This document shows positions 1 to 64,000 of a stretch of 64,000 nt of DNA, in pieces. Made by a program: the position numbers and the translations under genes. Below the pieces are notes generated by a model. That model saw only the letters and a list, made by a program, of their open reading frames with translations. It searched no databases and was not told the DNA's origin. Location: the NCBI RefSeq assembly GCF_019973775.1, contig NZ_AP025032.1, positions 2,170,001-2,234,000 on the forward strand, in the 5' to 3' direction. The stretch is from Aureimonas sp. SA4125. Lineage in GTDB: Bacteria > Pseudomonadota > Alphaproteobacteria > Rhizobiales > Rhizobiaceae. The first letter of the stretch is position 1, and each line of letters opens with the position of its first letter.

Positions 1-20
1 CGGAAAGTGGAGACGGGTGA

Positions 21-392
21 ATGCCGAAGACCGTGATGATCGTCGAAGACAACGAGCTGAACATGAAGCTGTTTCGCGACCTGATCGAAGCGCACGGCTA
101 TCTCACCGTCCAGACGAGGAGCGGCCTGTCGGCGGTGGAACTGGCGCGCCAGCACCGACCCGACCTGATCCTGATGGACATCCAGCTGCCGGAAATTTCG
201 GGGCTGGAGGTGACGCGCAATCTCAAGGCGGACCATGATCTGTACAAGATCCCGGTGATCGCCGTCACCGCCTTCGCCATGAAGGGTGATGAGGAACGCA
301 TCCGGCAGGGCGGCTGCGAGGCCTACATCTCCAAGCCGATCTCCGTCACCAAGTTCATCGAGACGATCAAGTCGTTTCTCGGAGATGCGTGA
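21..392 (+). CDS. divK: Single-domain response regulator DivK
   Basis: A 123-residue stand-alone receiver domain. The acidic pocket (VEDNE near residues 8-12), phospho-acceptor Asp53 in the LILMDIQLP context, the conserved Thr of VTAF and the Lys of the ISKPI loop are all visible, and there is no output domain. In alphaproteobacteria DivK relays phosphate from the PleC/DivJ-type kinases and controls the CckA-CtrA cell-cycle pathway. It lies 9 bp upstream of pleD, the usual pairing, so the two are very likely co-transcribed. A GGAG-like ribosome site precedes the ATG. The match to DivK in length, Asp53 and neighbour is strong; another single-domain CheY-like regulator is the only alternative. 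Confidence 0.93.
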
Positions 393-401
393 GGAAGCTC
401 C

Positions 402-1769
402 ATGACCGCCCGGATTCTCGTCGTCGATGACATGGACATCAATCTGCGCCTGATGGAGGCGCGGTTGGCGGCGGAGTATTTCGAGGTGCTGACGGCGCGT
501 AGCGGCGCCGAGGCGATCGAGATCTGCGAGCGCGAGACCATCGACATCGTCCTGCTCGACGTGATGATGCCCGATCTCGATGGCTACGAGGTCTGCCGCC
601 GCCTGAAGCAGAGCCCCCGCACGCGTCACCTGCCGATCGTCCTGATCACGTCGCTGGACCAGCCTGCCGACCGGGTCGCGGGCCTCGATGCGGGCGCCGA
701 CGATTTCCTGACCAAGCCCGTCCGCGACCTCCAACTGTTCAGCCGCGTGCGCAGCCTCGTGCGACTGAAGATCCTGACGGACGAGCTGAGGATCAGGGCC
801 GAGACGACGGTGAGCCTTGTCGCCCGCAACGACCTTCTCGGCCAGCTCGCCGGTCAGGGCATGGCGGGCCGTCTGCTCGTCTTCGACGACGACGCAGGGA
901 TCGCGGCACGGATCAAGAAGATCCTGCAGAACGAACACCAGGTGGACTCCACGAGCGATCCCGCGGCGGCGCTCCACGCCGAACAGTCCAGAAATTTCGA
1001 TCTCTTCATCGTGAACCTTGCGACGGCAAGCTACGACGCCTTGCGTCTCTGCTCGCAGATCCGTTCGAGCGACGCGCTCCGCCAGGTGCCGATCCTTCTC
1101 GTCAGCGATTCGGCAGACGAGGCGCGCACCGCCAAGGCGCTGGAGCTCGGTGCCAACGACTATCTCGCCAACCCGCTGGACCGCAACGAGCTCCTGGCGC
1201 GCGTGCGCACCCAGATCAAGCGCAAGCGCTATGACGAGGGCCTGCGGCAGTCGCTGCGCGAGACAATCGCCCTCGCCGTGACCGATCCGCTGACCGGATT
1301 GAACAACCGACGGTTTCTGGAGAGCCACCTGCCGACGGTGATCGAGCGCGCCCGTAAGGACGCCAAGCCGCTGTCCGTGCTCATGGCCGACATCGATCAT
1401 TTCAAGCGCATCAATGACGGCTGGGGGCATGACGCCGGCGACCGTGTGCTGAAGGAATTTGCAGCGCGGCTGAAGCACAGCCTGCGCGCCAGCGATCTCG
1501 CCTGCCGCTTCGGCGGCGAAGAGTTCGTCGTGTTGATGCCCGAGGCCGACGGACGTACCGCGCAGCTTATTGCCGAACGCCTTCGCAGCATGGTCGCCGA
1601 CCAGCCCTTCGACATTTCCGGGGAGTCCATCTCGGTGACCGTCAGCGTCGGGGTCGCGGTCCTCGACGCGGTGACGGACGACTGGGAGACGCTGCTGAAG
1701 CGCGCGGACAGGGGCCTGTACGCCGCCAAGCGCAACGGCCGCAACCAGGTGATCGCGCTCGCGGCGTGA
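402..1769 (+). CDS. pleD: PleD diguanylate cyclase response regulator (REC-REC-GGDEF)
   Basis: A 455-residue protein with the PleD architecture: REC1 (about 3-120, phospho-acceptor Asp53), a degenerate REC2 (about 155-275, where Asn205 occupies the usual Asp position, as expected of an adaptor) and a C-terminal GGDEF domain. The catalytic signature is GGEEF at residues 371-375, with the RxxD inhibitory site (RASD) at 362-365, so it should make cyclic di-GMP and be subject to product inhibition. In relatives PleD controls the motile-to-sessile and polar development switch downstream of the kinases that also act on DivK. It directly follows divK. Confidence 0.95.
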   Translation: MTARILVVDDMDINLRLMEARLAAEYFEVLTARSGAEAIEICERETIDIVLLDVMMPDLDGYEVCRRLKQSPRTRHLPIVLITSLDQPADRVAGLDAGADDFLTKPVRDLQLFSRVRSLVRLKILTDELRIRAETTVSLVARNDLLGQLAGQGMAGRLLVFDDDAGIAARIKKILQNEHQVDSTSDPAAALHAEQSRNFDLFIVNLATASYDALRLCSQIRSSDALRQVPILLVSDSADEARTAKALELGANDYLANPLDRNELLARVRTQIKRKRYDEGLRQSLRETIALAVTDPLTGLNNRRFLESHLPTVIERARKDAKPLSVLMADIDHFKRINDGWGHDAGDRVLKEFAARLKHSLRASDLACRFGGEEFVVLMPEADGRTAQLIAERLRSMVADQPFDISGESISVTVSVGVAVLDAVTDDWETLLKRADRGLYAAKRNGRNQVIALAA

Positions 1770-2075
1770 TAGCCGCGTGGTCTGGCTGACCAGACCCCAA
1801 TATATTCGCCGGAACCGTCCCGTACCGGTTGCAAAGCCGCGAAATTCACGTGACCTTGGCGCGGGGAATCCGTGCCGCCCCGTCAGGCACACGAGAGTCC
1901 CCATGGAGTGCCCGGGGCAGCCGCATCTCCTGGGTCCGTGGGGCCGGCGACCGGTATCCAGGCATGAACGGTGTCCTCGCACCGTCGCCGGGTACCGGTT
2001 GCCAACCCCGCCCATCGCGCCCGGATCTTCGTCGATCATCCGTGCTGCCGCGTTCGCTGGGCCCGTCTCTCAGGC

Positions 2076-2123
2076 GGTTCGACCGGGCAGGGTCGACCGG
2101 GCACAGGTTCGACCGGGCAGGGG
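2076..2123. repeat. Short tandem repeat, about three copies of a 15-16 bp unit
   Basis: GGTTCGACCGGGCAG occurs at 2076 and 2107, with a slightly shorter variant at 2091 between them. The units are near-identical and sit next to the rpmG terminator in non-coding DNA. No function is evident. The GGTTCGA core resembles a tRNA T-arm, but no tRNA folds around it. Confidence 0.55.
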
Positions 2124-2130
2124 AGTTCAA

Positions 2131-2156
2131 ACGAAAACGCCGCCCGAAGGGCGGCG
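2131..2156 (-). terminator. Rho-independent terminator of rpmG
   Basis: A perfect 8-bp GC stem (CGCCGCCC / GGGCGGCG, 2138-2145 with 2149-2156) and a GAA loop. Read on the minus strand it is followed by TTTTCG, and it lies about 30 bp downstream of the rpmG stop. Confidence 0.75.
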
Positions 2157-2184
2157 CGTCATCGTCACACCGGAGACGTCGATC

Positions 2185-2352
2185 TTACTTGATCTTGGTC
2201 TCTTTGAACTCGACGTGCTTGCGCACGACCGGGTCGTACTTGGTCTTCGTCATCTTGTCCGTCATGGTGCGGCTGTTCTTGGTCGTCACGTAGAACGTGC
2301 CGGTGTCAGCCGTGCTGAGGAGCTTGATCTTGATCGTTGTCGCTTTCGCCAT
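2185..2352 (-). CDS. rpmG: 50S ribosomal protein L33
   Basis: A 55-residue basic protein beginning [18 protein letters not shown] and ending KETKIK, the standard length and sequence of alphaproteobacterial L33. It includes the [10 protein letters not shown] stretch and the [10 protein letters not shown] segment. It lacks the two CxxC pairs of the zinc-binding form, so it is the zinc-independent (C-minus) type. L33 is part of the large ribosomal subunit near the E site. It is followed by a clear terminator and is probably its own transcription unit. Confidence 0.95.
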
Positions 2353-2560
2353 ATCGGTAACCCATCGCCTTGCGAAATGAAGCTCTGCAAGACGATGACC
2401 AGGGGGTTATCGAGGCTTGCGGCATGTAACTGAAACTGGTCGGCACGCCTCGATCCATGCGGATGCTCCAAAGGAGCCATCGATCCGCCGACGCCAAGGC
2501 ATGGCGGTTGCAACACCCGACCGTGCTTTCGGCGGGACACTAGCCGAGCAAGCTCCGAAG

Positions 2561-3760
2561 TCAAGCGTGATGTTTGTTCACCGACAGCCGAACCAGGGTC
2601 AGCACGAGGTAGGCGGCGAAGAACAGCGCCAGCGACCAGGCAAATCCATCGGACCCGAACAGGTCGAGTGCGCCACCGATCGTCTGCGGGCCGATCAGCA
2701 TGCCGGCGGAATAGCAGAAGATGAAGGCGGCATTGGCTGAGGCGAGCTCCGTCGTCTCCAGCTTGGCGCCGAGATGGGCGAGGCCGACGGTGTAGAGACC
2801 GGCGACGACGCCGCCCCAGATGAAGAGCGTGGCCGCCATCAGCCACCAGTTTTCCACGAGGAATGGCAGGCAGAGCGAGCCGACGAGCCCGACGGCGGCG
2901 AAGAAGAGCAGCAGTTTGCGGCGGTCGCCGACGCGATCGCTGTAGAGGCCGATCGGGATCTGCAGGAGGACGTTGCCGAGGCCGATGGCCGTCAGCAATT
3001 GGGCGGCGCTCGCCTCGCTGAAGTTGACCAGCTGGCCGTAGATCGGAAACAGCGCGAAGCCCCCCGATTCGACGGCACCGAAGATGAGGACGGCGGCGGT
3101 GGCCGTCGGTACGAGCGTGAGATAGCGCCAGAACCCGCCGCGAAGCTCCGCCCCGACGGCGGGCTGACGATCCCAGGCGAGAATCAGCGGAATCAAGGCG
3201 GCGAGGATGACGCCGGCGCCGATGCCGAAAGGCAGGAAGCCCTGCGAGCCGATCTGCGAGAACAGCCAGGGGCCGAAGGCGAAGCCGAGAGACAGGAAGG
3301 TGGCGTAGATGCCGAGGATGAAGCCGCGCTTGCCGGGCGGGGCTGCCGCGTTGATCCAGAATTCCGACAGGATGAACAAAGCGGTGATCGCGAAGTGGAA
3401 GACGAGCCGGAGCGGAAACCACGTCCAGAACGGAACGAAGAAATAGAAGCCGAGCGCCGAGACGGACGCTGCGACGATCGCGATCGCCATCGTCATGCGG
3501 ACGCCGAGACGTCGGGCGATGGGCGTGACCAGCGGCGCGGCGAGGAGCGATGCGGCACCTGCCACCGCCGTATTGGCGCCGATCATCGTCGGCGATACGC
3601 CGCGCTGTTCGAGGATGACACTGAGGAGCGGCAGTCCGAGGCCAAGGGCGACGCCGACGGCGCTGATCGACGCGATGGCGGCGCCCGCCGCCCACCAGTC
3701 GATAGCACCGGCCTCGCGCCTGATTTCGTCGACGATCTCCGAGGAATGCGGATTGTCCAT
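2561..3760 (-). CDS. Major facilitator superfamily transporter
   Basis: About 400 residues with some twelve hydrophobic segments and the MFS layout: loop motifs such as the RRLGVRM region between helices 2 and 3 and the YSDRVGDRRKLL signature between helices 6 and 7, typical of drug or sugar efflux MFS proteins of the inner membrane. The substrate cannot be read from the sequence. The gene is packed against the upstream NUDIX gene. An in-frame TTG at 3769 would overlap the NUDIX stop, but the ATG at 3760 is preferred. It ends the minus-strand run that begins at topA. Confidence 0.85.
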   Translation of the reverse strand: MDNPHSSEIVDEIRREAGAIDWWAAGAAIASISAVGVALGLGLPLLSVILEQRGVSPTMIGANTAVAGAASLLAAPLVTPIARRLGVRMTMAIAIVAASVSALGFYFFVPFWTWFPLRLVFHFAITALFILSEFWINAAAPPGKRGFILGIYATFLSLGFAFGPWLFSQIGSQGFLPFGIGAGVILAALIPLILAWDRQPAVGAELRGGFWRYLTLVPTATAAVLIFGAVESGGFALFPIYGQLVNFSEASAAQLLTAIGLGNVLLQIPIGLYSDRVGDRRKLLLFFAAVGLVGSLCLPFLVENWWLMAATLFIWGGVVAGLYTVGLAHLGAKLETTELASANAAFIFCYSAGMLIGPQTIGGALDLFGSDGFAWSLALFFAAYLVLTLVRLSVNKHHA

Positions 3761-3765
3761 GTCGA

Positions 3766-4509
3766 TCAAATCATTTCCCGAATGGGTCGACCCTTGAGAA
3801 AGCGATAGAACGGCATGGTCTGGCTGCTGTCCCGCCAGCTGCCGTCACGCAACCGGCCCTCGATGTCCGCCAGCACCTGACGCGTTATCGCGGGAAGATC
3901 AAGCGCTGCGATCTCGTCGAGGGAAAACCAGCCGATCCGATCGAATTCCGGATCGGGACGATCGGCGAAGGAGAGGGTGCTGACGATGCTGTCCGCCGAG
4001 GCGCAGAAGAAGCGCGTGTCGAACCGGCGCGGCAGTCCCGGCGGCGTGATGGCGCGGGCGATCGGAAAAAGCGTCGCGGGCGCAGGCACGATCCCGGCCG
4101 CGGCGAAGGCCGACCAGGCCGGGTTGGAGCCGTCGAGCTTGCCCGGTGTCCCGAGCATGGCTCCGGCCTCCTCGTAGGTCTCGCGGACTGCCGCGAGCAT
4201 GACGGCCACGGCGTGCCGTTCGGTGAACCGCGCCGGCGTCCCCGCCAGAAGCCGGGATGCTGCATCAGCGGGGAGGCCGAGACCGGCTGCGAGCCTGAGA
4301 TCCCCGGCTTCCAGGCGGCCGCCCGGAAAGACGAACTTGCCGGGCATGAAGGCGAGCTTTTGAGACCGCTGCCCCATCAGAATGCGGGTCACCGGGCTCG
4401 TCTCGTCCAGAAGGATCAGCGTCCCCGCCTGGCGAACGGTCGGCCGCGCGGCGGCCGCCGGCATGACCGAGGAGCGCACGACCTCCGAGGCGCGAACCGG
4501 CTCTTGCAA
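3766..4509 (-). CDS. NUDIX hydrolase
   Basis: A 247-residue protein with a Nudix box split by an insertion: the GG..LE part occurs near residues 62-67 and the REtYEEAGA part near residue 110. The glutamates of the REx2EE core that bind the metal are intact, so pyrophosphohydrolase activity on a nucleoside diphosphate-linked substrate is likely. The extended spacing resembles the NUDT19/CoA-type long Nudix proteins; this is inference. It lies 3 bp after the DUF983 gene and abuts the MFS gene, so it is in the same operon. Substrate unknown. Confidence 0.82.
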   Translation of the reverse strand: MQEPVRASEVVRSSVMPAAAARPTVRQAGTLILLDETSPVTRILMGQRSQKLAFMPGKFVFPGGRLEAGDLRLAAGLGLPADAASRLLAGTPARFTERHAVAVMLAAVRETYEEAGAMLGTPGKLDGSNPAWSAFAAAGIVPAPATLFPIARAITPPGLPRRFDTRFFCASADSIVSTLSFADRPDPEFDRIGWFSLDEIAALDLPAITRQVLADIEGRLRDGSWRDSSQTMPFYRFLKGRPIREMI

Positions 4510-4512
4510 GGC

Positions 4513-4944
4513 CTAGTGATCCGTATCGTCGGGATTTCCGCTGAAGCCATGCATGCGCATCGCCCACTGCATGCCGATCGTGCCACCCTTGACGGGACGC
4601 AGCATCGCAAGGGTCATCACCAGCGTCAGGGGAAGCCAGATTGCCAGGAGGGCGGCAAGCGACAGGGTCGTCATCTCCTCCGTCGCCATGTACAGCGCGA
4701 CGACGATATGGCCGACGACGAAAACCGTGATGTAGGGCGGGAGATCATCCGCCCGCTGGTGAAACAGCTCTTCCTTGCACTCGGCGCAACGGTCGACGGT
4801 CGTGAGGTATCCGCGGAAGACCTGACCCTTGCCGCAGTTCGGGCAGCGGCAGAGAAGCCCTCGACCGATCGAGCGCCACAGCGGGCGGTCAGGCTTGTCC
4901 GCGGTGCCATCGAAGGTGGTGATCTCGGTATTTTCGAGGGTCAT
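4513..4944 (-). CDS. DUF983 family membrane protein
   Basis: A 143-residue protein with an N-terminal zinc-ribbon-like pair of CxxC motifs (RCPNCGKG near residue 34 and CAECKEE near residue 53), followed by PPYITVFVVGHI and two hydrophobic helices, the hallmark of DUF983. The start overlaps the rnr stop by 4 bp (ATGA), indicating translational coupling. This family commonly sits beside rnr in rhizobia. Function unknown; a small inner-membrane metal-binding protein is the safest description. Confidence 0.88.
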   Translation of the reverse strand: MTLENTEITTFDGTADKPDRPLWRSIGRGLLCRCPNCGKGQVFRGYLTTVDRCAECKEELFHQRADDLPPYITVFVVGHIVVALYMATEEMTTLSLAALLAIWLPLTLVMTLAMLRPVKGGTIGMQWAMRMHGFSGNPDDTDH

Positions 4945-7214
4945 CGGTTCTTTCTCACTTTGGCCGCGACGTTCTTGGACCGGCCCGGGCGCCCAGAGGG
5001 TCGAACGCGCATCTTGTGAAACGAGGCCGAGGACGAGGGTAGCGGCCGTGGCTCGGTCACCATCTCGAACCGCATCGAGCCGGCCAGTGGAATGGCTTCC
5101 ACCAGCTTCACCAGAACGCTGTCGCCGAGGCGGTAGCCGCCGCCGCTCCGGCTACCGACAAGCGAGTGGCTGACCTCGTCGTAATTGAAGTACTCGTTTC
5201 CAAGGCTCGATATGGGGATGAAACCGTCGGCGCCAAAGGCCGGCAGCTGCACAAACAGCCCGGCTTTCGTGACGCCGGCGATGCGTCCGTCGAACTCCTC
5301 GCCGATCCGTCCGGCGAGATGATGGGCGATCAGTCGGTCGACCGTATCCCGCTCGGCCGCCATGGCCCGGCGCTCGGCCTTGGAGATCAGCTCGGCCGTC
5401 GCCTCCAGCTGCTCCTCGTCCTCGCGGCTGAGGCCGCCCTCGCCGAGCCCGAGCGCCGTCACCAGCGCGCGGTGGACGATGAGGTCGGCATACCGCCGGA
5501 TGGGCGAAGTGAAATGCGCGTAGCGCATGAGGTTCAGGCCGAAATGGCCGATATTGTCGGGCGAATAGGCCGCCTGGCTCTGCGAGCGCAGCACCACCTC
5601 GTTGACGAGGCTCTCGTGCTCGCCGCCGCGCACCTGGGCGAGAATGCCGTTGAAGTGCGAGGGCCTGAGCGCGCCGGATTTTGCCAGGGCGATGTCGAGC
5701 GTGCGCAGGAAGTCGCGCAGCGACTCCAGCTTCGACATCGAGGGCGCGTCATGCGCACGGTAGATCAGCGACTGCTTCTTGGCCTCGAGCGCCTCGGCCG
5801 CGGCGACGTTCGCCTGGATCATGAACTCCTCGATCAGCTTGTGAGCGTCGAGACGTTCAGGGATCATCACCCGGTCGACCTTGCCGTCGGGGCCGAGGAT
5901 CAGCTTCTTCTCCGGCAGATCGAGATCGAGCGGCTGGCGCCTGTGCCGGGCATCCTGCAGGAGGGCGTAAGCTGCCCAGAGCGGACGCAGGACATCGGCG
6001 AGGATCGCCGGCGCCACAGGCGAGGGCAGGCCGTCGATGGCCGCCTGCGCCTCGGTGTAGGCGATCTTGGCGTGACTGCGCATCAGGATGCGGTGAAAGC
6101 TGTGCCGTCGCTTTTCGCCGTCGGCCGAAATGACCATGCGCACCGCGAGCGCCGGGCGGTCGACGTCCGGCTTCAGCGAGCACAGATCGTTGGAGATCCG
6201 CTCCGGCAGCATCGGGACGACACGATCGGGAAAATAGACCGAATTGCCGCGAAGCCGCGCTTCGGTGTCGAGCGGCGACCCGGAGCGGACATACCAGGAG
6301 ACGTCGGCGATCGCGACTGTCAGGACCATGCCGCCGGGATTGGCCGGGTCGTCGTCGGGCCGGGCATGGACGGCGTCGTCGTGGTCCTTGGCGTCGATCG
6401 GATCGATCGTGACGAGCGGCAGATCACGCCAGTCCTCGCGATCATTCAGCCCGACGCTCGAGGGCGCGGCTTCGGCGGCCTCGATGACTGAACGCGGGAA
6501 GACATGCGGGATGTCGTGGGCGTGCAGCGCGATGGTCGAGATCGCCTTCTCGCTCGACAGCGATCCAATGATCGTGGTGATGCGGCCGATCGGCAGGCCG
6601 ACGCGCGAGCGCTCGGACGGCTCCACCTCGACGAGATCGCCCTCCTTGGCACCCAGCGACGCGTCCGGCGCGATCCGGTATTCGAGCTGACGCCGCTCGA
6701 CGGGCTCGACCCGCCCGCCGCCGCCCGGCATCGGCCTGTAGACGCCGAGCGCGATTGTCTTCTTGCGTTCCAGCAGGCGGATGACCGAGGCGGTCGGCGC
6801 ATCCGGATCGCTGCGGTCGAGCTTTGCCAGGATGCGGTCGCCGATGCCGGCTGCGGGGCCGGTACCGGGCGTCTGGCGCACGGAAAACACCGGACGATCG
6901 CCGCTGACGGCATTGTCCCAGCCCAGTGGCACGGCCAGCAGACCGCCGTCTTCGTCGCGGTGGCGAATTTCGAGGACCGTGACGTCGGGAAGTACGCCCG
7001 GCCGGACGAATTGCTTGCGCCCGCCCGCCAAAAGGCCTTCGGCCTGCAGGTCGGCAAGGATGTCCTTGAGGAGCAGCCGGCTGTCGCCCTTGACGCCGAA
7101 CGCCTTGGCGATCTCGCGCTTGCCGGCGCTGTCCGGATTGTCCGCAATGAAGCGCAGCACCGCCTCCCGCGTCAGCACGGTGCTGATGTCGAACGGCTTT
7201 GCGCGCTTGGCCAT
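4941..7214 (-). CDS. rnr: Ribonuclease R
   Basis: A 757-residue 3'-5' exoribonuclease of the RNB family. It has an N-terminal winged-helix region, cold-shock-like domains, the central RNB domain with the catalytic aspartate cluster in IDPIDAKDHDDA and the FTSPIRRYADLIVHRAL motif, then an S1 domain (FDGRIAGVTKAGLFVQL) and a short basic tail (SKNVAAKVRKNR). RNase R degrades structured RNA and participates in rRNA and tmRNA-linked mRNA turnover. It lies 4 bp after topA in the same orientation and overlaps the DUF983 gene. Confidence 0.96.
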   Translation of the reverse strand: MAKRAKPFDISTVLTREAVLRFIADNPDSAGKREIAKAFGVKGDSRLLLKDILADLQAEGLLAGGRKQFVRPGVLPDVTVLEIRHRDEDGGLLAVPLGWDNAVSGDRPVFSVRQTPGTGPAAGIGDRILAKLDRSDPDAPTASVIRLLERKKTIALGVYRPMPGGGGRVEPVERRQLEYRIAPDASLGAKEGDLVEVEPSERSRVGLPIGRITTIIGSLSSEKAISTIALHAHDIPHVFPRSVIEAAEAAPSSVGLNDREDWRDLPLVTIDPIDAKDHDDAVHARPDDDPANPGGMVLTVAIADVSWYVRSGSPLDTEARLRGNSVYFPDRVVPMLPERISNDLCSLKPDVDRPALAVRMVISADGEKRRHSFHRILMRSHAKIAYTEAQAAIDGLPSPVAPAILADVLRPLWAAYALLQDARHRRQPLDLDLPEKKLILGPDGKVDRVMIPERLDAHKLIEEFMIQANVAAAEALEAKKQSLIYRAHDAPSMSKLESLRDFLRTLDIALAKSGALRPSHFNGILAQVRGGEHESLVNEVVLRSQSQAAYSPDNIGHFGLNLMRYAHFTSPIRRYADLIVHRALVTALGLGEGGLSREDEEQLEATAELISKAERRAMAAERDTVDRLIAHHLAGRIGEEFDGRIAGVTKAGLFVQLPAFGADGFIPISSLGNEYFNYDEVSHSLVGSRSGGGYRLGDSVLVKLVEAIPLAGSMRFEMVTEPRPLPSSSASFHKMRVRPSGRPGRSKNVAAKVRKNR

Positions 7215-7218
7215 GCTT

Positions 7219-9996
7219 CTACTCGGCCGCCGGCTTGGCGACTTTCTTCGGGGCCTTGATGAGGGTCGTCACGACCTGCGCCTTGACCGGCGCGGCAGCG
7301 ACAGGCGCCGCAGGCTTCGCCCGGGCGCTTGTCTTGGCCGCGCCCTCGACAGCCTTCTTCGCGGGCGCCTTCTTGGCCGGAGTCTTGACGACCTTGTCCG
7401 CCGCCTTCTTATCCGCCGCCTTCTTGGCCGGAGCCTTCTTCGCCGGTGCCTTTTTCGGCGCCTTCCCGGATTTTTCCGCGCGTTCGTTGAGAAGAATGAT
7501 CGCCTCTTCCAGCGTCACGCTGGCCGGGTCCTTGCCCTTTGGCAGGGTGGCGTTGATCTTCGCGACGTTCACATAGGGGCCGAACCTGCCCTCCCGCACC
7601 GTGATCTGACCACCGAAATCGGGATGCTCGCCTAGCGTCGCCAGCGCCGCCGGAGCGGCGCGCGCGGCAAAGCGATCCTTCTTCTCGGCGATCACGGTGA
7701 CGGCCCGGTTGAGGCCGACGGTGAAGACGTCCTCGATCGTCTCGAGATTGGCATAGGCGCCGTCATGCTGCAGGAACGGCCCGTAACGGCCGAGCCCGGC
7801 GAGAATCGGCTTGCCGCTTTCGGGATGGAGCCCCACCTCGCGTGGCAGCCGGATCAGCTGCAGCGCCTTCTCGAAATCGAGCTCCGCCGGCAGCCAGCCC
7901 TTGGGCAGGGACGAGCGTTTGGCTTCCTTGCCCTCGCCCCGCTGGACATAGGGGCCGAAACGGCCCGAACGCAGCGTGATCGGCTCGCCGCTGTCGGGAT
8001 CGTCGCCCAGCACTTTCGGCTCGTCGAGCCCGGCATCGCCGACGCCTTCGGCCTGCATGTTGCTGCCGAGCTGGCGGGTGAAGTTGCATTCGGGATAGTT
8101 GGAGCAGCCGACGAAGGCGCCGAACTTGCCGAGCTTCAGGCTGAGCTGGCCGCCGGCGCAGCGCGGGCAGGCGCGCGGCTCGGTGCCGTCCTCCTTCGGC
8201 GGGAAGGCGAGCGGGGCGAGCTCGATGTTCAGCGCGTCGAGAACGTCGGTGACGCGAAGCTCCTTGGTGCCGTCGACCTGGGCGGAGAAATCCTTCCAGA
8301 AATCGCGCAGCACGTCCTTCCAGGCGAGTTCACCCGCCGAGATCCGGTCGAGTTGCTGCTCGAGATCGGCGGTGAAGTCGTATTCGACGTATTTCTCGAA
8401 GAAGTTGTGCAGGAAGGCCGTGACCAGCCGGCCCTTGGAATCGGGAATCAGCCGGCGGTTCTCGTTGATGATGTATTCGCGGTCCTGCAGCGTCTGCAGC
8501 GTCGCGGCATAGGTGGAGGGACGGCCGATGCCGAGCTCTTCCATCTTCTTGATCAGCGAGGATTCGGAATAGCGCGGCGGCGGCTCGGTAAAGTGCTGCG
8601 ACGCCTCGATCGCCCGCTTCTCCGCCGTCTCGTTCACCTCGATCAGCGGCAGGCGTGCCGACTCGTCGTCGTCACTGTCGGCGGCAGGCAGGGCATCGTC
8701 GCGGTGATCGACATAGGCGCCGAGAAAGCCGTCGAAGCGCACGACCGATCCCGTGGCGCGCAGGGTCGCCGTCTTGTCGCCGTTGCGCGCGGCGATGTCG
8801 ACGGTGGTGCGCTCGATGTCGGCCGAGGCCATCTGGCTGGCGATGGTGCGCTTCCAGATCAGGTCGTAGAGGCGTGCCTGGTCGCGGTCCAGATGCTGCT
8901 CGACGTCCTTCGGCAGACGGGCGAAGGATGTCGGCCGGATCGCCTCGTGGGCCTCCTGGGCGTTCTTGGCCTTGCTCGTGTAGATGCGCGGCTTGTCCGG
9001 CACGTATTTGGCACCGAAGGTCGAGCCGATGGCGGCGCGCGCGTCGTCGATGGCTTCCGGCGCGATCTGCACGCCGTCCGTCCGCATATAGGTGATGAGA
9101 CCGACCGTCTCACCGCCGATGTCCATGCCCTCGTAGAGCTTCTGCGCCACCTGCATGGTACGCGAAGCCGAGAAGCCGAGCTTGGCCGACGCTGCCTGCT
9201 GCAGTGTCGAGGTGGTGAAAGGCGGGCCGGGATTGCGCTTGGTGGGCTTGGCCTCGACCGAGGCGACCTTGAAGCTCGCGCCGTCCAGCATGGCGCGGAT
9301 CGTCTCGGCACGCTCGCCGTTCGCAACCGTCAGTCGCTGGATCTTGTCGCCCTCGAAGACGGAAAGGCGCGCGCTGAACTCGTCGCCGCGCGGGGTCGCG
9401 AGACGCGCGCCGATGTTCCAGTATTCCTCGGGCTTGAACCGCTCGATCTCCGACTCGCGGTCGCAGACGAGGCGCAGCGCCACCGATTGCACACGGCCCG
9501 CCGAACGCGTGCCGGGCAGCTTGCGCCAGAGAACCGGCGAAAGGGTGAACCCGACGAGATAGTCGAGGGCGCGGCGGGCCAGATAGGCGTCGACCAGCGG
9601 CTCGTCGATCTGACGCGGATTGGCCATCGCGTCGAGCACGGACTTCTTGGTGATGGCGTTGAAGACGACGCGGCTGACGGGCTTGGTGCCGACGACCTTC
9701 TTCTGCCGCAGAACCTCCAGCACATGCCAGGATATCGCCTCGCCCTCGCGATCCGGATCCGTAGCCAGAATCAGCCGGTCGGCTCCCTTCATCGCCTGGG
9801 CGATCTCGGTCAGCCGCTTCTGCGAGGCCTTGTCAACGTCCCAGCTCATCGAGAAGTCGTCGTCGGGCAGCACGGAGCCGTCCTTGGCCGGAAGATCCCG
9901 GACATGGCCGTAAGAGGCAAGAACCTTGAAGTTCGAGCCGAGATACTTGTTGATCGTCTTCGCTTTTGCCGGCGACTCGACGATGACGAGATCCAT
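7219..9996 (-). CDS. topA: DNA topoisomerase I
   Basis: A 925-residue type IA topoisomerase that relaxes negative supercoils. It has the N-terminal TOPRIM domain (VIVESPAKAKTI, then DPDREGEAISWH) and the active-site tyrosine Tyr303 in ITYMRTDG. A single CxxC-CxxxxC zinc-finger-like motif sits near residue 610. Repeated GxFGPYV-type C-terminal modules follow, then a roughly 90-residue Lys/Ala/Pro tail of KKAPAKKA repeats that probably binds DNA or helps localisation. It is followed by rnr with a 4-bp gap; the topA-rnr order is common in rhizobia. Confidence 0.96.
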   Translation of the reverse strand: MDLVIVESPAKAKTINKYLGSNFKVLASYGHVRDLPAKDGSVLPDDDFSMSWDVDKASQKRLTEIAQAMKGADRLILATDPDREGEAISWHVLEVLRQKKVVGTKPVSRVVFNAITKKSVLDAMANPRQIDEPLVDAYLARRALDYLVGFTLSPVLWRKLPGTRSAGRVQSVALRLVCDRESEIERFKPEEYWNIGARLATPRGDEFSARLSVFEGDKIQRLTVANGERAETIRAMLDGASFKVASVEAKPTKRNPGPPFTTSTLQQAASAKLGFSASRTMQVAQKLYEGMDIGGETVGLITYMRTDGVQIAPEAIDDARAAIGSTFGAKYVPDKPRIYTSKAKNAQEAHEAIRPTSFARLPKDVEQHLDRDQARLYDLIWKRTIASQMASADIERTTVDIAARNGDKTATLRATGSVVRFDGFLGAYVDHRDDALPAADSDDDESARLPLIEVNETAEKRAIEASQHFTEPPPRYSESSLIKKMEELGIGRPSTYAATLQTLQDREYIINENRRLIPDSKGRLVTAFLHNFFEKYVEYDFTADLEQQLDRISAGELAWKDVLRDFWKDFSAQVDGTKELRVTDVLDALNIELAPLAFPPKEDGTEPRACPRCAGGQLSLKLGKFGAFVGCSNYPECNFTRQLGSNMQAEGVGDAGLDEPKVLGDDPDSGEPITLRSGRFGPYVQRGEGKEAKRSSLPKGWLPAELDFEKALQLIRLPREVGLHPESGKPILAGLGRYGPFLQHDGAYANLETIEDVFTVGLNRAVTVIAEKKDRFAARAAPAALATLGEHPDFGGQITVREGRFGPYVNVAKINATLPKGKDPASVTLEEAIILLNERAEKSGKAPKKAPAKKAPAKKAADKKAADKVVKTPAKKAPAKKAVEGAAKTSARAKPAAPVAAAPVKAQVVTTLIKAPKKVAKPAAE

Positions 9997-10169
9997 GCAG
10001 GCGTCCTAGAGTTTGATGACGGAAGCAGTCTGGCGGGGCGGTCATGCCGCCCTCGCTCCGCCACAGCACGCCACACATGGACAGCCAGAGCCGGGGGGTC
10101 AAGCCCTTGCAAGGCGAGCCGATCGGCATACTGCAACCTGTAGACGCGCAACTAATATGGTGCTCTTAT

Positions 10170-10175
10170 AGGAGG
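10170..10175 (+). promoter_or_regulatory. Strong Shine-Dalgarno site of the 106-residue small gene
   Basis: A perfect AGGAGG stands 9 bases before the ATG at 10185. This supports the small ORF as a real gene and fixes its start. A TAATAT hexamer at 10153-10158 could be the -10 element, but a matching -35 is poor. Confidence 0.65.
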
Positions 10176-10184
10176 AACGGCAGC

Positions 10185-10505
10185 ATGGGTACATCGCCGC
10201 CGCCGCGCAGTGGACCAAACTCCATCAAGATGACAGCCATGACGCACGGCACGAACAGAGAGTCGCACAATCTTCGGTACGTCAAGGATATGCTGGAGCA
10301 GCTTAAGGTTGTCGCCCAGGGTGGGGGAAGCCCCTTCCTCGTCTATCTTATCGATCTCGCCCGGCATGAGGCGGCCGAAAAGCTCAGACTGGGGGGAAGC
10401 CCCTTCCTCGTCTATCTTATCGATCTCGCCCGGCATGAGGCGGCCGAAAAGCTCAGACTGGGGGGAAGCCTCCAGTCAGAAGAGCAGGGAAACACGTCCG
10501 CCTGA
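10185..10505 (+). CDS. Small hypothetical protein with duplicated C-terminal segment
   Basis: A 106-residue product preceded by a perfect AGGAGG. The part LRYVKDMLEQLKVVAQ followed by PFLVYLIDLARHEAAEKL looks like a short family of rhizobial proteins of about 70-80 residues with the pattern LRYVxDML..L...A......LxYLIxxAxxEA; that resemblance is from memory and the function is unknown. The segment GGSPFLVYLIDLARHEAAEKLRL is present twice in a row because 69 bp are exactly duplicated. Without the extra copy the protein would be 83 residues. The last 30 bp overlap the 3' end of dprA on the other strand. Confidence 0.7.
   Translation: MGTSPPPRSGPNSIKMTAMTHGTNRESHNLRYVKDMLEQLKVVAQGGGSPFLVYLIDLARHEAAEKLRLGGSPFLVYLIDLARHEAAEKLRLGGSLQSEEQGNTSA
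10328..10465 (+). repeat. Perfect 69-bp tandem duplication (two copies)
   Basis: Bases 10328-10396 and 10397-10465 are identical over 69 bp. The unit is exactly 23 codons, so the reading frame of the small gene is preserved. The third start (AAGCC at 10466) then diverges. Absence of any mismatch implies a recent event or an assembly artefact. Confidence 0.95.
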
Positions 10506-11612
10506 GTGGCGTTCCAGGCGGCCCGCCAGATCCAGTTCGAGCAGGGTCAGGTGAACTGCGCCTGGCGCAGCGCCCGTATGTTCGATCAGATCGTCGATGG
10601 CGACAGGTGTCGGGCCGAGCGCTTCGATGATGCCCTCTCTCTCGTCGTCGGTAGCCGTCGCTGCCATCGCTACCTCTTCCGGCTCTTCCACCTCAAGGCC
10701 GGGACGGTGTTCCAGCCGGCCATCCATCGGACGCAGCGCCTCGATCATGTCGGATGCTTCGGTGACGAGCAGACTGCCGTCCTTCAGCAACTGGTTCGTA
10801 CCGCCCGCCCGCGGGTCGAGCGGCGAGCCGGGAACGGCAAACACCAGTCGCCCCATCTCGGCCGCCAACCGGGCACTGATGAGCGAGCCGGAACGCGACG
10901 CCGCCTCGACGACGAGGAGTCCGAGCGACAGGCCGGCGACGACGCGGTTGCGGCGAGGGAAGTCGATGGCACGGGGCTCCCAGCCGAAGGGCATCTCCGA
11001 GACGAGACAGCCGCCGTCGTCGACGATGCGGCGCATCAGCGGCCGGTTTTCCCGGGGGTAGGGGCGGTCGAGGCCGCCGGCGAAGACGCCGATCGTGCCG
11101 GTCTCGAGGCTGGCGTCATGGGCAGCCGCATCGATCCCGCGCGCGACGCCGGAGACCACGACAAAACCGGCGCGGCCGAGTTCGGCGGCGATGTGGCGGG
11201 CAAACTTGATTCCCGCCAGCGAGGCATTGCGCGCGCCCACCACGGCGACCGTCGGTCGGTTGAGAACGGAGGCATCTCCCATGATCGCGAGAACCGGCGG
11301 CGGGGCGTCGGCGGCCCGCAAGGCCGCGGGGTAGTCCGGTTCGCCGACACAGACGAAGCGGGCGCCGAGCCGCTCGGCCTGCGCCATTTCGGCCTCCGCG
11401 GCCTCCGCGCTCGCGACCCGCACGGACCGCGTCGAGCCGCCTCTCTGCGCCAAGGATGGCAGCGCCTCCAGCGCCGCCTGCGCGCTCCCGAAACGGTTGA
11501 TCAGGGCGCGAAAGGTGACCGGCCCGACATTCTCGCTGCGGATGAGACGCAGCCAGGCGAGACGCTGCTCGGGACCGAGCCGGATGCCGGTCGGGGCATC
11601 CGGCTTGCTCAC
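10476..11612 (-). CDS. dprA: DNA-processing protein DprA
   Basis: A 378-residue protein starting at a GTG that overlaps the plsY stop (GTGA). It contains the Rossmann-like DprA/Smf core with [10 protein letters not shown], the GxxVxSGxARGIDxxAH motif ([19 protein letters not shown]), SEMPFG and [12 protein letters not shown], and a C-terminal winged-helix domain ([18 protein letters not shown]). DprA loads RecA onto incoming single-stranded DNA during natural transformation and is widespread even in species not known to be competent. A longer upstream frame exists but lies inside plsY. Confidence 0.94.
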
Positions 11613-12208
11613 CCCTTGGCTCCGATCTTGCCTTCCGTTCCGGCGAGGAGGCGTTCGATGTTCGGGCGGTGCTTCACATAGACGATGAGGGTCAACAGGC
11701 CCGACAGCAGAGCCGCCGAACGATTGCCGAGGGCGAGGTAGGCGAGGGGCACGACGAGCGTCGCCGCCAACGCCGCCAGCGAGGAGTAACGAAACACGGC
11801 TGCCATCGCGAGCCAGACCACGGCAAAGACCGCGACGCCGATCGGGGCAAAGCCGAGGAGGATGCCGATATAGGTCGCGACGCCCTTGCCGCCCTTGAAG
11901 CCGAGCCAGACGGGAAAGAGATGGCCGAGAAAGGCGCCGAGCCCGGCCGCCGCAGCCGGGTATTCGCCGAATTGCCAACCGATCAGCACAGGAACCGTCC
12001 CCTTCAGGACGTCACCAGCCAGCGTCAGCGCTGCAAGAAGCTTGTTGCCGGTGCGCAGCGCATTCGTCGCACCGATATTGCCCGAGCCGATGCTGCGCAG
12101 GTCGCCGAGGCCGAAAAGGCGCGTCAGCACGAGGCCGAAGGGGATCGTGCCGGAGAAATAGCCGAGCGCGAAAAGTCCCGAGATGGCCAGCCAGCCGCCG
12201 TTCAACAT
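11609..12208 (-). CDS. plsY: Acyl-phosphate:glycerol-3-phosphate acyltransferase PlsY
   Basis: A 199-residue polytopic inner-membrane enzyme that acylates glycerol-3-phosphate using acyl-phosphate, the first step of phospholipid synthesis. The three conserved motifs are visible: the [12 protein letters not shown] motif near residue 42, the [20 protein letters not shown] block near residue 96, and a later segment near the C-terminus. About five hydrophobic segments fit the family. It sits 8 bp after pyrC and overlaps dprA by 4 bp, the usual rhizobial order. Confidence 0.95.
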
Positions 12209-12216
12209 GCCGATCG

Positions 12217-13521
12217 TCAGCTCCCCGCGCCATCCCTCGAGAACACCGTGCGGCCTGCCACGATGGTGCGCAAGATCCGACCCTGGAAGCGGGCGTTCTC
12301 GAAGGCGGTATTTTTGGACTGCGAGCGGATTTCCGCCTTGCTGTAGATGAAGGGCGCATCGAGATCGACGATCGCGATGTCCGCTGGCCGGCCCGGCCGC
12401 AGCGTGCCGCGATCGAGCTTCAGGAGCCTTGCCGGCGCCGATGTCAGCGTCTCGACCACCCGCAGCAGCGACAGCGAGCCGTCATGATGGAGGCGAAGCG
12501 CCGCCGCAAGGAGCGTTTCCAGCCCGATCGAACCGACCTCGGCCTCGGCGAAGGGGTGGCGCTTGCCGTCCTCGTCGTGCGGATCGTGCGAGGAGACGAT
12601 GATGTCGATCGTGCCATCGGCGACCGCCTCGACCATGGCCGCCCGGTCGTCCTCACAGCGCAGCGGGGGCGACAGGCGGAAATAGGTGCGGTACTCGCCA
12701 ATGTCGTTCTCGTTCAGCGCCAGATGGTTGATCGAGATGCCCGCGGTGACGGCGATGCCGCCCGCCTTGGCCCGCCGGACCGCCTCGGCCGACGCGGCGA
12801 CCGAGATCTTCGCGGCGTGGTAGCGGCAGCGCGTGAGCTCGGCAAGGCGCAGATCGCGCTCGAGCGGAATGACTTCGGCCTCGCGCGGCACGCCGGGGAG
12901 GCCGAGCCAGGAGGCCAGCAGGCCCTCCGTCATCACGCCCGATCCGGTGAGGTCGGCGTCCTGCGTCTCATGCATCACCAGCGCGTCGAAATCGCGCGCA
13001 TAGGTCATGATTCGGCGCAGCAGCGCCGGGTTGGCGATGGTCTTGCGCCCTTCGGTGAACGCCCTGACCCCGGCCGCGCCGAGAAGCCCGATCTCGGTCA
13101 TCTCCTGGCCGAGGAGGCCGCGCGTCAGCGCCGCGGCGGGAAAGACATTGATGTCGGCGGTCTCGCGCGCCGTGCGCATCACGAACTCGGCGAGCGCGAC
13201 GTGGTCGACCACCGGATCGGTGTCCGGCATGGTGAGGATCGAGGTGACGCCGCCCGCGGCCGCGGCGCGGCTCGCCGAGCGGATCGTCTCGCGGTGCTCG
13301 CCGCCAGGCTCGCCGATGAAGACGCGGGCGTCGATGAGGCCGGGCAGGGCGGCGAGCCCCCGGCCGTCGACGACCTCGGCTCCCTCGGGATGCCCCTGGC
13401 CGAGCGCCTCGGCGCCGGCCGCGGCGATGTTGCCGTCGATGACGATGATCGTGCCCGTGGTGTCGATGCCGCGATCGGGATCGACGATGTGGATGCCGTC
13501 AAAGACCAGCGGGCGCGTCAT
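12217..13521 (-). CDS. pyrC: Dihydroorotase-like protein (PyrC family) lacking the HxH zinc ligands
   Basis: A 434-residue amidohydrolase of the dihydroorotase type, overlapping pyrB by 4 bp (ATGA). The family normally begins its active site with DxHxHLREPG. Here the aligned stretch is [10 protein letters not shown] (residues 64-73), so His66 is Arg and His68 is Phe. The later IVSSHDPH segment and the C-terminal beta-domain ([15 protein letters not shown]) remain. Without the HxH pair, ordinary two-zinc dihydroorotase activity is doubtful. It may be a non-catalytic partner of aspartate carbamoyltransferase, as known for PyrC' proteins, with a true dihydroorotase elsewhere. The name therefore describes family, not proven activity. 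Confidence 0.85.
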
Positions 13522-14471
13522 TCGTTGCTCCCGAGACCCGGCAGCAGCGCCTGGATCACCGCCATGCGGACGGCGACGCCCATCTCGACCTGCTCCTCGA
13601 TGACGCTTTGCGGCCCATCCGCGACCTCGGACGAGATTTCGACGCCGCGGTTCATCGGACCGGGATGCATGACCAGCGCATCGGGCCGGGCAAAGGCGAG
13701 CTTCTCGGCATCGAGGCCGAAATAGTGGAAATACTCGCGCACCGACGGCACGAAGGATCCGGCCATGCGCTCTCGCTGCAGGCGCAGCATCATGACGACG
13801 TCCGCGTCCTTCAGCCCCTCGCGCATGTCGCGATAAACCTCGACGCCCATCTCCCGGATGCCCGATGGCAGGAGCGTCGACGGCGCGATGACGCGCACGC
13901 GGGCGCCGAGCGCGTTGAGGAGGAGGATGTTCGAGCGCGCGACCCGGCTGTGCAGCACGTCGCCGCAGATCGCCACGGTCAGCCGGGCGATCTTGCCCTT
14001 GTGGCGGCGGATCGTCAGCGCGTCGAGCAGCGCCTGCGTCGGGTGTTCGTGCGCACCGTCGCCGGCATTGATGACGGAGCAGCCGACCTTCTGTGCCAGC
14101 AGCGCCACGGCGCCGGCGGCGTGATGGCGCACGATGAGGACGTCGGGCCGCATGGCGTTGAGCGTCATGGCGGTGTCGAGCAGCGTCTCGCCCTTCTTCA
14201 CCGAAGAGTTCGCCACCGCCATGTTCATCACGTCGGCGCCGAGTCGCTTGCCGGCGAGCTCGAAGGACGCCTGCGTGCGCGTCGAGGCCTCGAAGAAGAG
14301 ATTGATCTGCGTGCGCCCCCTGAGGACGTTCCGCTTCTTGTCGCGGCGCCGACTGACCTCGACCTCCGCTTCGGCGAGATCGAGCAATTGCTCGATTTCG
14401 TGCGGCAACAGGTTCGCCATGCCGAGAAGGTGGCGATGCGGAAAGACCGGAGGGGTGTCGGGCGCGTTCAT
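13518..14471 (-). CDS. pyrB: Aspartate carbamoyltransferase catalytic subunit
   Basis: A 317-residue enzyme of pyrimidine synthesis, joining carbamoyl phosphate to aspartate. The carbamoyl-phosphate loop [13 protein letters not shown] is intact and the [11 protein letters not shown] motif is present, as are the catalytic Lys of the SSVKKGET loop and the [13 protein letters not shown] segment. The start is placed at the ATG before [17 protein letters not shown] because the upstream frame has no family resemblance. The stop overlaps the pyrC start, so the two are translationally coupled. No regulatory pyrI is present. Confidence 0.96.
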
Positions 14472-14793
14472 GTCAAGGCGGGCGTATAGGAGAAACTCGG
14501 GGAACCGGCAAGGTCGCTGCGGCGGGGCAGCCTGCAGGGTCGGCCATGGCTCAGGGCAGGGTGGACCGGAAGCCCGACGGGGACCGGCCGCGCCTGTCCG
14601 ACGCCTGATGGCCGCGGTCCTGCGCAACGCGGCGCGGCGAGGAAAGCCATCCGAACATCGGCTCGCGGTCCTTGCCATTCCGGTACAAATCGCTGCGAAC
14701 GCAACAGATTAAGGTTAAGGACACCTCGTGATTGATTCCGGTCCGGCCGAGGTTCAGACTGGCTTTATGCTTTGTTAAGCATGGGAGCCGCCG
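14472..14793. other. Divergent intergenic region between pyrB and a membrane gene pair
   Basis: About 320 bases. The pyrB side is GC-rich with no clear element. The right part becomes AT-richer and carries TTAAGGTTAAGG at 14709-14720 and TTGTTAAGC near 14770, a likely promoter zone for the plus-strand pair. No convincing gene. Confidence 0.5.
14709..14720 (+). promoter_or_regulatory. TTAAGGTTAAGG direct repeat, possible CtrA-type half-sites
   Basis: Two TTAAGG units in tandem stand 74 bp before the start of the membrane gene at 14794. The same 12-mer occurs at 40628-40639. On the complementary strand it reads CCTTAACCTTAA, containing TTAAC half-sites as in alphaproteobacterial CtrA targets, but the spacing differs from the canonical TTAA-N7-TTAAC, so the assignment is tentative. 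Confidence 0.35.
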
Positions 14794-15318
14794 ATGCCGC
14801 GCATGATGACGACCGTGACCCTGGCTTGCTGGCTCGGCTACTGCGCTGTCGCCTCGCTCACGAGCGGATTCGCCGCGCTGGATGGGGCGATGGGGTCGTC
14901 CCTGCCCATGTCCTTCTTGGCGCCGTCCTCCCTACCGGCGTCATTTGTTGGGGATGTCTCCGGCGCCGCGGCCCTTCTCGCCGTGGCCGCCCTGTTGGCT
15001 TTCGCCCTCTTCACGCTGCACGCCGAAAAGGACCGGCAGGCGATCGCCAGGGCCGAATGGTTGGGGATTGGCGGTCTCGTCCTGGCAACCGTCGCGATCC
15101 TGACCGGGGCGGGGCACTCGCATCCCGTTTCCGATTCCACGGCCATCGCGCTGCTGGCCGTCTCCATCATGGCGATTGCCGTCGACCGGCTGATCACCGT
15201 CGAGGAGGAGGAGGAGGACAAAGAAGCATTCGAGGCCGGGATCGCCGCCATCTCGCAGGCCATGGCGCGCCAGACGCAGCTCTATACCCCGTCGCATCTC
15301 GACCGCTCACGCCGATGA
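14794..15318 (+). CDS. Hypothetical membrane protein
   Basis: A 174-residue protein with an N-terminal hydrophobic segment (LACWLGYCAVASL), a second near residues 58-75, two more around 90-106 and 117-130, and then an acidic EEEEEDKE stretch leading into a soluble tail. I do not recognise a family. It overlaps the next gene by 4 bp (ATGA), so the two form a translationally coupled pair, probably transcribed from the AT-rich zone upstream. Location in the inner membrane is inferred from hydrophobicity only. Confidence 0.65.
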   Translation: MPRMMTTVTLACWLGYCAVASLTSGFAALDGAMGSSLPMSFLAPSSLPASFVGDVSGAAALLAVAALLAFALFTLHAEKDRQAIARAEWLGIGGLVLATVAILTGAGHSHPVSDSTAIALLAVSIMAIAVDRLITVEEEEEDKEAFEAGIAAISQAMARQTQLYTPSHLDRSRR

Positions 15319-15647
15319 AGCTGCTCGGCTTCTGGCTCGGCACCATGGCCGTCTTCTGGCTCTGGTTCTGTCTGTCGTCCCTTGATCTCGGCCTGCCGCT
15401 GCTGACGAGAAGCTTCCACGACGACACCATGCTGGTCTATGGCTGGGCCCTCGGCGTCGAACCCGCCCTCGTTCCCTGGTTTTTCGCCAAGGCCTTCGCG
15501 ATCGACGGCGCACTGGTCGCCGCCATCGTCGCCTTTCGCAAGCGCCGGACCCTTTCCGTGAAGCTCGCCGCCGCGACGGCGAACATCGTCACTCTTCTCC
15601 GGCGGCTCGAATCGACGAGAGCCGATCGAGTGCGCCCTGCAGAATGA
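15315..15647 (+). CDS. Small membrane protein, DUF6105-like
   Basis: A 110-residue protein with two hydrophobic segments ([21 protein letters not shown] and a later one near residues 60-73), a central [26 protein letters not shown] region and an RKRR end after the second helix. The pattern resembles DUF6105, a rhizobial family of about 110 residues that I recall only by consensus. The ATG overlaps the upstream stop. The last 59 bp overlap the 3' end of ruvX on the opposite strand. Function unknown. Confidence 0.65.
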
Positions 15648-16071
15648 AGGCCGCTGCCGCCGAATCGATGCGCTCGGCGCGCTTCTTGCGGGAGACGTCG
15701 GCCTCGATCATCGAGCGCTCGGCCGCGACGGTCGACAGGCGTTCGTCCCAGAAGCAGATCGGGCGGGGGTCGAGCCGCAGATAGTTGCGCACGAAGGCAC
15801 GCGTCGACTGGGCCCTCGGCCCCTCCGACCCGTCCATGTTCAGCGGCATGCCGATGACGATGCCGCCGCAGCGCTCGTCATCGAGGCTCTTCATGAGCGC
15901 CGCCGCATCGGCGCCGAACTTCGTGCGCCGGACAAGCTTTCGCGGCGTCGCCAGCCGCAGGCCGACATCGGACACGGCGATGCCGATCGTCTTGGTGCCG
16001 AGGTCGAGGCCCGCGATCAGGCGGCCAGCCGGCACCAGCGCCCGCAACTCCCGAATGTCCACGATGCCCAT
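15589..16071 (-). CDS. ruvX: Holliday junction resolvase-like protein RuvX (YqgF)
   Basis: A 160-residue RNase H-fold protein. The N-terminal [18 protein letters not shown] carries the first conserved aspartate, [18 protein letters not shown] the GxPxxxdG motif, [13 protein letters not shown] the DERLST block, and [16 protein letters not shown] the final conserved aspartate. YqgF/RuvX is needed for 5' maturation of 16S rRNA. The ATG giving [10 protein letters not shown] is chosen, since upstream sequence has no family character. Confidence 0.92.
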
Positions 16072-16224
16072 CGGCACTCCTTTTCGCGCCCGGCAGGACG
16101 GAGAAGACCCGTTATCCCTGACGACGCGGCTTGACCCGGCCCGCCCTGGGCTCACATTGCCGCCCAGACGCGACGGGTCATAGCTCGTCGCAGGCCTTCA
16201 CGTCAGCCAGGGACACCGCACGAT

Positions 16225-16926
16225 ATGAAGATTACCCATTTCGGTCACTCCGCCTTTCGCATCGAGACCGGCGCCTCCGTCATCCTCGTCGACCCCTTCC
16301 TGACCGGCAACAGCCACTTCACCGGCGATCTGGCGACCGCAAGCCGCGGGCTGACGCACATTGCGCTGACGCATGGCCATGAGGATCACGTCGGCGACAC
16401 GGTGCAACTCGCCCGCACCACCGGCGCTAAGGTCATCGGAAACTTCGATCTCCTGATGTGGCTCGCCGCGCAGGGCGTCGAGAATATCGAGCCGGCCAAC
16501 ACCGGTGGCACTCTCAAATTCAACGATTTCTCGGTGACGCTGACCCAGGCATTCCATTCGTCGGGGCGCATCGCGCCGGACGGCAGCGTGTCCTATCTCG
16601 GCATGCCGAACGGTCTCGTCTTCCATTTCACCGATGGCCCGACAGTCTACCACATGGGAGACACCGATATTTTCGGCGACATGGCGCTGATCGAGGAACT
16701 CCATCACCCGAAAATCGGGCTGGTGCCGATCGGCGACCGCTTCACCATGGGCGCCGCCGTCGCCGCGCTCTCCTGCCGCCGCTACTTCGCCTTCGACACG
16801 ATCGTGCCCATCCACTACGGCACGTTCCCGATGCTCGATCCCAATCCGGCACGGTTCATCGAGGCCATGGAAGGCGACGGCGGCAAGGTCAGAATCCCGG
16901 ACATCGGTGTCGCCTTCGACGTCTGA
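16225..16926 (+). CDS. Metal-dependent hydrolase, metallo-beta-lactamase fold (UPF0173 type)
   Basis: A 233-residue protein beginning [16 protein letters not shown], with the metal-binding [10 protein letters not shown] motif (HxHxDH) near residue 50, the HMGDTDIF segment with its metal ligand Asp, and PIHYGTFP near the C-terminus. This matches the UPF0173/YtkL-like branch of the metallo-beta-lactamase superfamily, cytoplasmic two-metal hydrolases with unsettled substrates. It lies between ruvX and gatC, a position common in rhizobia. Confidence 0.9.
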
Positions 16927-17082
16927 CGCGCGCTACCGCGCCAGAGGCGACGTGAGACAGGATGACGGCGCGACGGGGGCCTTGTTGCCACCGTCCGGTC
17001 GCCTCGCTATAGCGGGAGGACGCGCGACACTTCTCCCGAGCATCGCCCGGCATCCTCCCGCTCGACCAATTCCGGAACCGCC

Positions 17083-17370
17083 ATGTCCGTCGACAATGCC
17101 ACCGTCCGACGCGTTGCGCGTCTTGCCCGTATCGCCGTCTCAGATGACGATGTGGAGGCCATGAAGGGCGAGCTCAACACCATCCTCGGCTTCGTCGAGC
17201 AGCTCGGCGAGGTCGATGTGACGGGCGTAGAGCCGATGACCTCGGTGATCCCGATGGTCATGAAAAAGCGCCAGGACGAAGTCACCGACGGTGCCAAGGC
17301 TGACGACATCGTCGCCAACGCCCCGGCACACGACGAGAATTTCTTCATGGTCCCCAAGGTGTTGGAATAG
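17083..17370 (+). CDS. gatC: Asp/Glu-tRNA amidotransferase subunit C
   Basis: A 95-residue protein with typical GatC features: [16 protein letters not shown] at the start, the [22 protein letters not shown] core and a C-terminal [11 protein letters not shown]. GatC clamps GatA to GatB. Alphaproteobacteria use GatCAB to make Gln-tRNA(Gln), and in many cases Asn-tRNA(Asn), by transamidation. It is followed 23 bp later by a GNAT gene rather than directly by gatA. Confidence 0.95.
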
Positions 17371-17393
17371 AGTCCGGACAAGGAACCTTTGCC

Positions 17394-17873
17394 GTGCGCA
17401 TTGTCATCGCCGAGGAAAGCCCGCTGCAGCCCGAGGTCCGCAACCTGATCGCCGAGCTCAATGCCGCGCTTCTCGCGCTGACGCCGGCAGAGTACTGCTA
17501 TCACATGACGGTCGACGAAATGGCGGGGCCGGAAACGACGGTTTTCATCGCGAGGGAGGACGGCAAGGCCGTCGGCTGCGGCGCGCTTCGCCGACTCGGA
17601 TCGTCGGCAGGCGAGGTCAAGCGCATGTTCGTGAAGCCGGCGCTGCAGGGGCGGGGGCTCGGCGGCCGCCTGCTCACTGCGATCGAGGCACGCGCCTCGG
17701 CCGACGGGATCGACACTCTCCTCCTGGAGACCGGTGACCGGCATCCCGCAGCCTGGCGGGTCTATGAGCGGGCGGGCTTCACCAGACGGGGCCCGTTCGG
17801 CGACTATCCCGACACCGGTTTCTCCGTCTTCTACGAAAAATGCCTGGTCGCCGCGCCGCCGATCGAAGGGTGA
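17394..17873 (+). CDS. GNAT family N-acetyltransferase
   Basis: A 159-residue acetyltransferase with a GTG start. The acetyl-CoA binding motif A is clear ([27 protein letters not shown], with the QGRGLG pyrophosphate loop), and ends in [16 protein letters not shown], the usual late GNAT segment. The small-molecule or protein substrate cannot be told. It sits between gatC and gatA in the same orientation, so it is probably co-transcribed with the amidotransferase genes. Confidence 0.88.
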
Positions 17874-17964
17874 TCGCGGACCAGTTTTCGCCCCACAGAC
17901 AAAGCCTTGGCTATGCTCGTCCCGCCGGGGAAGCGGCCTTCAGAATCCGACGAAACGGACCGAC

Positions 17965-19446
17965 ATGACCGATCTCACCGCCCTGACCATCGCCGAAGCC
18001 CGAACGGCCCTGGCTGCCAAGTCGGCCAGTGCCGCTGAACTGACCGAGGCCTATCTCGGCGCCATCGACCGCGCCAACGGCCAGCTCAACGCCTACATCG
18101 CCGTGACGGCGGACAAGGCGCGCGCGATGGCCGCGGCCTCCGACGCGCGCATCGCCAGAGGCGAGGCCGGGGCGCTCGAGGGCATTCCGCTCGGGATCAA
18201 GGACCTCTTCGCGACCGAGGGCGTCCATACCCAAGCGGCCAGCCACATCCTCGACGGCTTCGAGCCGGTGTATGAATCCACCGTCACCGCAAACCTCTGG
18301 GCCGATGGCGCCGTCATGCTCGGCAAGCTGAACATGGACGAATTCGCCATGGGCTCGTCGAACGAGACGTCCTACTACGGCCCGGTGATCAATCCCTGGC
18401 GCCGCAAGGGATCGAACCTCGATCTCGTGCCGGGCGGCTCTTCGGGCGGCTCGGCCGCGGCGGTCGCCGCGCATCTGTGCGCCGGCGCGACGGCGACCGA
18501 TACCGGCGGCTCGATCCGCCAGCCTGCAGCTTTCACCGGCACTGTCGGCATCAAGCCGACCTATGGCCGCTGCTCGCGCTGGGGCACGGTCGCCTTCGCC
18601 TCCTCGCTCGACCAAGCCGGCCCGATCGCCCGCGACGTGCGCGATGCGGCCATCCTCCTGCGCTCGATGGCCTCCGTCGACGCCAAGGACACCACGTCCG
18701 TCGATCGTCCGGTGCCGGACTACGAGGCCGCCGTCGGGCGCTCGGTGAAAGGGCTGAAGATCGGCATTCCGCGCGAATACCGCGTCGACGGCATGCCGGC
18801 GGAACTCGACGCGGTCTGGCAGAAGGGCATCGAGTGGCTGCGCGAGGCCGGCGCCGAAATCGTCGACGTCTCGCTGCCGCACACCAAATACGCGCTACCG
18901 GCCTACTACATCGTCGCGCCGGCGGAAGCCTCGTCCAACCTCGCGCGCTATGACGGCGTGCGCTACGGCCTGCGCGAGACCGGCCGCGACATCACCGACA
19001 TGTACGAGAACACCCGCGCCGCCGGCTTCGGCCGCGAGGTCAAACGCCGCATCATGATCGGCACCTATGTCCTGTCGGCGGGCTACTACGACGCCTACTA
19101 CATCAAGGCCCAGAAGGTCCGCACGCTGATCAAGCGGGACTTCGAAGCGGTCTATGCCGACGGCATCGACGCCCTGCTGACCCCCGCGACCCCGTCCGCC
19201 GCCTTCGGCATCGGCGACGAGGACATGAATTCCGATCCGGTGAAGATGTACCTGAACGACATTTTCACCGTGACCGTGAACATGGCCGGTCTTCCCGGCA
19301 TTGCCGTCCCGGCGGGTCTGACGGGCGAGGGCACGCCGCTCGGACTGCAGCTCATCGGGCGCCCCTTCGACGAAGAGACGCTGTTTGCGACCGCGTCCGT
19401 GATCGAGAAGGCGGCAGGCCGCTTCACGCCGGCGAAGTGGTGGTGA
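17965..19446 (+). CDS. gatA: Asp/Glu-tRNA amidotransferase subunit A
   Basis: A 493-residue amidase-signature enzyme that supplies ammonia from glutamine to GatB. The Lys-cisSer-Ser triad is intact: Lys79 in [10 protein letters not shown], Ser159 in [13 protein letters not shown] and Ser183 in [12 protein letters not shown]. The start is set at the ATG giving [13 protein letters not shown], since the longer frame upstream runs into the GNAT gene. It is followed by a degenerate stretch and a chorismate mutase gene, and gatB lies 1.2 kb further on. Confidence 0.96.
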
Positions 19447-19454
19447 GTGTCGAC

Positions 19455-19600
19455 GACGAGTGTGGTCCGGCAAGGCCTTCATGACGCTCGGGCCGACCGC
19501 CGGCTGGATGCATCTCGGCAGGCTTGCCGGCATCCACATGGAGTTCGACGTCTCCGCCGTCATGCTGGCCCTGACAGACCGCATCTCGGCCAACCCCTGA
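19455..19600 (+). pseudogene. Possible gene remnant after gatA
   Basis: Between the gatA stop and the chorismate mutase start, one frame without a start at its left edge reads WSGKAFMTLGPTAGWMHLG, continues through HMEFDVSAVMLALTDRIS and stops at 19598-19600. Third codon positions are almost all G or C, as in the real genes here, which suggests former coding sequence. An ATG at 19481 would give only 39 residues. I recognise no family. It may be the 3' stump of a deleted gene or a short real protein. Confidence 0.35.
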
Positions 19601-19608
19601 GGTTCCCC

Positions 19609-19905
19609 GTGACACGTCTCGCCCCGTCCGACTGCCATTCGATGGCGCAGCTGCGCGCCGAGATCGACGCGCTCGACACCGAGCTTTTCGCCCGGTTCGC
19701 CGAACGCATGCGCTATATCCACCGCGCCGCGGAGCTGAAGCGCGCTGCCGGCATTCCGGCCAACGTGCCGGAGCGCGTCGACGAGGTCGTCGGCAATGCC
19801 CGCGCCCGGGCCGAGGCTCATGGACTCGACCCGGCGCTCTACGGCGAATTCTGGCGGATGCTGGTCGACGCGGCGATCGCGGAGGAGGAGAGGCTGGGAG
19901 TGTGA
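19609..19905 (+). CDS. Chorismate mutase (AroQ class)
   Basis: A 98-residue all-helical protein with the AroQ-fold pattern: LRAEIDALDTELFARFAERMRY at the N-terminus (the conserved R..ID.LD..L), AAELKRAAGIPANVPERVDEV in the middle and FWRMLVDAAIAEEER at the end. Chorismate mutase converts chorismate to prephenate for phenylalanine and tyrosine; some members of this short type instead act as salicylate-related isochorismate-pyruvate lyases. The GTG at 19609 is chosen because it begins the family-like region. Confidence 0.85.
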   Translation: MTRLAPSDCHSMAQLRAEIDALDTELFARFAERMRYIHRAAELKRAAGIPANVPERVDEVVGNARARAEAHGLDPALYGEFWRMLVDAAIAEEERLGV

Positions 19906-19921
19906 AAGACGGACACCCGCA

Positions 19922-20527
19922 TCAATCGACGTTCCGGTAGATGTCTGCGAAGCTGAGCCGAGCACCGACCACGTCGACCGAAATCTCGGAGTCCGGCGCA
20001 TCGATGAGCAGAGGCTCTTCCGGCCAATCGCCGTTCTCCTGACGTGTCCACTGCCATGCGCAGCGCGTCTCCTGGGCGATGATCAGGCATGTACCAAGAG
20101 TTGCAAGGGCGAGATATTCCCGCGTCTTTGGACCGAAATCGACATGCATTGTGCTGGTCGGAAGGATCTCGACAAGCACCACCGCTTTGTGCGTCGTCCT
20201 GGCACTTCCGGGACCGCCGGCGGCTTCCACCATCACGTCGGCAAAGCGGACGCTGTGCGAACCGGTGGTGACGGCAAAGTCACCTGTCGCGATCTCGTAG
20301 GCTGTTGCGTCGATCTGCCGGGCAAGAGCGGTGACAAGGTTGACGGCGATGCGGTTGTGATTGCGTTTCACCCAAGGCAACAAGCGCGGAACTCCATCAA
20401 CGAGTTCGTATCTGCGATCAAGGGGTTCGGCCCAATGAAAGAATGCCTCGACGGACATTCTGGGCGCGGTGTTGTCGGACCGGGATTGGATATTCATCAC
20501 TTTTCCAATCAACTGTTTCATCTCCAT
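19922..20527 (-). CDS. Uma2 family protein (DUF820, putative PD-(D/E)XK nuclease fold)
   Basis: A 201-residue protein with the Uma2 plan: an N-terminal [23 protein letters not shown] segment, a central [12 protein letters not shown] in place of the usual PDV motif, then [11 protein letters not shown] and [19 protein letters not shown]. The fold is that of restriction-like nucleases but activity is unproven, and the usual catalytic lysine is not obvious. It is the only minus-strand gene between gatA and gatB, and its base composition looks a little less GC-rich than its neighbours. Uma2 genes are often acquired and multicopy. A start at MNIQSRSDN is an alternative. Confidence 0.78.
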
Positions 20528-20651
20528 CTTAGCGCCCTTGCTAGGTCCCGAAAACAGCCGATTTCCAAGCCGTCAACGCCGAACCTTGAACCCCCGGCGC
20601 CTTTGCTCTAGCGCTTGCCCAAGCCCTGCCGACACTGCGAAAGACCCGGAC

Positions 20652-22154
20652 ATGACCGACCTCGTCGACACCCGCATTCCCGACCCGAAGAAGTTCATCG
20701 CCGGCGCCAGCGGCGACTGGGAGATCATCGTCGGCCTCGAAGTGCACGCGCAGGTGCTGTCGAACGCCAAACTGTTTTCCGGGGCCTCGACCACCTTCGG
20801 CTCGGAGCCGAACGCCAATGTCAGCCTCGTCGACGCGGCCATGCCGGGCATGCTGCCCGTGATCAACGAGGAGTGCGTGCGCCAGGCGATCCGCACGGGC
20901 CTCGGGCTGAAGGCGAAGATCAACAACCGCTCGGTCTTCGACCGGAAGAACTATTTCTACCCCGACCTGCCGCAAGGCTATCAGATCTCGCAGTTCAAGG
21001 ACCCGATCGTCGGCGAGGGCGTCGTGAAGGTGTCGGTCGGGCCGAACAACAAGGGCGAGTTCGACGAGGTCGAGATCGGCGTCGAGCGGCTTCACCTCGA
21101 GCAGGACGCCGGCAAATCGATGCACGACCAGCACGCGACCATGTCCTATGTCGACCTCAACCGTTGCGGCGTCGCCTTGATGGAAATCGTCTCCAAGCCC
21201 GACATGCGCTCGGCCGACGAGGCGCGCGCCTATCTGACCAAGCTTCGCACCATCCTGCGCTATCTCGGCACCTGCGACGGCAACATGGACGAAGGCTCGA
21301 TGCGCGCCGACGTCAACGTCTCGGTCCGCCGTCCCGGCGGCGCCTTCGGCACGCGCTGCGAGATCAAGAACGTCAACTCCATCCGCTTCGTCGGACAGGC
21401 GATCGAGGCGGAGGCGCGGCGGCAGATCGAGATCATCGAGGACGGTGGAACGATCGACCAGGAGACGCGGCTCTACGATCCGGCGAAGGGCGAGACGCGC
21501 TCGATGCGCTCCAAGGAGGACGCGCACGATTACCGCTATTTCCCCGATCCCGACCTTCTGCCGCTCGAATTCGACGACGCCTATGTCGCCGCGCTCGCCG
21601 AGCACCTGCCGGAACTGCCCGACGACAAGCGTTCCCGCTTCGTCGCCGATCTCGGCCTGTCGCTCTACGACGCCTCCATCCTCGTCTCGGAAAAGGCGAT
21701 CGCCGACTATTTCGAGGCGGTCGCCAAGGGGCGGGACGCCAAGCAGGCGGCGAACTGGGTCATCAACGACCTGCTGGGCGCCTTGAACAAGGCCGGCAAA
21801 GCCATTGACGAGACTCCGGTTTCGGCCGCCCAGCTCGGCGCGATCCTCGACCTGATCCGGGCCGAGACGATCTCCGGCAAGATCGCCAAGGACCTGTTCG
21901 AGATCGTTTTCACCGAGGGCGGCGACCCGGCCGAACTCGTCGAATCGCGCGGCATGAGGCAGGTCACCGACACCGGCGCGATCGAGGCGGCGGTGGACGC
22001 CATCATCGCCGCGAACCCCGACAAGGTCGAGCAGGCGAAGCTGAAGCCGACACTTGCAGGCTGGTTCGTCGGCCAGGCGATGCGCGCCATGGGCGGCAAG
22101 GCGAGCCCGGCCGTCGTCAACCAGCTGGTCAAGGATCGGCTGGGCCTGGAGTAG
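20652..22154 (+). CDS. gatB: Asp/Glu-tRNA amidotransferase subunit B
   Basis: A 500-residue subunit that phosphorylates Glu-tRNA(Gln) or Asp-tRNA(Asn) and completes transamidation. Family hallmarks are present: [32 protein letters not shown], and the [14 protein letters not shown] and [13 protein letters not shown] segments. The C-terminal YqeY-like tRNA-binding domain (about 350-500) ends in the [12 protein letters not shown] helix. The ATG giving [15 protein letters not shown] is chosen. It is not directly next to gatA, as is common in rhizobia. Confidence 0.96.
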
Positions 22155-22278
22155 CCGCCAGCCTTTTCGTGATGATCACGTCCAAGGCGTGAAGGGCTTT
22201 GCCGCCAACTCGGCAGTGGCGGCGCGGCGTATGCCGACGCAGAATGTGCGCCGGAGCCTTGGCGACGTCCCACCCATG

Positions 22279-22299
22279 GACGCCTGATGTCCAGGCGTC
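22279..22299. terminator. Hairpin downstream of gatB
   Basis: An 8-bp inverted repeat (GACGCCTG / CAGGCGTC) with a five-base loop lies about 125 bp after the gatB stop. No T-run follows, so terminator activity is only a possibility. Confidence 0.3.
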
Positions 22300-22403
22300 A
22301 TCGCCGGCAATGGGGCCGCCGTTAATGATGAATGAAACATTAACGCACCGACCACGGAGGAACGGCTAGAACACGTCGGTCGACTGACGACGGGAGCCTG
22401 TTC

Positions 22404-22973
22404 TTGAACTATTACGGCCCGATCATCCTTGCCTCGAGCGCCTTGCTGATCGCGGTGCACGGGCTCGTCATGCGGCGCCGCGCTGCGAGGCGAAGCGAGA
22501 CCGGAACCGGGGCGGGACCGTCATCGGCGCGTGTCACGCCGTCCTCGCTGTTTGTCTGGCTCTCGGCGCTCGGCGCCGGTCTCGAATGGCTGCTTCCCAC
22601 CGGGTCGGCCTTGAAGCCCGTATTGGGATGGCTCGCCGCGGGTGTCGCTCTGGTGATCGCGGCCGAATGCATCATGCGGGCCGCATCCCGCACGCTTCAG
22701 CGACATGCGACCACGCAGGACGCCAGGCGCGTCGCCGATGTGCTGGTCGCCGATGGCCTCTTTCGCTCGACCCGCAATCCGATCTATCTCGGCATGCTGC
22801 TGCTCTTCCTTGGCGTCGGCGTCGCGGCGACCAGCCTGTGGGCGCTGGCGCTGCTGCCGGCCTATTTCCTCGCACTGCATCTCCTCGTCGTTCGCCCGGA
22901 GGAGGCGGCGCTGCGCCACCGGTTCGGCGATCGCTACCGACGCTATGCGGCAAGGGTTCCGCGCTATCTCTGA
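22404..22973 (+). CDS. Isoprenylcysteine carboxyl methyltransferase-like membrane protein
   Basis: A 189-residue protein with about four hydrophobic segments and the characteristic C-terminal block of the ICMT/PEMT-like family: DGLFRSTRNPIYLGMLLLF, then RPEEAALRHRFGDRYRRYAARVPRYL. Such proteins transfer methyl groups from S-adenosylmethionine to lipids or prenylated substrates at the membrane; bacterial substrates are mostly unknown. The TTG start at 22404 includes the first hydrophobic helix and follows a GGGAG sequence, but an ATG at about residue 23 is possible. Confidence 0.85.
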   Translation: MNYYGPIILASSALLIAVHGLVMRRRAARRSETGTGAGPSSARVTPSSLFVWLSALGAGLEWLLPTGSALKPVLGWLAAGVALVIAAECIMRAASRTLQRHATTQDARRVADVLVADGLFRSTRNPIYLGMLLLFLGVGVAATSLWALALLPAYFLALHLLVVRPEEAALRHRFGDRYRRYAARVPRYL

Positions 22974-23078
22974 CGACATGCCGAAATCGGCCCCTCCGCC
23001 CGTGGGGCCGCCCTGCGCGGGTGGACAATCGGCGCCGGCGGCGCCATAAAGCCGTCGACCAAAAGGCGGATCGCGGCA

Positions 23079-23459
23079 ATGAAGAAGACCCTTCTCGAAA
23101 TCTTCACATGGTGGCAGGGCCAGACGATGGGCACCCGCTTCCATACCTGGCGCTTCGGCAAGAAGGTCGGCGAGGACGAGCGCGGCAACATCTATTATCA
23201 GAATGCCGACGGGTCGCGCCGCTGGGTCATCTACAACGGTCCGGCCGATGCTTCCGCCATCGGTCCCGGCTGGCATGGCTGGATGCATCACCGCGTCGAC
23301 GTCGCCCCGGCCAGCGAGACCTACACGCCCCGCACCTGGCAGAAGGCGCACCAGGCCAACCGGACCGGCACGCCCGCTGCCTATCGCCCGAAGGGATCCT
23401 TGCTCAACCCCTCCGAGCGGCCACGCGTCACGGGCGATTACGACGCCTGGCAGCCCTGA
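23079..23459 (+). CDS. NADH:ubiquinone oxidoreductase subunit NDUFA12 family
   Basis: A 126-residue protein matching the 17.2-kDa complex I accessory subunit: LLEIFTWWQGQTMGTRFHTWRFGKKVGEDERGNIYYQ, then RRWVIYNGPADASAIGPGWHGWMHHR and a C-terminal PGS-like tail. Alphaproteobacteria are the bacteria that share this mitochondrial accessory subunit, which attaches to the peripheral arm of complex I. It precedes the DUF2155 gene, the usual rhizobial order. Confidence 0.94.
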   Translation: MKKTLLEIFTWWQGQTMGTRFHTWRFGKKVGEDERGNIYYQNADGSRRWVIYNGPADASAIGPGWHGWMHHRVDVAPASETYTPRTWQKAHQANRTGTPAAYRPKGSLLNPSERPRVTGDYDAWQP

Positions 23460-23626
23460 CAGGCTCAGCGGCCGCCCCGGCATCCGGACAGTCGCGTGCG
23501 GTTCCGTCGTATCGGAGCTTTTCCGCTGTATCGGGAGAAGGGCGCGGATCTTCGATCCCGTCATATTTCGGTCGGCTCTGCCGGCCACCACCGCGGCAGA
23601 GAGATTCTCGCCGCAGGAAATGACTG

Positions 23627-24109
23627 ATGAGACTGCTTCCCGCCACCTTGCTCGCCCTATCGGCCCTGACGATCGCAGTTGGCGCGCAGGAACTCCTGCT
23701 GCCGCCGATCGATGCCCCGGCGCCCAGCGACGCTCCTGCGCCCGGCGAGGGCGCGGCGACGCCCGCTCCGCCTGCAGAGCGCGTGAAGAACAAGGTCGCC
23801 GAGTTTTCCGGTCTCGACAAGATCACCGGGCGGATTACGTCCTTCGATGTCTATATCGACGAAACGGTGCAGTTCGGTGCCCTGCAGGTGACGCCGCGCG
23901 TCTGCTATACCAGCCCGCCCAGCGTGCCGCCGCAGACCGACGGTTTCACCGAGGTGGACGAGATCACCCTGGACCGCCAGATCAGGCGCATCTTTACCGG
24001 TTGGATGTTTGCCGACTCACCCGGCCTCAACGCCGTCGAGCACCCGGTCTATGACGTCTGGCTGACCGGCTGCAAGAGCGATTCGGCCGTGCCCCCGCCC
24101 GCCGGATAG
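23627..24109 (+). CDS. DUF2155 domain-containing secreted protein
   Basis: A 160-residue protein with an N-terminal signal peptide (LLPATLLALSALTIAVGAQ), a Pro/Ala-rich linker and a C-terminal DUF2155 domain (KVAEFSGLDKITGRITSFDVYIDETVQFGALQVTPRVCY, ending FTGWMFADSPGLNAVEHPVYDVWLTGC). Two cysteines may form a disulfide. The family is almost confined to alphaproteobacteria and has no known function; a periplasmic location is likely. Its last 61 bp overlap the 3' end of aat on the opposite strand. Confidence 0.9.
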   Translation: MRLLPATLLALSALTIAVGAQELLLPPIDAPAPSDAPAPGEGAATPAPPAERVKNKVAEFSGLDKITGRITSFDVYIDETVQFGALQVTPRVCYTSPPSVPPQTDGFTEVDEITLDRQIRRIFTGWMFADSPGLNAVEHPVYDVWLTGCKSDSAVPPPAG

Positions 24110-24717
24110 AAGGTCGCGGGCAGGGCGACCGCCTCTTCGAGCCTTTCGTGATAGTCCGCGCGCGAGATCTCGACCGCGCCGAACTGGGCAAGATGGCTGG
24201 TGATGAACTGTGCGTCGAGCAGGCGGTATCCCCCAAGACGCAAGCGTTCGACGAGAAAGGCCAGCGACACTTTCGAGGCGTCGGTCTCGCGCGAAAACAT
24301 GCTCTCGCCGAAAAACGCGCCCCCGAGGCTGACGCCGTAGAGCCCGCCGACGAGATGGCCGTCGCGCCAGGCTTCGACCGAGTGCGCATTCCCGTTCTGA
24401 AAAAGCTGCAGGTACAGCTTGCGGATCTCGGCGTTGATCCAGGTGTTCGCCCGGCCCGGCGCCGGCTCGGCGCAGGCGTCGATGACGGCCGGGAAGGCGC
24501 TGTCGTAGCGCATCTCGAACGTGCCGCGGCGGATCGTCTTCCTCAGGCTGCGCGACACGTGAAAGCTGTCGAGCGGGATGATGCCCCGCTCTTCCGGATC
24601 GATCCAGAACAGTCCCGGATCGTCGGCATTCTCGGCCATGGGAAAGATCCCGCAGGCATAGGCCTTCAGCAGGATCCCCGGCGTGATCTCGAAGCGCTGG
24701 TCCCGTCGCCTGGCCAT
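24049..24717 (-). CDS. aat: Leucyl/phenylalanyl-tRNA--protein transferase
   Basis: A 222-residue N-end rule enzyme that adds Leu or Phe from aminoacyl-tRNA to proteins with N-terminal Arg or Lys, marking them for ClpAP. The family pattern is present: LLKAYACGIFPMAE near the N-terminus, WIDPEERGIIPLDSFHVSRSLRKTIRRG, SVEAWRDGHLVGGLYGVSLGGAFFGESMFSR and LDAQFITSHLAQFGAVEISR. It starts just after accC on the same strand. The ATG giving MARRRDQRFEITP is chosen; the longer frame overlaps accC. Confidence 0.95.
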   Translation of the reverse strand: MARRRDQRFEITPGILLKAYACGIFPMAENADDPGLFWIDPEERGIIPLDSFHVSRSLRKTIRRGTFEMRYDSAFPAVIDACAEPAPGRANTWINAEIRKLYLQLFQNGNAHSVEAWRDGHLVGGLYGVSLGGAFFGESMFSRETDASKVSLAFLVERLRLGGYRLLDAQFITSHLAQFGAVEISRADYHERLEEAVALPATFYPAGGGTAESLLQPVSQTS

Positions 24718-24724
24718 GGCCGGC

Positions 24725-26074
24725 TCAGTGCGGCTGCTTGTCGGCCAGGTACTTCTCCAGCCAGTGGATGTCGTAGTTGCCGGCGGCAATGTCGGCATTG
24801 TCGACGAGGTCGCGGAACAGCGGCAGCGTCGTCTTGACGCCATCGACGACGATCTCGTCGAGGGCACGGCGCAGCCGCATCATGCATTCCTGCCGGGTCC
24901 GGCCGGAGACGATGAGCTTGCCGATCAGGCTGTCGTAGAAGGGCGGGATGACATAGCCCTGGTAGATGCCCGAATCGACGCGCACGCCGAGGCCGCCCGG
25001 TGTGTGGTAGTGGGTGATGGTGCCGGGCGAGGGGGCGAACGTCGCTGGATCCTCGGCATTGATGCGGCATTCGATGGCGTGTCCCGAAAAGACCACTTCC
25101 GACTGCTTCAGCGACAGGCCGACCCCGGCGGCGACGCGGATCTGCTCGTGCACGAGATCAAGCCCGGTGATCGCCTCCGTCACGGGATGCTCGACCTGCA
25201 GCCGCGTGTTCATCTCGATGAAGTAGAATTCCCCGTTCTCGTAGAGGAACTCGATCGTACCGGCGCCGCGGTAGGACAGCTGGCTCATGGCATTGGCGCA
25301 GATCATGCCGATGCTGTCGCGCTGAGCGTCGGAGAGGGCGGGCGAACGCGCCTCTTCCCAGACTTTCTGGTGACGGCGCTGCAGCGAGCAGTCGCGCTCG
25401 CCGAGATGGATGGCATTGCCGGCGCCATCGCCGAACACCTGCACCTCGATATGCCGGGGCTTCTCCAGGTACTTCTCGATATAGACCGCGTCGTCGCCGA
25501 AGGCTGAACCCGCTTCCGTGCGAGCGGTGGCAAGTGCCAGCGACAGATCCTCGGCGGTGCGCGCCACCTTCATGCCGCGTCCGCCGCCGCCGGCGGAAGC
25601 CTTCACGATGACGGGAAAACCGATCTCCTTGGCGATCTTCGCCGCCTCGACGTCGTCGGTGACGGCGCCGGGCGAGCCCGGCACGACAGGGATGCCAAGG
25701 CGCTTGGCCGTGCGCTTGGCCTCGATCTTGTCGCCCATGATCCGGATATGCTCGGCGGTCGGGCCGATGAAGGTGATCTTGTGCGCGTCCAGAATGTCGG
25801 CGAAGCGCGAGTTTTCCGACAGGAAGCCGTAGCCTGGGTGCACCGCGTCGGCGCCGGTGATCTCGCAGGCCGCCAGGATCTGCGGAATGTTCAGATAGCT
25901 GTCGCGCGACGGCGGCGGGCCGATGCAGACGCTCTCGTCGGCAAGGCGGACATGCATGGCGGCGTTGTCGGCCGTCGAATGCACGGCGACCGTCGGGATG
26001 CCGAGTTCCTTGCAGGCGCGCAGTACCCTGAGGGCGATCTCGCCGCGATTGGCGATCAGGATTTTCTTGAACAT
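24725..26074 (-). CDS. accC: Acetyl-CoA carboxylase biotin carboxylase subunit
   Basis: A 449-residue ATP-grasp enzyme that carboxylates the biotin on AccB using ATP and bicarbonate, the first committed step of fatty acid synthesis. The N-terminal [20 protein letters not shown], the glycine-rich ATP loop [16 protein letters not shown], and the catalytic [17 protein letters not shown] are visible, with the C-terminal biotin carboxylase domain. The start is the ATG giving [13 protein letters not shown], 13 bp after the accB stop, so the pair forms an operon. Confidence 0.97.
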
Positions 26075-26087
26075 CGTGCTTCTCGCC

Positions 26088-26564
26088 TCAGCCGATGACG
26101 ACGAGCGGTTCGCCGTACTCGACCGGTTGGGCATTGTCGACGAGGATCTTCTTGACCTTGCCGGCACGCGGGGCCGGGATCTGATTCATGGTCTTCATCG
26201 CCTCGATGATCAGGAGCGTCTCGCCCTCGACGACCGTCTGGCCGATCTCGACGAAAGGCTTGGCGTCGGGTCCCGAGGCGAGATAGACCGTGCCGACCAT
26301 GGGCGAGGGCACGCTGCCAACCTCGGGGCCGGTTGCCACCACCGCCGCAGGCGGGGCCGACTGCATGTCCGGCGCGTAGCCTGCCTGCTGCGGAAAGGGT
26401 GCCATGTGCATCTGGGCGGGATAGCCGCCGAATTCCTTCTGGCGGCAGACGCGCACGCGCAGCGTACCCTGCTCGACTTCGATCTCGGTCAGATCCGTGT
26501 CGTTCAGGATATCGGCCAGCTCGCGAACAAGGCCGCGGTCGATGATGTTGTCTTTGGTGGACAT
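26088..26564 (-). CDS. accB: Biotin carboxyl carrier protein of acetyl-CoA carboxylase
   Basis: A 158-residue protein with an N-terminal helical region, a flexible Ala/Pro/Gln linker and the C-terminal biotinyl domain. The biotin attachment lysine is Lys124 in [11 protein letters not shown], and [27 protein letters not shown] is typical of the domain. It works with AccC immediately downstream. In many rhizobia aroQ (dehydroquinase) sits between a dsbA-like gene and accB; here that gap of 247 bp holds no gene. Confidence 0.96.
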
Positions 26565-26811
26565 GCTTTACCTTTGAACCTGGCCGGACTGCCGGGGGAC
26601 TGCGGGCGGACCCGAACGCATTCACGGGCCCGCATCGAAGAGGCGCCTGCCCAGGCCGTGCCGTTACGCGATCGCTACCAGCCTACGATGACGAAACTCT
26701 TGATGAGAACCGATGTCGACGCGCCGACACGCGGACAGCGGCAAGATCGGCCGTGTATAGACCGAGCCGCCCGCTTCGAAAAGCCGAAAGATCGGCCGCG
26801 CGGTAAAGCCT

Positions 26812-27567
26812 TCAGCAGGCGGTCTTACCACAACTGCGGACGTTGGCGATCTTCTCGGCCAAGCCCTCCATGCCGATGGCGCCGGGCACCACCTCGTTGG
26901 CAAGGACGTAGGAGGGCGTGCCGGTGATCTTCAGAAGCTCGGCGATGCGCGCATCCTCCTTCAGCGTTTCCTCGACCTCCGGCGACGTCATTGCCGTGCG
27001 GATGGCCGCTTCGTCGACCCCGAGCTCCTCGGCGACGGTAAGGGCGCTGTCGGCGTTTGCGACGCCCTTCAGCCCGAGGAGCTTCATGTGGAAATCGACA
27101 TAGCGCTCCGGCGCGACATGCCTGAAGGCCAGGCTGACCTGGCTCGCCTCCATCGACTGGGGGCCGAGGACCGGAACTTCCTTCAGGACGAATCGGAGCT
27201 TCGGATCGGCCTCCACCAGCGCCTGCATGTCGGTCATTGCCTTTTTGCAGTAGCCGCAATTGTAGTCGAAGAACTCGACGATCGTCACGTCTCCCTGCGG
27301 ATTGCCGAAGACCGTGCCGGCCGGCGTTGCGAAAAGATTCGGACCGGCCAGCGCGATCGCTTCCTTCTGCTCGGCCAGTTCCTGGACCTGTCGCTTGGCC
27401 TGCAGGGCGTCCATCGCCTCGAGCAGCACCTCCGGATTGCGGATGAGATAGTCCCGGACCACGGCTTCGATGTCGGTCTTTTCGCCCGCGGTGAGGGCCA
27501 TCGCCGGGACGGGGGAAGCCAGGGCCAAGGCTGCGGCCGTCGCGGCGAGGAGAGACTTTCGAATCAA
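26812..27567 (-). CDS. DsbA family protein, secreted thiol:disulfide oxidoreductase
   Basis: A 251-residue thioredoxin-fold protein with a signal peptide (LLAATAAALALASPVPAMAL). The redox motif is CGYC (Cys104-Cys107) in EFFDYNCGYCKKAM, and a cis-proline segment, ITGTPSYVLANEVVPGA, follows. Extra cysteines occur in the C-terminal SCGKTAC. It belongs to the DsbA/ScsC-like class acting in periplasmic disulfide exchange. The start appears to be TTG with an AAGGAA-like ribosome site. It lies 34 bp downstream of the M48 gene on the same strand. Confidence 0.9.
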   Translation of the reverse strand: MIRKSLLAATAAALALASPVPAMALTAGEKTDIEAVVRDYLIRNPEVLLEAMDALQAKRQVQELAEQKEAIALAGPNLFATPAGTVFGNPQGDVTIVEFFDYNCGYCKKAMTDMQALVEADPKLRFVLKEVPVLGPQSMEASQVSLAFRHVAPERYVDFHMKLLGLKGVANADSALTVAEELGVDEAAIRTAMTSPEVEETLKEDARIAELLKITGTPSYVLANEVVPGAIGMEGLAEKIANVRSCGKTAC

Positions 27568-27601
27568 GATGGCGTTCCTTTTTGGACCGGAAATCTCACG
27601 G

Positions 27602-28975
27602 TCACTTCGATGAGCTCTTGGTGGAAATGATGTCCTGGGCTTGCAGCCACTGCGGCGACCCGGGTTTCAGCTTCATTTGCGCCCGTGCGGCGAAGATCCG
27701 TGCGTCGAGGAGGGCCCCGGCCTGCCAGTGAGCCTCCGCCATCGCGAGTTCGGCCGAGGCATCATCGCCTATTCGCCCGTAGGCCATAGCCAGGAATCGA
27801 TAGCCGCTGGCATTCGAAGGGTCCGACTGCAGCCCTTTCTTGATGATGGCGATGGCGTTTTTCATGTCGTCGGCATCGCCCCCGGTGACCATGGCCTGGC
27901 CGATCGAGGCCTGGAGAAGACCGGACTTCGTCGGGTCGAGCTTGGCAGCGCGGGTAAAGGCGACGGCCGCCTCCTTGGCCTTGCCGGCCTCCATCAGGAT
28001 CTCGCCGCGGATTTCGTGAAACCAGGGGCTTTTCGGATCCTTGGCGATCAGGGCGTCGATCTTCTGCAGCGCGATCGCCGGCGAGCCCGAAAGATGGGCG
28101 GAAATCGCCTCGCCATAGGTTGCGGCAAGACCCCGCGAATCCTTCGAGAACATCCGCCTGACGGCACCCGCGCCCTCGCCATAGGCCGCGATCTTCGCGC
28201 GGGCCAGATCATGGCGCAATTGCAAGGCCGGATCGTCCTTGCGGTCGTAGTAGGGACTCTGGCGTGCGAGATCCTGGAGCCGCACGATGCGGTCGCGGGG
28301 AGCGGGATGGGAGGTGATGTAGCGCCGCGGCGAGACGCCCGAGAGGAGATTGGCCCGTTCCAACCCCTCAAAACTCTGGATCAATCCCTTGCCGGACTGG
28401 CCGGCCTTTTCGAGATAGACCAGCGCCGAGCGGTCGGCCGTGGTCTCTTCGGACCTCTGATAGGCCTGAAGCCCGCGCAGCGCTGCCGTACCGCCGCCAA
28501 CCGCAAGGCCTGAGCCCGCCCGCGCCGCGTTGGAAGACCCGGTCGCAGCGCCTGCCACGGCGACACCGGCGCCCAGAAGGCCTGCGATCAGGGCGATCCT
28601 CTGCGCCTGCTCCATCTGCTCGCGCAGCCGCAGTTGGTGGCCACCGGCCAGATGGCCGATCTCGTGCGCGATCACGCCGACCAGCTCGTTCGGCGTCTCG
28701 GAGCCGACGATCGTGCCGGTGTTGATGAAGATGCGCCGACCGGAGACGAAGGCGTTGAACTCGGGGCTGTTGACGAGAATCACCTCGACCCCGGAGCGGG
28801 AAAGCCCCGCCGCCTTCAGGATCGGCTGCGTGTATTCAGCGACCAGTCCCTCGATCTCCGCGTCCCGGACCACCGGAACTCCGCGACCGACGGGCCCCGC
28901 GGCCAACGTATTGGAGGGAACCATCACGCAGGCGATAAGGAGACAGACAAGTCGGGTCTGGAGGCGAGCGATCAT
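27602..28975 (-). CDS. M48 family metalloprotease with TPR repeats (BepA-like)
   Basis: A 457-residue secreted or periplasmic protease: a signal sequence (LVCLLIACVMVPSNTLAAG), the zinc motif HEIGH at residues 104-108 and a downstream Glu ligand in the RSEETTADRSAL region, followed by TPR-like helices (about 300-450, for example LIAKDPKSPWFHEIRGEILMEAGKAKEA). This is the plan of BepA/YfgC, which aids or removes outer-membrane proteins. It is the upstream partner of the DsbA-like gene, which fits a joint role in envelope protein quality control. Confidence 0.92.
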   Translation of the reverse strand: MIARLQTRLVCLLIACVMVPSNTLAAGPVGRGVPVVRDAEIEGLVAEYTQPILKAAGLSRSGVEVILVNSPEFNAFVSGRRIFINTGTIVGSETPNELVGVIAHEIGHLAGGHQLRLREQMEQAQRIALIAGLLGAGVAVAGAATGSSNAARAGSGLAVGGGTAALRGLQAYQRSEETTADRSALVYLEKAGQSGKGLIQSFEGLERANLLSGVSPRRYITSHPAPRDRIVRLQDLARQSPYYDRKDDPALQLRHDLARAKIAAYGEGAGAVRRMFSKDSRGLAATYGEAISAHLSGSPAIALQKIDALIAKDPKSPWFHEIRGEILMEAGKAKEAAVAFTRAAKLDPTKSGLLQASIGQAMVTGGDADDMKNAIAIIKKGLQSDPSNASGYRFLAMAYGRIGDDASAELAMAEAHWQAGALLDARIFAARAQMKLKPGSPQWLQAQDIISTKSSSK

Positions 28976-29133
28976 CGGCCTTATTCTGTCCTTCTCAAGA
29001 TGGTCGGTCGGATTCGCGTCGACATCCCAATCCTTTTCAATCCGGCAAATGTGAGGCTATCCCGGCCTGACCCGCGCCGTGCGGCATGCGACACGCCCTG
29101 TGCCGCAGAATGCGCCGTTCTAGGAGTATCACA

Positions 29134-30309
29134 GTGTCAAAGATCATCACCGTCAAGACTTCGGCCCGCTCGGCCGTCGAGCCGTTCCGTGCCATGGACG
29201 TCTTGTCGGAGGCAAACCGGATGATCGCCCGCGGCGACAGAGTGATCTCGCTGGCGGTCGGCCAGCCCGCAGCCCCGGCGCCCCGCGCGGCCATCGCCGC
29301 GGCACGGCGGATGCTGGACCATGGCCGCGTCGGTTATACCGACGCATTGGGGCGTGCAGACCTGCGCCAGCGCATTGGCCATCACTATTTCGACACCTAT
29401 GGCCGGGCCGTCGCGCCCGAGCGCATCATGGTGACCACGGGCTCCTCGGCCGGCTTCAACCTCGCCTTCCTCGCCGCCTTCGATCCCGGCCAGCGCATCG
29501 CCATCGCGGCGCCCGGCTATCCAGCGTATCGCAACATCATTCGCGCCCTCGGCCTCGTCCCGGTCGAGATCGAGGTCGACGCCGCCGATGGCTATATCCT
29601 GGACACCGAGCGCCTCGCTTTCGAGCACGCTCGGGGCAGGCTCGACGGCGTGCTGATCGCCAGTCCCGCCAACCCGACCGGAACCGTGACGCCGCGCGGC
29701 GAACTGCAGCGCCTGGTCGAATTCTGCGACGAGCAAGCCATCACCTTCATCTCCGACGAGATCTATCACGGCCTCGTCTACGGCCCGAAGGAAGCCTCTG
29801 CCCTCGAGTTTTCCGACAGCCCGATCGTCGTCAATTCGTTCTCGAAACTCTACTGCATGACCGGTTGGCGTGTCGGCTGGCTGGTTCTGCCGGAGCCCTT
29901 GATGCGGGCCGCGGAGCGGATCGGGCAGAGCCTCTACATCTCGGCGCCGGAACTGTCGCAGGTCGCGGCCGTCGCGGCGATGGACGCGGTCGAGGAGATG
30001 GCGCTTGTCCGCGACGGCTACGCGGCGAATCGCGACATCCTGATGCGGCGGCTGCCGGAAATGGGCTTCAGCGCGATCGCCCCGATCGACGGCGCCTTCT
30101 ACGCCTATGCCGCCGTGCCGGAAGGGGCGGGGACGTCGACGCACTTTGCCCGCGCGCTGCTCGAAAACAGCCACGTCGCGCTGACGCCCGGCGGCGATTT
30201 CGATGTCCGCCGCGGCGAGCGCTTCGTCCGCCTGTCCTACGCCTGCAGCACCCCGTCGCTGATCGAGGCGACCGATCGGATGGCGGACTTTCTCGATCAG
30301 AATGGCTGA
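29134..30309 (+). CDS. PLP-dependent class I/II aminotransferase
   Basis: A 391-residue fold-type I aminotransferase. The PLP lysine is in VNSFSKLYCMTGWRVGW, the Asn and Asp that contact the cofactor are in ASPANPTGTV and FISDEIYHGLVY, and the terminal arginine lies in RFVRLSYACS. It resembles the aspartate/aromatic aminotransferases; substrate uncertain. The GTG at 29134 is chosen because AGGAG precedes it by 7 bases and homology-like sequence begins there. It runs toward rne and ends in a shared terminator hairpin. Confidence 0.9.
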   Translation: MSKIITVKTSARSAVEPFRAMDVLSEANRMIARGDRVISLAVGQPAAPAPRAAIAAARRMLDHGRVGYTDALGRADLRQRIGHHYFDTYGRAVAPERIMVTTGSSAGFNLAFLAAFDPGQRIAIAAPGYPAYRNIIRALGLVPVEIEVDAADGYILDTERLAFEHARGRLDGVLIASPANPTGTVTPRGELQRLVEFCDEQAITFISDEIYHGLVYGPKEASALEFSDSPIVVNSFSKLYCMTGWRVGWLVLPEPLMRAAERIGQSLYISAPELSQVAAVAAMDAVEEMALVRDGYAANRDILMRRLPEMGFSAIAPIDGAFYAYAAVPEGAGTSTHFARALLENSHVALTPGGDFDVRRGERFVRLSYACSTPSLIEATDRMADFLDQNG

Positions 30310-30327
30310 TGCCTGCTGCCGGCAACG

Positions 30328-30359
30328 ACGAAGGGCGGGGAATGATCCCCGCCCTTCGT
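30328..30359. terminator. Bidirectional terminator hairpin between aminotransferase and rne
   Basis: A perfect 14-bp stem (ACGAAGGGCGGGGA paired at 30328-30341 and 30346-30359) with a four-base ATGA loop lies between the two convergent genes. No strong T-run follows on either side, yet the stem is exceptionally long and placed as expected. Confidence 0.65.
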
Positions 30360-30390
30360 GATGTCCTGTGCGTGTTGCGGCCGCCTGATT

Positions 30391-33318
30391 CTAGAAGAAG
30401 CTGCGGCGCGCCCACCAGCCGGTGCGCTTGGCTCCAGGCTCGGCCTGTTCGCTGCCGCGGCTGGAGGTGACGGCCGGCTCCGAGCGAACCGCCGGCTCGG
30501 CGGGCGCGGCAGCCTCCTCGACGGGCGCGGCAGCCTCGTCGGTCACGCGGGTCTCGCCCGCTGCAGTTTCCGCCTCCAGCAGCGCCGGAGCCTCGGTCAC
30601 GGGTTCCAAGACCGCCGCAACCGGAGCCACCTCAGCCCCAGCCGGCTCGTCCGAAACAGGTGCGACCTCGGCCACGGCGGTGGGCTCGGCAGTCGGCTGT
30701 TCGTGCTCAGCCTCGGTCGCCGGAGCGCTGTCCCAGGGGTTGCGGACGGGCTCAGGGGAAGCCTCGAACGGCAGCTCGGCTACCTCGGCCGCACCGACCT
30801 CTTCCGCCGTCTCAGGCAAGGGCAGGGCGCCTGCTTCAAGCGGACCGTCCTCGCCGGAGGTCACGGCTTCGCCGTTCTCGCCCTCGGTCCGGTCATCGGC
30901 ACCGGCCGACACGCCCTCGGTTTCCCCGTCGCGATTCTTGCGCCCGCCACGGCGACCGCGACGGCGGCGTTTGCGGGCGCGCTCCTCTTCGGAGCTCTCG
31001 TCGTCGGACGTCACCTGAGTCGCTGCTGTCTCTTCGGCGTCGCCCTCGTCGTCGGTAGCGACCGTGTCGTCGCCCGACGCGTCGTCGCCGCCATCGTCCT
31101 CGCCAGCATCGCCGGCATCCTGGCCGTCATCCGAGGCGTCGCTGCCGCCCCGCCGGCGCCGACGCCGGCGCTTGCGGCGCGGCTGGTCGTCGGTCTTCTC
31201 CTCGGTGTCGGCATCGCCGGCGGGTGCGTCGACCACCGCGGTCGCCGAACCGGTCTCTTCGGTCTCCTCGACGTCCTCGACCAAGTCGAGATCCTCCGGC
31301 TCGTCCTCGTAGACGACAGGGGCGACCGCCGGCAGGTACTCGCGGCGGACAGCCTCGGGACCCTGCTCGATGGCGACATGCTGGTGGCCATGCGAATCGT
31401 CGGCTTCGATCGTGATCCTGAGACCGTTGGCCCGCTCCAGATCCTCGATCGTCTGGCGCTTTTCGTTGAGGACGTAAAGCGCGGTCGCCGTCGGCACCTT
31501 GACGATGACGTCGTGCGTCGAATGCTTCTGCACATGCTCCTCGATGGCGCGCACGACGTGCAGCGCCAGCGAGGAGTTGGACCGGATGTGGCCGACGCCG
31601 TCGCAGGTCGGGCAGACGCGGGTGGTGGATTCCAGAACGCTGGCGCGGATGCGCTGGCGGCTCATCTCCATCAGGCCGAAATGCGAGATATGGCCGATCT
31701 GGATGCGGGCGCGATCGTCCTTCAGGCAGTCCTTCATCTTCTTCTCGACGGCGCGGTTGTTGCGCTTCTCTTCCATGTCGATGAAGTCGATGACGATGAG
31801 GCCCGCGAGATCGCGCAGGCGCAGCTGCCGCGCCACTTCCTCGGCCGCCTCGAGATTGGTCTGGTAGGCGGTGTCCTCGATCGAGTGCTCGCGCGTCGAC
31901 CGGCCCGAATTGACGTCGATGGCGACGAGCGCCTCGGTCTGGTTGATGATGATGTAGCCGCCCGACTTCAGCGTCACATGCGGCTGCAGCATGCGGTCGA
32001 GCTGCGCCTCGATGCCGCCGCGCGCAAAGATCGGCACGGGGTCGCGATAGGCCTGGACGACCTTCGACTGGCTCGGCATCAGCATCCGCATGAAGTCCTT
32101 GGCCTCGCGGTAGCCCTCCTCGCCGGAGACGCAGATCTGGTCGATGTCCTTGTTGTAGAGATCGCGAATCGAGCGCTTGATCAGGCTGCCCTCCTCGTAG
32201 ACGAGGGTCGGCGCCGCCGAGGCGAGCGTCAGGCTGCGGACGGTCTCCCACAGGCGCATCAGATATTCGTAGTCGCGCTTCACCTCGGCCTTGGTGCGCA
32301 TCGCGCCCGCGGTCCGCAGGATGATGCCCATGCCCTTCGGCACTTCGAGCTCGCGCGCCACTTCCTTCAAACGCTTGCGGTCGGCGATGTTGGTGATCTT
32401 GCGCGATATGCCGCCGCCGCGCGCGGTGTTCGGCATCAGCACGGAATAGCGGCCGGCGAGCGAGAGATAGGTGGTGAGAGCCGCGCCCTTGTTGCCGCGC
32501 TCTTCCTTCACGACCTGGACCAGCAGGATCTGCCGGCGCTTGATGACTTCCTGGATCTTGTACTGCTTGCGCGGGGCGCGCGGAACGCGGACGGGGACTT
32601 CCTCCATCGCGTCCTCGGCGCCCATCTCGTCGACGACTTCCTCTTCATCGTCGCCGCCCGGCGCATCCTCGGCGCCGTGACCACGGCGGGAGCGCGACCG
32701 GCGCCCACGACCGCTGGCACTGCGTGCCGGGCGCCCCTCGGCGTCGGCTTCCTCACCGGACGTCTCGTCTTCGGACTCGTCGCCGAGGAGTTCGTCGCCG
32801 CCGGCGTCGTCGCCCATCAGCTCGGGCGCTTCGTGCTCATTCTCGGAAAGGGATGGCGCGCCGTCCGTCTCTTCGTCGCCCGGCTCGCCGCCCTCGGCCG
32901 CGATCGGCTCGAAAATGCTGTCGTCGCCCGACGATTCGGCAGCGCGGATCGACTTGCCGCCGCCCGGCCGACGGGGATTGCGACGCTGCGCGGTGATCTT
33001 GCGCTCTTCGTCTTCTTCTTCCTCGCGGACGCGGGCCATCTCGTCCTCGACGAGCGCCTGACGGTCCGCGACCGGGATCTGGTAGTAGTCGGGATGGATC
33101 TCGCTGAAGGCCAGGAAACCGTGGCGATTGCCGCCGTATTCGACGAAGGCGGCCTGAAGCGACGGTTCGACGCGCGTCACCTTGGCGAGGTAGATATTGC
33201 CCTTGATCTGCTTCTTATGCTCGGATTCGAAGTCGAATTCCTCGATCCGGTTACCCCGGACGACGACGACCCGGGTTTCCTCGGGATGCGACGCATCGAT
33301 CAGCATCTTGTTTGGCAT
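30391..33318 (-). CDS. rne: Ribonuclease E
   Basis: A 975-residue endoribonuclease, scaffold of the degradosome. The N-terminal catalytic part has the S1 region (NIYLAKVTRVEPSLQAAFVEYG), the metal-binding VAIDVNSGRS and IDFIDMEEKRNNR, and the Zn-link CPTCDGVGHI. Unusual for its insertion is a roughly 150-residue acidic stretch (about 100-230) between the S1 segments. The C-terminal half is disordered, with arginine-rich blocks (RKRRRRRRRGG and RKRRRRGRRGGRKNR). The last residues GWWARRSFF carry the GWW motif that in Caulobacter recruits polynucleotide phosphorylase. It is followed by the shared hairpin. Confidence 0.96.
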   Translation of the reverse strand: MPNKMLIDASHPEETRVVVVRGNRIEEFDFESEHKKQIKGNIYLAKVTRVEPSLQAAFVEYGGNRHGFLAFSEIHPDYYQIPVADRQALVEDEMARVREEEEDEERKITAQRRNPRRPGGGKSIRAAESSGDDSIFEPIAAEGGEPGDEETDGAPSLSENEHEAPELMGDDAGGDELLGDESEDETSGEEADAEGRPARSASGRGRRSRSRRGHGAEDAPGGDDEEEVVDEMGAEDAMEEVPVRVPRAPRKQYKIQEVIKRRQILLVQVVKEERGNKGAALTTYLSLAGRYSVLMPNTARGGGISRKITNIADRKRLKEVARELEVPKGMGIILRTAGAMRTKAEVKRDYEYLMRLWETVRSLTLASAAPTLVYEEGSLIKRSIRDLYNKDIDQICVSGEEGYREAKDFMRMLMPSQSKVVQAYRDPVPIFARGGIEAQLDRMLQPHVTLKSGGYIIINQTEALVAIDVNSGRSTREHSIEDTAYQTNLEAAEEVARQLRLRDLAGLIVIDFIDMEEKRNNRAVEKKMKDCLKDDRARIQIGHISHFGLMEMSRQRIRASVLESTTRVCPTCDGVGHIRSNSSLALHVVRAIEEHVQKHSTHDVIVKVPTATALYVLNEKRQTIEDLERANGLRITIEADDSHGHQHVAIEQGPEAVRREYLPAVAPVVYEDEPEDLDLVEDVEETEETGSATAVVDAPAGDADTEEKTDDQPRRKRRRRRRRGGSDASDDGQDAGDAGEDDGGDDASGDDTVATDDEGDAEETAATQVTSDDESSEEERARKRRRRGRRGGRKNRDGETEGVSAGADDRTEGENGEAVTSGEDGPLEAGALPLPETAEEVGAAEVAELPFEASPEPVRNPWDSAPATEAEHEQPTAEPTAVAEVAPVSDEPAGAEVAPVAAVLEPVTEAPALLEAETAAGETRVTDEAAAPVEEAAAPAEPAVRSEPAVTSSRGSEQAEPGAKRTGWWARRSFF

Positions 33319-33936
33319 GGCGAAATCTCTCCGGGACGCTCACCTCGGCGCGCATCCTGGCGTCAGACGCCATGAGGAATACGGGGAAAGGTGCGTCCGC
33401 AAAGGTCGTTGGGCGGCGGCGATTCGCACTCGAGGATGGCTGGCGCCGAGGCTGATAAGGCTCGGGCTGAAGCGTCAGGGATCCGGTGGAGGCTGGCGAC
33501 ACTGCTGGGGCGACCTGCGTAACTGACTGGCCGCCTGGGGCGACCGATGAAATCTCGCGCAATCCGCTCGATAACGGGCCGGATGCGCGTCGAAAGATGG
33601 ACGTTCGGGATTTCTCCACGGACGTGAAATGGTACAGAGGTGGAAGACCCAAAAACACCGATCTCACGACCGCGACGTTTCGCGCGCGAGATCCTGGACT
33701 GAGGACCTCGCAGCCGACATTTCGTCGAACTTGCTCGGCGGTCCTGGCGGTCGTGGACGGGATGTTTCAAGCGTTTGAGTTTTCCCAGCCTCAGTTCTGC
33801 TTTTATGGTGCGCGAGGGCAAGACACAAGGGTAAAGCCCGGCGGGCGCCTGTGGGGGACATGTCGGGCCCGGTTGTACACGCCTTCGTGCGTGCCGACCG
33901 ACGTGTCCAGCGCCAATACCGAGACGACGGGATGTC
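33319..33936. other. Divergent promoter and leader region of rne and the amidase gene
   Basis: About 618 bases without a convincing gene, the longest non-coding stretch here. The half next to rne is GC-rich and, read on the minus strand, would be a long 5' leader, as RNase E leaders are in other bacteria where they mediate autoregulation; that is inference. A GGAGAGA ribosome site precedes the rne ATG. The right half has AT-richer patches near 33765-33805 suitable for promoters of the amidase gene. Frames seen here lack coding character. Confidence 0.5.
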
Positions 33937-35181
33937 ATGACCGAGAGTAGATCTGCGAATCAGTCGGCCCGCATGGCAGTGCTTCTCGTTCTGTCGTTTC
34001 TTGGAATCGCGACCTTTGCTGCAAGGCCAGCCGATGCTGCGGAGGGGATAACCGAGAGCATCCTGACCGGCTTCAGCCAGACGAGCGCGCCGAAGACGTT
34101 CGTTGCCTCCCTCGATCTTGTCGGAACGCCGCGCTCGCGCCTCATCCTCCTGCGCCGTCCCGACCGCGTCGCCATCGATCTCTTCGACACGGTTGCGGCG
34201 CTGAAGACGATAACGATCGAGGAGAACCCGATCGTCGCCAACGTTCGCCAGGGGCTGGTCGCGCACGACCGGTACCGAATCGTCTTGGCCCTGAAGCAGC
34301 CGGGGCTTCCCGTCGCCACCATCGACACGAAGGATGGCCACTCGGTGCTCAAACTCACGATCAGCGCGACCGATGCCGCAGGCTTCGGCCGCGCTGTCGC
34401 CAGCCAGGAGATCGGTGCAAGCGTCGACGTGGCGAAGGGGGTTCCTCCAGTCTCGGGGCCTCAGGAGCGCGTGACCGTCGTCATCGATCCCGGCCATGGC
34501 GGCGTCGATACCGGTGCAGTCGGCCGGCACGGAACGCTGGAGAAAGACATCAACCTCCAGTTCGCCAAATCGCTGAAGCAGGCGCTGGCCAGCCTGCCGA
34601 ACGTCGACGTCGTGATGACGCGGGAGGACGACCGCTTCGTCAGCCTCAGCGAGCGGTCGAAAACTGCCCGGCGAGACAAGGCGGCGCTGTTCATTTCGCT
34701 CCATGCCGATTCGATCCGCTATCCCGGGATCCGCGGCGCCACCGTCTACACGCTGTCGGAACGCGCTTCCGACCAGCTGTCGCGGGAAGTCGCGGAAAGC
34801 GAGAACTCTTCCGACCGCTTCGTCGACCCTAAATGGCAGGAGGGCGAGCCGGAGGTCTTCGACATCCTGATCGAGCTGATGCGCCGCGAGACCGACAGCT
34901 TTTCCGAGCATTTCGCTGCCGGGCTCGTCGAAGAGTTTGGCCGCCACAAGGTCCGGCTGATCCGCAATCCCAAGCGCTCCGCCGGCTTCAAGGTCCTCCT
35001 CGCGCCGGACGTTCCGTCGGTGCTTGTCGAACTCGGCTACCTCTCCAATGTCGACGACGAGCAGCTCTTGCTCGACAGCTCCTGGCGCGAGGACACGGCA
35101 AGCGCGATCGCCTCCGCCGTTTCGGGCTATCTCGGTTCGCGCGGCCTTGCCGCAACGCTCGACAAGGCCGAGGGCGGCTGA
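33937..35181 (+). CDS. N-acetylmuramoyl-L-alanine amidase (AMIN-Amidase_3)
   Basis: A 414-residue periplasmic amidase. A signal peptide (MAVLLVLSFLGIATFAARPADA) starts near residue 13, an AMIN domain follows (about 60-145), and the zinc amidase domain (about 175-395) shows IDPGHGGVDTG, the Glu in TLEKDINLQFA, the His of SLHADS and VLVELGYLSN. It cleaves septal peptidoglycan between muramic acid and the stem peptide. Homologues are named AmiC. It is followed by the PBP1A gene, both acting on the cell wall. Confidence 0.94.
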   Translation: MTESRSANQSARMAVLLVLSFLGIATFAARPADAAEGITESILTGFSQTSAPKTFVASLDLVGTPRSRLILLRRPDRVAIDLFDTVAALKTITIEENPIVANVRQGLVAHDRYRIVLALKQPGLPVATIDTKDGHSVLKLTISATDAAGFGRAVASQEIGASVDVAKGVPPVSGPQERVTVVIDPGHGGVDTGAVGRHGTLEKDINLQFAKSLKQALASLPNVDVVMTREDDRFVSLSERSKTARRDKAALFISLHADSIRYPGIRGATVYTLSERASDQLSREVAESENSSDRFVDPKWQEGEPEVFDILIELMRRETDSFSEHFAAGLVEEFGRHKVRLIRNPKRSAGFKVLLAPDVPSVLVELGYLSNVDDEQLLLDSSWREDTASAIASAVSGYLGSRGLAATLDKAEGG

Positions 35182-35402
35182 GCCAAAGCTGTGTGATCAC
35201 GGCAACAGTGCGAAGGTAACGGCCCGGTTTGATACCCTTGCAGACACGGCTCCGCCGCATTTTACCGGCATCGGGAAGACGAAGCACGACGAATTGGCTA
35301 AGGCGCTGGCGAGGTGCCCGGAATGCCATTGCAGCGCTGCTTCGATGGTGCCGGCGCGCGGGCTAGCCGGCGAGAGGGTCGCGTGCGGCTGATGGAGTTC
35401 CA

Positions 35403-37841
35403 ATGATCAGGTTGCTCGGCTATTTCTTCGGCATCGGAACCGTCATGGCGCTGATCGTCGCGGCGGGCGTCGCCCTTTACGTCCAGCACATGACGAAGGA
35501 CCTGCCGGATTACCAAGTGCTGGCCGCGTACGAGCCGAAGGTCGCAACCCGCTTCCATGCCTCCGACGGATCGCTCATGGCCGAATACGCCAAGGAGCGC
35601 CGGCTCTTCCTGCCGATCCAGGCGATCCCGAATCTCGTCAAGGGCGCCTATCTCTCGGCCGAGGACAAGAATTTCTACGGCCATCCCGGCATCGACATCT
35701 ACGGCCTTGGACGCGCGGTCCTGGTGCTGGCGAGGGGCGGCCCCATGCAGGGCGGCTCGACCATCACCCAGCAGGTTGCCAAGAACTTCCTTCTGACCAA
35801 CGAGCGCTCGATCGAGCGCAAGGTGAAGGAGGCGATCCTGTCGCTGCGCATCGAGCAGGCCTATTCCAAGGACAAGATTCTCGAGCTCTACCTCAACGAG
35901 ATCTATCTCGGCCTCGGCTCCTACGGCGTCGCTGCCGCCTCGCTCGCCTATTTCGACAAGTCGGTGAACGAGCTCGAGATCCACGAGGCGGCCTATCTCG
36001 CGGCACTGCCGAAGGCACCGGAAAACTACAATCCCTACCGCAGCGCCGACCGGGCGATGGAGCGCCGCAACTGGGTCATCGACCAGATGCAGGCCAATGG
36101 CTACGTCACCGCCGCGGAAGGCGACGAGGCGCGCGCAAAGCCCCTCGGCGTCAATCCGAAGAAATCGGGCACCTACCTCTTCGCCGGCGAGTATTTCACC
36201 GAGGAGGTCCGCCGCGAGGTCATCCAGCGCTACGGTATGACGGCGCTCTACGAGGGCGGCCTTTCCGTGCGCTCGACGCTTGACCCGAAACTTCAGGTCG
36301 AGGCACGCGCGTCGCTGCAGCGGGGCCTCGTCGCCTACGATGAGGCGCGCGGCTATCGCGGACCGATCAAGACCATCGAACTTGAGAGCGACTGGGGCAA
36401 GGCGCTCGGCGAGGTGCCGGGCTATGTCGACGTGCCGGAATGGCGCGTCGCGGTCGTGCTGTCGGCCCAGGCGGACAGCATCAGCATCGGCCTGCAGCCC
36501 GTCCGTGGGATCTCGGGCGCCCTCGGCGCCGACCGCGAAACCGCGACCATCGCGCTTGCGGACATGAAATGGGCGCTGCGGGTGAGCGTCGACGGCAAGG
36601 CGCGCGCGGTCAAGTCGGCCGACGAGGTGCTGAAGCGCGGCGACGTCGTCTTCGTCGAGAAGAATGCCGGGGGCGAGGGTTATCGCCTGCGCCAGCCGCC
36701 GAGGGTGCAAGGCGCGCTTGTTTCCATGGACCCGCATACGGGCCGCGTCCTCGCTATGGTCGGCGGCTTCTCCTATTCGCAGTCGGAGTTCAACCGCGCC
36801 ACGCAGGCGCTCCGCCAGCCTGGCTCGTCCTTCAAGCCGATCGTCTACGCCGCGGCGCTCGACAATGGCTATACGCCCGCCTCGGTCATCCTCGACGGCC
36901 CGATCTCCATCCCGAACGGCACCGGCGGTTACTGGGAGCCGAAGAACTACGGCGGCGAGGCAGCCGGCCCGTCGACGCTCCGCTCGGGCATCGAGAAGAG
37001 CCGCAACCTGATGACCGTGCGGCTGGCCCGCGACATGGGAATGGACCTCGTCGCGCAGTATGCCGAACGCTTCGGCGTCTACGACAAGCTGGCGCAGTAT
37101 CTGCCGATGGCGCTCGGCTCGGGCGAGACCACGGTGCTGCGCATGGTGGCCGCCTATTCGGTGATGGCCAATGGCGGCCGCTCGATCGAACCTTCGCTGA
37201 TCGACCGTGTGCAGGACCGCTACGGCCGCACCATCTACAAGCACGACAGCCGCGGCTGCGACACCTGCAACGTCTCCACCTGGGAGAACCAGGCGGAACC
37301 GGCTTTGGTCGACAACCGCGACCAGGTGCTCGACCCGATGACCGCCTACCAGATCACGTCGATGATGGAAGGCGTTGTCCAGCGCGGTACCGGCTACGCC
37401 GTGCACACGCTGGGCGTTCCCGTCGCGGGCAAGACCGGCACCACCAACGACGAGAAGGACGCATGGTTCGTCGGCTACACGGCCGACCTCGTCACCGGGC
37501 TTTATCTCGGCTACGACAATCCGGCACCGCTCGGACGTGGCGAAACCGGTGGCGGGCTCGCCGCGCCGATCTTCCTCGACTTCATGACGCAGGCGATCGC
37601 CGGAAAGCCGCCTGTGGAGTTCCGCGTGCCCGAGGGCATGACGATGGTGTCGATCGATCGCAAGACCGGCATGGCGTCCAGCGGCGCGGGGGCCATCATG
37701 GAAGCCTTCAAGCCGGGCACAGGACCGTCCGACAGCTACCAGATCATCGGTGCCGACGATGCCTACAGCGCCGCGCCCGCCGTCATTTCACCGGCGACCC
37801 AGGACGCCATCGTGCAAGGCGGGGCCGGCGGCCTGTTCTGA
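35403..37841 (+). CDS. mrcA: Penicillin-binding protein 1A (transglycosylase/transpeptidase)
   Basis: An 812-residue class A PBP with an N-terminal membrane anchor. The GT51 domain has the catalytic Glu87 in SAEDKNFYGHPG, GGSTITQQVAKN, and RKVKEAILSLRIE. An OB-like insertion is in the middle. The transpeptidase domain has the serine motif SSFK (Ser475, Lys478), SRN, and KTGTT with DAWFVGYT. It polymerises and cross-links peptidoglycan during growth. It lies downstream of the amidase gene and upstream of prfB, the standard rhizobial order. Confidence 0.96.
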   Translation: MIRLLGYFFGIGTVMALIVAAGVALYVQHMTKDLPDYQVLAAYEPKVATRFHASDGSLMAEYAKERRLFLPIQAIPNLVKGAYLSAEDKNFYGHPGIDIYGLGRAVLVLARGGPMQGGSTITQQVAKNFLLTNERSIERKVKEAILSLRIEQAYSKDKILELYLNEIYLGLGSYGVAAASLAYFDKSVNELEIHEAAYLAALPKAPENYNPYRSADRAMERRNWVIDQMQANGYVTAAEGDEARAKPLGVNPKKSGTYLFAGEYFTEEVRREVIQRYGMTALYEGGLSVRSTLDPKLQVEARASLQRGLVAYDEARGYRGPIKTIELESDWGKALGEVPGYVDVPEWRVAVVLSAQADSISIGLQPVRGISGALGADRETATIALADMKWALRVSVDGKARAVKSADEVLKRGDVVFVEKNAGGEGYRLRQPPRVQGALVSMDPHTGRVLAMVGGFSYSQSEFNRATQALRQPGSSFKPIVYAAALDNGYTPASVILDGPISIPNGTGGYWEPKNYGGEAAGPSTLRSGIEKSRNLMTVRLARDMGMDLVAQYAERFGVYDKLAQYLPMALGSGETTVLRMVAAYSVMANGGRSIEPSLIDRVQDRYGRTIYKHDSRGCDTCNVSTWENQAEPALVDNRDQVLDPMTAYQITSMMEGVVQRGTGYAVHTLGVPVAGKTGTTNDEKDAWFVGYTADLVTGLYLGYDNPAPLGRGETGGGLAAPIFLDFMTQAIAGKPPVEFRVPEGMTMVSIDRKTGMASSGAGAIMEAFKPGTGPSDSYQIIGADDAYSAAPAVISPATQDAIVQGGAGGLF

Positions 37842-37913
37842 GCACCGGACCCCGGGCACGGCCCGAGGGGCGTCAGCACGGCAGACCCTTGTTTCCGCTC
37901 GCAGCCGTGACGC

Positions 37914-37937
37914 TGCAACCCCACGGATGGGGTTGCA
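37914..37937 (+). terminator. Terminator hairpin downstream of mrcA
   Basis: A perfect 10-bp stem (TGCAACCCCA / TGGGGTTGCA) with a CGGA tetraloop lies 73 bp after the mrcA stop and about 73 bp before prfB. A weak T-containing tail (TCTGCTTTA) follows. Confidence 0.6.
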
Positions 37938-38009
37938 TCTGCTTTACAGCCCGGGACGCCGACCCTATACCCGCCAACACCCTGCCATCACCATAGAAGG
38001 GACTGCGGC

Positions 38010-39138
38010 ATGCGCGCCGAGATCGAGACCATGACATCAGAAATCAAGCAGGCGATCGACCTGCTGAGGAGGCATCTTTGACTGGGATTCATCCCTCAAA
38101 CGCCTGGACGTTCTGAACGCACAGTCGGAAAATCCCAATTTCTGGGATGACGCAGCCGCCGCCCAGAAGCTCATGCGCGAACGGCAGTTTCTCGAATCCG
38201 CGATCGACGGCATCCGCAAGCTGGAAACCGGCCTGCAGGACAATATCGACCTCATCGCCATGGGCGAGGAGGAGGGCGACCAGTCGGTCGTCGTCGAGGC
38301 CGAAAGCGAGATCAAGGCGCTCAAGGCCGACGTCGACAAGCGGCAGATCGAGATGCTCCTGTCGGGCGAAGCCGACAAGTTCGACACCTATGTCGAGGTT
38401 CATTCGGGTGCCGGCGGTACCGAAAGCCAGGACTGGGCGGCGATGCTGCTCCGCATGTACATGCGCTGGGCGGAGCGCGCCGGGATGAAGGTCGAGCTTC
38501 TGGAGACGCATTACGGCGAAGAGGCCGGCATCAAGTCGGCAACGGTCCAGATCAAGGGCCACAACGCCTACGGCTGGATGAAGACCGAATCGGGCGTCCA
38601 TCGTCTCGTCCGGATCTCGCCCTATGACAGTCAGGCCAAGCGCCATACCTCCTTCGCGTCGGTCTGGGTCTATCCCGTCGTCGACGAGACGATCGAGGTC
38701 GAGGTGAACGAGTCGGAAGTCCGGATCGACACGTACCGAGCCTCGGGATCAGGCGGACAGCACGTCAATACGACCGATTCGGCCGTGCGCATCACGCATA
38801 TTCCGAGCGGTATCGTCGTGCAGTGCCAGAACGAGCGGTCGCAGCACAAGAATCGGGCCACCGCCTGGGACATGCTGCGGGCCCGACTTTACGAGGCGGA
38901 ACTGCAGCGCCGTGAGGAAGCGGCAAACAAGGAAGAGGCGTCGAAGACAGACATCGGTTGGGGTCACCAGATCCGATCCTACGTGCTGCAGCCCTACCAG
39001 ATGGTCAAGGATCTTCGCACGGGCGTGCAGAGCACGGCACCGCAGGACGTGCTCGACGGAAAGATCGACGAATTCATGGAGGCAGCGCTCGCCCACCGTG
39101 TCCATGGTGGCAGCGTCGACGTCGCCGACGCCGAATGA
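38010..39138 (+). CDS. prfB: Peptide chain release factor 2, programmed +1 frameshift
   Basis: Release factor 2, 375 residues, made by reading 23 codons from the ATG at 38010, slipping +1 at CTT-TGA-C (38076-38082) and continuing to 39138. The TGA at 38079 is the stop that RF2 itself recognises, so low RF2 favours the shift: a self-regulating loop. The catalytic GGQ is at residues 248-250 (SGSGGQHVN). The codon-recognition segment reads SPYDS, where many RF2 proteins have SPF; Tyr is the conservative variant I recall in alphaproteobacteria. Confidence 0.97.
38067..38082 (+). promoter_or_regulatory. prfB programmed frameshift signal
   Basis: An internal Shine-Dalgarno AGGAGG (38067-38072), a three-base spacer, then the slippery CTT and in-frame TGA followed by C. 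All canonical elements of the bacterial prfB recoding site are present with standard spacing. Confidence 0.97.
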
Positions 39139-39142
39139 TTGA

Positions 39143-39170
39143 ATCCCGCCGGTCGAAAGGTCGGCGGGAT
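39143..39170. terminator. Terminator hairpin between prfB and the M23 peptidase gene
   Basis: A 9-bp stem (ATCCCGCCG / CGGCGGGAT) with a ten-base loop, 4 bp after the prfB stop and 20 bp from the convergent M23 gene. It could serve both genes. T-runs are weak. Confidence 0.5.
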
Positions 39171-39189
39171 CTGCCCCCCACAGTCCCGA

Positions 39190-40566
39190 TCAGCCGAAGG
39201 TATTGATCCGGCGGCCGGCACGCAGAAAGCGCGCGGGGTCGACCGCGTTGCCGTCGCGGCGTACCTCGTAATGGAGATGCGGTCCGGTGCTGCGACCCGT
39301 GCTGCCGACGCGGCCGATCACGGAACCGGCCTTCACCCTGTCACCGACATTGACGAGAATCTGCGAGAGATGACCGTAGCGGGTCATCAATCCGCCGCCG
39401 TGGTCGACCTCGACGAGGTTGCCATAGCCGCCATTCGGGCCGGCCTGCACGATCGTTCCCGAGGCCGTGGCACTGACATTCGTTCCGGTCGTCGCCACGA
39501 AGTCGAGCCCTGTATGCATGGCGGAACGACCGAGAAAGGGATCGGGCCGAACGCCGAAGGTCGAGCTCATCAGGAGCGTGTCGACAGGACGGGCAAGCGG
39601 CAGCCTGTCGGTCGTGCGCTGCAGCAGTTGCAGATCGGTCAGGGCCTGATCGAGCTCGGCGAAACTGGCGTCGAAGCGTTCGGTCTCCGGCATGTCGACA
39701 AGCGGGCCACCCTTGCCGTCGGCATCGTCGGACGATCCCCGGTGAAGGCCCGCACCGGCCAACATGCCCTCCGATCGCAGTACGGCGGCGATATGCTCCG
39801 TCTTGCTGCGGGCGGTGATGGCAAGGCTCGTCAGATTGGCGATTTGTCCGTCTTCGACGCTTTCGAGCGAATCGCCGATCTTCTGGATCAGGGCAACGGG
39901 AATGGCCAAGGAGACGTGCGGTTTGGTCGCCGAGGGATCGCCGGCCCGAAGCACCGAGGCCGAACGATCGACAAGCCGGAAACGGGCGAGGGCCGGCGAG
40001 GGTGCGTCCGGTGCGAACGCCGGTGCGAGTTCCGGTGCGGCGACGTCTTGGGACGGGCCGCCGAGCGACCCGTTATCGACCGCGGTCGACACGGCTGCCG
40101 GGCTTGCCGCGTCATCGCGAGGCTTCGGCCGGGGAATGGGGATTTGGGCGGACAGAAGACCCGTCGCGCGAGCCCGGTCCATCAGAGGCTGCAGCTTTGC
40201 GTAGCGGGCCTTCAGTTCCTGCTGCTGGTCGATCAGCGTGTCGATCTTCTCTTCGACCGACTGCTTGTCGAGGATCTGCCGACTGACCGCCCGGTCGAGT
40301 TGTGTGCGCAAAGAGGCGATGCGGTCCTCGTAGGCCTGCTCGAGCCGAAACTCGCTGGCGGTGCCCGAAGACAGGATGTCGTCGCGCATCATCATGTAGC
40401 CGCCGGTCGCCACGCAGCCGAGGACGAGAGTGGAGGCGAGGGTGGTCGACAGGGCAAGGACCCAGGGGCGCACGGTGAAGTGCCGGATATCCTCGCCGCG
40501 GGCGATGATCACCGTGTGGGGAATCTTCCGCCGCCCAAAACTTCCGTGGTGCTGGCCCGATGTCAT
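39190..40566 (-). CDS. M23 family metallopeptidase (LytM/EnvC-like)
   Basis: A 458-residue protein with a single N-terminal membrane helix (WVLALSTTLASTLVLGCVATGG), a long coiled coil (about residues 70-130) and a C-terminal M23 domain. The zinc ligands are intact (HTGLDF with its His and Asp; HLHYEV), as are the YGHLSQILV and TGRSTGPHLHYE blocks, so it should be an active endopeptidase or a divisome amidase activator. TTAAGGTTAAGG lies about 62-73 bp before the start. The ATG at 40566 is chosen; an upstream in-frame ATG at 40608 is less likely. Confidence 0.92.
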   Translation of the reverse strand: MTSGQHHGSFGRRKIPHTVIIARGEDIRHFTVRPWVLALSTTLASTLVLGCVATGGYMMMRDDILSSGTASEFRLEQAYEDRIASLRTQLDRAVSRQILDKQSVEEKIDTLIDQQQELKARYAKLQPLMDRARATGLLSAQIPIPRPKPRDDAASPAAVSTAVDNGSLGGPSQDVAAPELAPAFAPDAPSPALARFRLVDRSASVLRAGDPSATKPHVSLAIPVALIQKIGDSLESVEDGQIANLTSLAITARSKTEHIAAVLRSEGMLAGAGLHRGSSDDADGKGGPLVDMPETERFDASFAELDQALTDLQLLQRTTDRLPLARPVDTLLMSSTFGVRPDPFLGRSAMHTGLDFVATTGTNVSATASGTIVQAGPNGGYGNLVEVDHGGGLMTRYGHLSQILVNVGDRVKAGSVIGRVGSTGRSTGPHLHYEVRRDGNAVDPARFLRAGRRINTFG

Positions 40567-40627
40567 CGCGTACCCTGTCCGTGACGACCCGCAGGGGCGG
40601 GTCTTCAACCCTCCCGATTACGCCCTG

Positions 40628-40639
40628 TTAAGGTTAAGG
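40628..40639 (-). promoter_or_regulatory. TTAAGGTTAAGG direct repeat upstream of the M23 gene
   Basis: The second copy of the 12-mer also found at 14709. On the minus strand, in the direction of the M23 gene, it reads CCTTAACCTTAA followed by C, containing two TTAAC half-sites. CtrA regulates envelope-cycle genes in relatives, but the spacing is not canonical. Confidence 0.35.
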
Positions 40640-40830
40640 AATGCTTTCGCGCCGCAAGGGGACTGGCAATATCGGTGCTTGTCCCTTCGCAGCTGACGTC
40701 GAGCGCCGCCCGAAATCGCGAGGCTGGCTCGCCCATCGCGGCGAGGGATGGAACGGCCGGGGATGCCTCCCGTTGCCCTCTGTGGAGCCACGACGAACCA
40801 GCAACACCCGCAGATTTGGAGACGATTCGA

Positions 40831-41106
40831 ATGACGCCAGAGACGCATGTCTACTTTCGCCAGACCGGACAGGAGCCCAGCGCCTACGTTCTCGTGCGGC
40901 TGTACGAGGAAGAGGGGCAGTCCGCCGCCGAAGCTTCGTTGGCCGGAGAAATGGTCGGCGAGGCGAAATACGAGTATCCGACGACGGGCGAGCCGCATTC
41001 TGTTCTGCGCGATGCGCGCGACTACGCCGCCGGCCACGGTTTCGACGTTCGGATCGAACTCGACGGCGTCGCCTGGGACCCCGGCCTCGGCTCTCTCGTC
41101 GGTTAG
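40831..41106 (+). CDS. Small hypothetical protein
   Basis: A 91-residue acidic protein beginning MTPETHVYFRQTGQEPSAYVLVRLYEEEG, with a beta-rich look and no membrane segment. TTGGAGA precedes the ATG. The frame continues upstream to other starts but the coding-like sequence begins here. I do not recognise a family. It lies in the divergent gap beside the M23 gene and converges on the DUF455 gene. Confidence 0.65.
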   Translation: MTPETHVYFRQTGQEPSAYVLVRLYEEEGQSAAEASLAGEMVGEAKYEYPTTGEPHSVLRDARDYAAGHGFDVRIELDGVAWDPGLGSLVG

Positions 41107-41160
41107 AAACCGCGCGAGAGGCCTGTTCCGCCGGCCGGGAGCGCGCGTGTCCGAAAAAGC

Positions 41161-41987
41161 TCAGTTCGAGAGCGGTGACAGGGACCGATAGAATGTCGGC
41201 GTCAGGCCGGCTTCTGCCCGGGCGCGATCGTTGAACGGCGGCTTCACGTCGCCGCGAAAACACTGCCGCACCAGGACCTGGAAACGCTGCGCCGGGTTGA
41301 CGCCCTGGCGGGCGCAGAGGAAGCGAAACCATTTCGCGCCGACCGCGACATGCTTCTTCTCGTCATTGTAGATGATTTCGAGGATCGCTCCGGTTTCGCG
41401 GTCGCCGACCTCGTCGAGCTTGGCGAGCAGAGAGGGCGTCACGTCGAGCCCCCGCGCTTCGAGGATCAAGGGCACGATGGCGAGCCGGGCGGCGAGATCG
41501 CCCGCCGTCGCCTCGACCGCCTGCCAGAGGCCATCATGCGCCGGCAGGGCACCATAGAAAGAGCCGAGGTCTTTGAGCCGTCCGGACAACAGACGAAAAT
41601 GCTTCGCCTCCTCCATCGCCACCATCATCCATCCATCGAAAAACGATCGCGGCACCGGTTCGCGGGCAAAGCGCGCGACGATGTCGAGTGCCAGATCGAT
41701 GGCGTTCAGCTCGATATGGGCGAGGGCGTGGATCATGGAAATCCGGCCCTCCGGCGTATGGACCGAGCGACGCTTGACCAGCCGCGGCGATACCAGATCC
41801 GGCTTTGCCGGACGACCGGGGCGCGATGGCTGGGCCGGGTCGCCCGGCGACGACAGGCCGAGCCGACGCTCGAACCAGCCATTGCCGGCATAGTCCGTCA
41901 GGCGCAGCTTCTCGTCGAGATCGGCTGCGAGCAGCGCCTCGATGGCGGCGCCGCGAAGGCTCGCCGCACCCCTTTGCAGGCTGTCGC

Positions 41988-41991
<4 letters not shown>
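41161..41991 (-). CDS. Ferritin-like domain protein, DUF455
   Basis: A 276-residue protein of the DUF455 family, with a four-helix diiron-type pattern: HALAHIELNAIDLALD, MVAMEEAKHFRLL and EIIYNDEKKHVAVGAKWF supply paired Glu and His ligands. MiaE-like or COG2833 proteins are the nearest described relatives; function unknown. The GTG start overlaps the bcp stop (GTGA), so the pair is translationally coupled, suggesting a link with oxidative stress. Confidence 0.88.
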
Positions 41992-42458
<467 letters not shown>

Positions 42459-42719
42459 CGGCAGGCGCCTTCCTTTCGGCCAAATGGACTGAGATGGGGT
42501 CGGTGTTGCGACCCGCGCGACGCGGACGGGATGCGTCACGGTCAGTCTATCCGTGAAGTCCGGCGCTGGCGAACGCTTGTTGTCGGCCCGCCGTGGCACC
42601 CACAGTTCAGGTCGAGGCGATGTTGGGCTGTCAGGACATGTCTGCGAACTCCACAGGGTTTATGCGAATGTCGATGTGACGCTCGCGCGGAAAGGTGATT
42701 CGACCGATGGGGGAAGTCT

Positions 42720-45700
42720 TTGCTGCGGGGCAGCCTGCCCACGCCCGCCCCGCCCACGCCCGCCCCGCCTTTGCCCGTCGCGCCTGCGGCTGAGATGCGC
42801 CGCTCCCGCTCCAGGATGGTTGGGTTCTGCAGCACGGGGCTGACCCTGGTGCTCGTCCTTCTCGGGGCGACGGTCCTGACGGTCGGCACCCGTTCGGGCC
42901 AGGACCTGTTGCGGCGACAGACCATCGCGACCGTCGATCGCGTGCTCGGCCAGGATTTCGCGGTCGGTCTCGGTCGGCAGACCCTGTCACGCACCGCCGA
43001 TGGCGGCATGGCGATCAAATGGTCCGATGTCAGCGTGACGCGCCGGGACGAGGAGCATCCCGTGGCACGGATCGGCTCGATCAAGGTCGGACTTTCTCCG
43101 ATGCCCTTGTTGTCCGGGCGGCTGCAGTTCCGGTCGATCGAAATCGAGGGAGGGACGATCGATCTGACGCGCCCGGCGGATCGCGGCGGTTCGGCACCAT
43201 CGCGTCCTTCGACCGAACCTTCTCCCGGACCGGCGGTTGCCCGGAAATTCACGGCGGCACTGGCAGGGATCGAGCACGAGCTGGAGCAGTTCGGGCGGGT
43301 CGGCATCGATGCGATCAGCCTCGTCGATGTCGACGTGATTGTCCCGGCCGGCTCCGGCGAGGCCCCTGCCACCGCCCGAATCGTCAAGGCCGATCTTGCC
43401 TTGGCCGATCGACGGGACATGACCCTCGACGCCCGGATCGATCTTGGCGACATGACACTCCCCCTGGCGGGCAGGATCGACTTCGACGCCTCGGCACGCC
43501 GAATCGCGGCGCTCTCGCTGACGGCCGGCCCCGTGGATTTCGGCCTCCACCTGCCGCCGGGCTCACAAGACGACAGGCACGAAGAGCGTCCGTTCGGCAC
43601 CGATGCCGACGCGGCGATGACCTTTGCCATCGCCAGTGATGGGGCAGCACCGCGCAGCGCTACGCTCAGCCTCGACGTCGGCCCCGGTCTCGTCCAGATC
43701 GGCAAAGGCTTTACACGGATGGAGCGGCTGAGGGGCGGACTGCGCTATGTCGAGGGCGAGGCCTTGGTACGCCTCGTCGACACCGACATCGTCTTCGACG
43801 GGCTGTCGATGGCGCTTGACGGCAACGCCTCGGTCGCCGGCGACAAGCCCGTCATCGAAGCCATCGCTTTCGCGCTGCGCTCGCGCCACCTTCGATCGAC
43901 GATCGATTCCACCACCCCGGTCGAGGCGACGCTGGCACTCGAGGGCGCCGCCGACCTCCTGGCCAAGGAGGTGACAGTCGCAAAGTTCGATCTCGCAACC
44001 GCCGGCGGCTCGCTGGCGGGCGACGGCGTGCTTCGCATGGGCGCGCCGGACGCGATGACGCGGCTGCGCCTGAGCGCAAGCAATCTGGGAGCTGCCGGTG
44101 TCAAGGCATTCTGGCCGTTCAGCATATCCGTCAACACGCGGCGCTGGGTCCTGGCCAATATCGGTGACGGCGGCCGCGTGACGGACGGCACGATCGCGAT
44201 CGATGTGCGAAACGACCGGATGGATCCGGCATTCCGGCCGGGCAGTCATCCCCGGCCCGAGGAGATGGACCTCAAGTTCCGGCTGCAGGGCGTCTCGGCC
44301 ACGACGCTGGGCAAACTCCCGGCCATCGTCGACGCCAATGCCGCCATCCATACCCGCGGCGGCGACACGCTCGTCACCATCGAAGGTGGCAAGGTTGCCG
44401 GCTTCGATGGCGTCGCCATCACGAAGTCGACCGTCTCGTTCGACCGCGCCGCCGCCAACGCCGTGCAGGAACTCGACGGGCACCTGGTTCTCGGCTTGTC
44501 CGGTGCGGTCCCCGATCTCCTGTCGATCGCCGCCCGGCCGCCGATCAACGCCATGAAGGAAGCCCCGGTCCTGCCGCAGGACGCCACCGGCAAGGCATCG
44601 GTCACCGCTGACCTGCCCTTCTTCCTTGGCCAGGACGTGGTGAAGAGCGACGAACTCGGCGTCTGGTCGCTCACCGTGGCGCTTGAGAACGCCGGCCTGA
44701 ACGTCCCGCTGGAAGGCAGGCTCCTGGCCGATATGAACGGCACGGCCAAGGTCGTTTCAGGAGGCCTGAGCGGCAGTCTCGAGGGCAAGGTCGACGGGAT
44801 TCCCGCGTCGATCACGTTCAATCAGCCGTTCGGCGCCAACCCTGATGGCGACCGGCAGCTCTCCGTGGACCTCTCGCTTGATGGCAAGGAGATTGCCAAG
44901 CTCGCGCCGGCCCTCGCCAAGATCGTCACCGGACCCATCAAGGCACGGCTCGACCGAAAGGACGATGCCGGTTTCGAGGCAGAGGTCGATCTTGGTGGCG
45001 CCGCGGTGGCGCTGCCCTGGATCGGCTGGCGCAAGGGCAAGGGGGTCGCGGCGGACCTCCGCTTCGATCTCGAGCCCGGCGAGACGGTCACCGCCTTGAA
45101 GAACGTCGTCCTGAAAGGCGACGGATTTTCCGCTTCGGGCGAAATTGTCGCGGACAAGGACGGCTTGCGGAGCGCCGAACTCGGCGCGCTGGCGCTGAAC
45201 GCGGGGGACGATGTTGCTTTGTCGCTCGAGCGTGTCGCCAACGGCTACAGCGTGCGCGTCGACGGCACACGGTTCGATGCGCGGCCCTTCCTCCAGGACC
45301 TGAAGGCCAATCTCGGTGCCAAGACAAAGACGTCCGGCGACAGCGGCCAATTGGACATCGGCATCGCTGTCGACACGCTGAAGGGATTTGGCAGTGAGGA
45401 AATCGGGGATTTCAGCCTGAACTACGCCGGCAGCGGCGGCAATGTGGCGGCGCTGTCGATCTCGGGCAAGTCGACAGGTGGCCGCTTTTCCGCCGACATG
45501 TCGCCGCGCGGCAGGCAGCGCGCGGTCGCCATCCGCACGCCCGACGCGGGATCGCTCGCGAAGTTCGCCGGGCTCTACGACAAGATGGAGGGTGGCGAGG
45601 TCATTCTGGAACTGACCGGATCGCACCTGTCCGGTTACCGCGGCAACCTGAAGGCGCGAAACTTCACGCTCGTCGACGAGCCGCGCCTGTCCAACCTCGT

Positions 45701-46115
45701 CGGATCCAGCCCGTCGCCCGACAGGGCGAGCCTGTCGCAGGCCCTAGGCACCGAACTGCGCACGGAACGCGCCTTCTTCGACCACGCCTCGGCCGGCATC
45801 GTCTACGGCCGGAATGGTCTGCAGCTTTCCAACGGCATCATCCGCGGCCCGGTCTTCGGCTCCAGTTTCTCCGGCACTGTCTACGACATCGCGAACCGCA
45901 TGGATATCGTCGGTTCCTTCATGCCGGCCTACGGCGTCAACCGCATCTTCGGCGCCATTCCGCTGGTCGGCCGGATCCTCGGCAATGGCAATGAGGGCGG
46001 CCTCATCGGCATCACCTACCGTCTCGCCGGCGAATTCGCCGCGCCGACGCTGACGGTCAATCCGATCTCGGCCATCGCTCCCGGCATTTTCCGCTCGATC
46101 TTTTCCTACGAGTGA
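42720..46115 (+). CDS. Large AsmA-like protein, DUF3971/YhdP-type C-terminus
   Basis: A 1131-residue (TTG start) or 1106-residue (ATG at 42795) protein with one N-terminal membrane helix and then a long periplasmic region of repeated beta-strands, the plan of AsmA-family (YhdP, TamB-like) lipid-transport or envelope proteins. The C-terminal region (YDIANRMDIVGSFMPAYGVNRIFGAIPLVGRILGNG, then GITYRLAGEFAAPTLTVNP) is typical. A 15-bp unit is repeated at 42737-42766, giving PTPAPPTPAPP if the TTG start is used. Start unresolved. Confidence 0.85.
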   Translation: MLRGSLPTPAPPTPAPPLPVAPAAEMRRSRSRMVGFCSTGLTLVLVLLGATVLTVGTRSGQDLLRRQTIATVDRVLGQDFAVGLGRQTLSRTADGGMAIKWSDVSVTRRDEEHPVARIGSIKVGLSPMPLLSGRLQFRSIEIEGGTIDLTRPADRGGSAPSRPSTEPSPGPAVARKFTAALAGIEHELEQFGRVGIDAISLVDVDVIVPAGSGEAPATARIVKADLALADRRDMTLDARIDLGDMTLPLAGRIDFDASARRIAALSLTAGPVDFGLHLPPGSQDDRHEERPFGTDADAAMTFAIASDGAAPRSATLSLDVGPGLVQIGKGFTRMERLRGGLRYVEGEALVRLVDTDIVFDGLSMALDGNASVAGDKPVIEAIAFALRSRHLRSTIDSTTPVEATLALEGAADLLAKEVTVAKFDLATAGGSLAGDGVLRMGAPDAMTRLRLSASNLGAAGVKAFWPFSISVNTRRWVLANIGDGGRVTDGTIAIDVRNDRMDPAFRPGSHPRPEEMDLKFRLQGVSATTLGKLPAIVDANAAIHTRGGDTLVTIEGGKVAGFDGVAITKSTVSFDRAAANAVQELDGHLVLGLSGAVPDLLSIAARPPINAMKEAPVLPQDATGKASVTADLPFFLGQDVVKSDELGVWSLTVALENAGLNVPLEGRLLADMNGTAKVVSGGLSGSLEGKVDGIPASITFNQPFGANPDGDRQLSVDLSLDGKEIAKLAPALAKIVTGPIKARLDRKDDAGFEAEVDLGGAAVALPWIGWRKGKGVAADLRFDLEPGETVTALKNVVLKGDGFSASGEIVADKDGLRSAELGALALNAGDDVALSLERVANGYSVRVDGTRFDARPFLQDLKANLGAKTKTSGDSGQLDIGIAVDTLKGFGSEEIGDFSLNYAGSGGNVAALSISGKSTGGRFSADMSPRGRQRAVAIRTPDAGSLAKFAGLYDKMEGGEVILELTGSHLSGYRGNLKARNFTLVDEPRLSNLVGSSPSPDRASLSQALGTELRTERAFFDHASAGIVYGRNGLQLSNGIIRGPVFGSSFSGTVYDIANRMDIVGSFMPAYGVNRIFGAIPLVGRILGNGNEGGLIGITYRLAGEFAAPTLTVNPISAIAPGIFRSIFSYE

Positions 46116-46188
46116 CGGCCCGCCGGCGCGAGATGCCAGCGGCGTCGACGTGCCGCAACGCCTGTTGCGACCGCTCTCACTTCTCGGA

Positions 46189-47442
46189 TCAGGCCACCGG
46201 CCGCAGCAGAACATGCTTCTTGCGGCCGAGCGACAGTTTCACGACGCCGGAAGCAAGGTCAGCCGGGCCAAGAATCCGCTTCTCGTCGGAGACAGGCTGG
46301 TCGTTGATGCGCACGGCGCCGCCCTGGACATGCCGACGCACCTCGCTGTTCGATGTCGCAAGGCCCGCCCGCACGTACAGCGTCAACAGCCCGATGCCGG
46401 CATCGAACTCCTCGGCGGGAACCTCGATCGTCGGCAGGTTCTCGGCAAGCGCGCCTTCCTCGAAGGTCTTGCGCGCGGTCTCGGACGCTTCGGTCGCCAC
46501 GGCCTCGCCGTGCAGCAGACCCGTCACCGCATTGGCGAGGATCTTCTTCGCCTCGTTGATCTCCGCCCCGCCCAGGGCCTCGAGTCGCGAGATCTCGTCC
46601 ATCGGCAGGGTGGTGTAAAGCTTCAGGAAGCGCCCGACGTCGGCGTCCTCGGTATTGCGCCAGTACTGCCAGAACGCGTAGGGGCTCAGCATGTCGGCGT
46701 TGAGCCAGACGGCGCCCGAGGCGGACTTGCCCATCTTTGCGCCGGACGATGTGGTGAGGAGCGGCGAGGTCAGTGCGAAGAGCTGCGGCGTGCCCATGCG
46801 ATGGCCGAGATCGAGCCCGTTGACGATGTTGCCCCACTGGTCCGAACCGCCCATCTGCAGCCTGACGCCGTAGCGCTGGCTGAGTTCGACGAAGTCGTAG
46901 GCCTGCAGGATCATGTAGTTGAATTCGAGGAAGGACAGCGACTGCTCGCGGTCGAGCCGGAGCTTCACCGAATCGAAGGCGAGCATCCGGTTGACCGAGA
47001 AATGCCGGCCCACATCGCGCAGGAACTCGACATAGTTGAGCCCCATCAGCCAGTCGGCATTGTTGACCATGATCGCATCGGTCGGACCATCGCCGAAGGC
47101 GAGATAGGGCGCAAAGGCCTGGCGGATGCCGGCGAGATTGCCCTCGATGCCTTCGGGCGTCAGGAGCTGGCGCGCCTCGTCCTTGAACGAGGGGTCGCCG
47201 ATCATGCCGGTGCCGCCCCCCATCAGCGCGACCGGCCGATGGCCGGTCTTCTGCAGCCAGTGCAACATCATGATCTGGATCAACGAGCCGACATGGAGGC
47301 TCCTGGCCGTCGGGTCGAAGCCGATATAGGCGCTGACCGTCTCCGTCGCGAAGAGCGCATCGAGCGCTTCGTCGCCCGAGGTCTGGTGGATGAAGCCACG
47401 TTCCGACAGCGTGTGCAGAAACTCGGACTTGAAGCCGGCCAT
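46189..47442 (-). CDS. tyrS: Tyrosyl-tRNA synthetase
   Basis: A 417-residue class I aminoacyl-tRNA synthetase. The HIGH-like motif is HVGS (residues 50-53), the KMSKS-like motif is KMGKS (236-240), and [15 protein letters not shown] marks the tyrosine/tRNA site. The S4 RNA-binding domain is at the C-terminus ([19 protein letters not shown]). It is a single gene converging on the AsmA-like gene and divergent from anmK. Confidence 0.97.
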
Positions 47443-47543
47443 GAAGAGTGATCCTTGACGGGGGCCGGACGGCGTGGCGTCTGGCCCGGGAAGGCTGCGG
47501 TTTAACCAGCATTGCCGCGTTTTTAAAGGGCAGGGGCACAGCT

Positions 47544-48695
47544 TTGGACGAAACGACAGGGCTTCGCGCCATCGGCCTGATGAGCGGCACCTCGATGGAC
47601 GGCATCGATGTCGCGCTTCTCGATACCGACGGGATCCACCCGCCGACGCGCGGACCGGCGCGGACCTACCCGTACGAGGCGCCCTTCCGCCGACGGCTGG
47701 AAGCGGCGATGGAGATGGCCAAGCGGATCGTTTCGCGTGGCGAGCGCCCCGGCGACCTTGCCGGGATCGAGCGCGAGATCACCGACCGCCATGCCGACGC
47801 CGTCAGGCAATTCCTCGCCGATACCGGGATCGACGCAGCGACCATCGACGTCGTCGGCTTTCACGGGCAGACGGTGCTGCATCGGCCAGGCGAGGGACTG
47901 ACGGTGCAGCTGGGCGACGGGCCGCGTCTTGCCGAAGCGCTGCAGTGCAAGGTCGTCTACGACATGCGCGCGGCGGACATGGTCGCCGGCGGGCAGGGCG
48001 CGCCCCTCGTCCCCGCCTATCATGCCGCGCTGGCGGCGGCACTGCCGGAAGACATGCGGGATACACCCGTGGTGTTCGTCAATATCGGCGGCATCTCGAA
48101 CATCACCTATCTCGACGGCGACAACGATCCGATCGCCTTCGACACCGGCCCGGGCAATGCCTTGCTGGACCAGTGGGTATCGCGCGAAGCCGGCATTGCC
48201 TTCGATCAGAACGGCGCCATCGCCAGCGAGGGCGGCATCATCTTGAGTCTTTCCGAAGCCTATCTGGCCGCGCCCTTCTTCGCCAAGCCGATCCCCAAAT
48301 CCCTCGACCGCTTCGATTTCCTGCCGCCGAGTCCCGATGCCGGCTCGCTCGAGGACGTCGCGCGCACGCTCTGCCTCGTTGCCGCCCGGTCCATCCTGAT
48401 GGCGGCGACGCACCTGCCGCGGGCGCCCAAGCTCTGGGTCGTCTGCGGCGGCGGCCGCCGGCATCCCGCGATCATGCAGGACCTGGCGCGGGGCGCCCTC
48501 GAACAGGGCGCGCGGGTGGTCTCTGCCGAGGAGGCGGGGCTGGACGGCGACGCGATGGAGGCCGAGGCCTGGGGGTTCCTCGCCGTCCGATCGCTGCGCG
48601 GATTGCCGCTCACCTGGCCGACCACCACCGGCTGCCGGACGCCCAGCCTCGGCGGCCTTCTCGCGGATGGAACGGGAGCCGGCAAGCATGTCTGA
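47544..48695 (+). CDS. anmK: Anhydro-N-acetylmuramic acid kinase
   Basis: A 383-residue kinase that phosphorylates and opens 1,6-anhydro-MurNAc during peptidoglycan recycling. The N-terminal [15 protein letters not shown] and later [24 protein letters not shown], and [13 protein letters not shown] motifs identify it. The TTG at 47544 is chosen with a GCAGGGG-type site upstream; no good ATG lies nearby. It is divergent from tyrS. It joins the amidase and PBP genes as a cell-wall function in the window. Confidence 0.94.
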
Positions 48696-48782
48696 CCGTC
48701 CGACGCCGTCCGCGCCTCCGACCCGCAACGACCGGTCGGTGGAAGACGGATCGGCGCGCGGGCAAAGGGATGACGAGAGCCG

Positions 48783-49457
48783 TCAGCGCAGACGCTTGGG
48801 CCTGACGTCGACGAGCTCGCCGGCAAGGCGACGGTCGAGATAGTCGGCGCATTCCGTCATCAGTTCCTCGGAATGGTCGGTGTAGAAGTGGTTGGCGCCG
48901 GCCAGCGTCTTCTGGGTTATGAGGATGCCCTTCTGCGTCTTCAGCTTCTCGACGAGGACCTGGACGTCCTTCGGCGGCGCGACCCGGTCCTTGTCGCCGT
49001 GGATGATGAGGCCGGACGAAGGGCAGGGGGCGAGGAAGGAAAAGTCGTAGGAATTGGGCTGCGGCGAGATGGAGATGAAACCCTCGATCTCCGGCCGGCG
49101 CATCAAGAGCTGCATGCCGATCCACGAGCCGAAGGAGTAGCCCGCGACCCAGCAGTTCTTGGAATCGGGGTGCAGCGACTGGATCCAGTCGAGCGCCGCG
49201 GCAGCGTCCGACAGTTCGCCCGAACCGTGGTCGAATTCACCCTGGCTGCGACCGATGCCACGGAAATTGAACCGCAGCGTCGTAAAGCCGCGCTCCACGA
49301 ACATGTAGAAGAGCTGGTAGACGATCTGGTTGTTCATCGTGCCGCCGAAGCGGGGATGGGGATGCAGGATGATCGCGATCGGCGCGTTCTTTTCCTTGCC
49401 GGCCTGATAGCGGCCTTCCAGCCGTCCGGATGGGCCGTTGAAGATAACCTCGGGCAT
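48783..49457 (-). CDS. Alpha/beta hydrolase
   Basis: A 224-residue hydrolase with a catalytic Ser in GYSFGSWIG (GxSxG), an Asp in GDKDRVAPP and a His in GANHFYTDH. The N-terminal HPHPRFGGTMNNQIVYQLF and RFNFRGIGRSQGEFD segments match the COG2945-type dienelactone hydrolase-like proteins. Substrate unknown. It is divergent from the suf operon and shares its upstream region, so iron could influence it too. Confidence 0.9.
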   Translation of the reverse strand: MPEVIFNGPSGRLEGRYQAGKEKNAPIAIILHPHPRFGGTMNNQIVYQLFYMFVERGFTTLRFNFRGIGRSQGEFDHGSGELSDAAAALDWIQSLHPDSKNCWVAGYSFGSWIGMQLLMRRPEIEGFISISPQPNSYDFSFLAPCPSSGLIIHGDKDRVAPPKDVQVLVEKLKTQKGILITQKTLAGANHFYTDHSEELMTECADYLDRRLAGELVDVRPKRLR

Positions 49458-49508
49458 GTTGTCAATTCCTAAAACGAGCCTGGCGCGCGACACGAATGAC
49501 GGCGCGCC

Positions 49509-49537
49509 TTGACGAAGAATACGCGGCCTTTTAGGTT
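49509..49537 (+). promoter_or_regulatory. Candidate promoter of the suf operon
   Basis: TTGACG at 49509-49514 is a good -35. With a 17-bp spacer the -10 would be TAGGTT (49532-49537), a weak match. The iron-control-like palindromes begin within it, as expected of a repressor site. Confidence 0.4.
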
Positions 49538-49558
49538 CTAATTTAGAACGATTCAAAA
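49535..49558 (+). promoter_or_regulatory. Irr-type iron-control element (ICE-like) before the suf operon
   Basis: TTTAGAACGATTCAAAA at 49542-49558 matches the rhizobial Irr consensus TTTAGAA-N3-TTCTAAA at all but one base of its half-sites. It overlaps a second, perfect inverted repeat GTTCTAA-T-TTAGAAC (49535-49549). The pair lies about 105 bp before the first gene and overlaps the promoter candidate. In relatives Irr and RirA repress or activate iron-sulfur genes in response to iron. Confidence 0.65.
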
Positions 49559-49663
49559 CTGCACGCTTCCACCGAAGGCGCTTTGTAGGCCGGATAGGGC
49601 GTGATATTCAAGAAATTTGCGCTTTCGTCCGGCCTGATATGGGGTTGCCGCGAGGGTGCCGCG

Positions 49664-50866
49664 ATGGATCTGATGACCGAGCGTGATCGACGCATCTATC
49701 TCGACTACAATTCCGGTGCCCCGCTCCTGCCGGAAGCGCGCGCCGCACTGATCGATTCGGCGGATCTTGCCGGCAATCCCTCGTCCGTCCATGCCGAAGG
49801 TCGCCGCGCCTATGCCGTCGTGGAGGAAGCGCGGCGCCGCGTCGCCCGCCTCGTCGGTGCCGATCCGGAACACCTCGTTTTCACCAGTGGCGCGACGGAG
49901 GCTGCCGCGACATGCCTGACGCCGGAGTGGGTGATGGGCGACCAGATCGTCACCCTCGGCGCTCTGGCCGTCGCCGACACCGACCACCCGGCAACGCGCG
50001 AAGGCGGGCGTTTTGCCCCCTCGGCGGTTTCCCGCCTGCCGGTCGATGCGCAAGGGCAGCTGCGTCTCGACGCGCTCGGGCGCTGGTGCGATGGTCTCGC
50101 CTCCGGCAACCGCGCCATGTTGTGCCTGACGCTCGCCAACAGCGAGACCGGCATTCTTCAGGATCTCGCGCCGATCCGCGAGACGATCGCGGGCAGCGGC
50201 GTGCTCCTTGTCCTTGATGTCGTCCAGGCGGCCGGACGCCTGCCGCTCGCCATATCCGATCTCGGTGCTGACGCGTTGCTTCTCTCCGGCCACAAGATCG
50301 GCGCCGCCAAGGGAATCGGCGCCTATGCCCTTGCCGACGGCGCCTGTCGCCCGACGCCTCTCCTCACCGGCGGCGGACAGGAGCGACGCCATCGCGGTGG
50401 AACGCAAGCCGTCGCGCTGATCGCCAGCTTCGGTGCAGCCGCGAGCGTTGCCGCAGACCGCCTCGCCGATGCAGAGGGACGTCTGAACACGCTCGCCGAG
50501 CGCCTGCTCGCGCGGCTCGGTGGCGTCGCCGCTCCCTGGAAGCTCCTCGGCAGCGACAGCGCAAAGCTCGCCAATACGTTTGCGATCACCTTGCCCGGCC
50601 TCAACGCCGAGACCGCTCAGATGGGGCTCGACCTTGCGGGCTTTGCGGTCTCCGCCGGCTCGGCCTGCTCCTCCGGCAAGGTCGGTGCGAGCCATGTGCT
50701 GAACGCCATGAAGGCGGGCGGGCTCGATATCGACGCTTCTGCCGGTGCAATTCGCATCAGCTTCGGTTACGAGACAACCAGTGAAGAAATCGACCTCTTC
50801 GCCGCGGCCTTCGGTCGCCTCGCGGAACGGGTCGGGAAAGCTACATCCGGTCTCAGGGCCGCTTAA
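49664..50866 (+). CDS. sufS2: Cysteine desulfurase, first suf gene (SufS2/NifS-like)
   Basis: A 400-residue PLP enzyme that takes sulfur from cysteine for Fe-S assembly. PLP lysine Lys211 is in LLLSGHKIGAAKG and the sulfur-accepting Cys335 in SAGSACSSGKVGASH, the IscS/NifS pattern. It heads a run with sufBCD and a second, group II, sufS downstream, the arrangement reported for Agrobacterium sufS2BCDS1XA. The start giving MDLMTERDRRIYL is chosen. Iron control is inferred from the upstream ICE-like site. Confidence 0.92.
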   Translation: MDLMTERDRRIYLDYNSGAPLLPEARAALIDSADLAGNPSSVHAEGRRAYAVVEEARRRVARLVGADPEHLVFTSGATEAAATCLTPEWVMGDQIVTLGALAVADTDHPATREGGRFAPSAVSRLPVDAQGQLRLDALGRWCDGLASGNRAMLCLTLANSETGILQDLAPIRETIAGSGVLLVLDVVQAAGRLPLAISDLGADALLLSGHKIGAAKGIGAYALADGACRPTPLLTGGGQERRHRGGTQAVALIASFGAAASVAADRLADAEGRLNTLAERLLARLGGVAAPWKLLGSDSAKLANTFAITLPGLNAETAQMGLDLAGFAVSAGSACSSGKVGASHVLNAMKAGGLDIDASAGAIRISFGYETTSEEIDLFAAAFGRLAERVGKATSGLRAA

Positions 50867-51004
50867 CCGAAGATCCCGGTCTTTTCGCCCGCGAGCCTTC
50901 AATTCGCGGTCGATGAGGCCCATCTAGCGTGTGTGACGCCGGTCTTTCCGGCCAAGCGTAACCAAACCACCGGACCTTGAATCCGGCGAGTGTGGAGAAG
51001 TGAA

Positions 51005-52527
<1,523 letters not shown>

Positions 52528-52528
<1 letters not shown>

Positions 52529-52749
52529 TGAGCGAAAACACCGACAATCTCGTTCTTGAGTTGCTGAGGCAGATGCGTGGCGACATCGCCGTGATCAAGG
52601 ACGAGATGTCGCTGATGCGCTCCGAGATGCGCGTGATGCGCCAGCACATGGCCGCCGTCGTCGGAACTCAAGTGCTGCACGACGAAGAGATCGCCACGCT
52701 GAAAGTGCGTGTCGACCGTATCGAAAGACGTCTCGAATTGGCCGACTGA
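52528..52749 (+). CDS. Small coiled-coil protein within the suf operon
   Basis: A 73-residue protein beginning MSENTDNLVLELLRQMRGDIAVIKDEM, rich in heptad-type Leu/Ile/Met positions and ending RVDRIERRLELAD; a coiled coil is predicted over most of its length. Similar short proteins are common in rhizobia, often next to unrelated genes, and have no known function. Its ATG overlaps the sufB stop, so translation would be coupled. It is not part of described suf operons. Confidence 0.75.
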
Positions 52750-52880
52750 GGCGGCATCTGCCGAAATCATGCACAGGGTAGACCAGCAGCGAGATTGGTT
52801 GTCCTTTACGCCGCCGCCTCTTTCCAAACCATTGACCATGATCTGCACCACAGGTGCACCGTTCGAAAAGCAAAGTGACC

Positions 52881-53636
52881 ATGCTGGAAATCAAGAACCT
52901 TCACGCCCGGGTGGCGGGCACCGACACGGAAATCCTCCGGGGCGTCGATCTGACCGTGCGCGGCGGCGAAGTCGCTGCAATCATGGGTCCGAACGGCTCG
53001 GGCAAGTCGACGCTCTCGTACATCCTTTCCGGACGCAGCGACTACGAGGTCACCGGCGGAGACATTTTATACAATGGCGAGTCGATCCTCGAGCTCGACC
53101 CGGCCGAACGCGCCGCCGCGGGCATCTTCCTCGCCTTCCAGTATCCGCTGGAAATTCCCGGCGTCGCCACCATGACCTTCCTCAAGACCGCCGTGAACGC
53201 ACAGCGCAAGGCGCGCGGCGAGGCCGAGCTGACGACGCCGGACTTCATCCGCCGGGTGAAGGCCTCCGCGGCCGACCTCAAGATCGATCCCGCCATGCTG
53301 AAGCGGCCGCTGAATGTCGGCTTCTCCGGTGGCGAAAAGAAGCGTGCGGAAATCCTGCAGATGGCGCTCCTGGAGCCGAAACTCTGCATCATGGACGAAA
53401 CCGATTCCGGGCTCGACATCGACGCGCTGAAAATCGTCTCCGACGGCGTCAACGCGCTGCGCTCGGCCGACCGCTCGTTCCTCGTCATCACCCATTACCA
53501 GCGCCTGCTCGAACACATCGTCCCGGACACGGTGCACGTCCTCTACCAGGGCAGGATCATCCGCACCGGCGGCAAGGAACTGGCGCTGCAGCTCGAGGAC
53601 GAGGGCTATTCGACGATCATCGGCGAGGCGGCCTGA
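52881..53636 (+). CDS. sufC: Fe-S assembly ATPase SufC
   Basis: A 251-residue ABC ATPase that energises the SufBCD scaffold. Walker A is GPNGSGKST (36-44), the signature FSGGEKKRAEILQ, Walker B CIMDETDSGLD, and H-loop ITHYQRLL. The ATG giving MLEIKNLHARV is chosen; the upstream GTG frame adds unrelated residues. It overlaps the sufD start by one base (TGATG). Confidence 0.97.
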   Translation: MLEIKNLHARVAGTDTEILRGVDLTVRGGEVAAIMGPNGSGKSTLSYILSGRSDYEVTGGDILYNGESILELDPAERAAAGIFLAFQYPLEIPGVATMTFLKTAVNAQRKARGEAELTTPDFIRRVKASAADLKIDPAMLKRPLNVGFSGGEKKRAEILQMALLEPKLCIMDETDSGLDIDALKIVSDGVNALRSADRSFLVITHYQRLLEHIVPDTVHVLYQGRIIRTGGKELALQLEDEGYSTIIGEAA

Positions 53637-54901
53637 TGTCGGTCGTTCCGCTGCGTCGGCTGACGCCTGCCGAAGAGAGCGTGATCGCCAGCGCCGAGAA
53701 GGGTCTCGCCGCGGGTGACGAGACGCGGCGCAACGCCCTCGCGGTTTTGCGCCGCGAAGGTCTGCCGCACCGCCGCGTCGAGGCCTGGCACTACACCGAC
53801 CTTCGCTCGCTGGTCGGCAGCCACAAGCCCGGCCTCGTCGCGCGCGTCATTGATGCGTTGACCCGGGCGCACGAGCCGGAGCTCCTCGCACCCTTCATCC
53901 CGGGCAGCACCGTGATCGATCTCGGCGCGATGACCGGGACGGTCAATCTCGCCGGCGTTACCGTCGAGCGGTTGTCGGCGAGCCCCGACTGGCGCGAGGC
54001 TGCCAACCATCTCGACCGGGACGTCGACACCGTCCGTCTCCTCAATGCCTCGTTCGGCTCCCAGGCCACGCGCATAACCGTCGCCGCCGGCACGGATTTG
54101 GCGCATCCGGTGGAGCTCAGCGCCATCCCCGGTCAGGGCAGCGAGAGCACCTTCGTTCTCTGCGACGTCGGTGCCGGGGCGAAAGCCGTCTTCGTCGAGC
54201 GGCTGTCGCCCGGCAACCAGTCGGCGCTGTCGACGGGCGTGACCAACCTCACCGTCGGCGACGGCGCCGAGGTGCTCTGGATCGTCGATCAGGCAAAGGA
54301 CAAGGACGAGACGCATCTCGGCCAGCTGAACGTCACCGTCGGCGCCGATGCCACCTTCCGCCTGTTCATGCTGAACGCCGGCGGCGCGCTGGTCCGGCTC
54401 GAAGTGCATGCCGAGACGACGGGCGAGGGCGCCGACATCCAGATGCGCGGCGTCACGCTCCTGCACGGCAACCAGCATATCGACGTGACGACGACGCTGA
54501 ACCACACGGTGCCCAACACGACAGCCACGGAAACCTTCCGCAATGTCGTCACCGGCGGACACGGGGTCTTCCAGGGCATGATCAAGGTCTCGCGCGGCGC
54601 GCAGAAGACCGACGCCCGCATGGCCTGCAACACGCTTCTCCTGTCCGACGACGGCGACTTCTCGGCCAAGCCGGAGCTTGAGATCTTTGCCGACGACGTC
54701 CAGTGCGGCCACGGCGCGACGGCGGGCGAGATCGACGCGAACCACCTGTTCTACCTGATGTCGCGCGGCATACCCGAGCGCGAGGCGCGGGGCCTGCTGG
54801 TCAAGGCCTTTGTCAAGGAAGTCGTCGAGGAACTGGAAAACGAGGCGGCCATCGAGGTTCTCGAGGCCCGGATCGACGCCTGGCTGGCCGCCGACCACTG
54901 A
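53636..54901 (+). CDS. sufD: Fe-S cluster assembly protein SufD
   Basis: A 421-residue partner of SufB. It has the same beta-helix fold and a recognisable C-terminal segment (VQCGHGATAGEIDANHLFYLMSRGIPEREARGLLVKAF) with its conserved His. The N-terminus MSVVPLRRLTPAEESVIAS is the usual start. It is coupled to sufC and followed after 51 bp by sufS. Confidence 0.96.
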   Translation: MSVVPLRRLTPAEESVIASAEKGLAAGDETRRNALAVLRREGLPHRRVEAWHYTDLRSLVGSHKPGLVARVIDALTRAHEPELLAPFIPGSTVIDLGAMTGTVNLAGVTVERLSASPDWREAANHLDRDVDTVRLLNASFGSQATRITVAAGTDLAHPVELSAIPGQGSESTFVLCDVGAGAKAVFVERLSPGNQSALSTGVTNLTVGDGAEVLWIVDQAKDKDETHLGQLNVTVGADATFRLFMLNAGGALVRLEVHAETTGEGADIQMRGVTLLHGNQHIDVTTTLNHTVPNTTATETFRNVVTGGHGVFQGMIKVSRGAQKTDARMACNTLLLSDDGDFSAKPELEIFADDVQCGHGATAGEIDANHLFYLMSRGIPEREARGLLVKAFVKEVVEELENEAAIEVLEARIDAWLAADH

Positions 54902-54952
54902 TGTCCCGCAAGCCCTGCCGGCTTAGCCGGCGGGCATGGAAGGAGACGACGC

Positions 54953-56197
54953 ATGAACCTGGAAAGCCCGATCCGCGCCGGTTACGACGTCGAGGCCGTG
55001 CGCCGCGATTTTCCGATCCTGGCAACGACGGTCTACGGCAAACCGCTCGTCTATCTCGACAACGGTGCGTCCGCGCAGAAGCCGCGCGCCATGCTCGACG
55101 CCATCCACAAGGCCTATTCGCAAGACTATTCGAACGTTCACCGCGGCCTGCACTACCTGTCGAACAAGGCCACCGAAGAGTACGAGAACGCGCGCGAGAC
55201 GGTCCGTGCCTTTCTCAACGCCGGCAGCATCGACGAGATCGTCTTCACTTCGTCGGCAACCGAGGCGATCAACCTCGTCTCCTACGGCTACGGCATGCCG
55301 GAAATCGGCGAGGGCGACGAGATCCTGCTGACGATCATGGAGCACCACTCCAACATCGTCCCGTGGCATTTCCTGCGCGAGCGCAAGGGGGCGAAACTCG
55401 TCTTCGTGCCGGTCGAGGACGACGGGTCGATTTCGGTCGAGGCCTTCGAGCGCGCGATGACGCCGCGCACGAAGCTCGTGGCCATGACGCACATGTCGAA
55501 CGTCCTTGGCACCGTGACGCCGGTGAAGGAAGTGGTCGCGCTGGCGCAGGCCCGTGGCATTCCGGTTCTCGTCGACGGCAGCCAGGCCGCCGTGCATCTG
55601 CCCGTCGACGTCCAGGATCTCGGCTGCGACTTCTATGTCGTCACCGGCCATAAGCTCTATGGTCCGACGGGGATCGGTGTCCTCTACGGCAAGGCGGCGA
55701 TGCTGGAGCGCATGCAGCCCTTCAACGGCGGCGGCGAGATGATCGTCGAGGTCAGCGAGGAGCGCATCACCTACAACGCGCCGCCGCATCGCTTCGAGGC
55801 CGGCACACCGCAGATCGCCCAGGCGATCGGGCTCGCGGCATCTTTGCGTTACATGGAATCACTCGGCCGCGACGCCATCCTCGACCACGAGACCATGCTG
55901 CGCGACTATGCCCATGAACGACTGAGTGCCGTGAATTCGTTGCGGATCTACGGGACGGCTCCGGGCAAGGGGGCCATCGTTTCCTTCGACCTCGAGGGAA
56001 TTCATTCCCACGACGTGTCGATGGTCATCGACCGTGAAGGCGTCGCGGTACGGGCCGGAACGCACTGCGCCCAGCCCCTGTTGAAACGCTTCGGCGCGAC
56101 CTCTACCTGTCGTGCCTCGTTCGGGCTGTATAATACGCGGGCGGAAGTTGATATCCTGGCCGAGGCTCTGGAAAAGGCGAGGCGTTTTTTCGCTTGA
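54953..56197 (+). CDS. sufS: Cysteine desulfurase SufS (group II)
   Basis: A 414-residue PLP enzyme that delivers sulfur to the SufBCD scaffold. The group II pattern is clear: PLP lysine Lys234 in VVTGHKLYGPTGIG and catalytic Cys372 in RAGTHCAQP. No sufE or sufU gene is seen in this window. This corresponds to sufS1 in Agrobacterium-type operons. It is followed after 11 bp by the DUF59 gene. Confidence 0.97.
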   Translation: MNLESPIRAGYDVEAVRRDFPILATTVYGKPLVYLDNGASAQKPRAMLDAIHKAYSQDYSNVHRGLHYLSNKATEEYENARETVRAFLNAGSIDEIVFTSSATEAINLVSYGYGMPEIGEGDEILLTIMEHHSNIVPWHFLRERKGAKLVFVPVEDDGSISVEAFERAMTPRTKLVAMTHMSNVLGTVTPVKEVVALAQARGIPVLVDGSQAAVHLPVDVQDLGCDFYVVTGHKLYGPTGIGVLYGKAAMLERMQPFNGGGEMIVEVSEERITYNAPPHRFEAGTPQIAQAIGLAASLRYMESLGRDAILDHETMLRDYAHERLSAVNSLRIYGTAPGKGAIVSFDLEGIHSHDVSMVIDREGVAVRAGTHCAQPLLKRFGATSTCRASFGLYNTRAEVDILAEALEKARRFFA

Positions 56198-56208
56198 GGA
56201 CCAATAAC

Positions 56209-56634
56209 ATGACCGAAGATGCCGACCTGAAGATGGAAGCCGTGACACTGGCTGCGGACGAGACGGCCGACGCCAACGTCGCGATGGCGCAAGGAGCGTC
56301 CGACGTCTCGGCGATCCCGGCCGAGGAACTCACACGGCTGACCGACGATATCGTCGCCGCGCTGAAGACCGTCTACGACCCTGAAATACCGGCCGACATC
56401 TACGAGCTCGGTCTCATCTACAAGATCGACATCGAGGACGACCGCAGCGTCGGCGTCGAAATGACGCTGACCGCGCCGGGCTGTCCCGTCGCCGGTGAAA
56501 TGCCGATCTGGGTGGAAAACGCCGTGTCCTCCGTCGAGGGAGTTTCCCATGTCCGGGTCAACCTCGTCTTCGACCCGCCGTGGACCCCGGACCGGATGAG
56601 CGAAGAGGCACAGGTCGCCGTCGGCTGGTTCTAG
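56209..56634 (+). CDS. sufT: SUF system protein SufT (DUF59/MIP18 family)
   Basis: A 141-residue protein with an acidic N-terminal extension and the DUF59 domain (DDIVAALKTVYDPEIPADIYELGLIYKIDIED, then TLTAPGCPVAGEMPIWVENAV and VFDPPWTPDRMSEEAQ). The conserved Cys is in PGCPVAG. SufT aids Fe-S maturation under high demand. This is the sufX position of Agrobacterium suf operons. GAGGA precedes the ATG. Confidence 0.93.
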   Translation: MTEDADLKMEAVTLAADETADANVAMAQGASDVSAIPAEELTRLTDDIVAALKTVYDPEIPADIYELGLIYKIDIEDDRSVGVEMTLTAPGCPVAGEMPIWVENAVSSVEGVSHVRVNLVFDPPWTPDRMSEEAQVAVGWF

Positions 56635-56769
56635 CTGGCGTGGGCTGGGCCGAGACTGGAGGAAGGCACGCCTGACTCCGCAGCTGGCCTTGTGTTCTGC
56701 CGCACGGGCGCGCATTTTCGTACCGATCGTTCGCATACGATCCTGCTGCCACGAAAGGACTTGGGACTC

Positions 56770-57147
56770 ATGGGTCGATTCGCCATCATGAACCTAACCG
56801 ACACCGCCGCCCTTAGGGTGCGGGACATTCTGGCGGCAAAAGGCGGCGATGCCCTCGGTCTGCGCGTCGGCGTGAAGAAGGGCGGCTGTGCCGGTATGGA
56901 ATACACCGTCGAACTCGCGACCGAAACGAAGCCGCATGAGGACATGGTCGAAAAGAACGGCGCCAAGGTCTTCGTCGCCCCGGAGGCCGTCCTTTTTCTG
57001 CTCGGCACCGAGATGGACTACGAGGAGACGACGCTTCGCTCGGGCTTCACCTTCAGGAATCCGAACCAGACCTCGGCCTGCGGATGCGGCGAATCCGTGG
57101 AGCTGACGCCGGTCGACGCGTCGGCGATCGAAAACCGCGCCGTCTGA
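56770..57147 (+). CDS. sufA: Iron-sulfur carrier SufA (A-type)
   Basis: A 125-residue A-type carrier. The three cluster-ligand cysteines are Cys40 (GGCAGMEY), Cys104 and Cys106 (SACGCGES). It receives clusters from SufBCD and passes them to apoproteins, closing the suf operon. The ATG at 56770 gives MGRFAIMNL; an internal ATG at 56788 (MNLTDTAAL) is possible. Confidence 0.95.
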   Translation: MGRFAIMNLTDTAALRVRDILAAKGGDALGLRVGVKKGGCAGMEYTVELATETKPHEDMVEKNGAKVFVAPEAVLFLLGTEMDYEETTLRSGFTFRNPNQTSACGCGESVELTPVDASAIENRAV

Positions 57148-57166
57148 GGAACGCCCGGGAACTCGG

Positions 57167-57577
57167 ATGGACGAAGACCTGCTCCGCGAGGTTTTTGAGT
57201 CGTTGGGCACGATCTCCGTCCGGCGCATGTTCGGCGGGCAGGGCATCTACGCCGACGGGACGATCGTGGCCCTTGTCGTGCGGGGCGATCTCATGCTGAA
57301 GGGCGACGCGCAGTCTGTGCCTGTGTTCGAGGCCGCCGGTTCGACCCGATGGGTGTATGCGACGTCAGGGAGACCCGAGGTCCAGATGCCGTATTTCACC
57401 GCTCCCGGCGAAATCTTTGACGATCCCGGATTGCGCGGCCTATTGGGCGGCGCTGGCGTTCGAAGCGGGACGCCGCAGTGCTGCTTCCAGGAAGCGGGCC
57501 ACTCCGACGTCAAAACGGCCGCGCTGATCAAAGTCGCGGCCGCTCGAGGTGTTGCAAGGGTTCCGTCTGCACGCTGA
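57167..57577 (+). CDS. TfoX N-terminal domain protein with frameshifted C-terminus
   Basis: A 136-residue reading frame. The first 85 or so residues match the TfoX/Sxy N-terminal domain (GTISVRRMFGGQGIYADGTIVAL, then TSGRPEVQMPYFTAPGEIFDDP). After DDPGL the family pattern leaves the frame: the sequence AYWAALAFEAGRRSAASRKR, as expected, appears in the +1 frame and stops at 57525-57527. One extra base near 57434, or a two-base loss, explains it. The annotated frame continues with unrelated residues. It may still be made; the change could also be a sequencing error. Confidence 0.82.
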   Translation: MDEDLLREVFESLGTISVRRMFGGQGIYADGTIVALVVRGDLMLKGDAQSVPVFEAAGSTRWVYATSGRPEVQMPYFTAPGEIFDDPGLRGLLGGAGVRSGTPQCCFQEAGHSDVKTAALIKVAAARGVARVPSAR

Positions 57578-57579
57578 AA

Positions 57580-57599
57580 CCGCGCGATGGGTCGCGCGG
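57580..57599 (-). terminator. Terminator hairpin downstream of the DEAD-box gene
   Basis: An 8-bp stem (CCGCGCGA / TCGCGCGG) with a TGGG loop. On the minus strand it is followed by TTTC. It lies 14 bp past the helicase stop and just after the tfoX-like gene, so it could serve both. Confidence 0.5.
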
Positions 57600-57613
57600 C
57601 CCTTGGCGCCGAA

Positions 57614-59188
57614 TCAGAATCCCGTCTCGATCAGCATGAAGGCCGGAACCTCCTCCCCGAAACCGATGGGGGAGCGTTCGTCCGAGCGGCCGCCGTCATG
57701 GCGCCCGCTTTGACGGGCGCCGTCGCGTGGCTCGCGACCGCCCCGAGCGCCAGAGGTTTGACGGGGCGCCGGGGCCCGTTCGATCGCAACCGGACGGGGC
57801 TCTGCGGCAGGCGGGACGGCGACGTCGATCGGCGGCACGTCGGCCGTCGGAGCGACAACCTCGGACGGGCTCACCATGACCGGTGCCGCGACGTCGGGAA
57901 CCACATCCGGCACTTCGGCGACCGGCTCCGCTTCGGCGGCGGCGCTGTTGCGCGCCTCGACCGAATTGGCACGGGGACGGCGCGGCGTTCCACTGGCACT
58001 GCGGCGCAGCTTCTTTTCGGGCTTGGGCTCTTCGGCGGACGTTTCGATCGCGGGGAGGTCGGCGACCTGGCCGTCGAGCCACTCGAATTGGGTGTCGAGC
58101 ATCTTCTCGATCGCATCGAGATACTTCTTGTCGGTGCGGGTGACGAGCGTGAAAGCCTTGCCCGAACGTCCGGCGCGGCCGGTGCGGCCGATGCGGTGGA
58201 CGTAGTCCTCGGCATGGATCGGTACGTCGAAATTGAAGACGTGACTGACCGCCGGGATGTCGAGCCCGCGGGCGGCGACGTCCGACGCCACGAGGATCTG
58301 GATCTTGTTCTCGCGGAAATTGTGCAGCATCGTCATGCGCGCCCGCTGCTCCATGTCGCCGTGCAGGGCGCCGGCGGAGAAGCCGTGCTTTTCCAGCGAC
58401 CGGAAGAGAGAGGCGACATCGATCTTGCGGTTGCAGAAGATGATCGCGTTCGTGATGTCGTCCTGGCTGCGCAAGAGCTTCCGCAGCGTTTCGCGCTTGG
58501 CGTAGTCTTCCTTGTGGGTGGCGACGGCCTTCTGCTCGACGGTCAGCGCAGCCGAGGAAGCCTTGGCGACCTCGATTCGGACCGGATTCTGTAGGAACTG
58601 CTCAGTCAGGCGCGTGATCTCAGGCGGCATGGTGGCGGAAAAGAAGAGCGTCTGGCGGGTAAAGGGGATCATCTTGCAGATCCGCTCGATATCCGGGATG
58701 AAGCCCATATCGAGCATCCGGTCGGCCTCGTCGATGACGAGGATCTCGACGCCGGTCATCAGCAGCTTGCCGCGTTCGACATGGTCGAGCAGGCGACCGG
58801 GCGTTGCGATGAGGACATCGGCGCCACGATCGATCAGCTTGTCCTGTTCGCCGAAGGACATGCCACCGATCAGCAGCGCGACGCTGACCTTCTGGTCCTT
58901 GCCGTATTTCGTGAACGTCTCAGCAACCTGCGCGGCGAGTTCGCGTGTCGGCTCGACGATGAGGGTGCGCGGCATGCGGGCACGGGCGCGCCCCTTCTCG
59001 AGCCGGGTGAGCATCGGCAGCACGAAGGAGGCGGTCTTGCCCGTCCCGGTCTGGGCAATGCCGAGCACGTCACGGCCTTCCAGCGCATGCGGGATGGCCT
59101 GCGCCTGGATCGGCGTCGGCTCGGTATAGCCGGCGGCTTCAACGGCTGCGAGAACTTTGGCGCTGAGGCCGAGTTCGGAAAAAAGCAT
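57614..59188 (-). CDS. DEAD-box RNA helicase (RhlE/RhlB-like)
   Basis: A 524-residue ATP-dependent RNA helicase. Motifs: Q motif (FSELGLSAKVLAAVEAAGYTEPTPIQ), AQTGTGKT (45-52), PTREL (80-84), DEAD (153-156), SAT, and HRIGRTGRAGRSG. The C-terminal 150 residues are a low-complexity Ala/Pro/Arg tail for RNA or partner contact. It resembles RhlE. It could work with RNase E or R in RNA decay or ribosome assembly. Confidence 0.94.
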   Translation of the reverse strand: MLFSELGLSAKVLAAVEAAGYTEPTPIQAQAIPHALEGRDVLGIAQTGTGKTASFVLPMLTRLEKGRARARMPRTLIVEPTRELAAQVAETFTKYGKDQKVSVALLIGGMSFGEQDKLIDRGADVLIATPGRLLDHVERGKLLMTGVEILVIDEADRMLDMGFIPDIERICKMIPFTRQTLFFSATMPPEITRLTEQFLQNPVRIEVAKASSAALTVEQKAVATHKEDYAKRETLRKLLRSQDDITNAIIFCNRKIDVASLFRSLEKHGFSAGALHGDMEQRARMTMLHNFRENKIQILVASDVAARGLDIPAVSHVFNFDVPIHAEDYVHRIGRTGRAGRSGKAFTLVTRTDKKYLDAIEKMLDTQFEWLDGQVADLPAIETSAEEPKPEKKLRRSASGTPRRPRANSVEARNSAAAEAEPVAEVPDVVPDVAAPVMVSPSEVVAPTADVPPIDVAVPPAAEPRPVAIERAPAPRQTSGARGGREPRDGARQSGRHDGGRSDERSPIGFGEEVPAFMLIETGF

Positions 59189-59256
59189 AGAGTTAGGTAA
59201 TCTCGTGAGTGACGAAGGGTGAGGCGAAAGCCGCAAGTCGCACGCGTATGGCATCG

Positions 59257-59285
59257 GCGATAGGGCGAAGACTTTTTCAAGTCAA
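59257..59285 (-). promoter_or_regulatory. Candidate promoter of the DEAD-box helicase gene
   Basis: On the minus strand TTGACT (59280-59285) and TATCGC (59257-59262) are separated by 17 bp, about 69 bp before the helicase ATG. The -10 is a partial match. A CCTATATAGG palindrome lies at 59295-59304. Confidence 0.4.
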
Positions 59286-59349
59286 CCTCTGCAACCTATA
59301 TAGGGAGGGATCATCCATTTTCTATGACGGATGGATAACGCCCCCGGAA

Positions 59350-59372
59350 GCCCGGCGAACCAGACGCCGGGC
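59350..59372 (-). terminator. Hairpin downstream of the secreted hypothetical gene
   Basis: An 8-bp stem (GCCCGGCG / CGCCGGGC) with a seven-base loop, 30 bp past the stop of the gene at 59402. No T-run. Confidence 0.4.
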
Positions 59373-59401
59373 GGACCAGATGACGTCAGCCGGAGCCGAC
59401 G

Positions 59402-60100
59402 TCAGTTCGTCGCCGGCCCGAAGGTGTAGGGCTGATCTTTGAAGTAGTGAAGTTCGTAGGTTTCGGCAATCTCGCCGTCGGAAGGCACGATGTCGAAGAA
59501 CAGCGTCAGGCCACTGGGCTCGTCTTCCGACGGCTCGTCGGCACGATAGCCGACAATGGCACCATTGACCGTCGTGATCTCCTTGATCTCGGTGGTCGAC
59601 AAGACGCTCGTCGCTCCCGCGGACTTGTCGATCTGCTGGATGAAGAAGCGGTAGATCTCCTTTTCCGCCGGCCCTGACTGCACCATGGCGGTGCGCCACA
59701 CGCCGTTCTTGTCGCCGTCGGTCCAGGGACCGACGATCTGCACGTCCTCGATGAGCGTCGGCAGCGACTGCACGGCAGTCAGAACCTCGTCGTCTGCCGG
59801 GCTCACCGCTGTGGCGTCGGGAACAGGGGTTACAGAGCTGGCAGCCGCTGGAGCTGTGGCGGGAGCGGCGGCATCCGGCGCGGGCGCCGTTGCTGCCGCA
59901 GGCTTTTCGGCGGCGGCAGGGGCCGCTGGAGCGGGCGTCGCCGGTGCCGGTGCGTCGGGCGCCGTGGCGGCCGGGGGCGTATAAGGCGCTGGCGCCGCAG
60001 GAGCGGCAGCCGGGGTTTCGGCCTGCGACCAGGCGGTGAGCGGCTGCAGGCCAAGCGCTGCGGCCGCGATGCCGGCGAGAAGAGCTGTGCGGGTCGTCAT
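59402..60100 (-). CDS. Secreted hypothetical protein with Ala/Pro-rich linker
   Basis: A 232-residue protein: signal peptide (MTTRTALLAGIAAAALGLQPLTAWSQ split at about residue 26), an Ala/Pro/Thr linker to about residue 90, and a globular C-terminal domain (LPTLIEDVQIVGPWTDGDKNGVWRTAMVQ, then PAEKEIYRFFIQQID). The globular part recurs in rhizobial genomes without assigned function. A periplasmic or cell-surface location is likely. It precedes the parE terminus on the same strand with 46 bp between. Confidence 0.8.
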   Translation of the reverse strand: MTTRTALLAGIAAAALGLQPLTAWSQAETPAAAPAAPAPYTPPAATAPDAPAPATPAPAAPAAAEKPAAATAPAPDAAAPATAPAAASSVTPVPDATAVSPADDEVLTAVQSLPTLIEDVQIVGPWTDGDKNGVWRTAMVQSGPAEKEIYRFFIQQIDKSAGATSVLSTTEIKEITTVNGAIVGYRADEPSEDEPSGLTLFFDIVPSDGEIAETYELHYFKDQPYTFGPATN

Positions 60101-60146
60101 CGTGTCGTTCCCTTGCCTGTTGTCGTAGAGCCTGCGGAAGCCGGCA

Positions 60147-62198
60147 TCACACGTCGAGATCGACAGCGAAGGCCGCCCGATCCTGGATGAAGCGGAAGCG
60201 GGCATCGGGCCGGTTGCCCATCAGCGCGTCGACCGCCCCGGCGGTTCCCGATTCCGGCGTCTCGTCGATGGCCACCTGCAGGAGCGTGCGCTTCCTCGGA
60301 TCCATCGTCGTTTCCTTCAGCTGCGAGGGCAGCATTTCGCCAAGACCCTTGAAGCGGCTGACCTCGACCTTGCCCTTGCCCTTGAACTCCCGCGCCATCA
60401 GCCGTTCGCGGTCCTTGTCGTCGCGGGCATAGGCCACTTTCCCGCCCTGCGCGAGCCGGTACAGCGGCGGAACGGCGAGGAAGAGGTGGCCCTGGCGGAT
60501 GAGGTCGTGCATTTCCTGGTAGAAGAAGGTGATGAGCAGCGAGGCGATATGGGCGCCGTCGACATCGGCGTCGGTCATGATGATCACGCGCTCATAGCGC
60601 AGGTCTTCTTCGCGGTAGCGCGCGCGGGTGCCACAGCCGAGCGCCTGGATGAGATCGGAGATCTGCTGGTTGGCGCTGAGCTTTTCGCGACCGGCGCTGG
60701 CGACATTGAGGATCTTGCCGCGCAGCGGCAGGATCGCCTGGCGGGCGCGGTCCCGCGCCTGCTTGGCCGAGCCGCCAGCGGAATCGCCTTCGACGATGAA
60801 GAGTTCCGCGCCTGCCGCGCCGCTCTGCGAGCAGTCGGCGAGCTTGCCGGGCAGGCGGAGCTTGCGCGTCGCGCTCTTGCGGTTGACTTCCTTTTCCTGG
60901 CGCCGCCGCAGCCGCTCGTCGGCGCGGTCGACAACCCAGTCGATCAGCCTTGCCGCATCCTGCGGCGAGGAGGCGAGCCAGATGTCGAAGCTGTCGCGGA
61001 TCGAGCTCTCGACGATGCGCTGCGCCTCGGCGGTGGCAAGGCGGTCCTTGGTCTGCCCGACGAATTCCGGCTCGCGGATGAAGATCGACAGCATGGCCGA
61101 GGCCGAGATCATCACGTCGTCGGCGATGACGGCGGCGGCCTTCTTGTTGCCGGAGACTTCCGCAAACGCCTTCAGCCCGCGCGTCAGGACCGAACGCAGG
61201 CCGGCTTCGTGCGTGCCGCCTTCAGGCGTCGGGATGGTGTTGCAGTAGGAGCGGACGAAACCGTCGCCGCCCGTCCAGCTGACAGCCCATTCGACCGCGC
61301 CGTGGCCGGAGACCTTCTCGGTCCGGCCGGCAAAGGTCTGGCTGGTGACGCGCTGCTCGTCACCGAGAGAGCCTTCGAGATAGTCCTTGAGGCCGCCGGG
61401 AAAGTGGAATGTCGCGCGCGCCGGCGTCTTGCCGTCGGCGGGCAGGAGCGCGGGATCGCAGGCCCAGCGGATTTCGACGCCGCCGAAGAGATAGGCCTTG
61501 GACCGCGCCATCTGCAGGAGACGCGCCGGGTCGAAGGCGGCGTTCGCGCCGAAGATCTGCGTGTCCGGCAGGAAGCGCACCTTCGTGCCGCGGCGATTGT
61601 GGACCTCGCCGACTTCCTCCAGCGGACCGACGGCATGACCGCGCTCGTAGACCTGGCGGTAGAGCTTGCGGTTGCGCGCGACTTCCACTTCGAGCCGCGA
61701 CGACAATGCGTTGACGACCGAGACGCCGACGCCGTGCAGCCCGCCGGAGGTCTCGTAGACCTTTGAATCGAACTTTCCGCCGGCATGCAGCGTGGTCATG
61801 ATGACCTCCAGCGCCGAGCGGTTGGTGTATTTCGGATGCGGGTCGACCGGGATGCCGCGGCCGTTGTCGGTGACGGCGAGATAGCCGTCGGCCTCCAGCG
61901 AGACCTCGATGAAATTCGCGTGGCCGGCGACGGCCTCGTCCATGGCGTTGTCGATCACCTCGGCGAAGAGGTGGTGCATCGCCTTCTCATCGGTTCCGCC
62001 GATATACATGCCGGGCCGACGGCGCACCGGCTCCAGGCCCTCCAGCACCTCGATGTCGGCCGCGGTGTAGCTCGCCTCCGCCGATCCCGGCGCCGCAGCC
62101 TTCGCCGCCGACAGCGCGTCGACCGCCTTTGGCCGGGCCGGGGACCTGACAGTGCGCACCTTGGCGGCCGCGCCTCCGGAGAAGAGATCATCGCTCAT
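60147..62198 (-). CDS. parE: DNA topoisomerase IV subunit B
   Basis: A 683-residue GHKL ATPase subunit that, with ParC, decatenates daughter chromosomes. The ATP-binding EVIDNAMDEAVAGHA, DNGRGIPVDPHP and GGLHGVGVSVVNAL motifs and the TOPRIM EGDSAGGSAKQARDR, PLRGKILNV and DADVDGAHI are intact. It is shorter than GyrB (no 170-residue insert), so ParE is preferred. The ATG giving MSDDLFSGG is chosen. Confidence 0.96.
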   Translation of the reverse strand: MSDDLFSGGAAAKVRTVRSPARPKAVDALSAAKAAAPGSAEASYTAADIEVLEGLEPVRRRPGMYIGGTDEKAMHHLFAEVIDNAMDEAVAGHANFIEVSLEADGYLAVTDNGRGIPVDPHPKYTNRSALEVIMTTLHAGGKFDSKVYETSGGLHGVGVSVVNALSSRLEVEVARNRKLYRQVYERGHAVGPLEEVGEVHNRRGTKVRFLPDTQIFGANAAFDPARLLQMARSKAYLFGGVEIRWACDPALLPADGKTPARATFHFPGGLKDYLEGSLGDEQRVTSQTFAGRTEKVSGHGAVEWAVSWTGGDGFVRSYCNTIPTPEGGTHEAGLRSVLTRGLKAFAEVSGNKKAAAVIADDVMISASAMLSIFIREPEFVGQTKDRLATAEAQRIVESSIRDSFDIWLASSPQDAARLIDWVVDRADERLRRRQEKEVNRKSATRKLRLPGKLADCSQSGAAGAELFIVEGDSAGGSAKQARDRARQAILPLRGKILNVASAGREKLSANQQISDLIQALGCGTRARYREEDLRYERVIIMTDADVDGAHIASLLITFFYQEMHDLIRQGHLFLAVPPLYRLAQGGKVAYARDDKDRERLMAREFKGKGKVEVSRFKGLGEMLPSQLKETTMDPRKRTLLQVAIDETPESGTAGAVDALMGNRPDARFRFIQDRAAFAVDLDV

Positions 62199-62383
62199 GA
62201 TGCGCTGCAAGCTGCCTTGTTTCCGAGCCCTTGGCGGGATGAGGTATCACGGCAATGGACTATACTTTCACGAAATGTTCTTCAACCCGGCAGCGCTCAA
62301 AAGGCGGCGCAGACAGCAACTACCAACAGTTTTCGACCCCTGCGTGGCTTGCGCGTCGCGCCAGTTTCGGCAAGGAAACCGGC

Positions 62384-63283
62384 ATGGCCGTAATGCTTCT
62401 CTCCCGCGCCGTCCTCGCCTTCGCCGCACTGGCGTTTCTGGCGGACCAAGCGCCTGCCGCGCCGGCGCAGCTTGCACCTTTCAAGGACGCGCTCTTCGCC
62501 TATCCGCCGCTGACCGCCATCAGCGACGACGGCGACCTCATCGACGTCGACTACTCCGAGCTTCGCGACATCAACGGCCGCGACGAGATCCCGGAGCGAC
62601 GGGTGAAGCCCTCCTATGTCGACCTTGCGCCGCTCGCGCGCCAGGAAGAGTCCGTCGTATCGACACCGGCCGGGCCATTGAAGATCGTGACCGTCGGCGA
62701 CACAAAGTCGCCCGGCAGCATCGTCCTCTTCATCCACGGCCGGAACGGCGACCGACGGCTGGGCATGAACGACCGCACCTTCGGCGGCAATTTCAACCGG
62801 CTGAAAAACCTGATGCTTCGCTCCGGCGGCCTCTATCTCACGGCCGATGCGGGCGGCTTCGGGAGCGTGGACCGCACCAGGATCGGAACGCTCCTCGAAA
62901 CGCATCGGCGGGATCACCCGGCGGCCACGATCGTTCTCGCCTGCGCCTCGATGGGCGGCGAGTTCTGCTGGGACCTCGCAGGCGACGCCGGCGTCATCGA
63001 TGCGATCGACGGACTGGTGATGCTCAGCGCCAACACGCCGCCGTCAAAGCTTGCGTCCCTGCGCAAAGCTGCCGGGACCCGCCGCATCCCGCTTCTTCTG
63101 GCGCACGGCACGCGCGACAAGGTGTTTGCCTGGGACAGCGCCAAGGCCGTCTATACCGCGCTGCGCGCGGAAAAATATCCCGTCCGTTTCGTATCGTTCG
63201 AGGCCGGCAACCACGGGACACCCATCCGGATGATCGACTGGCGTGACAGTCTGAACTGGATTTTCAGCCGGACGACCAGATAG
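62384..63283 (+). CDS. Secreted alpha/beta hydrolase-like protein
   Basis: A 299-residue protein with a signal peptide (LLSRAVLAFAALAFLADQAPAAPA) and a hydrolase fold: IVLFIHGRNGDRR, the likely nucleophile Ser in ACASMGGEFCWDL, AHGTRDKVF with its Asp and AGNHGTP with its His. Substrate not identifiable; exported esterase or phospholipase are possible. AAGGAA precedes the ATG. It is divergent from parE. A longer upstream frame is not coding-like. Confidence 0.82.
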   Translation: MAVMLLSRAVLAFAALAFLADQAPAAPAQLAPFKDALFAYPPLTAISDDGDLIDVDYSELRDINGRDEIPERRVKPSYVDLAPLARQEESVVSTPAGPLKIVTVGDTKSPGSIVLFIHGRNGDRRLGMNDRTFGGNFNRLKNLMLRSGGLYLTADAGGFGSVDRTRIGTLLETHRRDHPAATIVLACASMGGEFCWDLAGDAGVIDAIDGLVMLSANTPPSKLASLRKAAGTRRIPLLLAHGTRDKVFAWDSAKAVYTALRAEKYPVRFVSFEAGNHGTPIRMIDWRDSLNWIFSRTTR

Positions 63284-63463
63284 GAAGAACACGTGGCCGG
63301 CGCAACCGTAAGTGGCTTTCGGGCCGACCGGTCTCGCCCTGCGGCACCTGCCGTAGAAATACTTTGCAGGACGAACCTTCCCCTCGTGTCGAGTGAACTG
63401 TTTTCCAGTACATCTCGACGTGCCGACGATTCCGTCGCGCTTTCCCTGGAAAGGAATTCCTGC

Positions 63464-63802
63464 ATGTCGCGTCTTCTGTCGACGACCAGCCTCCTGGTCG
63501 CCGTGGCGGCCCTGTCGCTCTGCGCCGGTGCGGCCCTTGCTCTCGACCGCACGGTCACGGTCACCAACAATTCCAGCACGCCGATGATCGAGTTCTATGC
63601 TTCCAACACCGGCACGAGCGAGTGGGAAGAGGACATTCTGGGCGTCGACGTTCTCGAGGTCGGTCAGGCATTCGACGTGACGATCGACGACGGCAGCGGC
63701 TACTGCAAGTTCGACTTCAAGGCGACCTTCAGCGACGGCGCCTCGGCGGTGAAGCAGGGCGTGAACGTCTGCGAGATCTCGGATTTCAGCTTCACGGATT
63801 GA
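63464..63802 (+). CDS. Small secreted hypothetical protein
   Basis: A 112-residue protein with a signal peptide (TSLLVAVAALSLCAGAALAL) and a mature part of about 85 residues rich in beta-type sequence (LDRTVTVTNNSSTPMIEFYASNTG, then YCKFDFKATFSDGA and VCEISDFSFTD), where the two cysteines may form a disulfide. AAAGGAA precedes the ATG. Similar short periplasmic proteins occur in rhizobia but have no known role. It is followed by a strong terminator. Confidence 0.75.
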   Translation: MSRLLSTTSLLVAVAALSLCAGAALALDRTVTVTNNSSTPMIEFYASNTGTSEWEEDILGVDVLEVGQAFDVTIDDGSGYCKFDFKATFSDGASAVKQGVNVCEISDFSFTD

Positions 63803-63836
63803 ACGCCGGCCGGCAGAGATTTGGCTGAGGCCAGCT

Positions 63837-63870
63837 GCCCGGTGATCGCTCGCGATCACCGGGCTTTTCT
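63837..63870 (+). terminator. Rho-independent terminator
   Basis: A perfect 12-bp stem (GCCCGGTGATCG / CGATCACCGGGC) with a CTCG tetraloop, followed by TTTTCT. It lies 34 bp after the stop of the small secreted gene. Confidence 0.88.
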
Positions 63871-63942
63871 GTGGACCGCTTTAGGTCCTGGTCCACGCGT
63901 GATCTTTTCCGAAAGCCGGACAGCCAGCTTTCGGGACCATGC
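63871..63942. repeat. Rhizobial-type intergenic palindromic repeat
   Basis: Two palindromes in tandem: GTGGACC...GGTCCAC (63871-63896) and an imperfect 46-base palindrome (63897-63942) containing TTTTCCGAAAGC and GCTTTCGG arms, framed by GCGTGATC and GACCATGC. The second strongly resembles the CGTGATCTTTTCCGAAAACCGG-type repeat widely scattered between rhizobial genes (from memory). Confidence 0.65.
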
Positions 63943-63943
63943 T

Positions 63944-64000
63944 TTAGCCAAGCGCCTTGAGCAGTTCCTCGGCCGCGGGTCCCGATGACGCCGGGTTCTG
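63944..64000 (-). CDS. 3' end of an unidentified gene, cut by the window edge
   Basis: On the minus strand the last 57 bases read as the C-terminal end of a protein, QNPASSGPAAEELLKALG, then TAA (63944-63946). The rest lies outside the window. Codon third positions are GC-rich as in real genes here. I cannot identify it. The repeat at 63871-63942 lies between it and the previous gene. Confidence 0.45.
   Translation of the reverse strand, partial: QNPASSGPAAEELLKALG

Follow-up and report, generated by a model that had tools for sequence, protein, structure and literature searches.

Recent in-frame 69-bp tandem duplication, very probably by slippage, in a conserved small gene at the topA-dprA junction of Aureimonas sp. 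SA4125

A small gene of Aureimonas sp. SA4125 carries two adjacent and identical copies of a 69-bp unit, which we regard with considerable confidence as the outcome of a recent slippage duplication within a genuine, conserved gene of the topA-dprA junction. The gene lies in a stretch of 64,000 nucleotides that was analyzed as a whole (hereafter the window, to which the positions refer unless another sequence is named), and the coordinates of its features are collected in Table 1.

The two units are 100% identical in direct comparison, each comprises 23 codons and so leaves the reading frame intact, and GGSPFLVYLIDLARHEAAEKLRL is present twice in the encoded protein of 106 amino acids. According to Tandem Repeats Finder, the periodicity continues up to position 10470 (148 bp, 2.1 copies, 100% matches), the partial third copy that comes after the second unit being 10 bp long. 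A chance origin of the repeat is ruled out by the exact tandem match of 69 bases. A previous sequence-only reading of this DNA had described two adjacent identical copies of 23 residues each, in frame, as well as a perfect AGGAGG ahead of the gene, and on both points it was right: coordinates and identity of the units agree with this description, and the motif is found 9 nt upstream of the ATG.

Table 1. Features of the small gene, its repeat and its neighbors (window positions).
Feature	Position	Strand	Basis
Shine-Dalgarno-like site AGGAGG	10170..10175	+	sequence
Small gene, 106 codons plus stop; member of the unnamed topA-dprA family	10185..10505	+	ORF, homologues, synteny
69-bp unit, copy 1; includes helix 2 of the hairpin model	10323..10391	+	repeat detection, structure model
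69-bp unit, copy 2; same sequence as copy 1	10392..10460	+	repeat detection
GGGGGAAGCC for the third time; together with its occurrences at 10323 and 10392, the probable repeat of the slippage event	10461..10470	+	repeat detection
topA (DNA topoisomerase I), divergent neighbor	7219..9996	-	ORF; name presumed
dprA, convergent neighbor, longest ORF	10476..11978	-	ORF; name presumed

The host gene and its place between topA and dprA

The gene extends from its ATG at 10185 to a stop codon at 10503-10505, while the longest version of its frame starts at 10044 and comprises 153 amino acids. A scan with a sigma-70-type consensus yielded no promoter for it. On one side it is flanked by a divergent ORF that we take to be topA, encoding DNA topoisomerase I, and on the other by a convergent ORF, presumably dprA, which shares the 30 bp at its stop end with the small gene and terminates 5 bp past the repeat stretch. 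The lysine/alanine-rich C-terminal tail of topA has imperfect 15-bp repeats of its own (7393-7457). When the neighboring ORFs of the window were used as tblastn queries, topA was found at 22/22 and dprA at 20/22 loci (own locus included), with dprA missing in L014 and L019. A second set, which shares some genomes with the first, consisted of 33 loci, namely the 30 fetched for the best profile matches (own included) together with L019, L021 and L022, and here both neighbors were present at 32 of the 33, the exception being L019.

With the protein of the window as query, a search of 5.8 billion proteins returned itself and four relatives, and a profile built from 18 sequences was passed by 976 proteins, the best 120 of which were listed. 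Similarity over the core of the family is significant for the protein of the window. The family was detected in all six same-genus genomes, in 21 of 60 relatives' genomes when a single sequence served as query, and in 260 of 297 same-family genomes by profile search (own genome included in each case). Some relatives gave several profile matches (five each in G079 and G261, four in G097 and two in G004), which may represent paralogues away from topA. The internal TAG reported in some of the profile matches is the normal stop at the gene end in the three loci that were read (L039, L041 and L052).

The codon pattern points in the same direction. Compared with Aureimonas glaciei, the 41 core codons show 8, 7 and 24 differences at first, second and third positions, the differing codons being synonymous in 19 cases and nonsynonymous in 9, and for two more congeners the counts are 16/9/25 and 12/8/26. 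Such an excess of third-position differences is characteristic of proteins under purifying selection. A spurious ORF is excluded by wide conservation, synteny and third-position bias, and by the same evidence we judge ORF 10185-10505 to be a real gene that belongs to an unnamed family at the topA-dprA junction of Rhizobiaceae-type bacteria. The sequence-only reading had called the gene conserved-looking and counted a lack of homologues among the results that would refute it; homologues were found, and the family proved both real and syntenic. An antisense ORF on the minus strand (10152-10436), which spans both units, was set aside, since family and codon pattern favor the plus frame.

Neither Pfam nor NCBIfam gave a match above the curated cut-off for the protein of the window and the three homologues scanned with it; for the former, the best Pfam score was obtained with DUF6107 (12 bits versus a cut-off of 27), and its NCBIfam matches were weak and far below cut-off. 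Family members are named "hypothetical protein" in, among others, Rhizobium, Agrobacterium, Aurantimonas and Aureimonas records, and a few bear odd automatic names, such as "Metal-sensing transcriptional repressor" (P0106) or "histidinol-phosphate/aromatic aminotransferase..." (P0068, P0069). We had presumed that SMc01364 could be a Sinorhizobium member of the family. The primer table of PMC6843775 gives SMc01364 as topA, and the main text of a small-proteome paper on S. meliloti (PMC10117765), searched by term, makes no mention of topA, dprA, SMc01363, SMc01364 or topoisomerase. A literature search combining topA, dprA, "small protein" and Rhizobium retrieved no paper. From our point of view, the host gene is the more durable point of this analysis: as judged from its homologues it is a widely conserved, uncharacterized small bacterial gene, whose family occurs in 260/297 genomes, next to topA and dprA at nearly all loci checked, and whose four scanned members match nothing in Pfam or NCBIfam above cut-off.

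Copy number, age and origin of the repeat

Each of the 119 other proteins among the best 120 of the 976 holds one core motif and lacks exact repeats of 8 residues within its chain, and the protein of the window alone holds two motifs, in a survey whose candidates were of limited length, such that a much longer multi-copy form would escape it. At the DNA level, 22 loci were parsed for the core motif, which is present twice at the own locus, once at 18 loci (17 distinct places) and not matched by the pattern in 3 of the 21 relative loci; further, the only exact tandem duplication of 15-300 bp at the relative loci among L001-L058 is a 15-bp unit in L024. As the relatives examined are single-copy, the second 69-bp copy is derived and lineage-specific, and as the units show no differences, in contrast to the strong third-position divergence from the nearest relatives compared at the DNA level, the duplication is much younger than those splits. 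On these comparisons we consider the duplication a recent, derived and lineage-specific change, which agrees with the "very recent event" in a conserved gene that had been proposed from the letters alone.

The edges of the units suggest how the duplication came about. The 10-mer GGGGGAAGCC begins each of the two units and recurs at 10461; on the plus strand of the window there is one more copy at 27511, and on the other strand of the window there is none. When one unit is removed in silico, the 10-mer is left twice, 69 bp apart, which is the arrangement from which misaligned replication gives the observed product and thus fits slippage. The parent gene would accordingly have held a single unit with GGGGGAAGCC as a direct repeat on both sides, and misalignment during replication between these two 10-bp repeats would have produced the 69-bp in-frame tandem duplication. 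In Aureimonas glaciei, the exact 10-mer occurs at neither place; a related sequence stands at the upstream position and the downstream position shows no resemblance, from which it follows that the direct repeat probably arose in the Aureimonas lineage of the window. Slippage can be favored by hairpins at the edges of a repeat, and four of the five terminator-like hairpins in the region fall on unit starts, compared with 0.3 on average in shuffles. The unit starts that score as hairpins within the ORF are at 10324-10340 and 10393-10409.

The strongest rival to a slippage duplication, even though we hold it to be unlikely, is an assembly artefact, in which assembly or polishing introduced the second unit. 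The units are perfectly identical, the two-unit form is a single record (cluster P0001, one member), and the 148-bp stretch has roughly the length of a common short read, so that a short-read assembly could err here. Against this, the locus lies inside a 4.97-Mb contig of an assembly of two contigs, which suggests that long reads were used. Moreover, a sample of the own genome was screened for units of 15-1000 bp in exact tandem duplication (80 stretches of 20 kb, i.e., 1.6 of 5.1 Mb, window included, from which duplications across stretch borders escape), and the six rows obtained had units of 15, 15, 16, 21, 21 and 69 bp, with no unit longer than 21 bp in this sample other than that of the 69-bp repeat. 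Both 21-bp rows come from one place of the same genome, where two such exact duplications overlap (L108, 5913-5996). Exact tandem repeats are hence uncommon in the portion of the genome sampled, a result that weighs against a systematic fault of the assembly and not against a local one. The artefact that the sequence-only reading had listed as an option is consequently disfavored as a systematic fault by the sampled 1.6 Mb and the large contig, and keeps its small share of probability as a local error.

Predicted structure and the fate of the second copy

For P0002, a single-copy homologue of 65 amino acids, the structure model consists of two helices (residues 8-29 and 31-58; mean pLDDT 76.7, pTM 0.55), whereas the model of the 106-aa protein has three (21-47, 50-68 and 73-91; mean pLDDT 73.9, pTM 0.43). 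With modest confidence, the duplication would thus turn a two-helix hairpin into a three-helix protein in which the second helix is doubled. The gain of a second such helix had been anticipated from the sequence; the three-helix model speaks for it, with a pTM of 0.43 that allows modest confidence only. Foldseek returned no match at E <= 0.001 for either model among solved structures, and a PDB sequence search with the family profile none at E <= 1. The nearest, non-significant Foldseek matches are Rop-like hairpins and ferritin-like bundles; these matches tell only that a helical hairpin is predicted, and hairpins resemble many unrelated bundles. One could tentatively imagine that the protein, as a small helical hairpin, uses its conserved Leu/Tyr/Met face for self-association or for binding to a partner, and that the extra helix is redundant and probably tolerated, although our confidence in both is low.

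It could be argued that the doubled helix was fixed by selection because it provides a new bundle or binding surface. Frame, tail and a plausible third helix are all kept, as such domain growth would demand, yet the frame is kept one time in three by chance, the model of the 106-aa protein is weak (pTM 0.43), and selection leaves no record in identical copies, for which reasons we consider this highly improbable. Slightly less credit still is given to the idea, also raised in the sequence-only reading, that the locus is variable in copy number, with gain or loss of 69 bp altering the number of helices and hence the partner or the oligomer. The unit keeps the frame and has roughly the length of one helix, and instability would be expected of a tandem repeat this long. 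The relatives give no hint of such a variation: two copies occur in none of the 119 other proteins among the best 120 of the 976, the five other same-genus genomes, all of other species, show one match each in the search of the genus, and in the one of them for which the profile gave two matches (G004) the topA-dprA gene (L009) has only one motif. That a conserved hairpin protein alternates in the population between forms with two and with three or more helices, which differ in oligomer or partner, seems to us equally far-fetched.

Under the recent slippage duplication that we favor, the cell would make a hairpin protein in which helix 2 is present twice, and this product would be tolerated without having been selected for. 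Slippage duplication is an ordinary kind of mutation, and the present instance represents a clean, young case of whole-helix doubling in a small protein, at most a natural experiment.

Comparison with known systems

Of the known small helical proteins, Rop/Rom of ColE1 is the one that the P0002 model resembles, being a two-helix hairpin of similar size with TM-scores of about 0.6-0.8 to Rop chains; the likeness is one of general shape, as there is no significant structural match for P0002 (best E of any chain 0.62) and no PDB sequence match. Closer is the correspondence to tandem duplication by slipped misalignment between short direct repeats, a class of mutation in bacteria that is marked by exact adjacent units, a direct repeat at the edges and a leftover partial copy. 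Exact adjacent units, a 10-bp direct repeat at their edges, a third partial copy left over and single-copy relatives among those examined are all present here, and no difference from this class was seen, while the single-copy parent sequence itself was not found. The small-protein family of the topA-dprA junction, finally, is matched by the window's member in place, orientation, the core of about 40 residues and the invariant residues, from which this member departs in having its second helix twice and an N-terminal part that is longer than in most.
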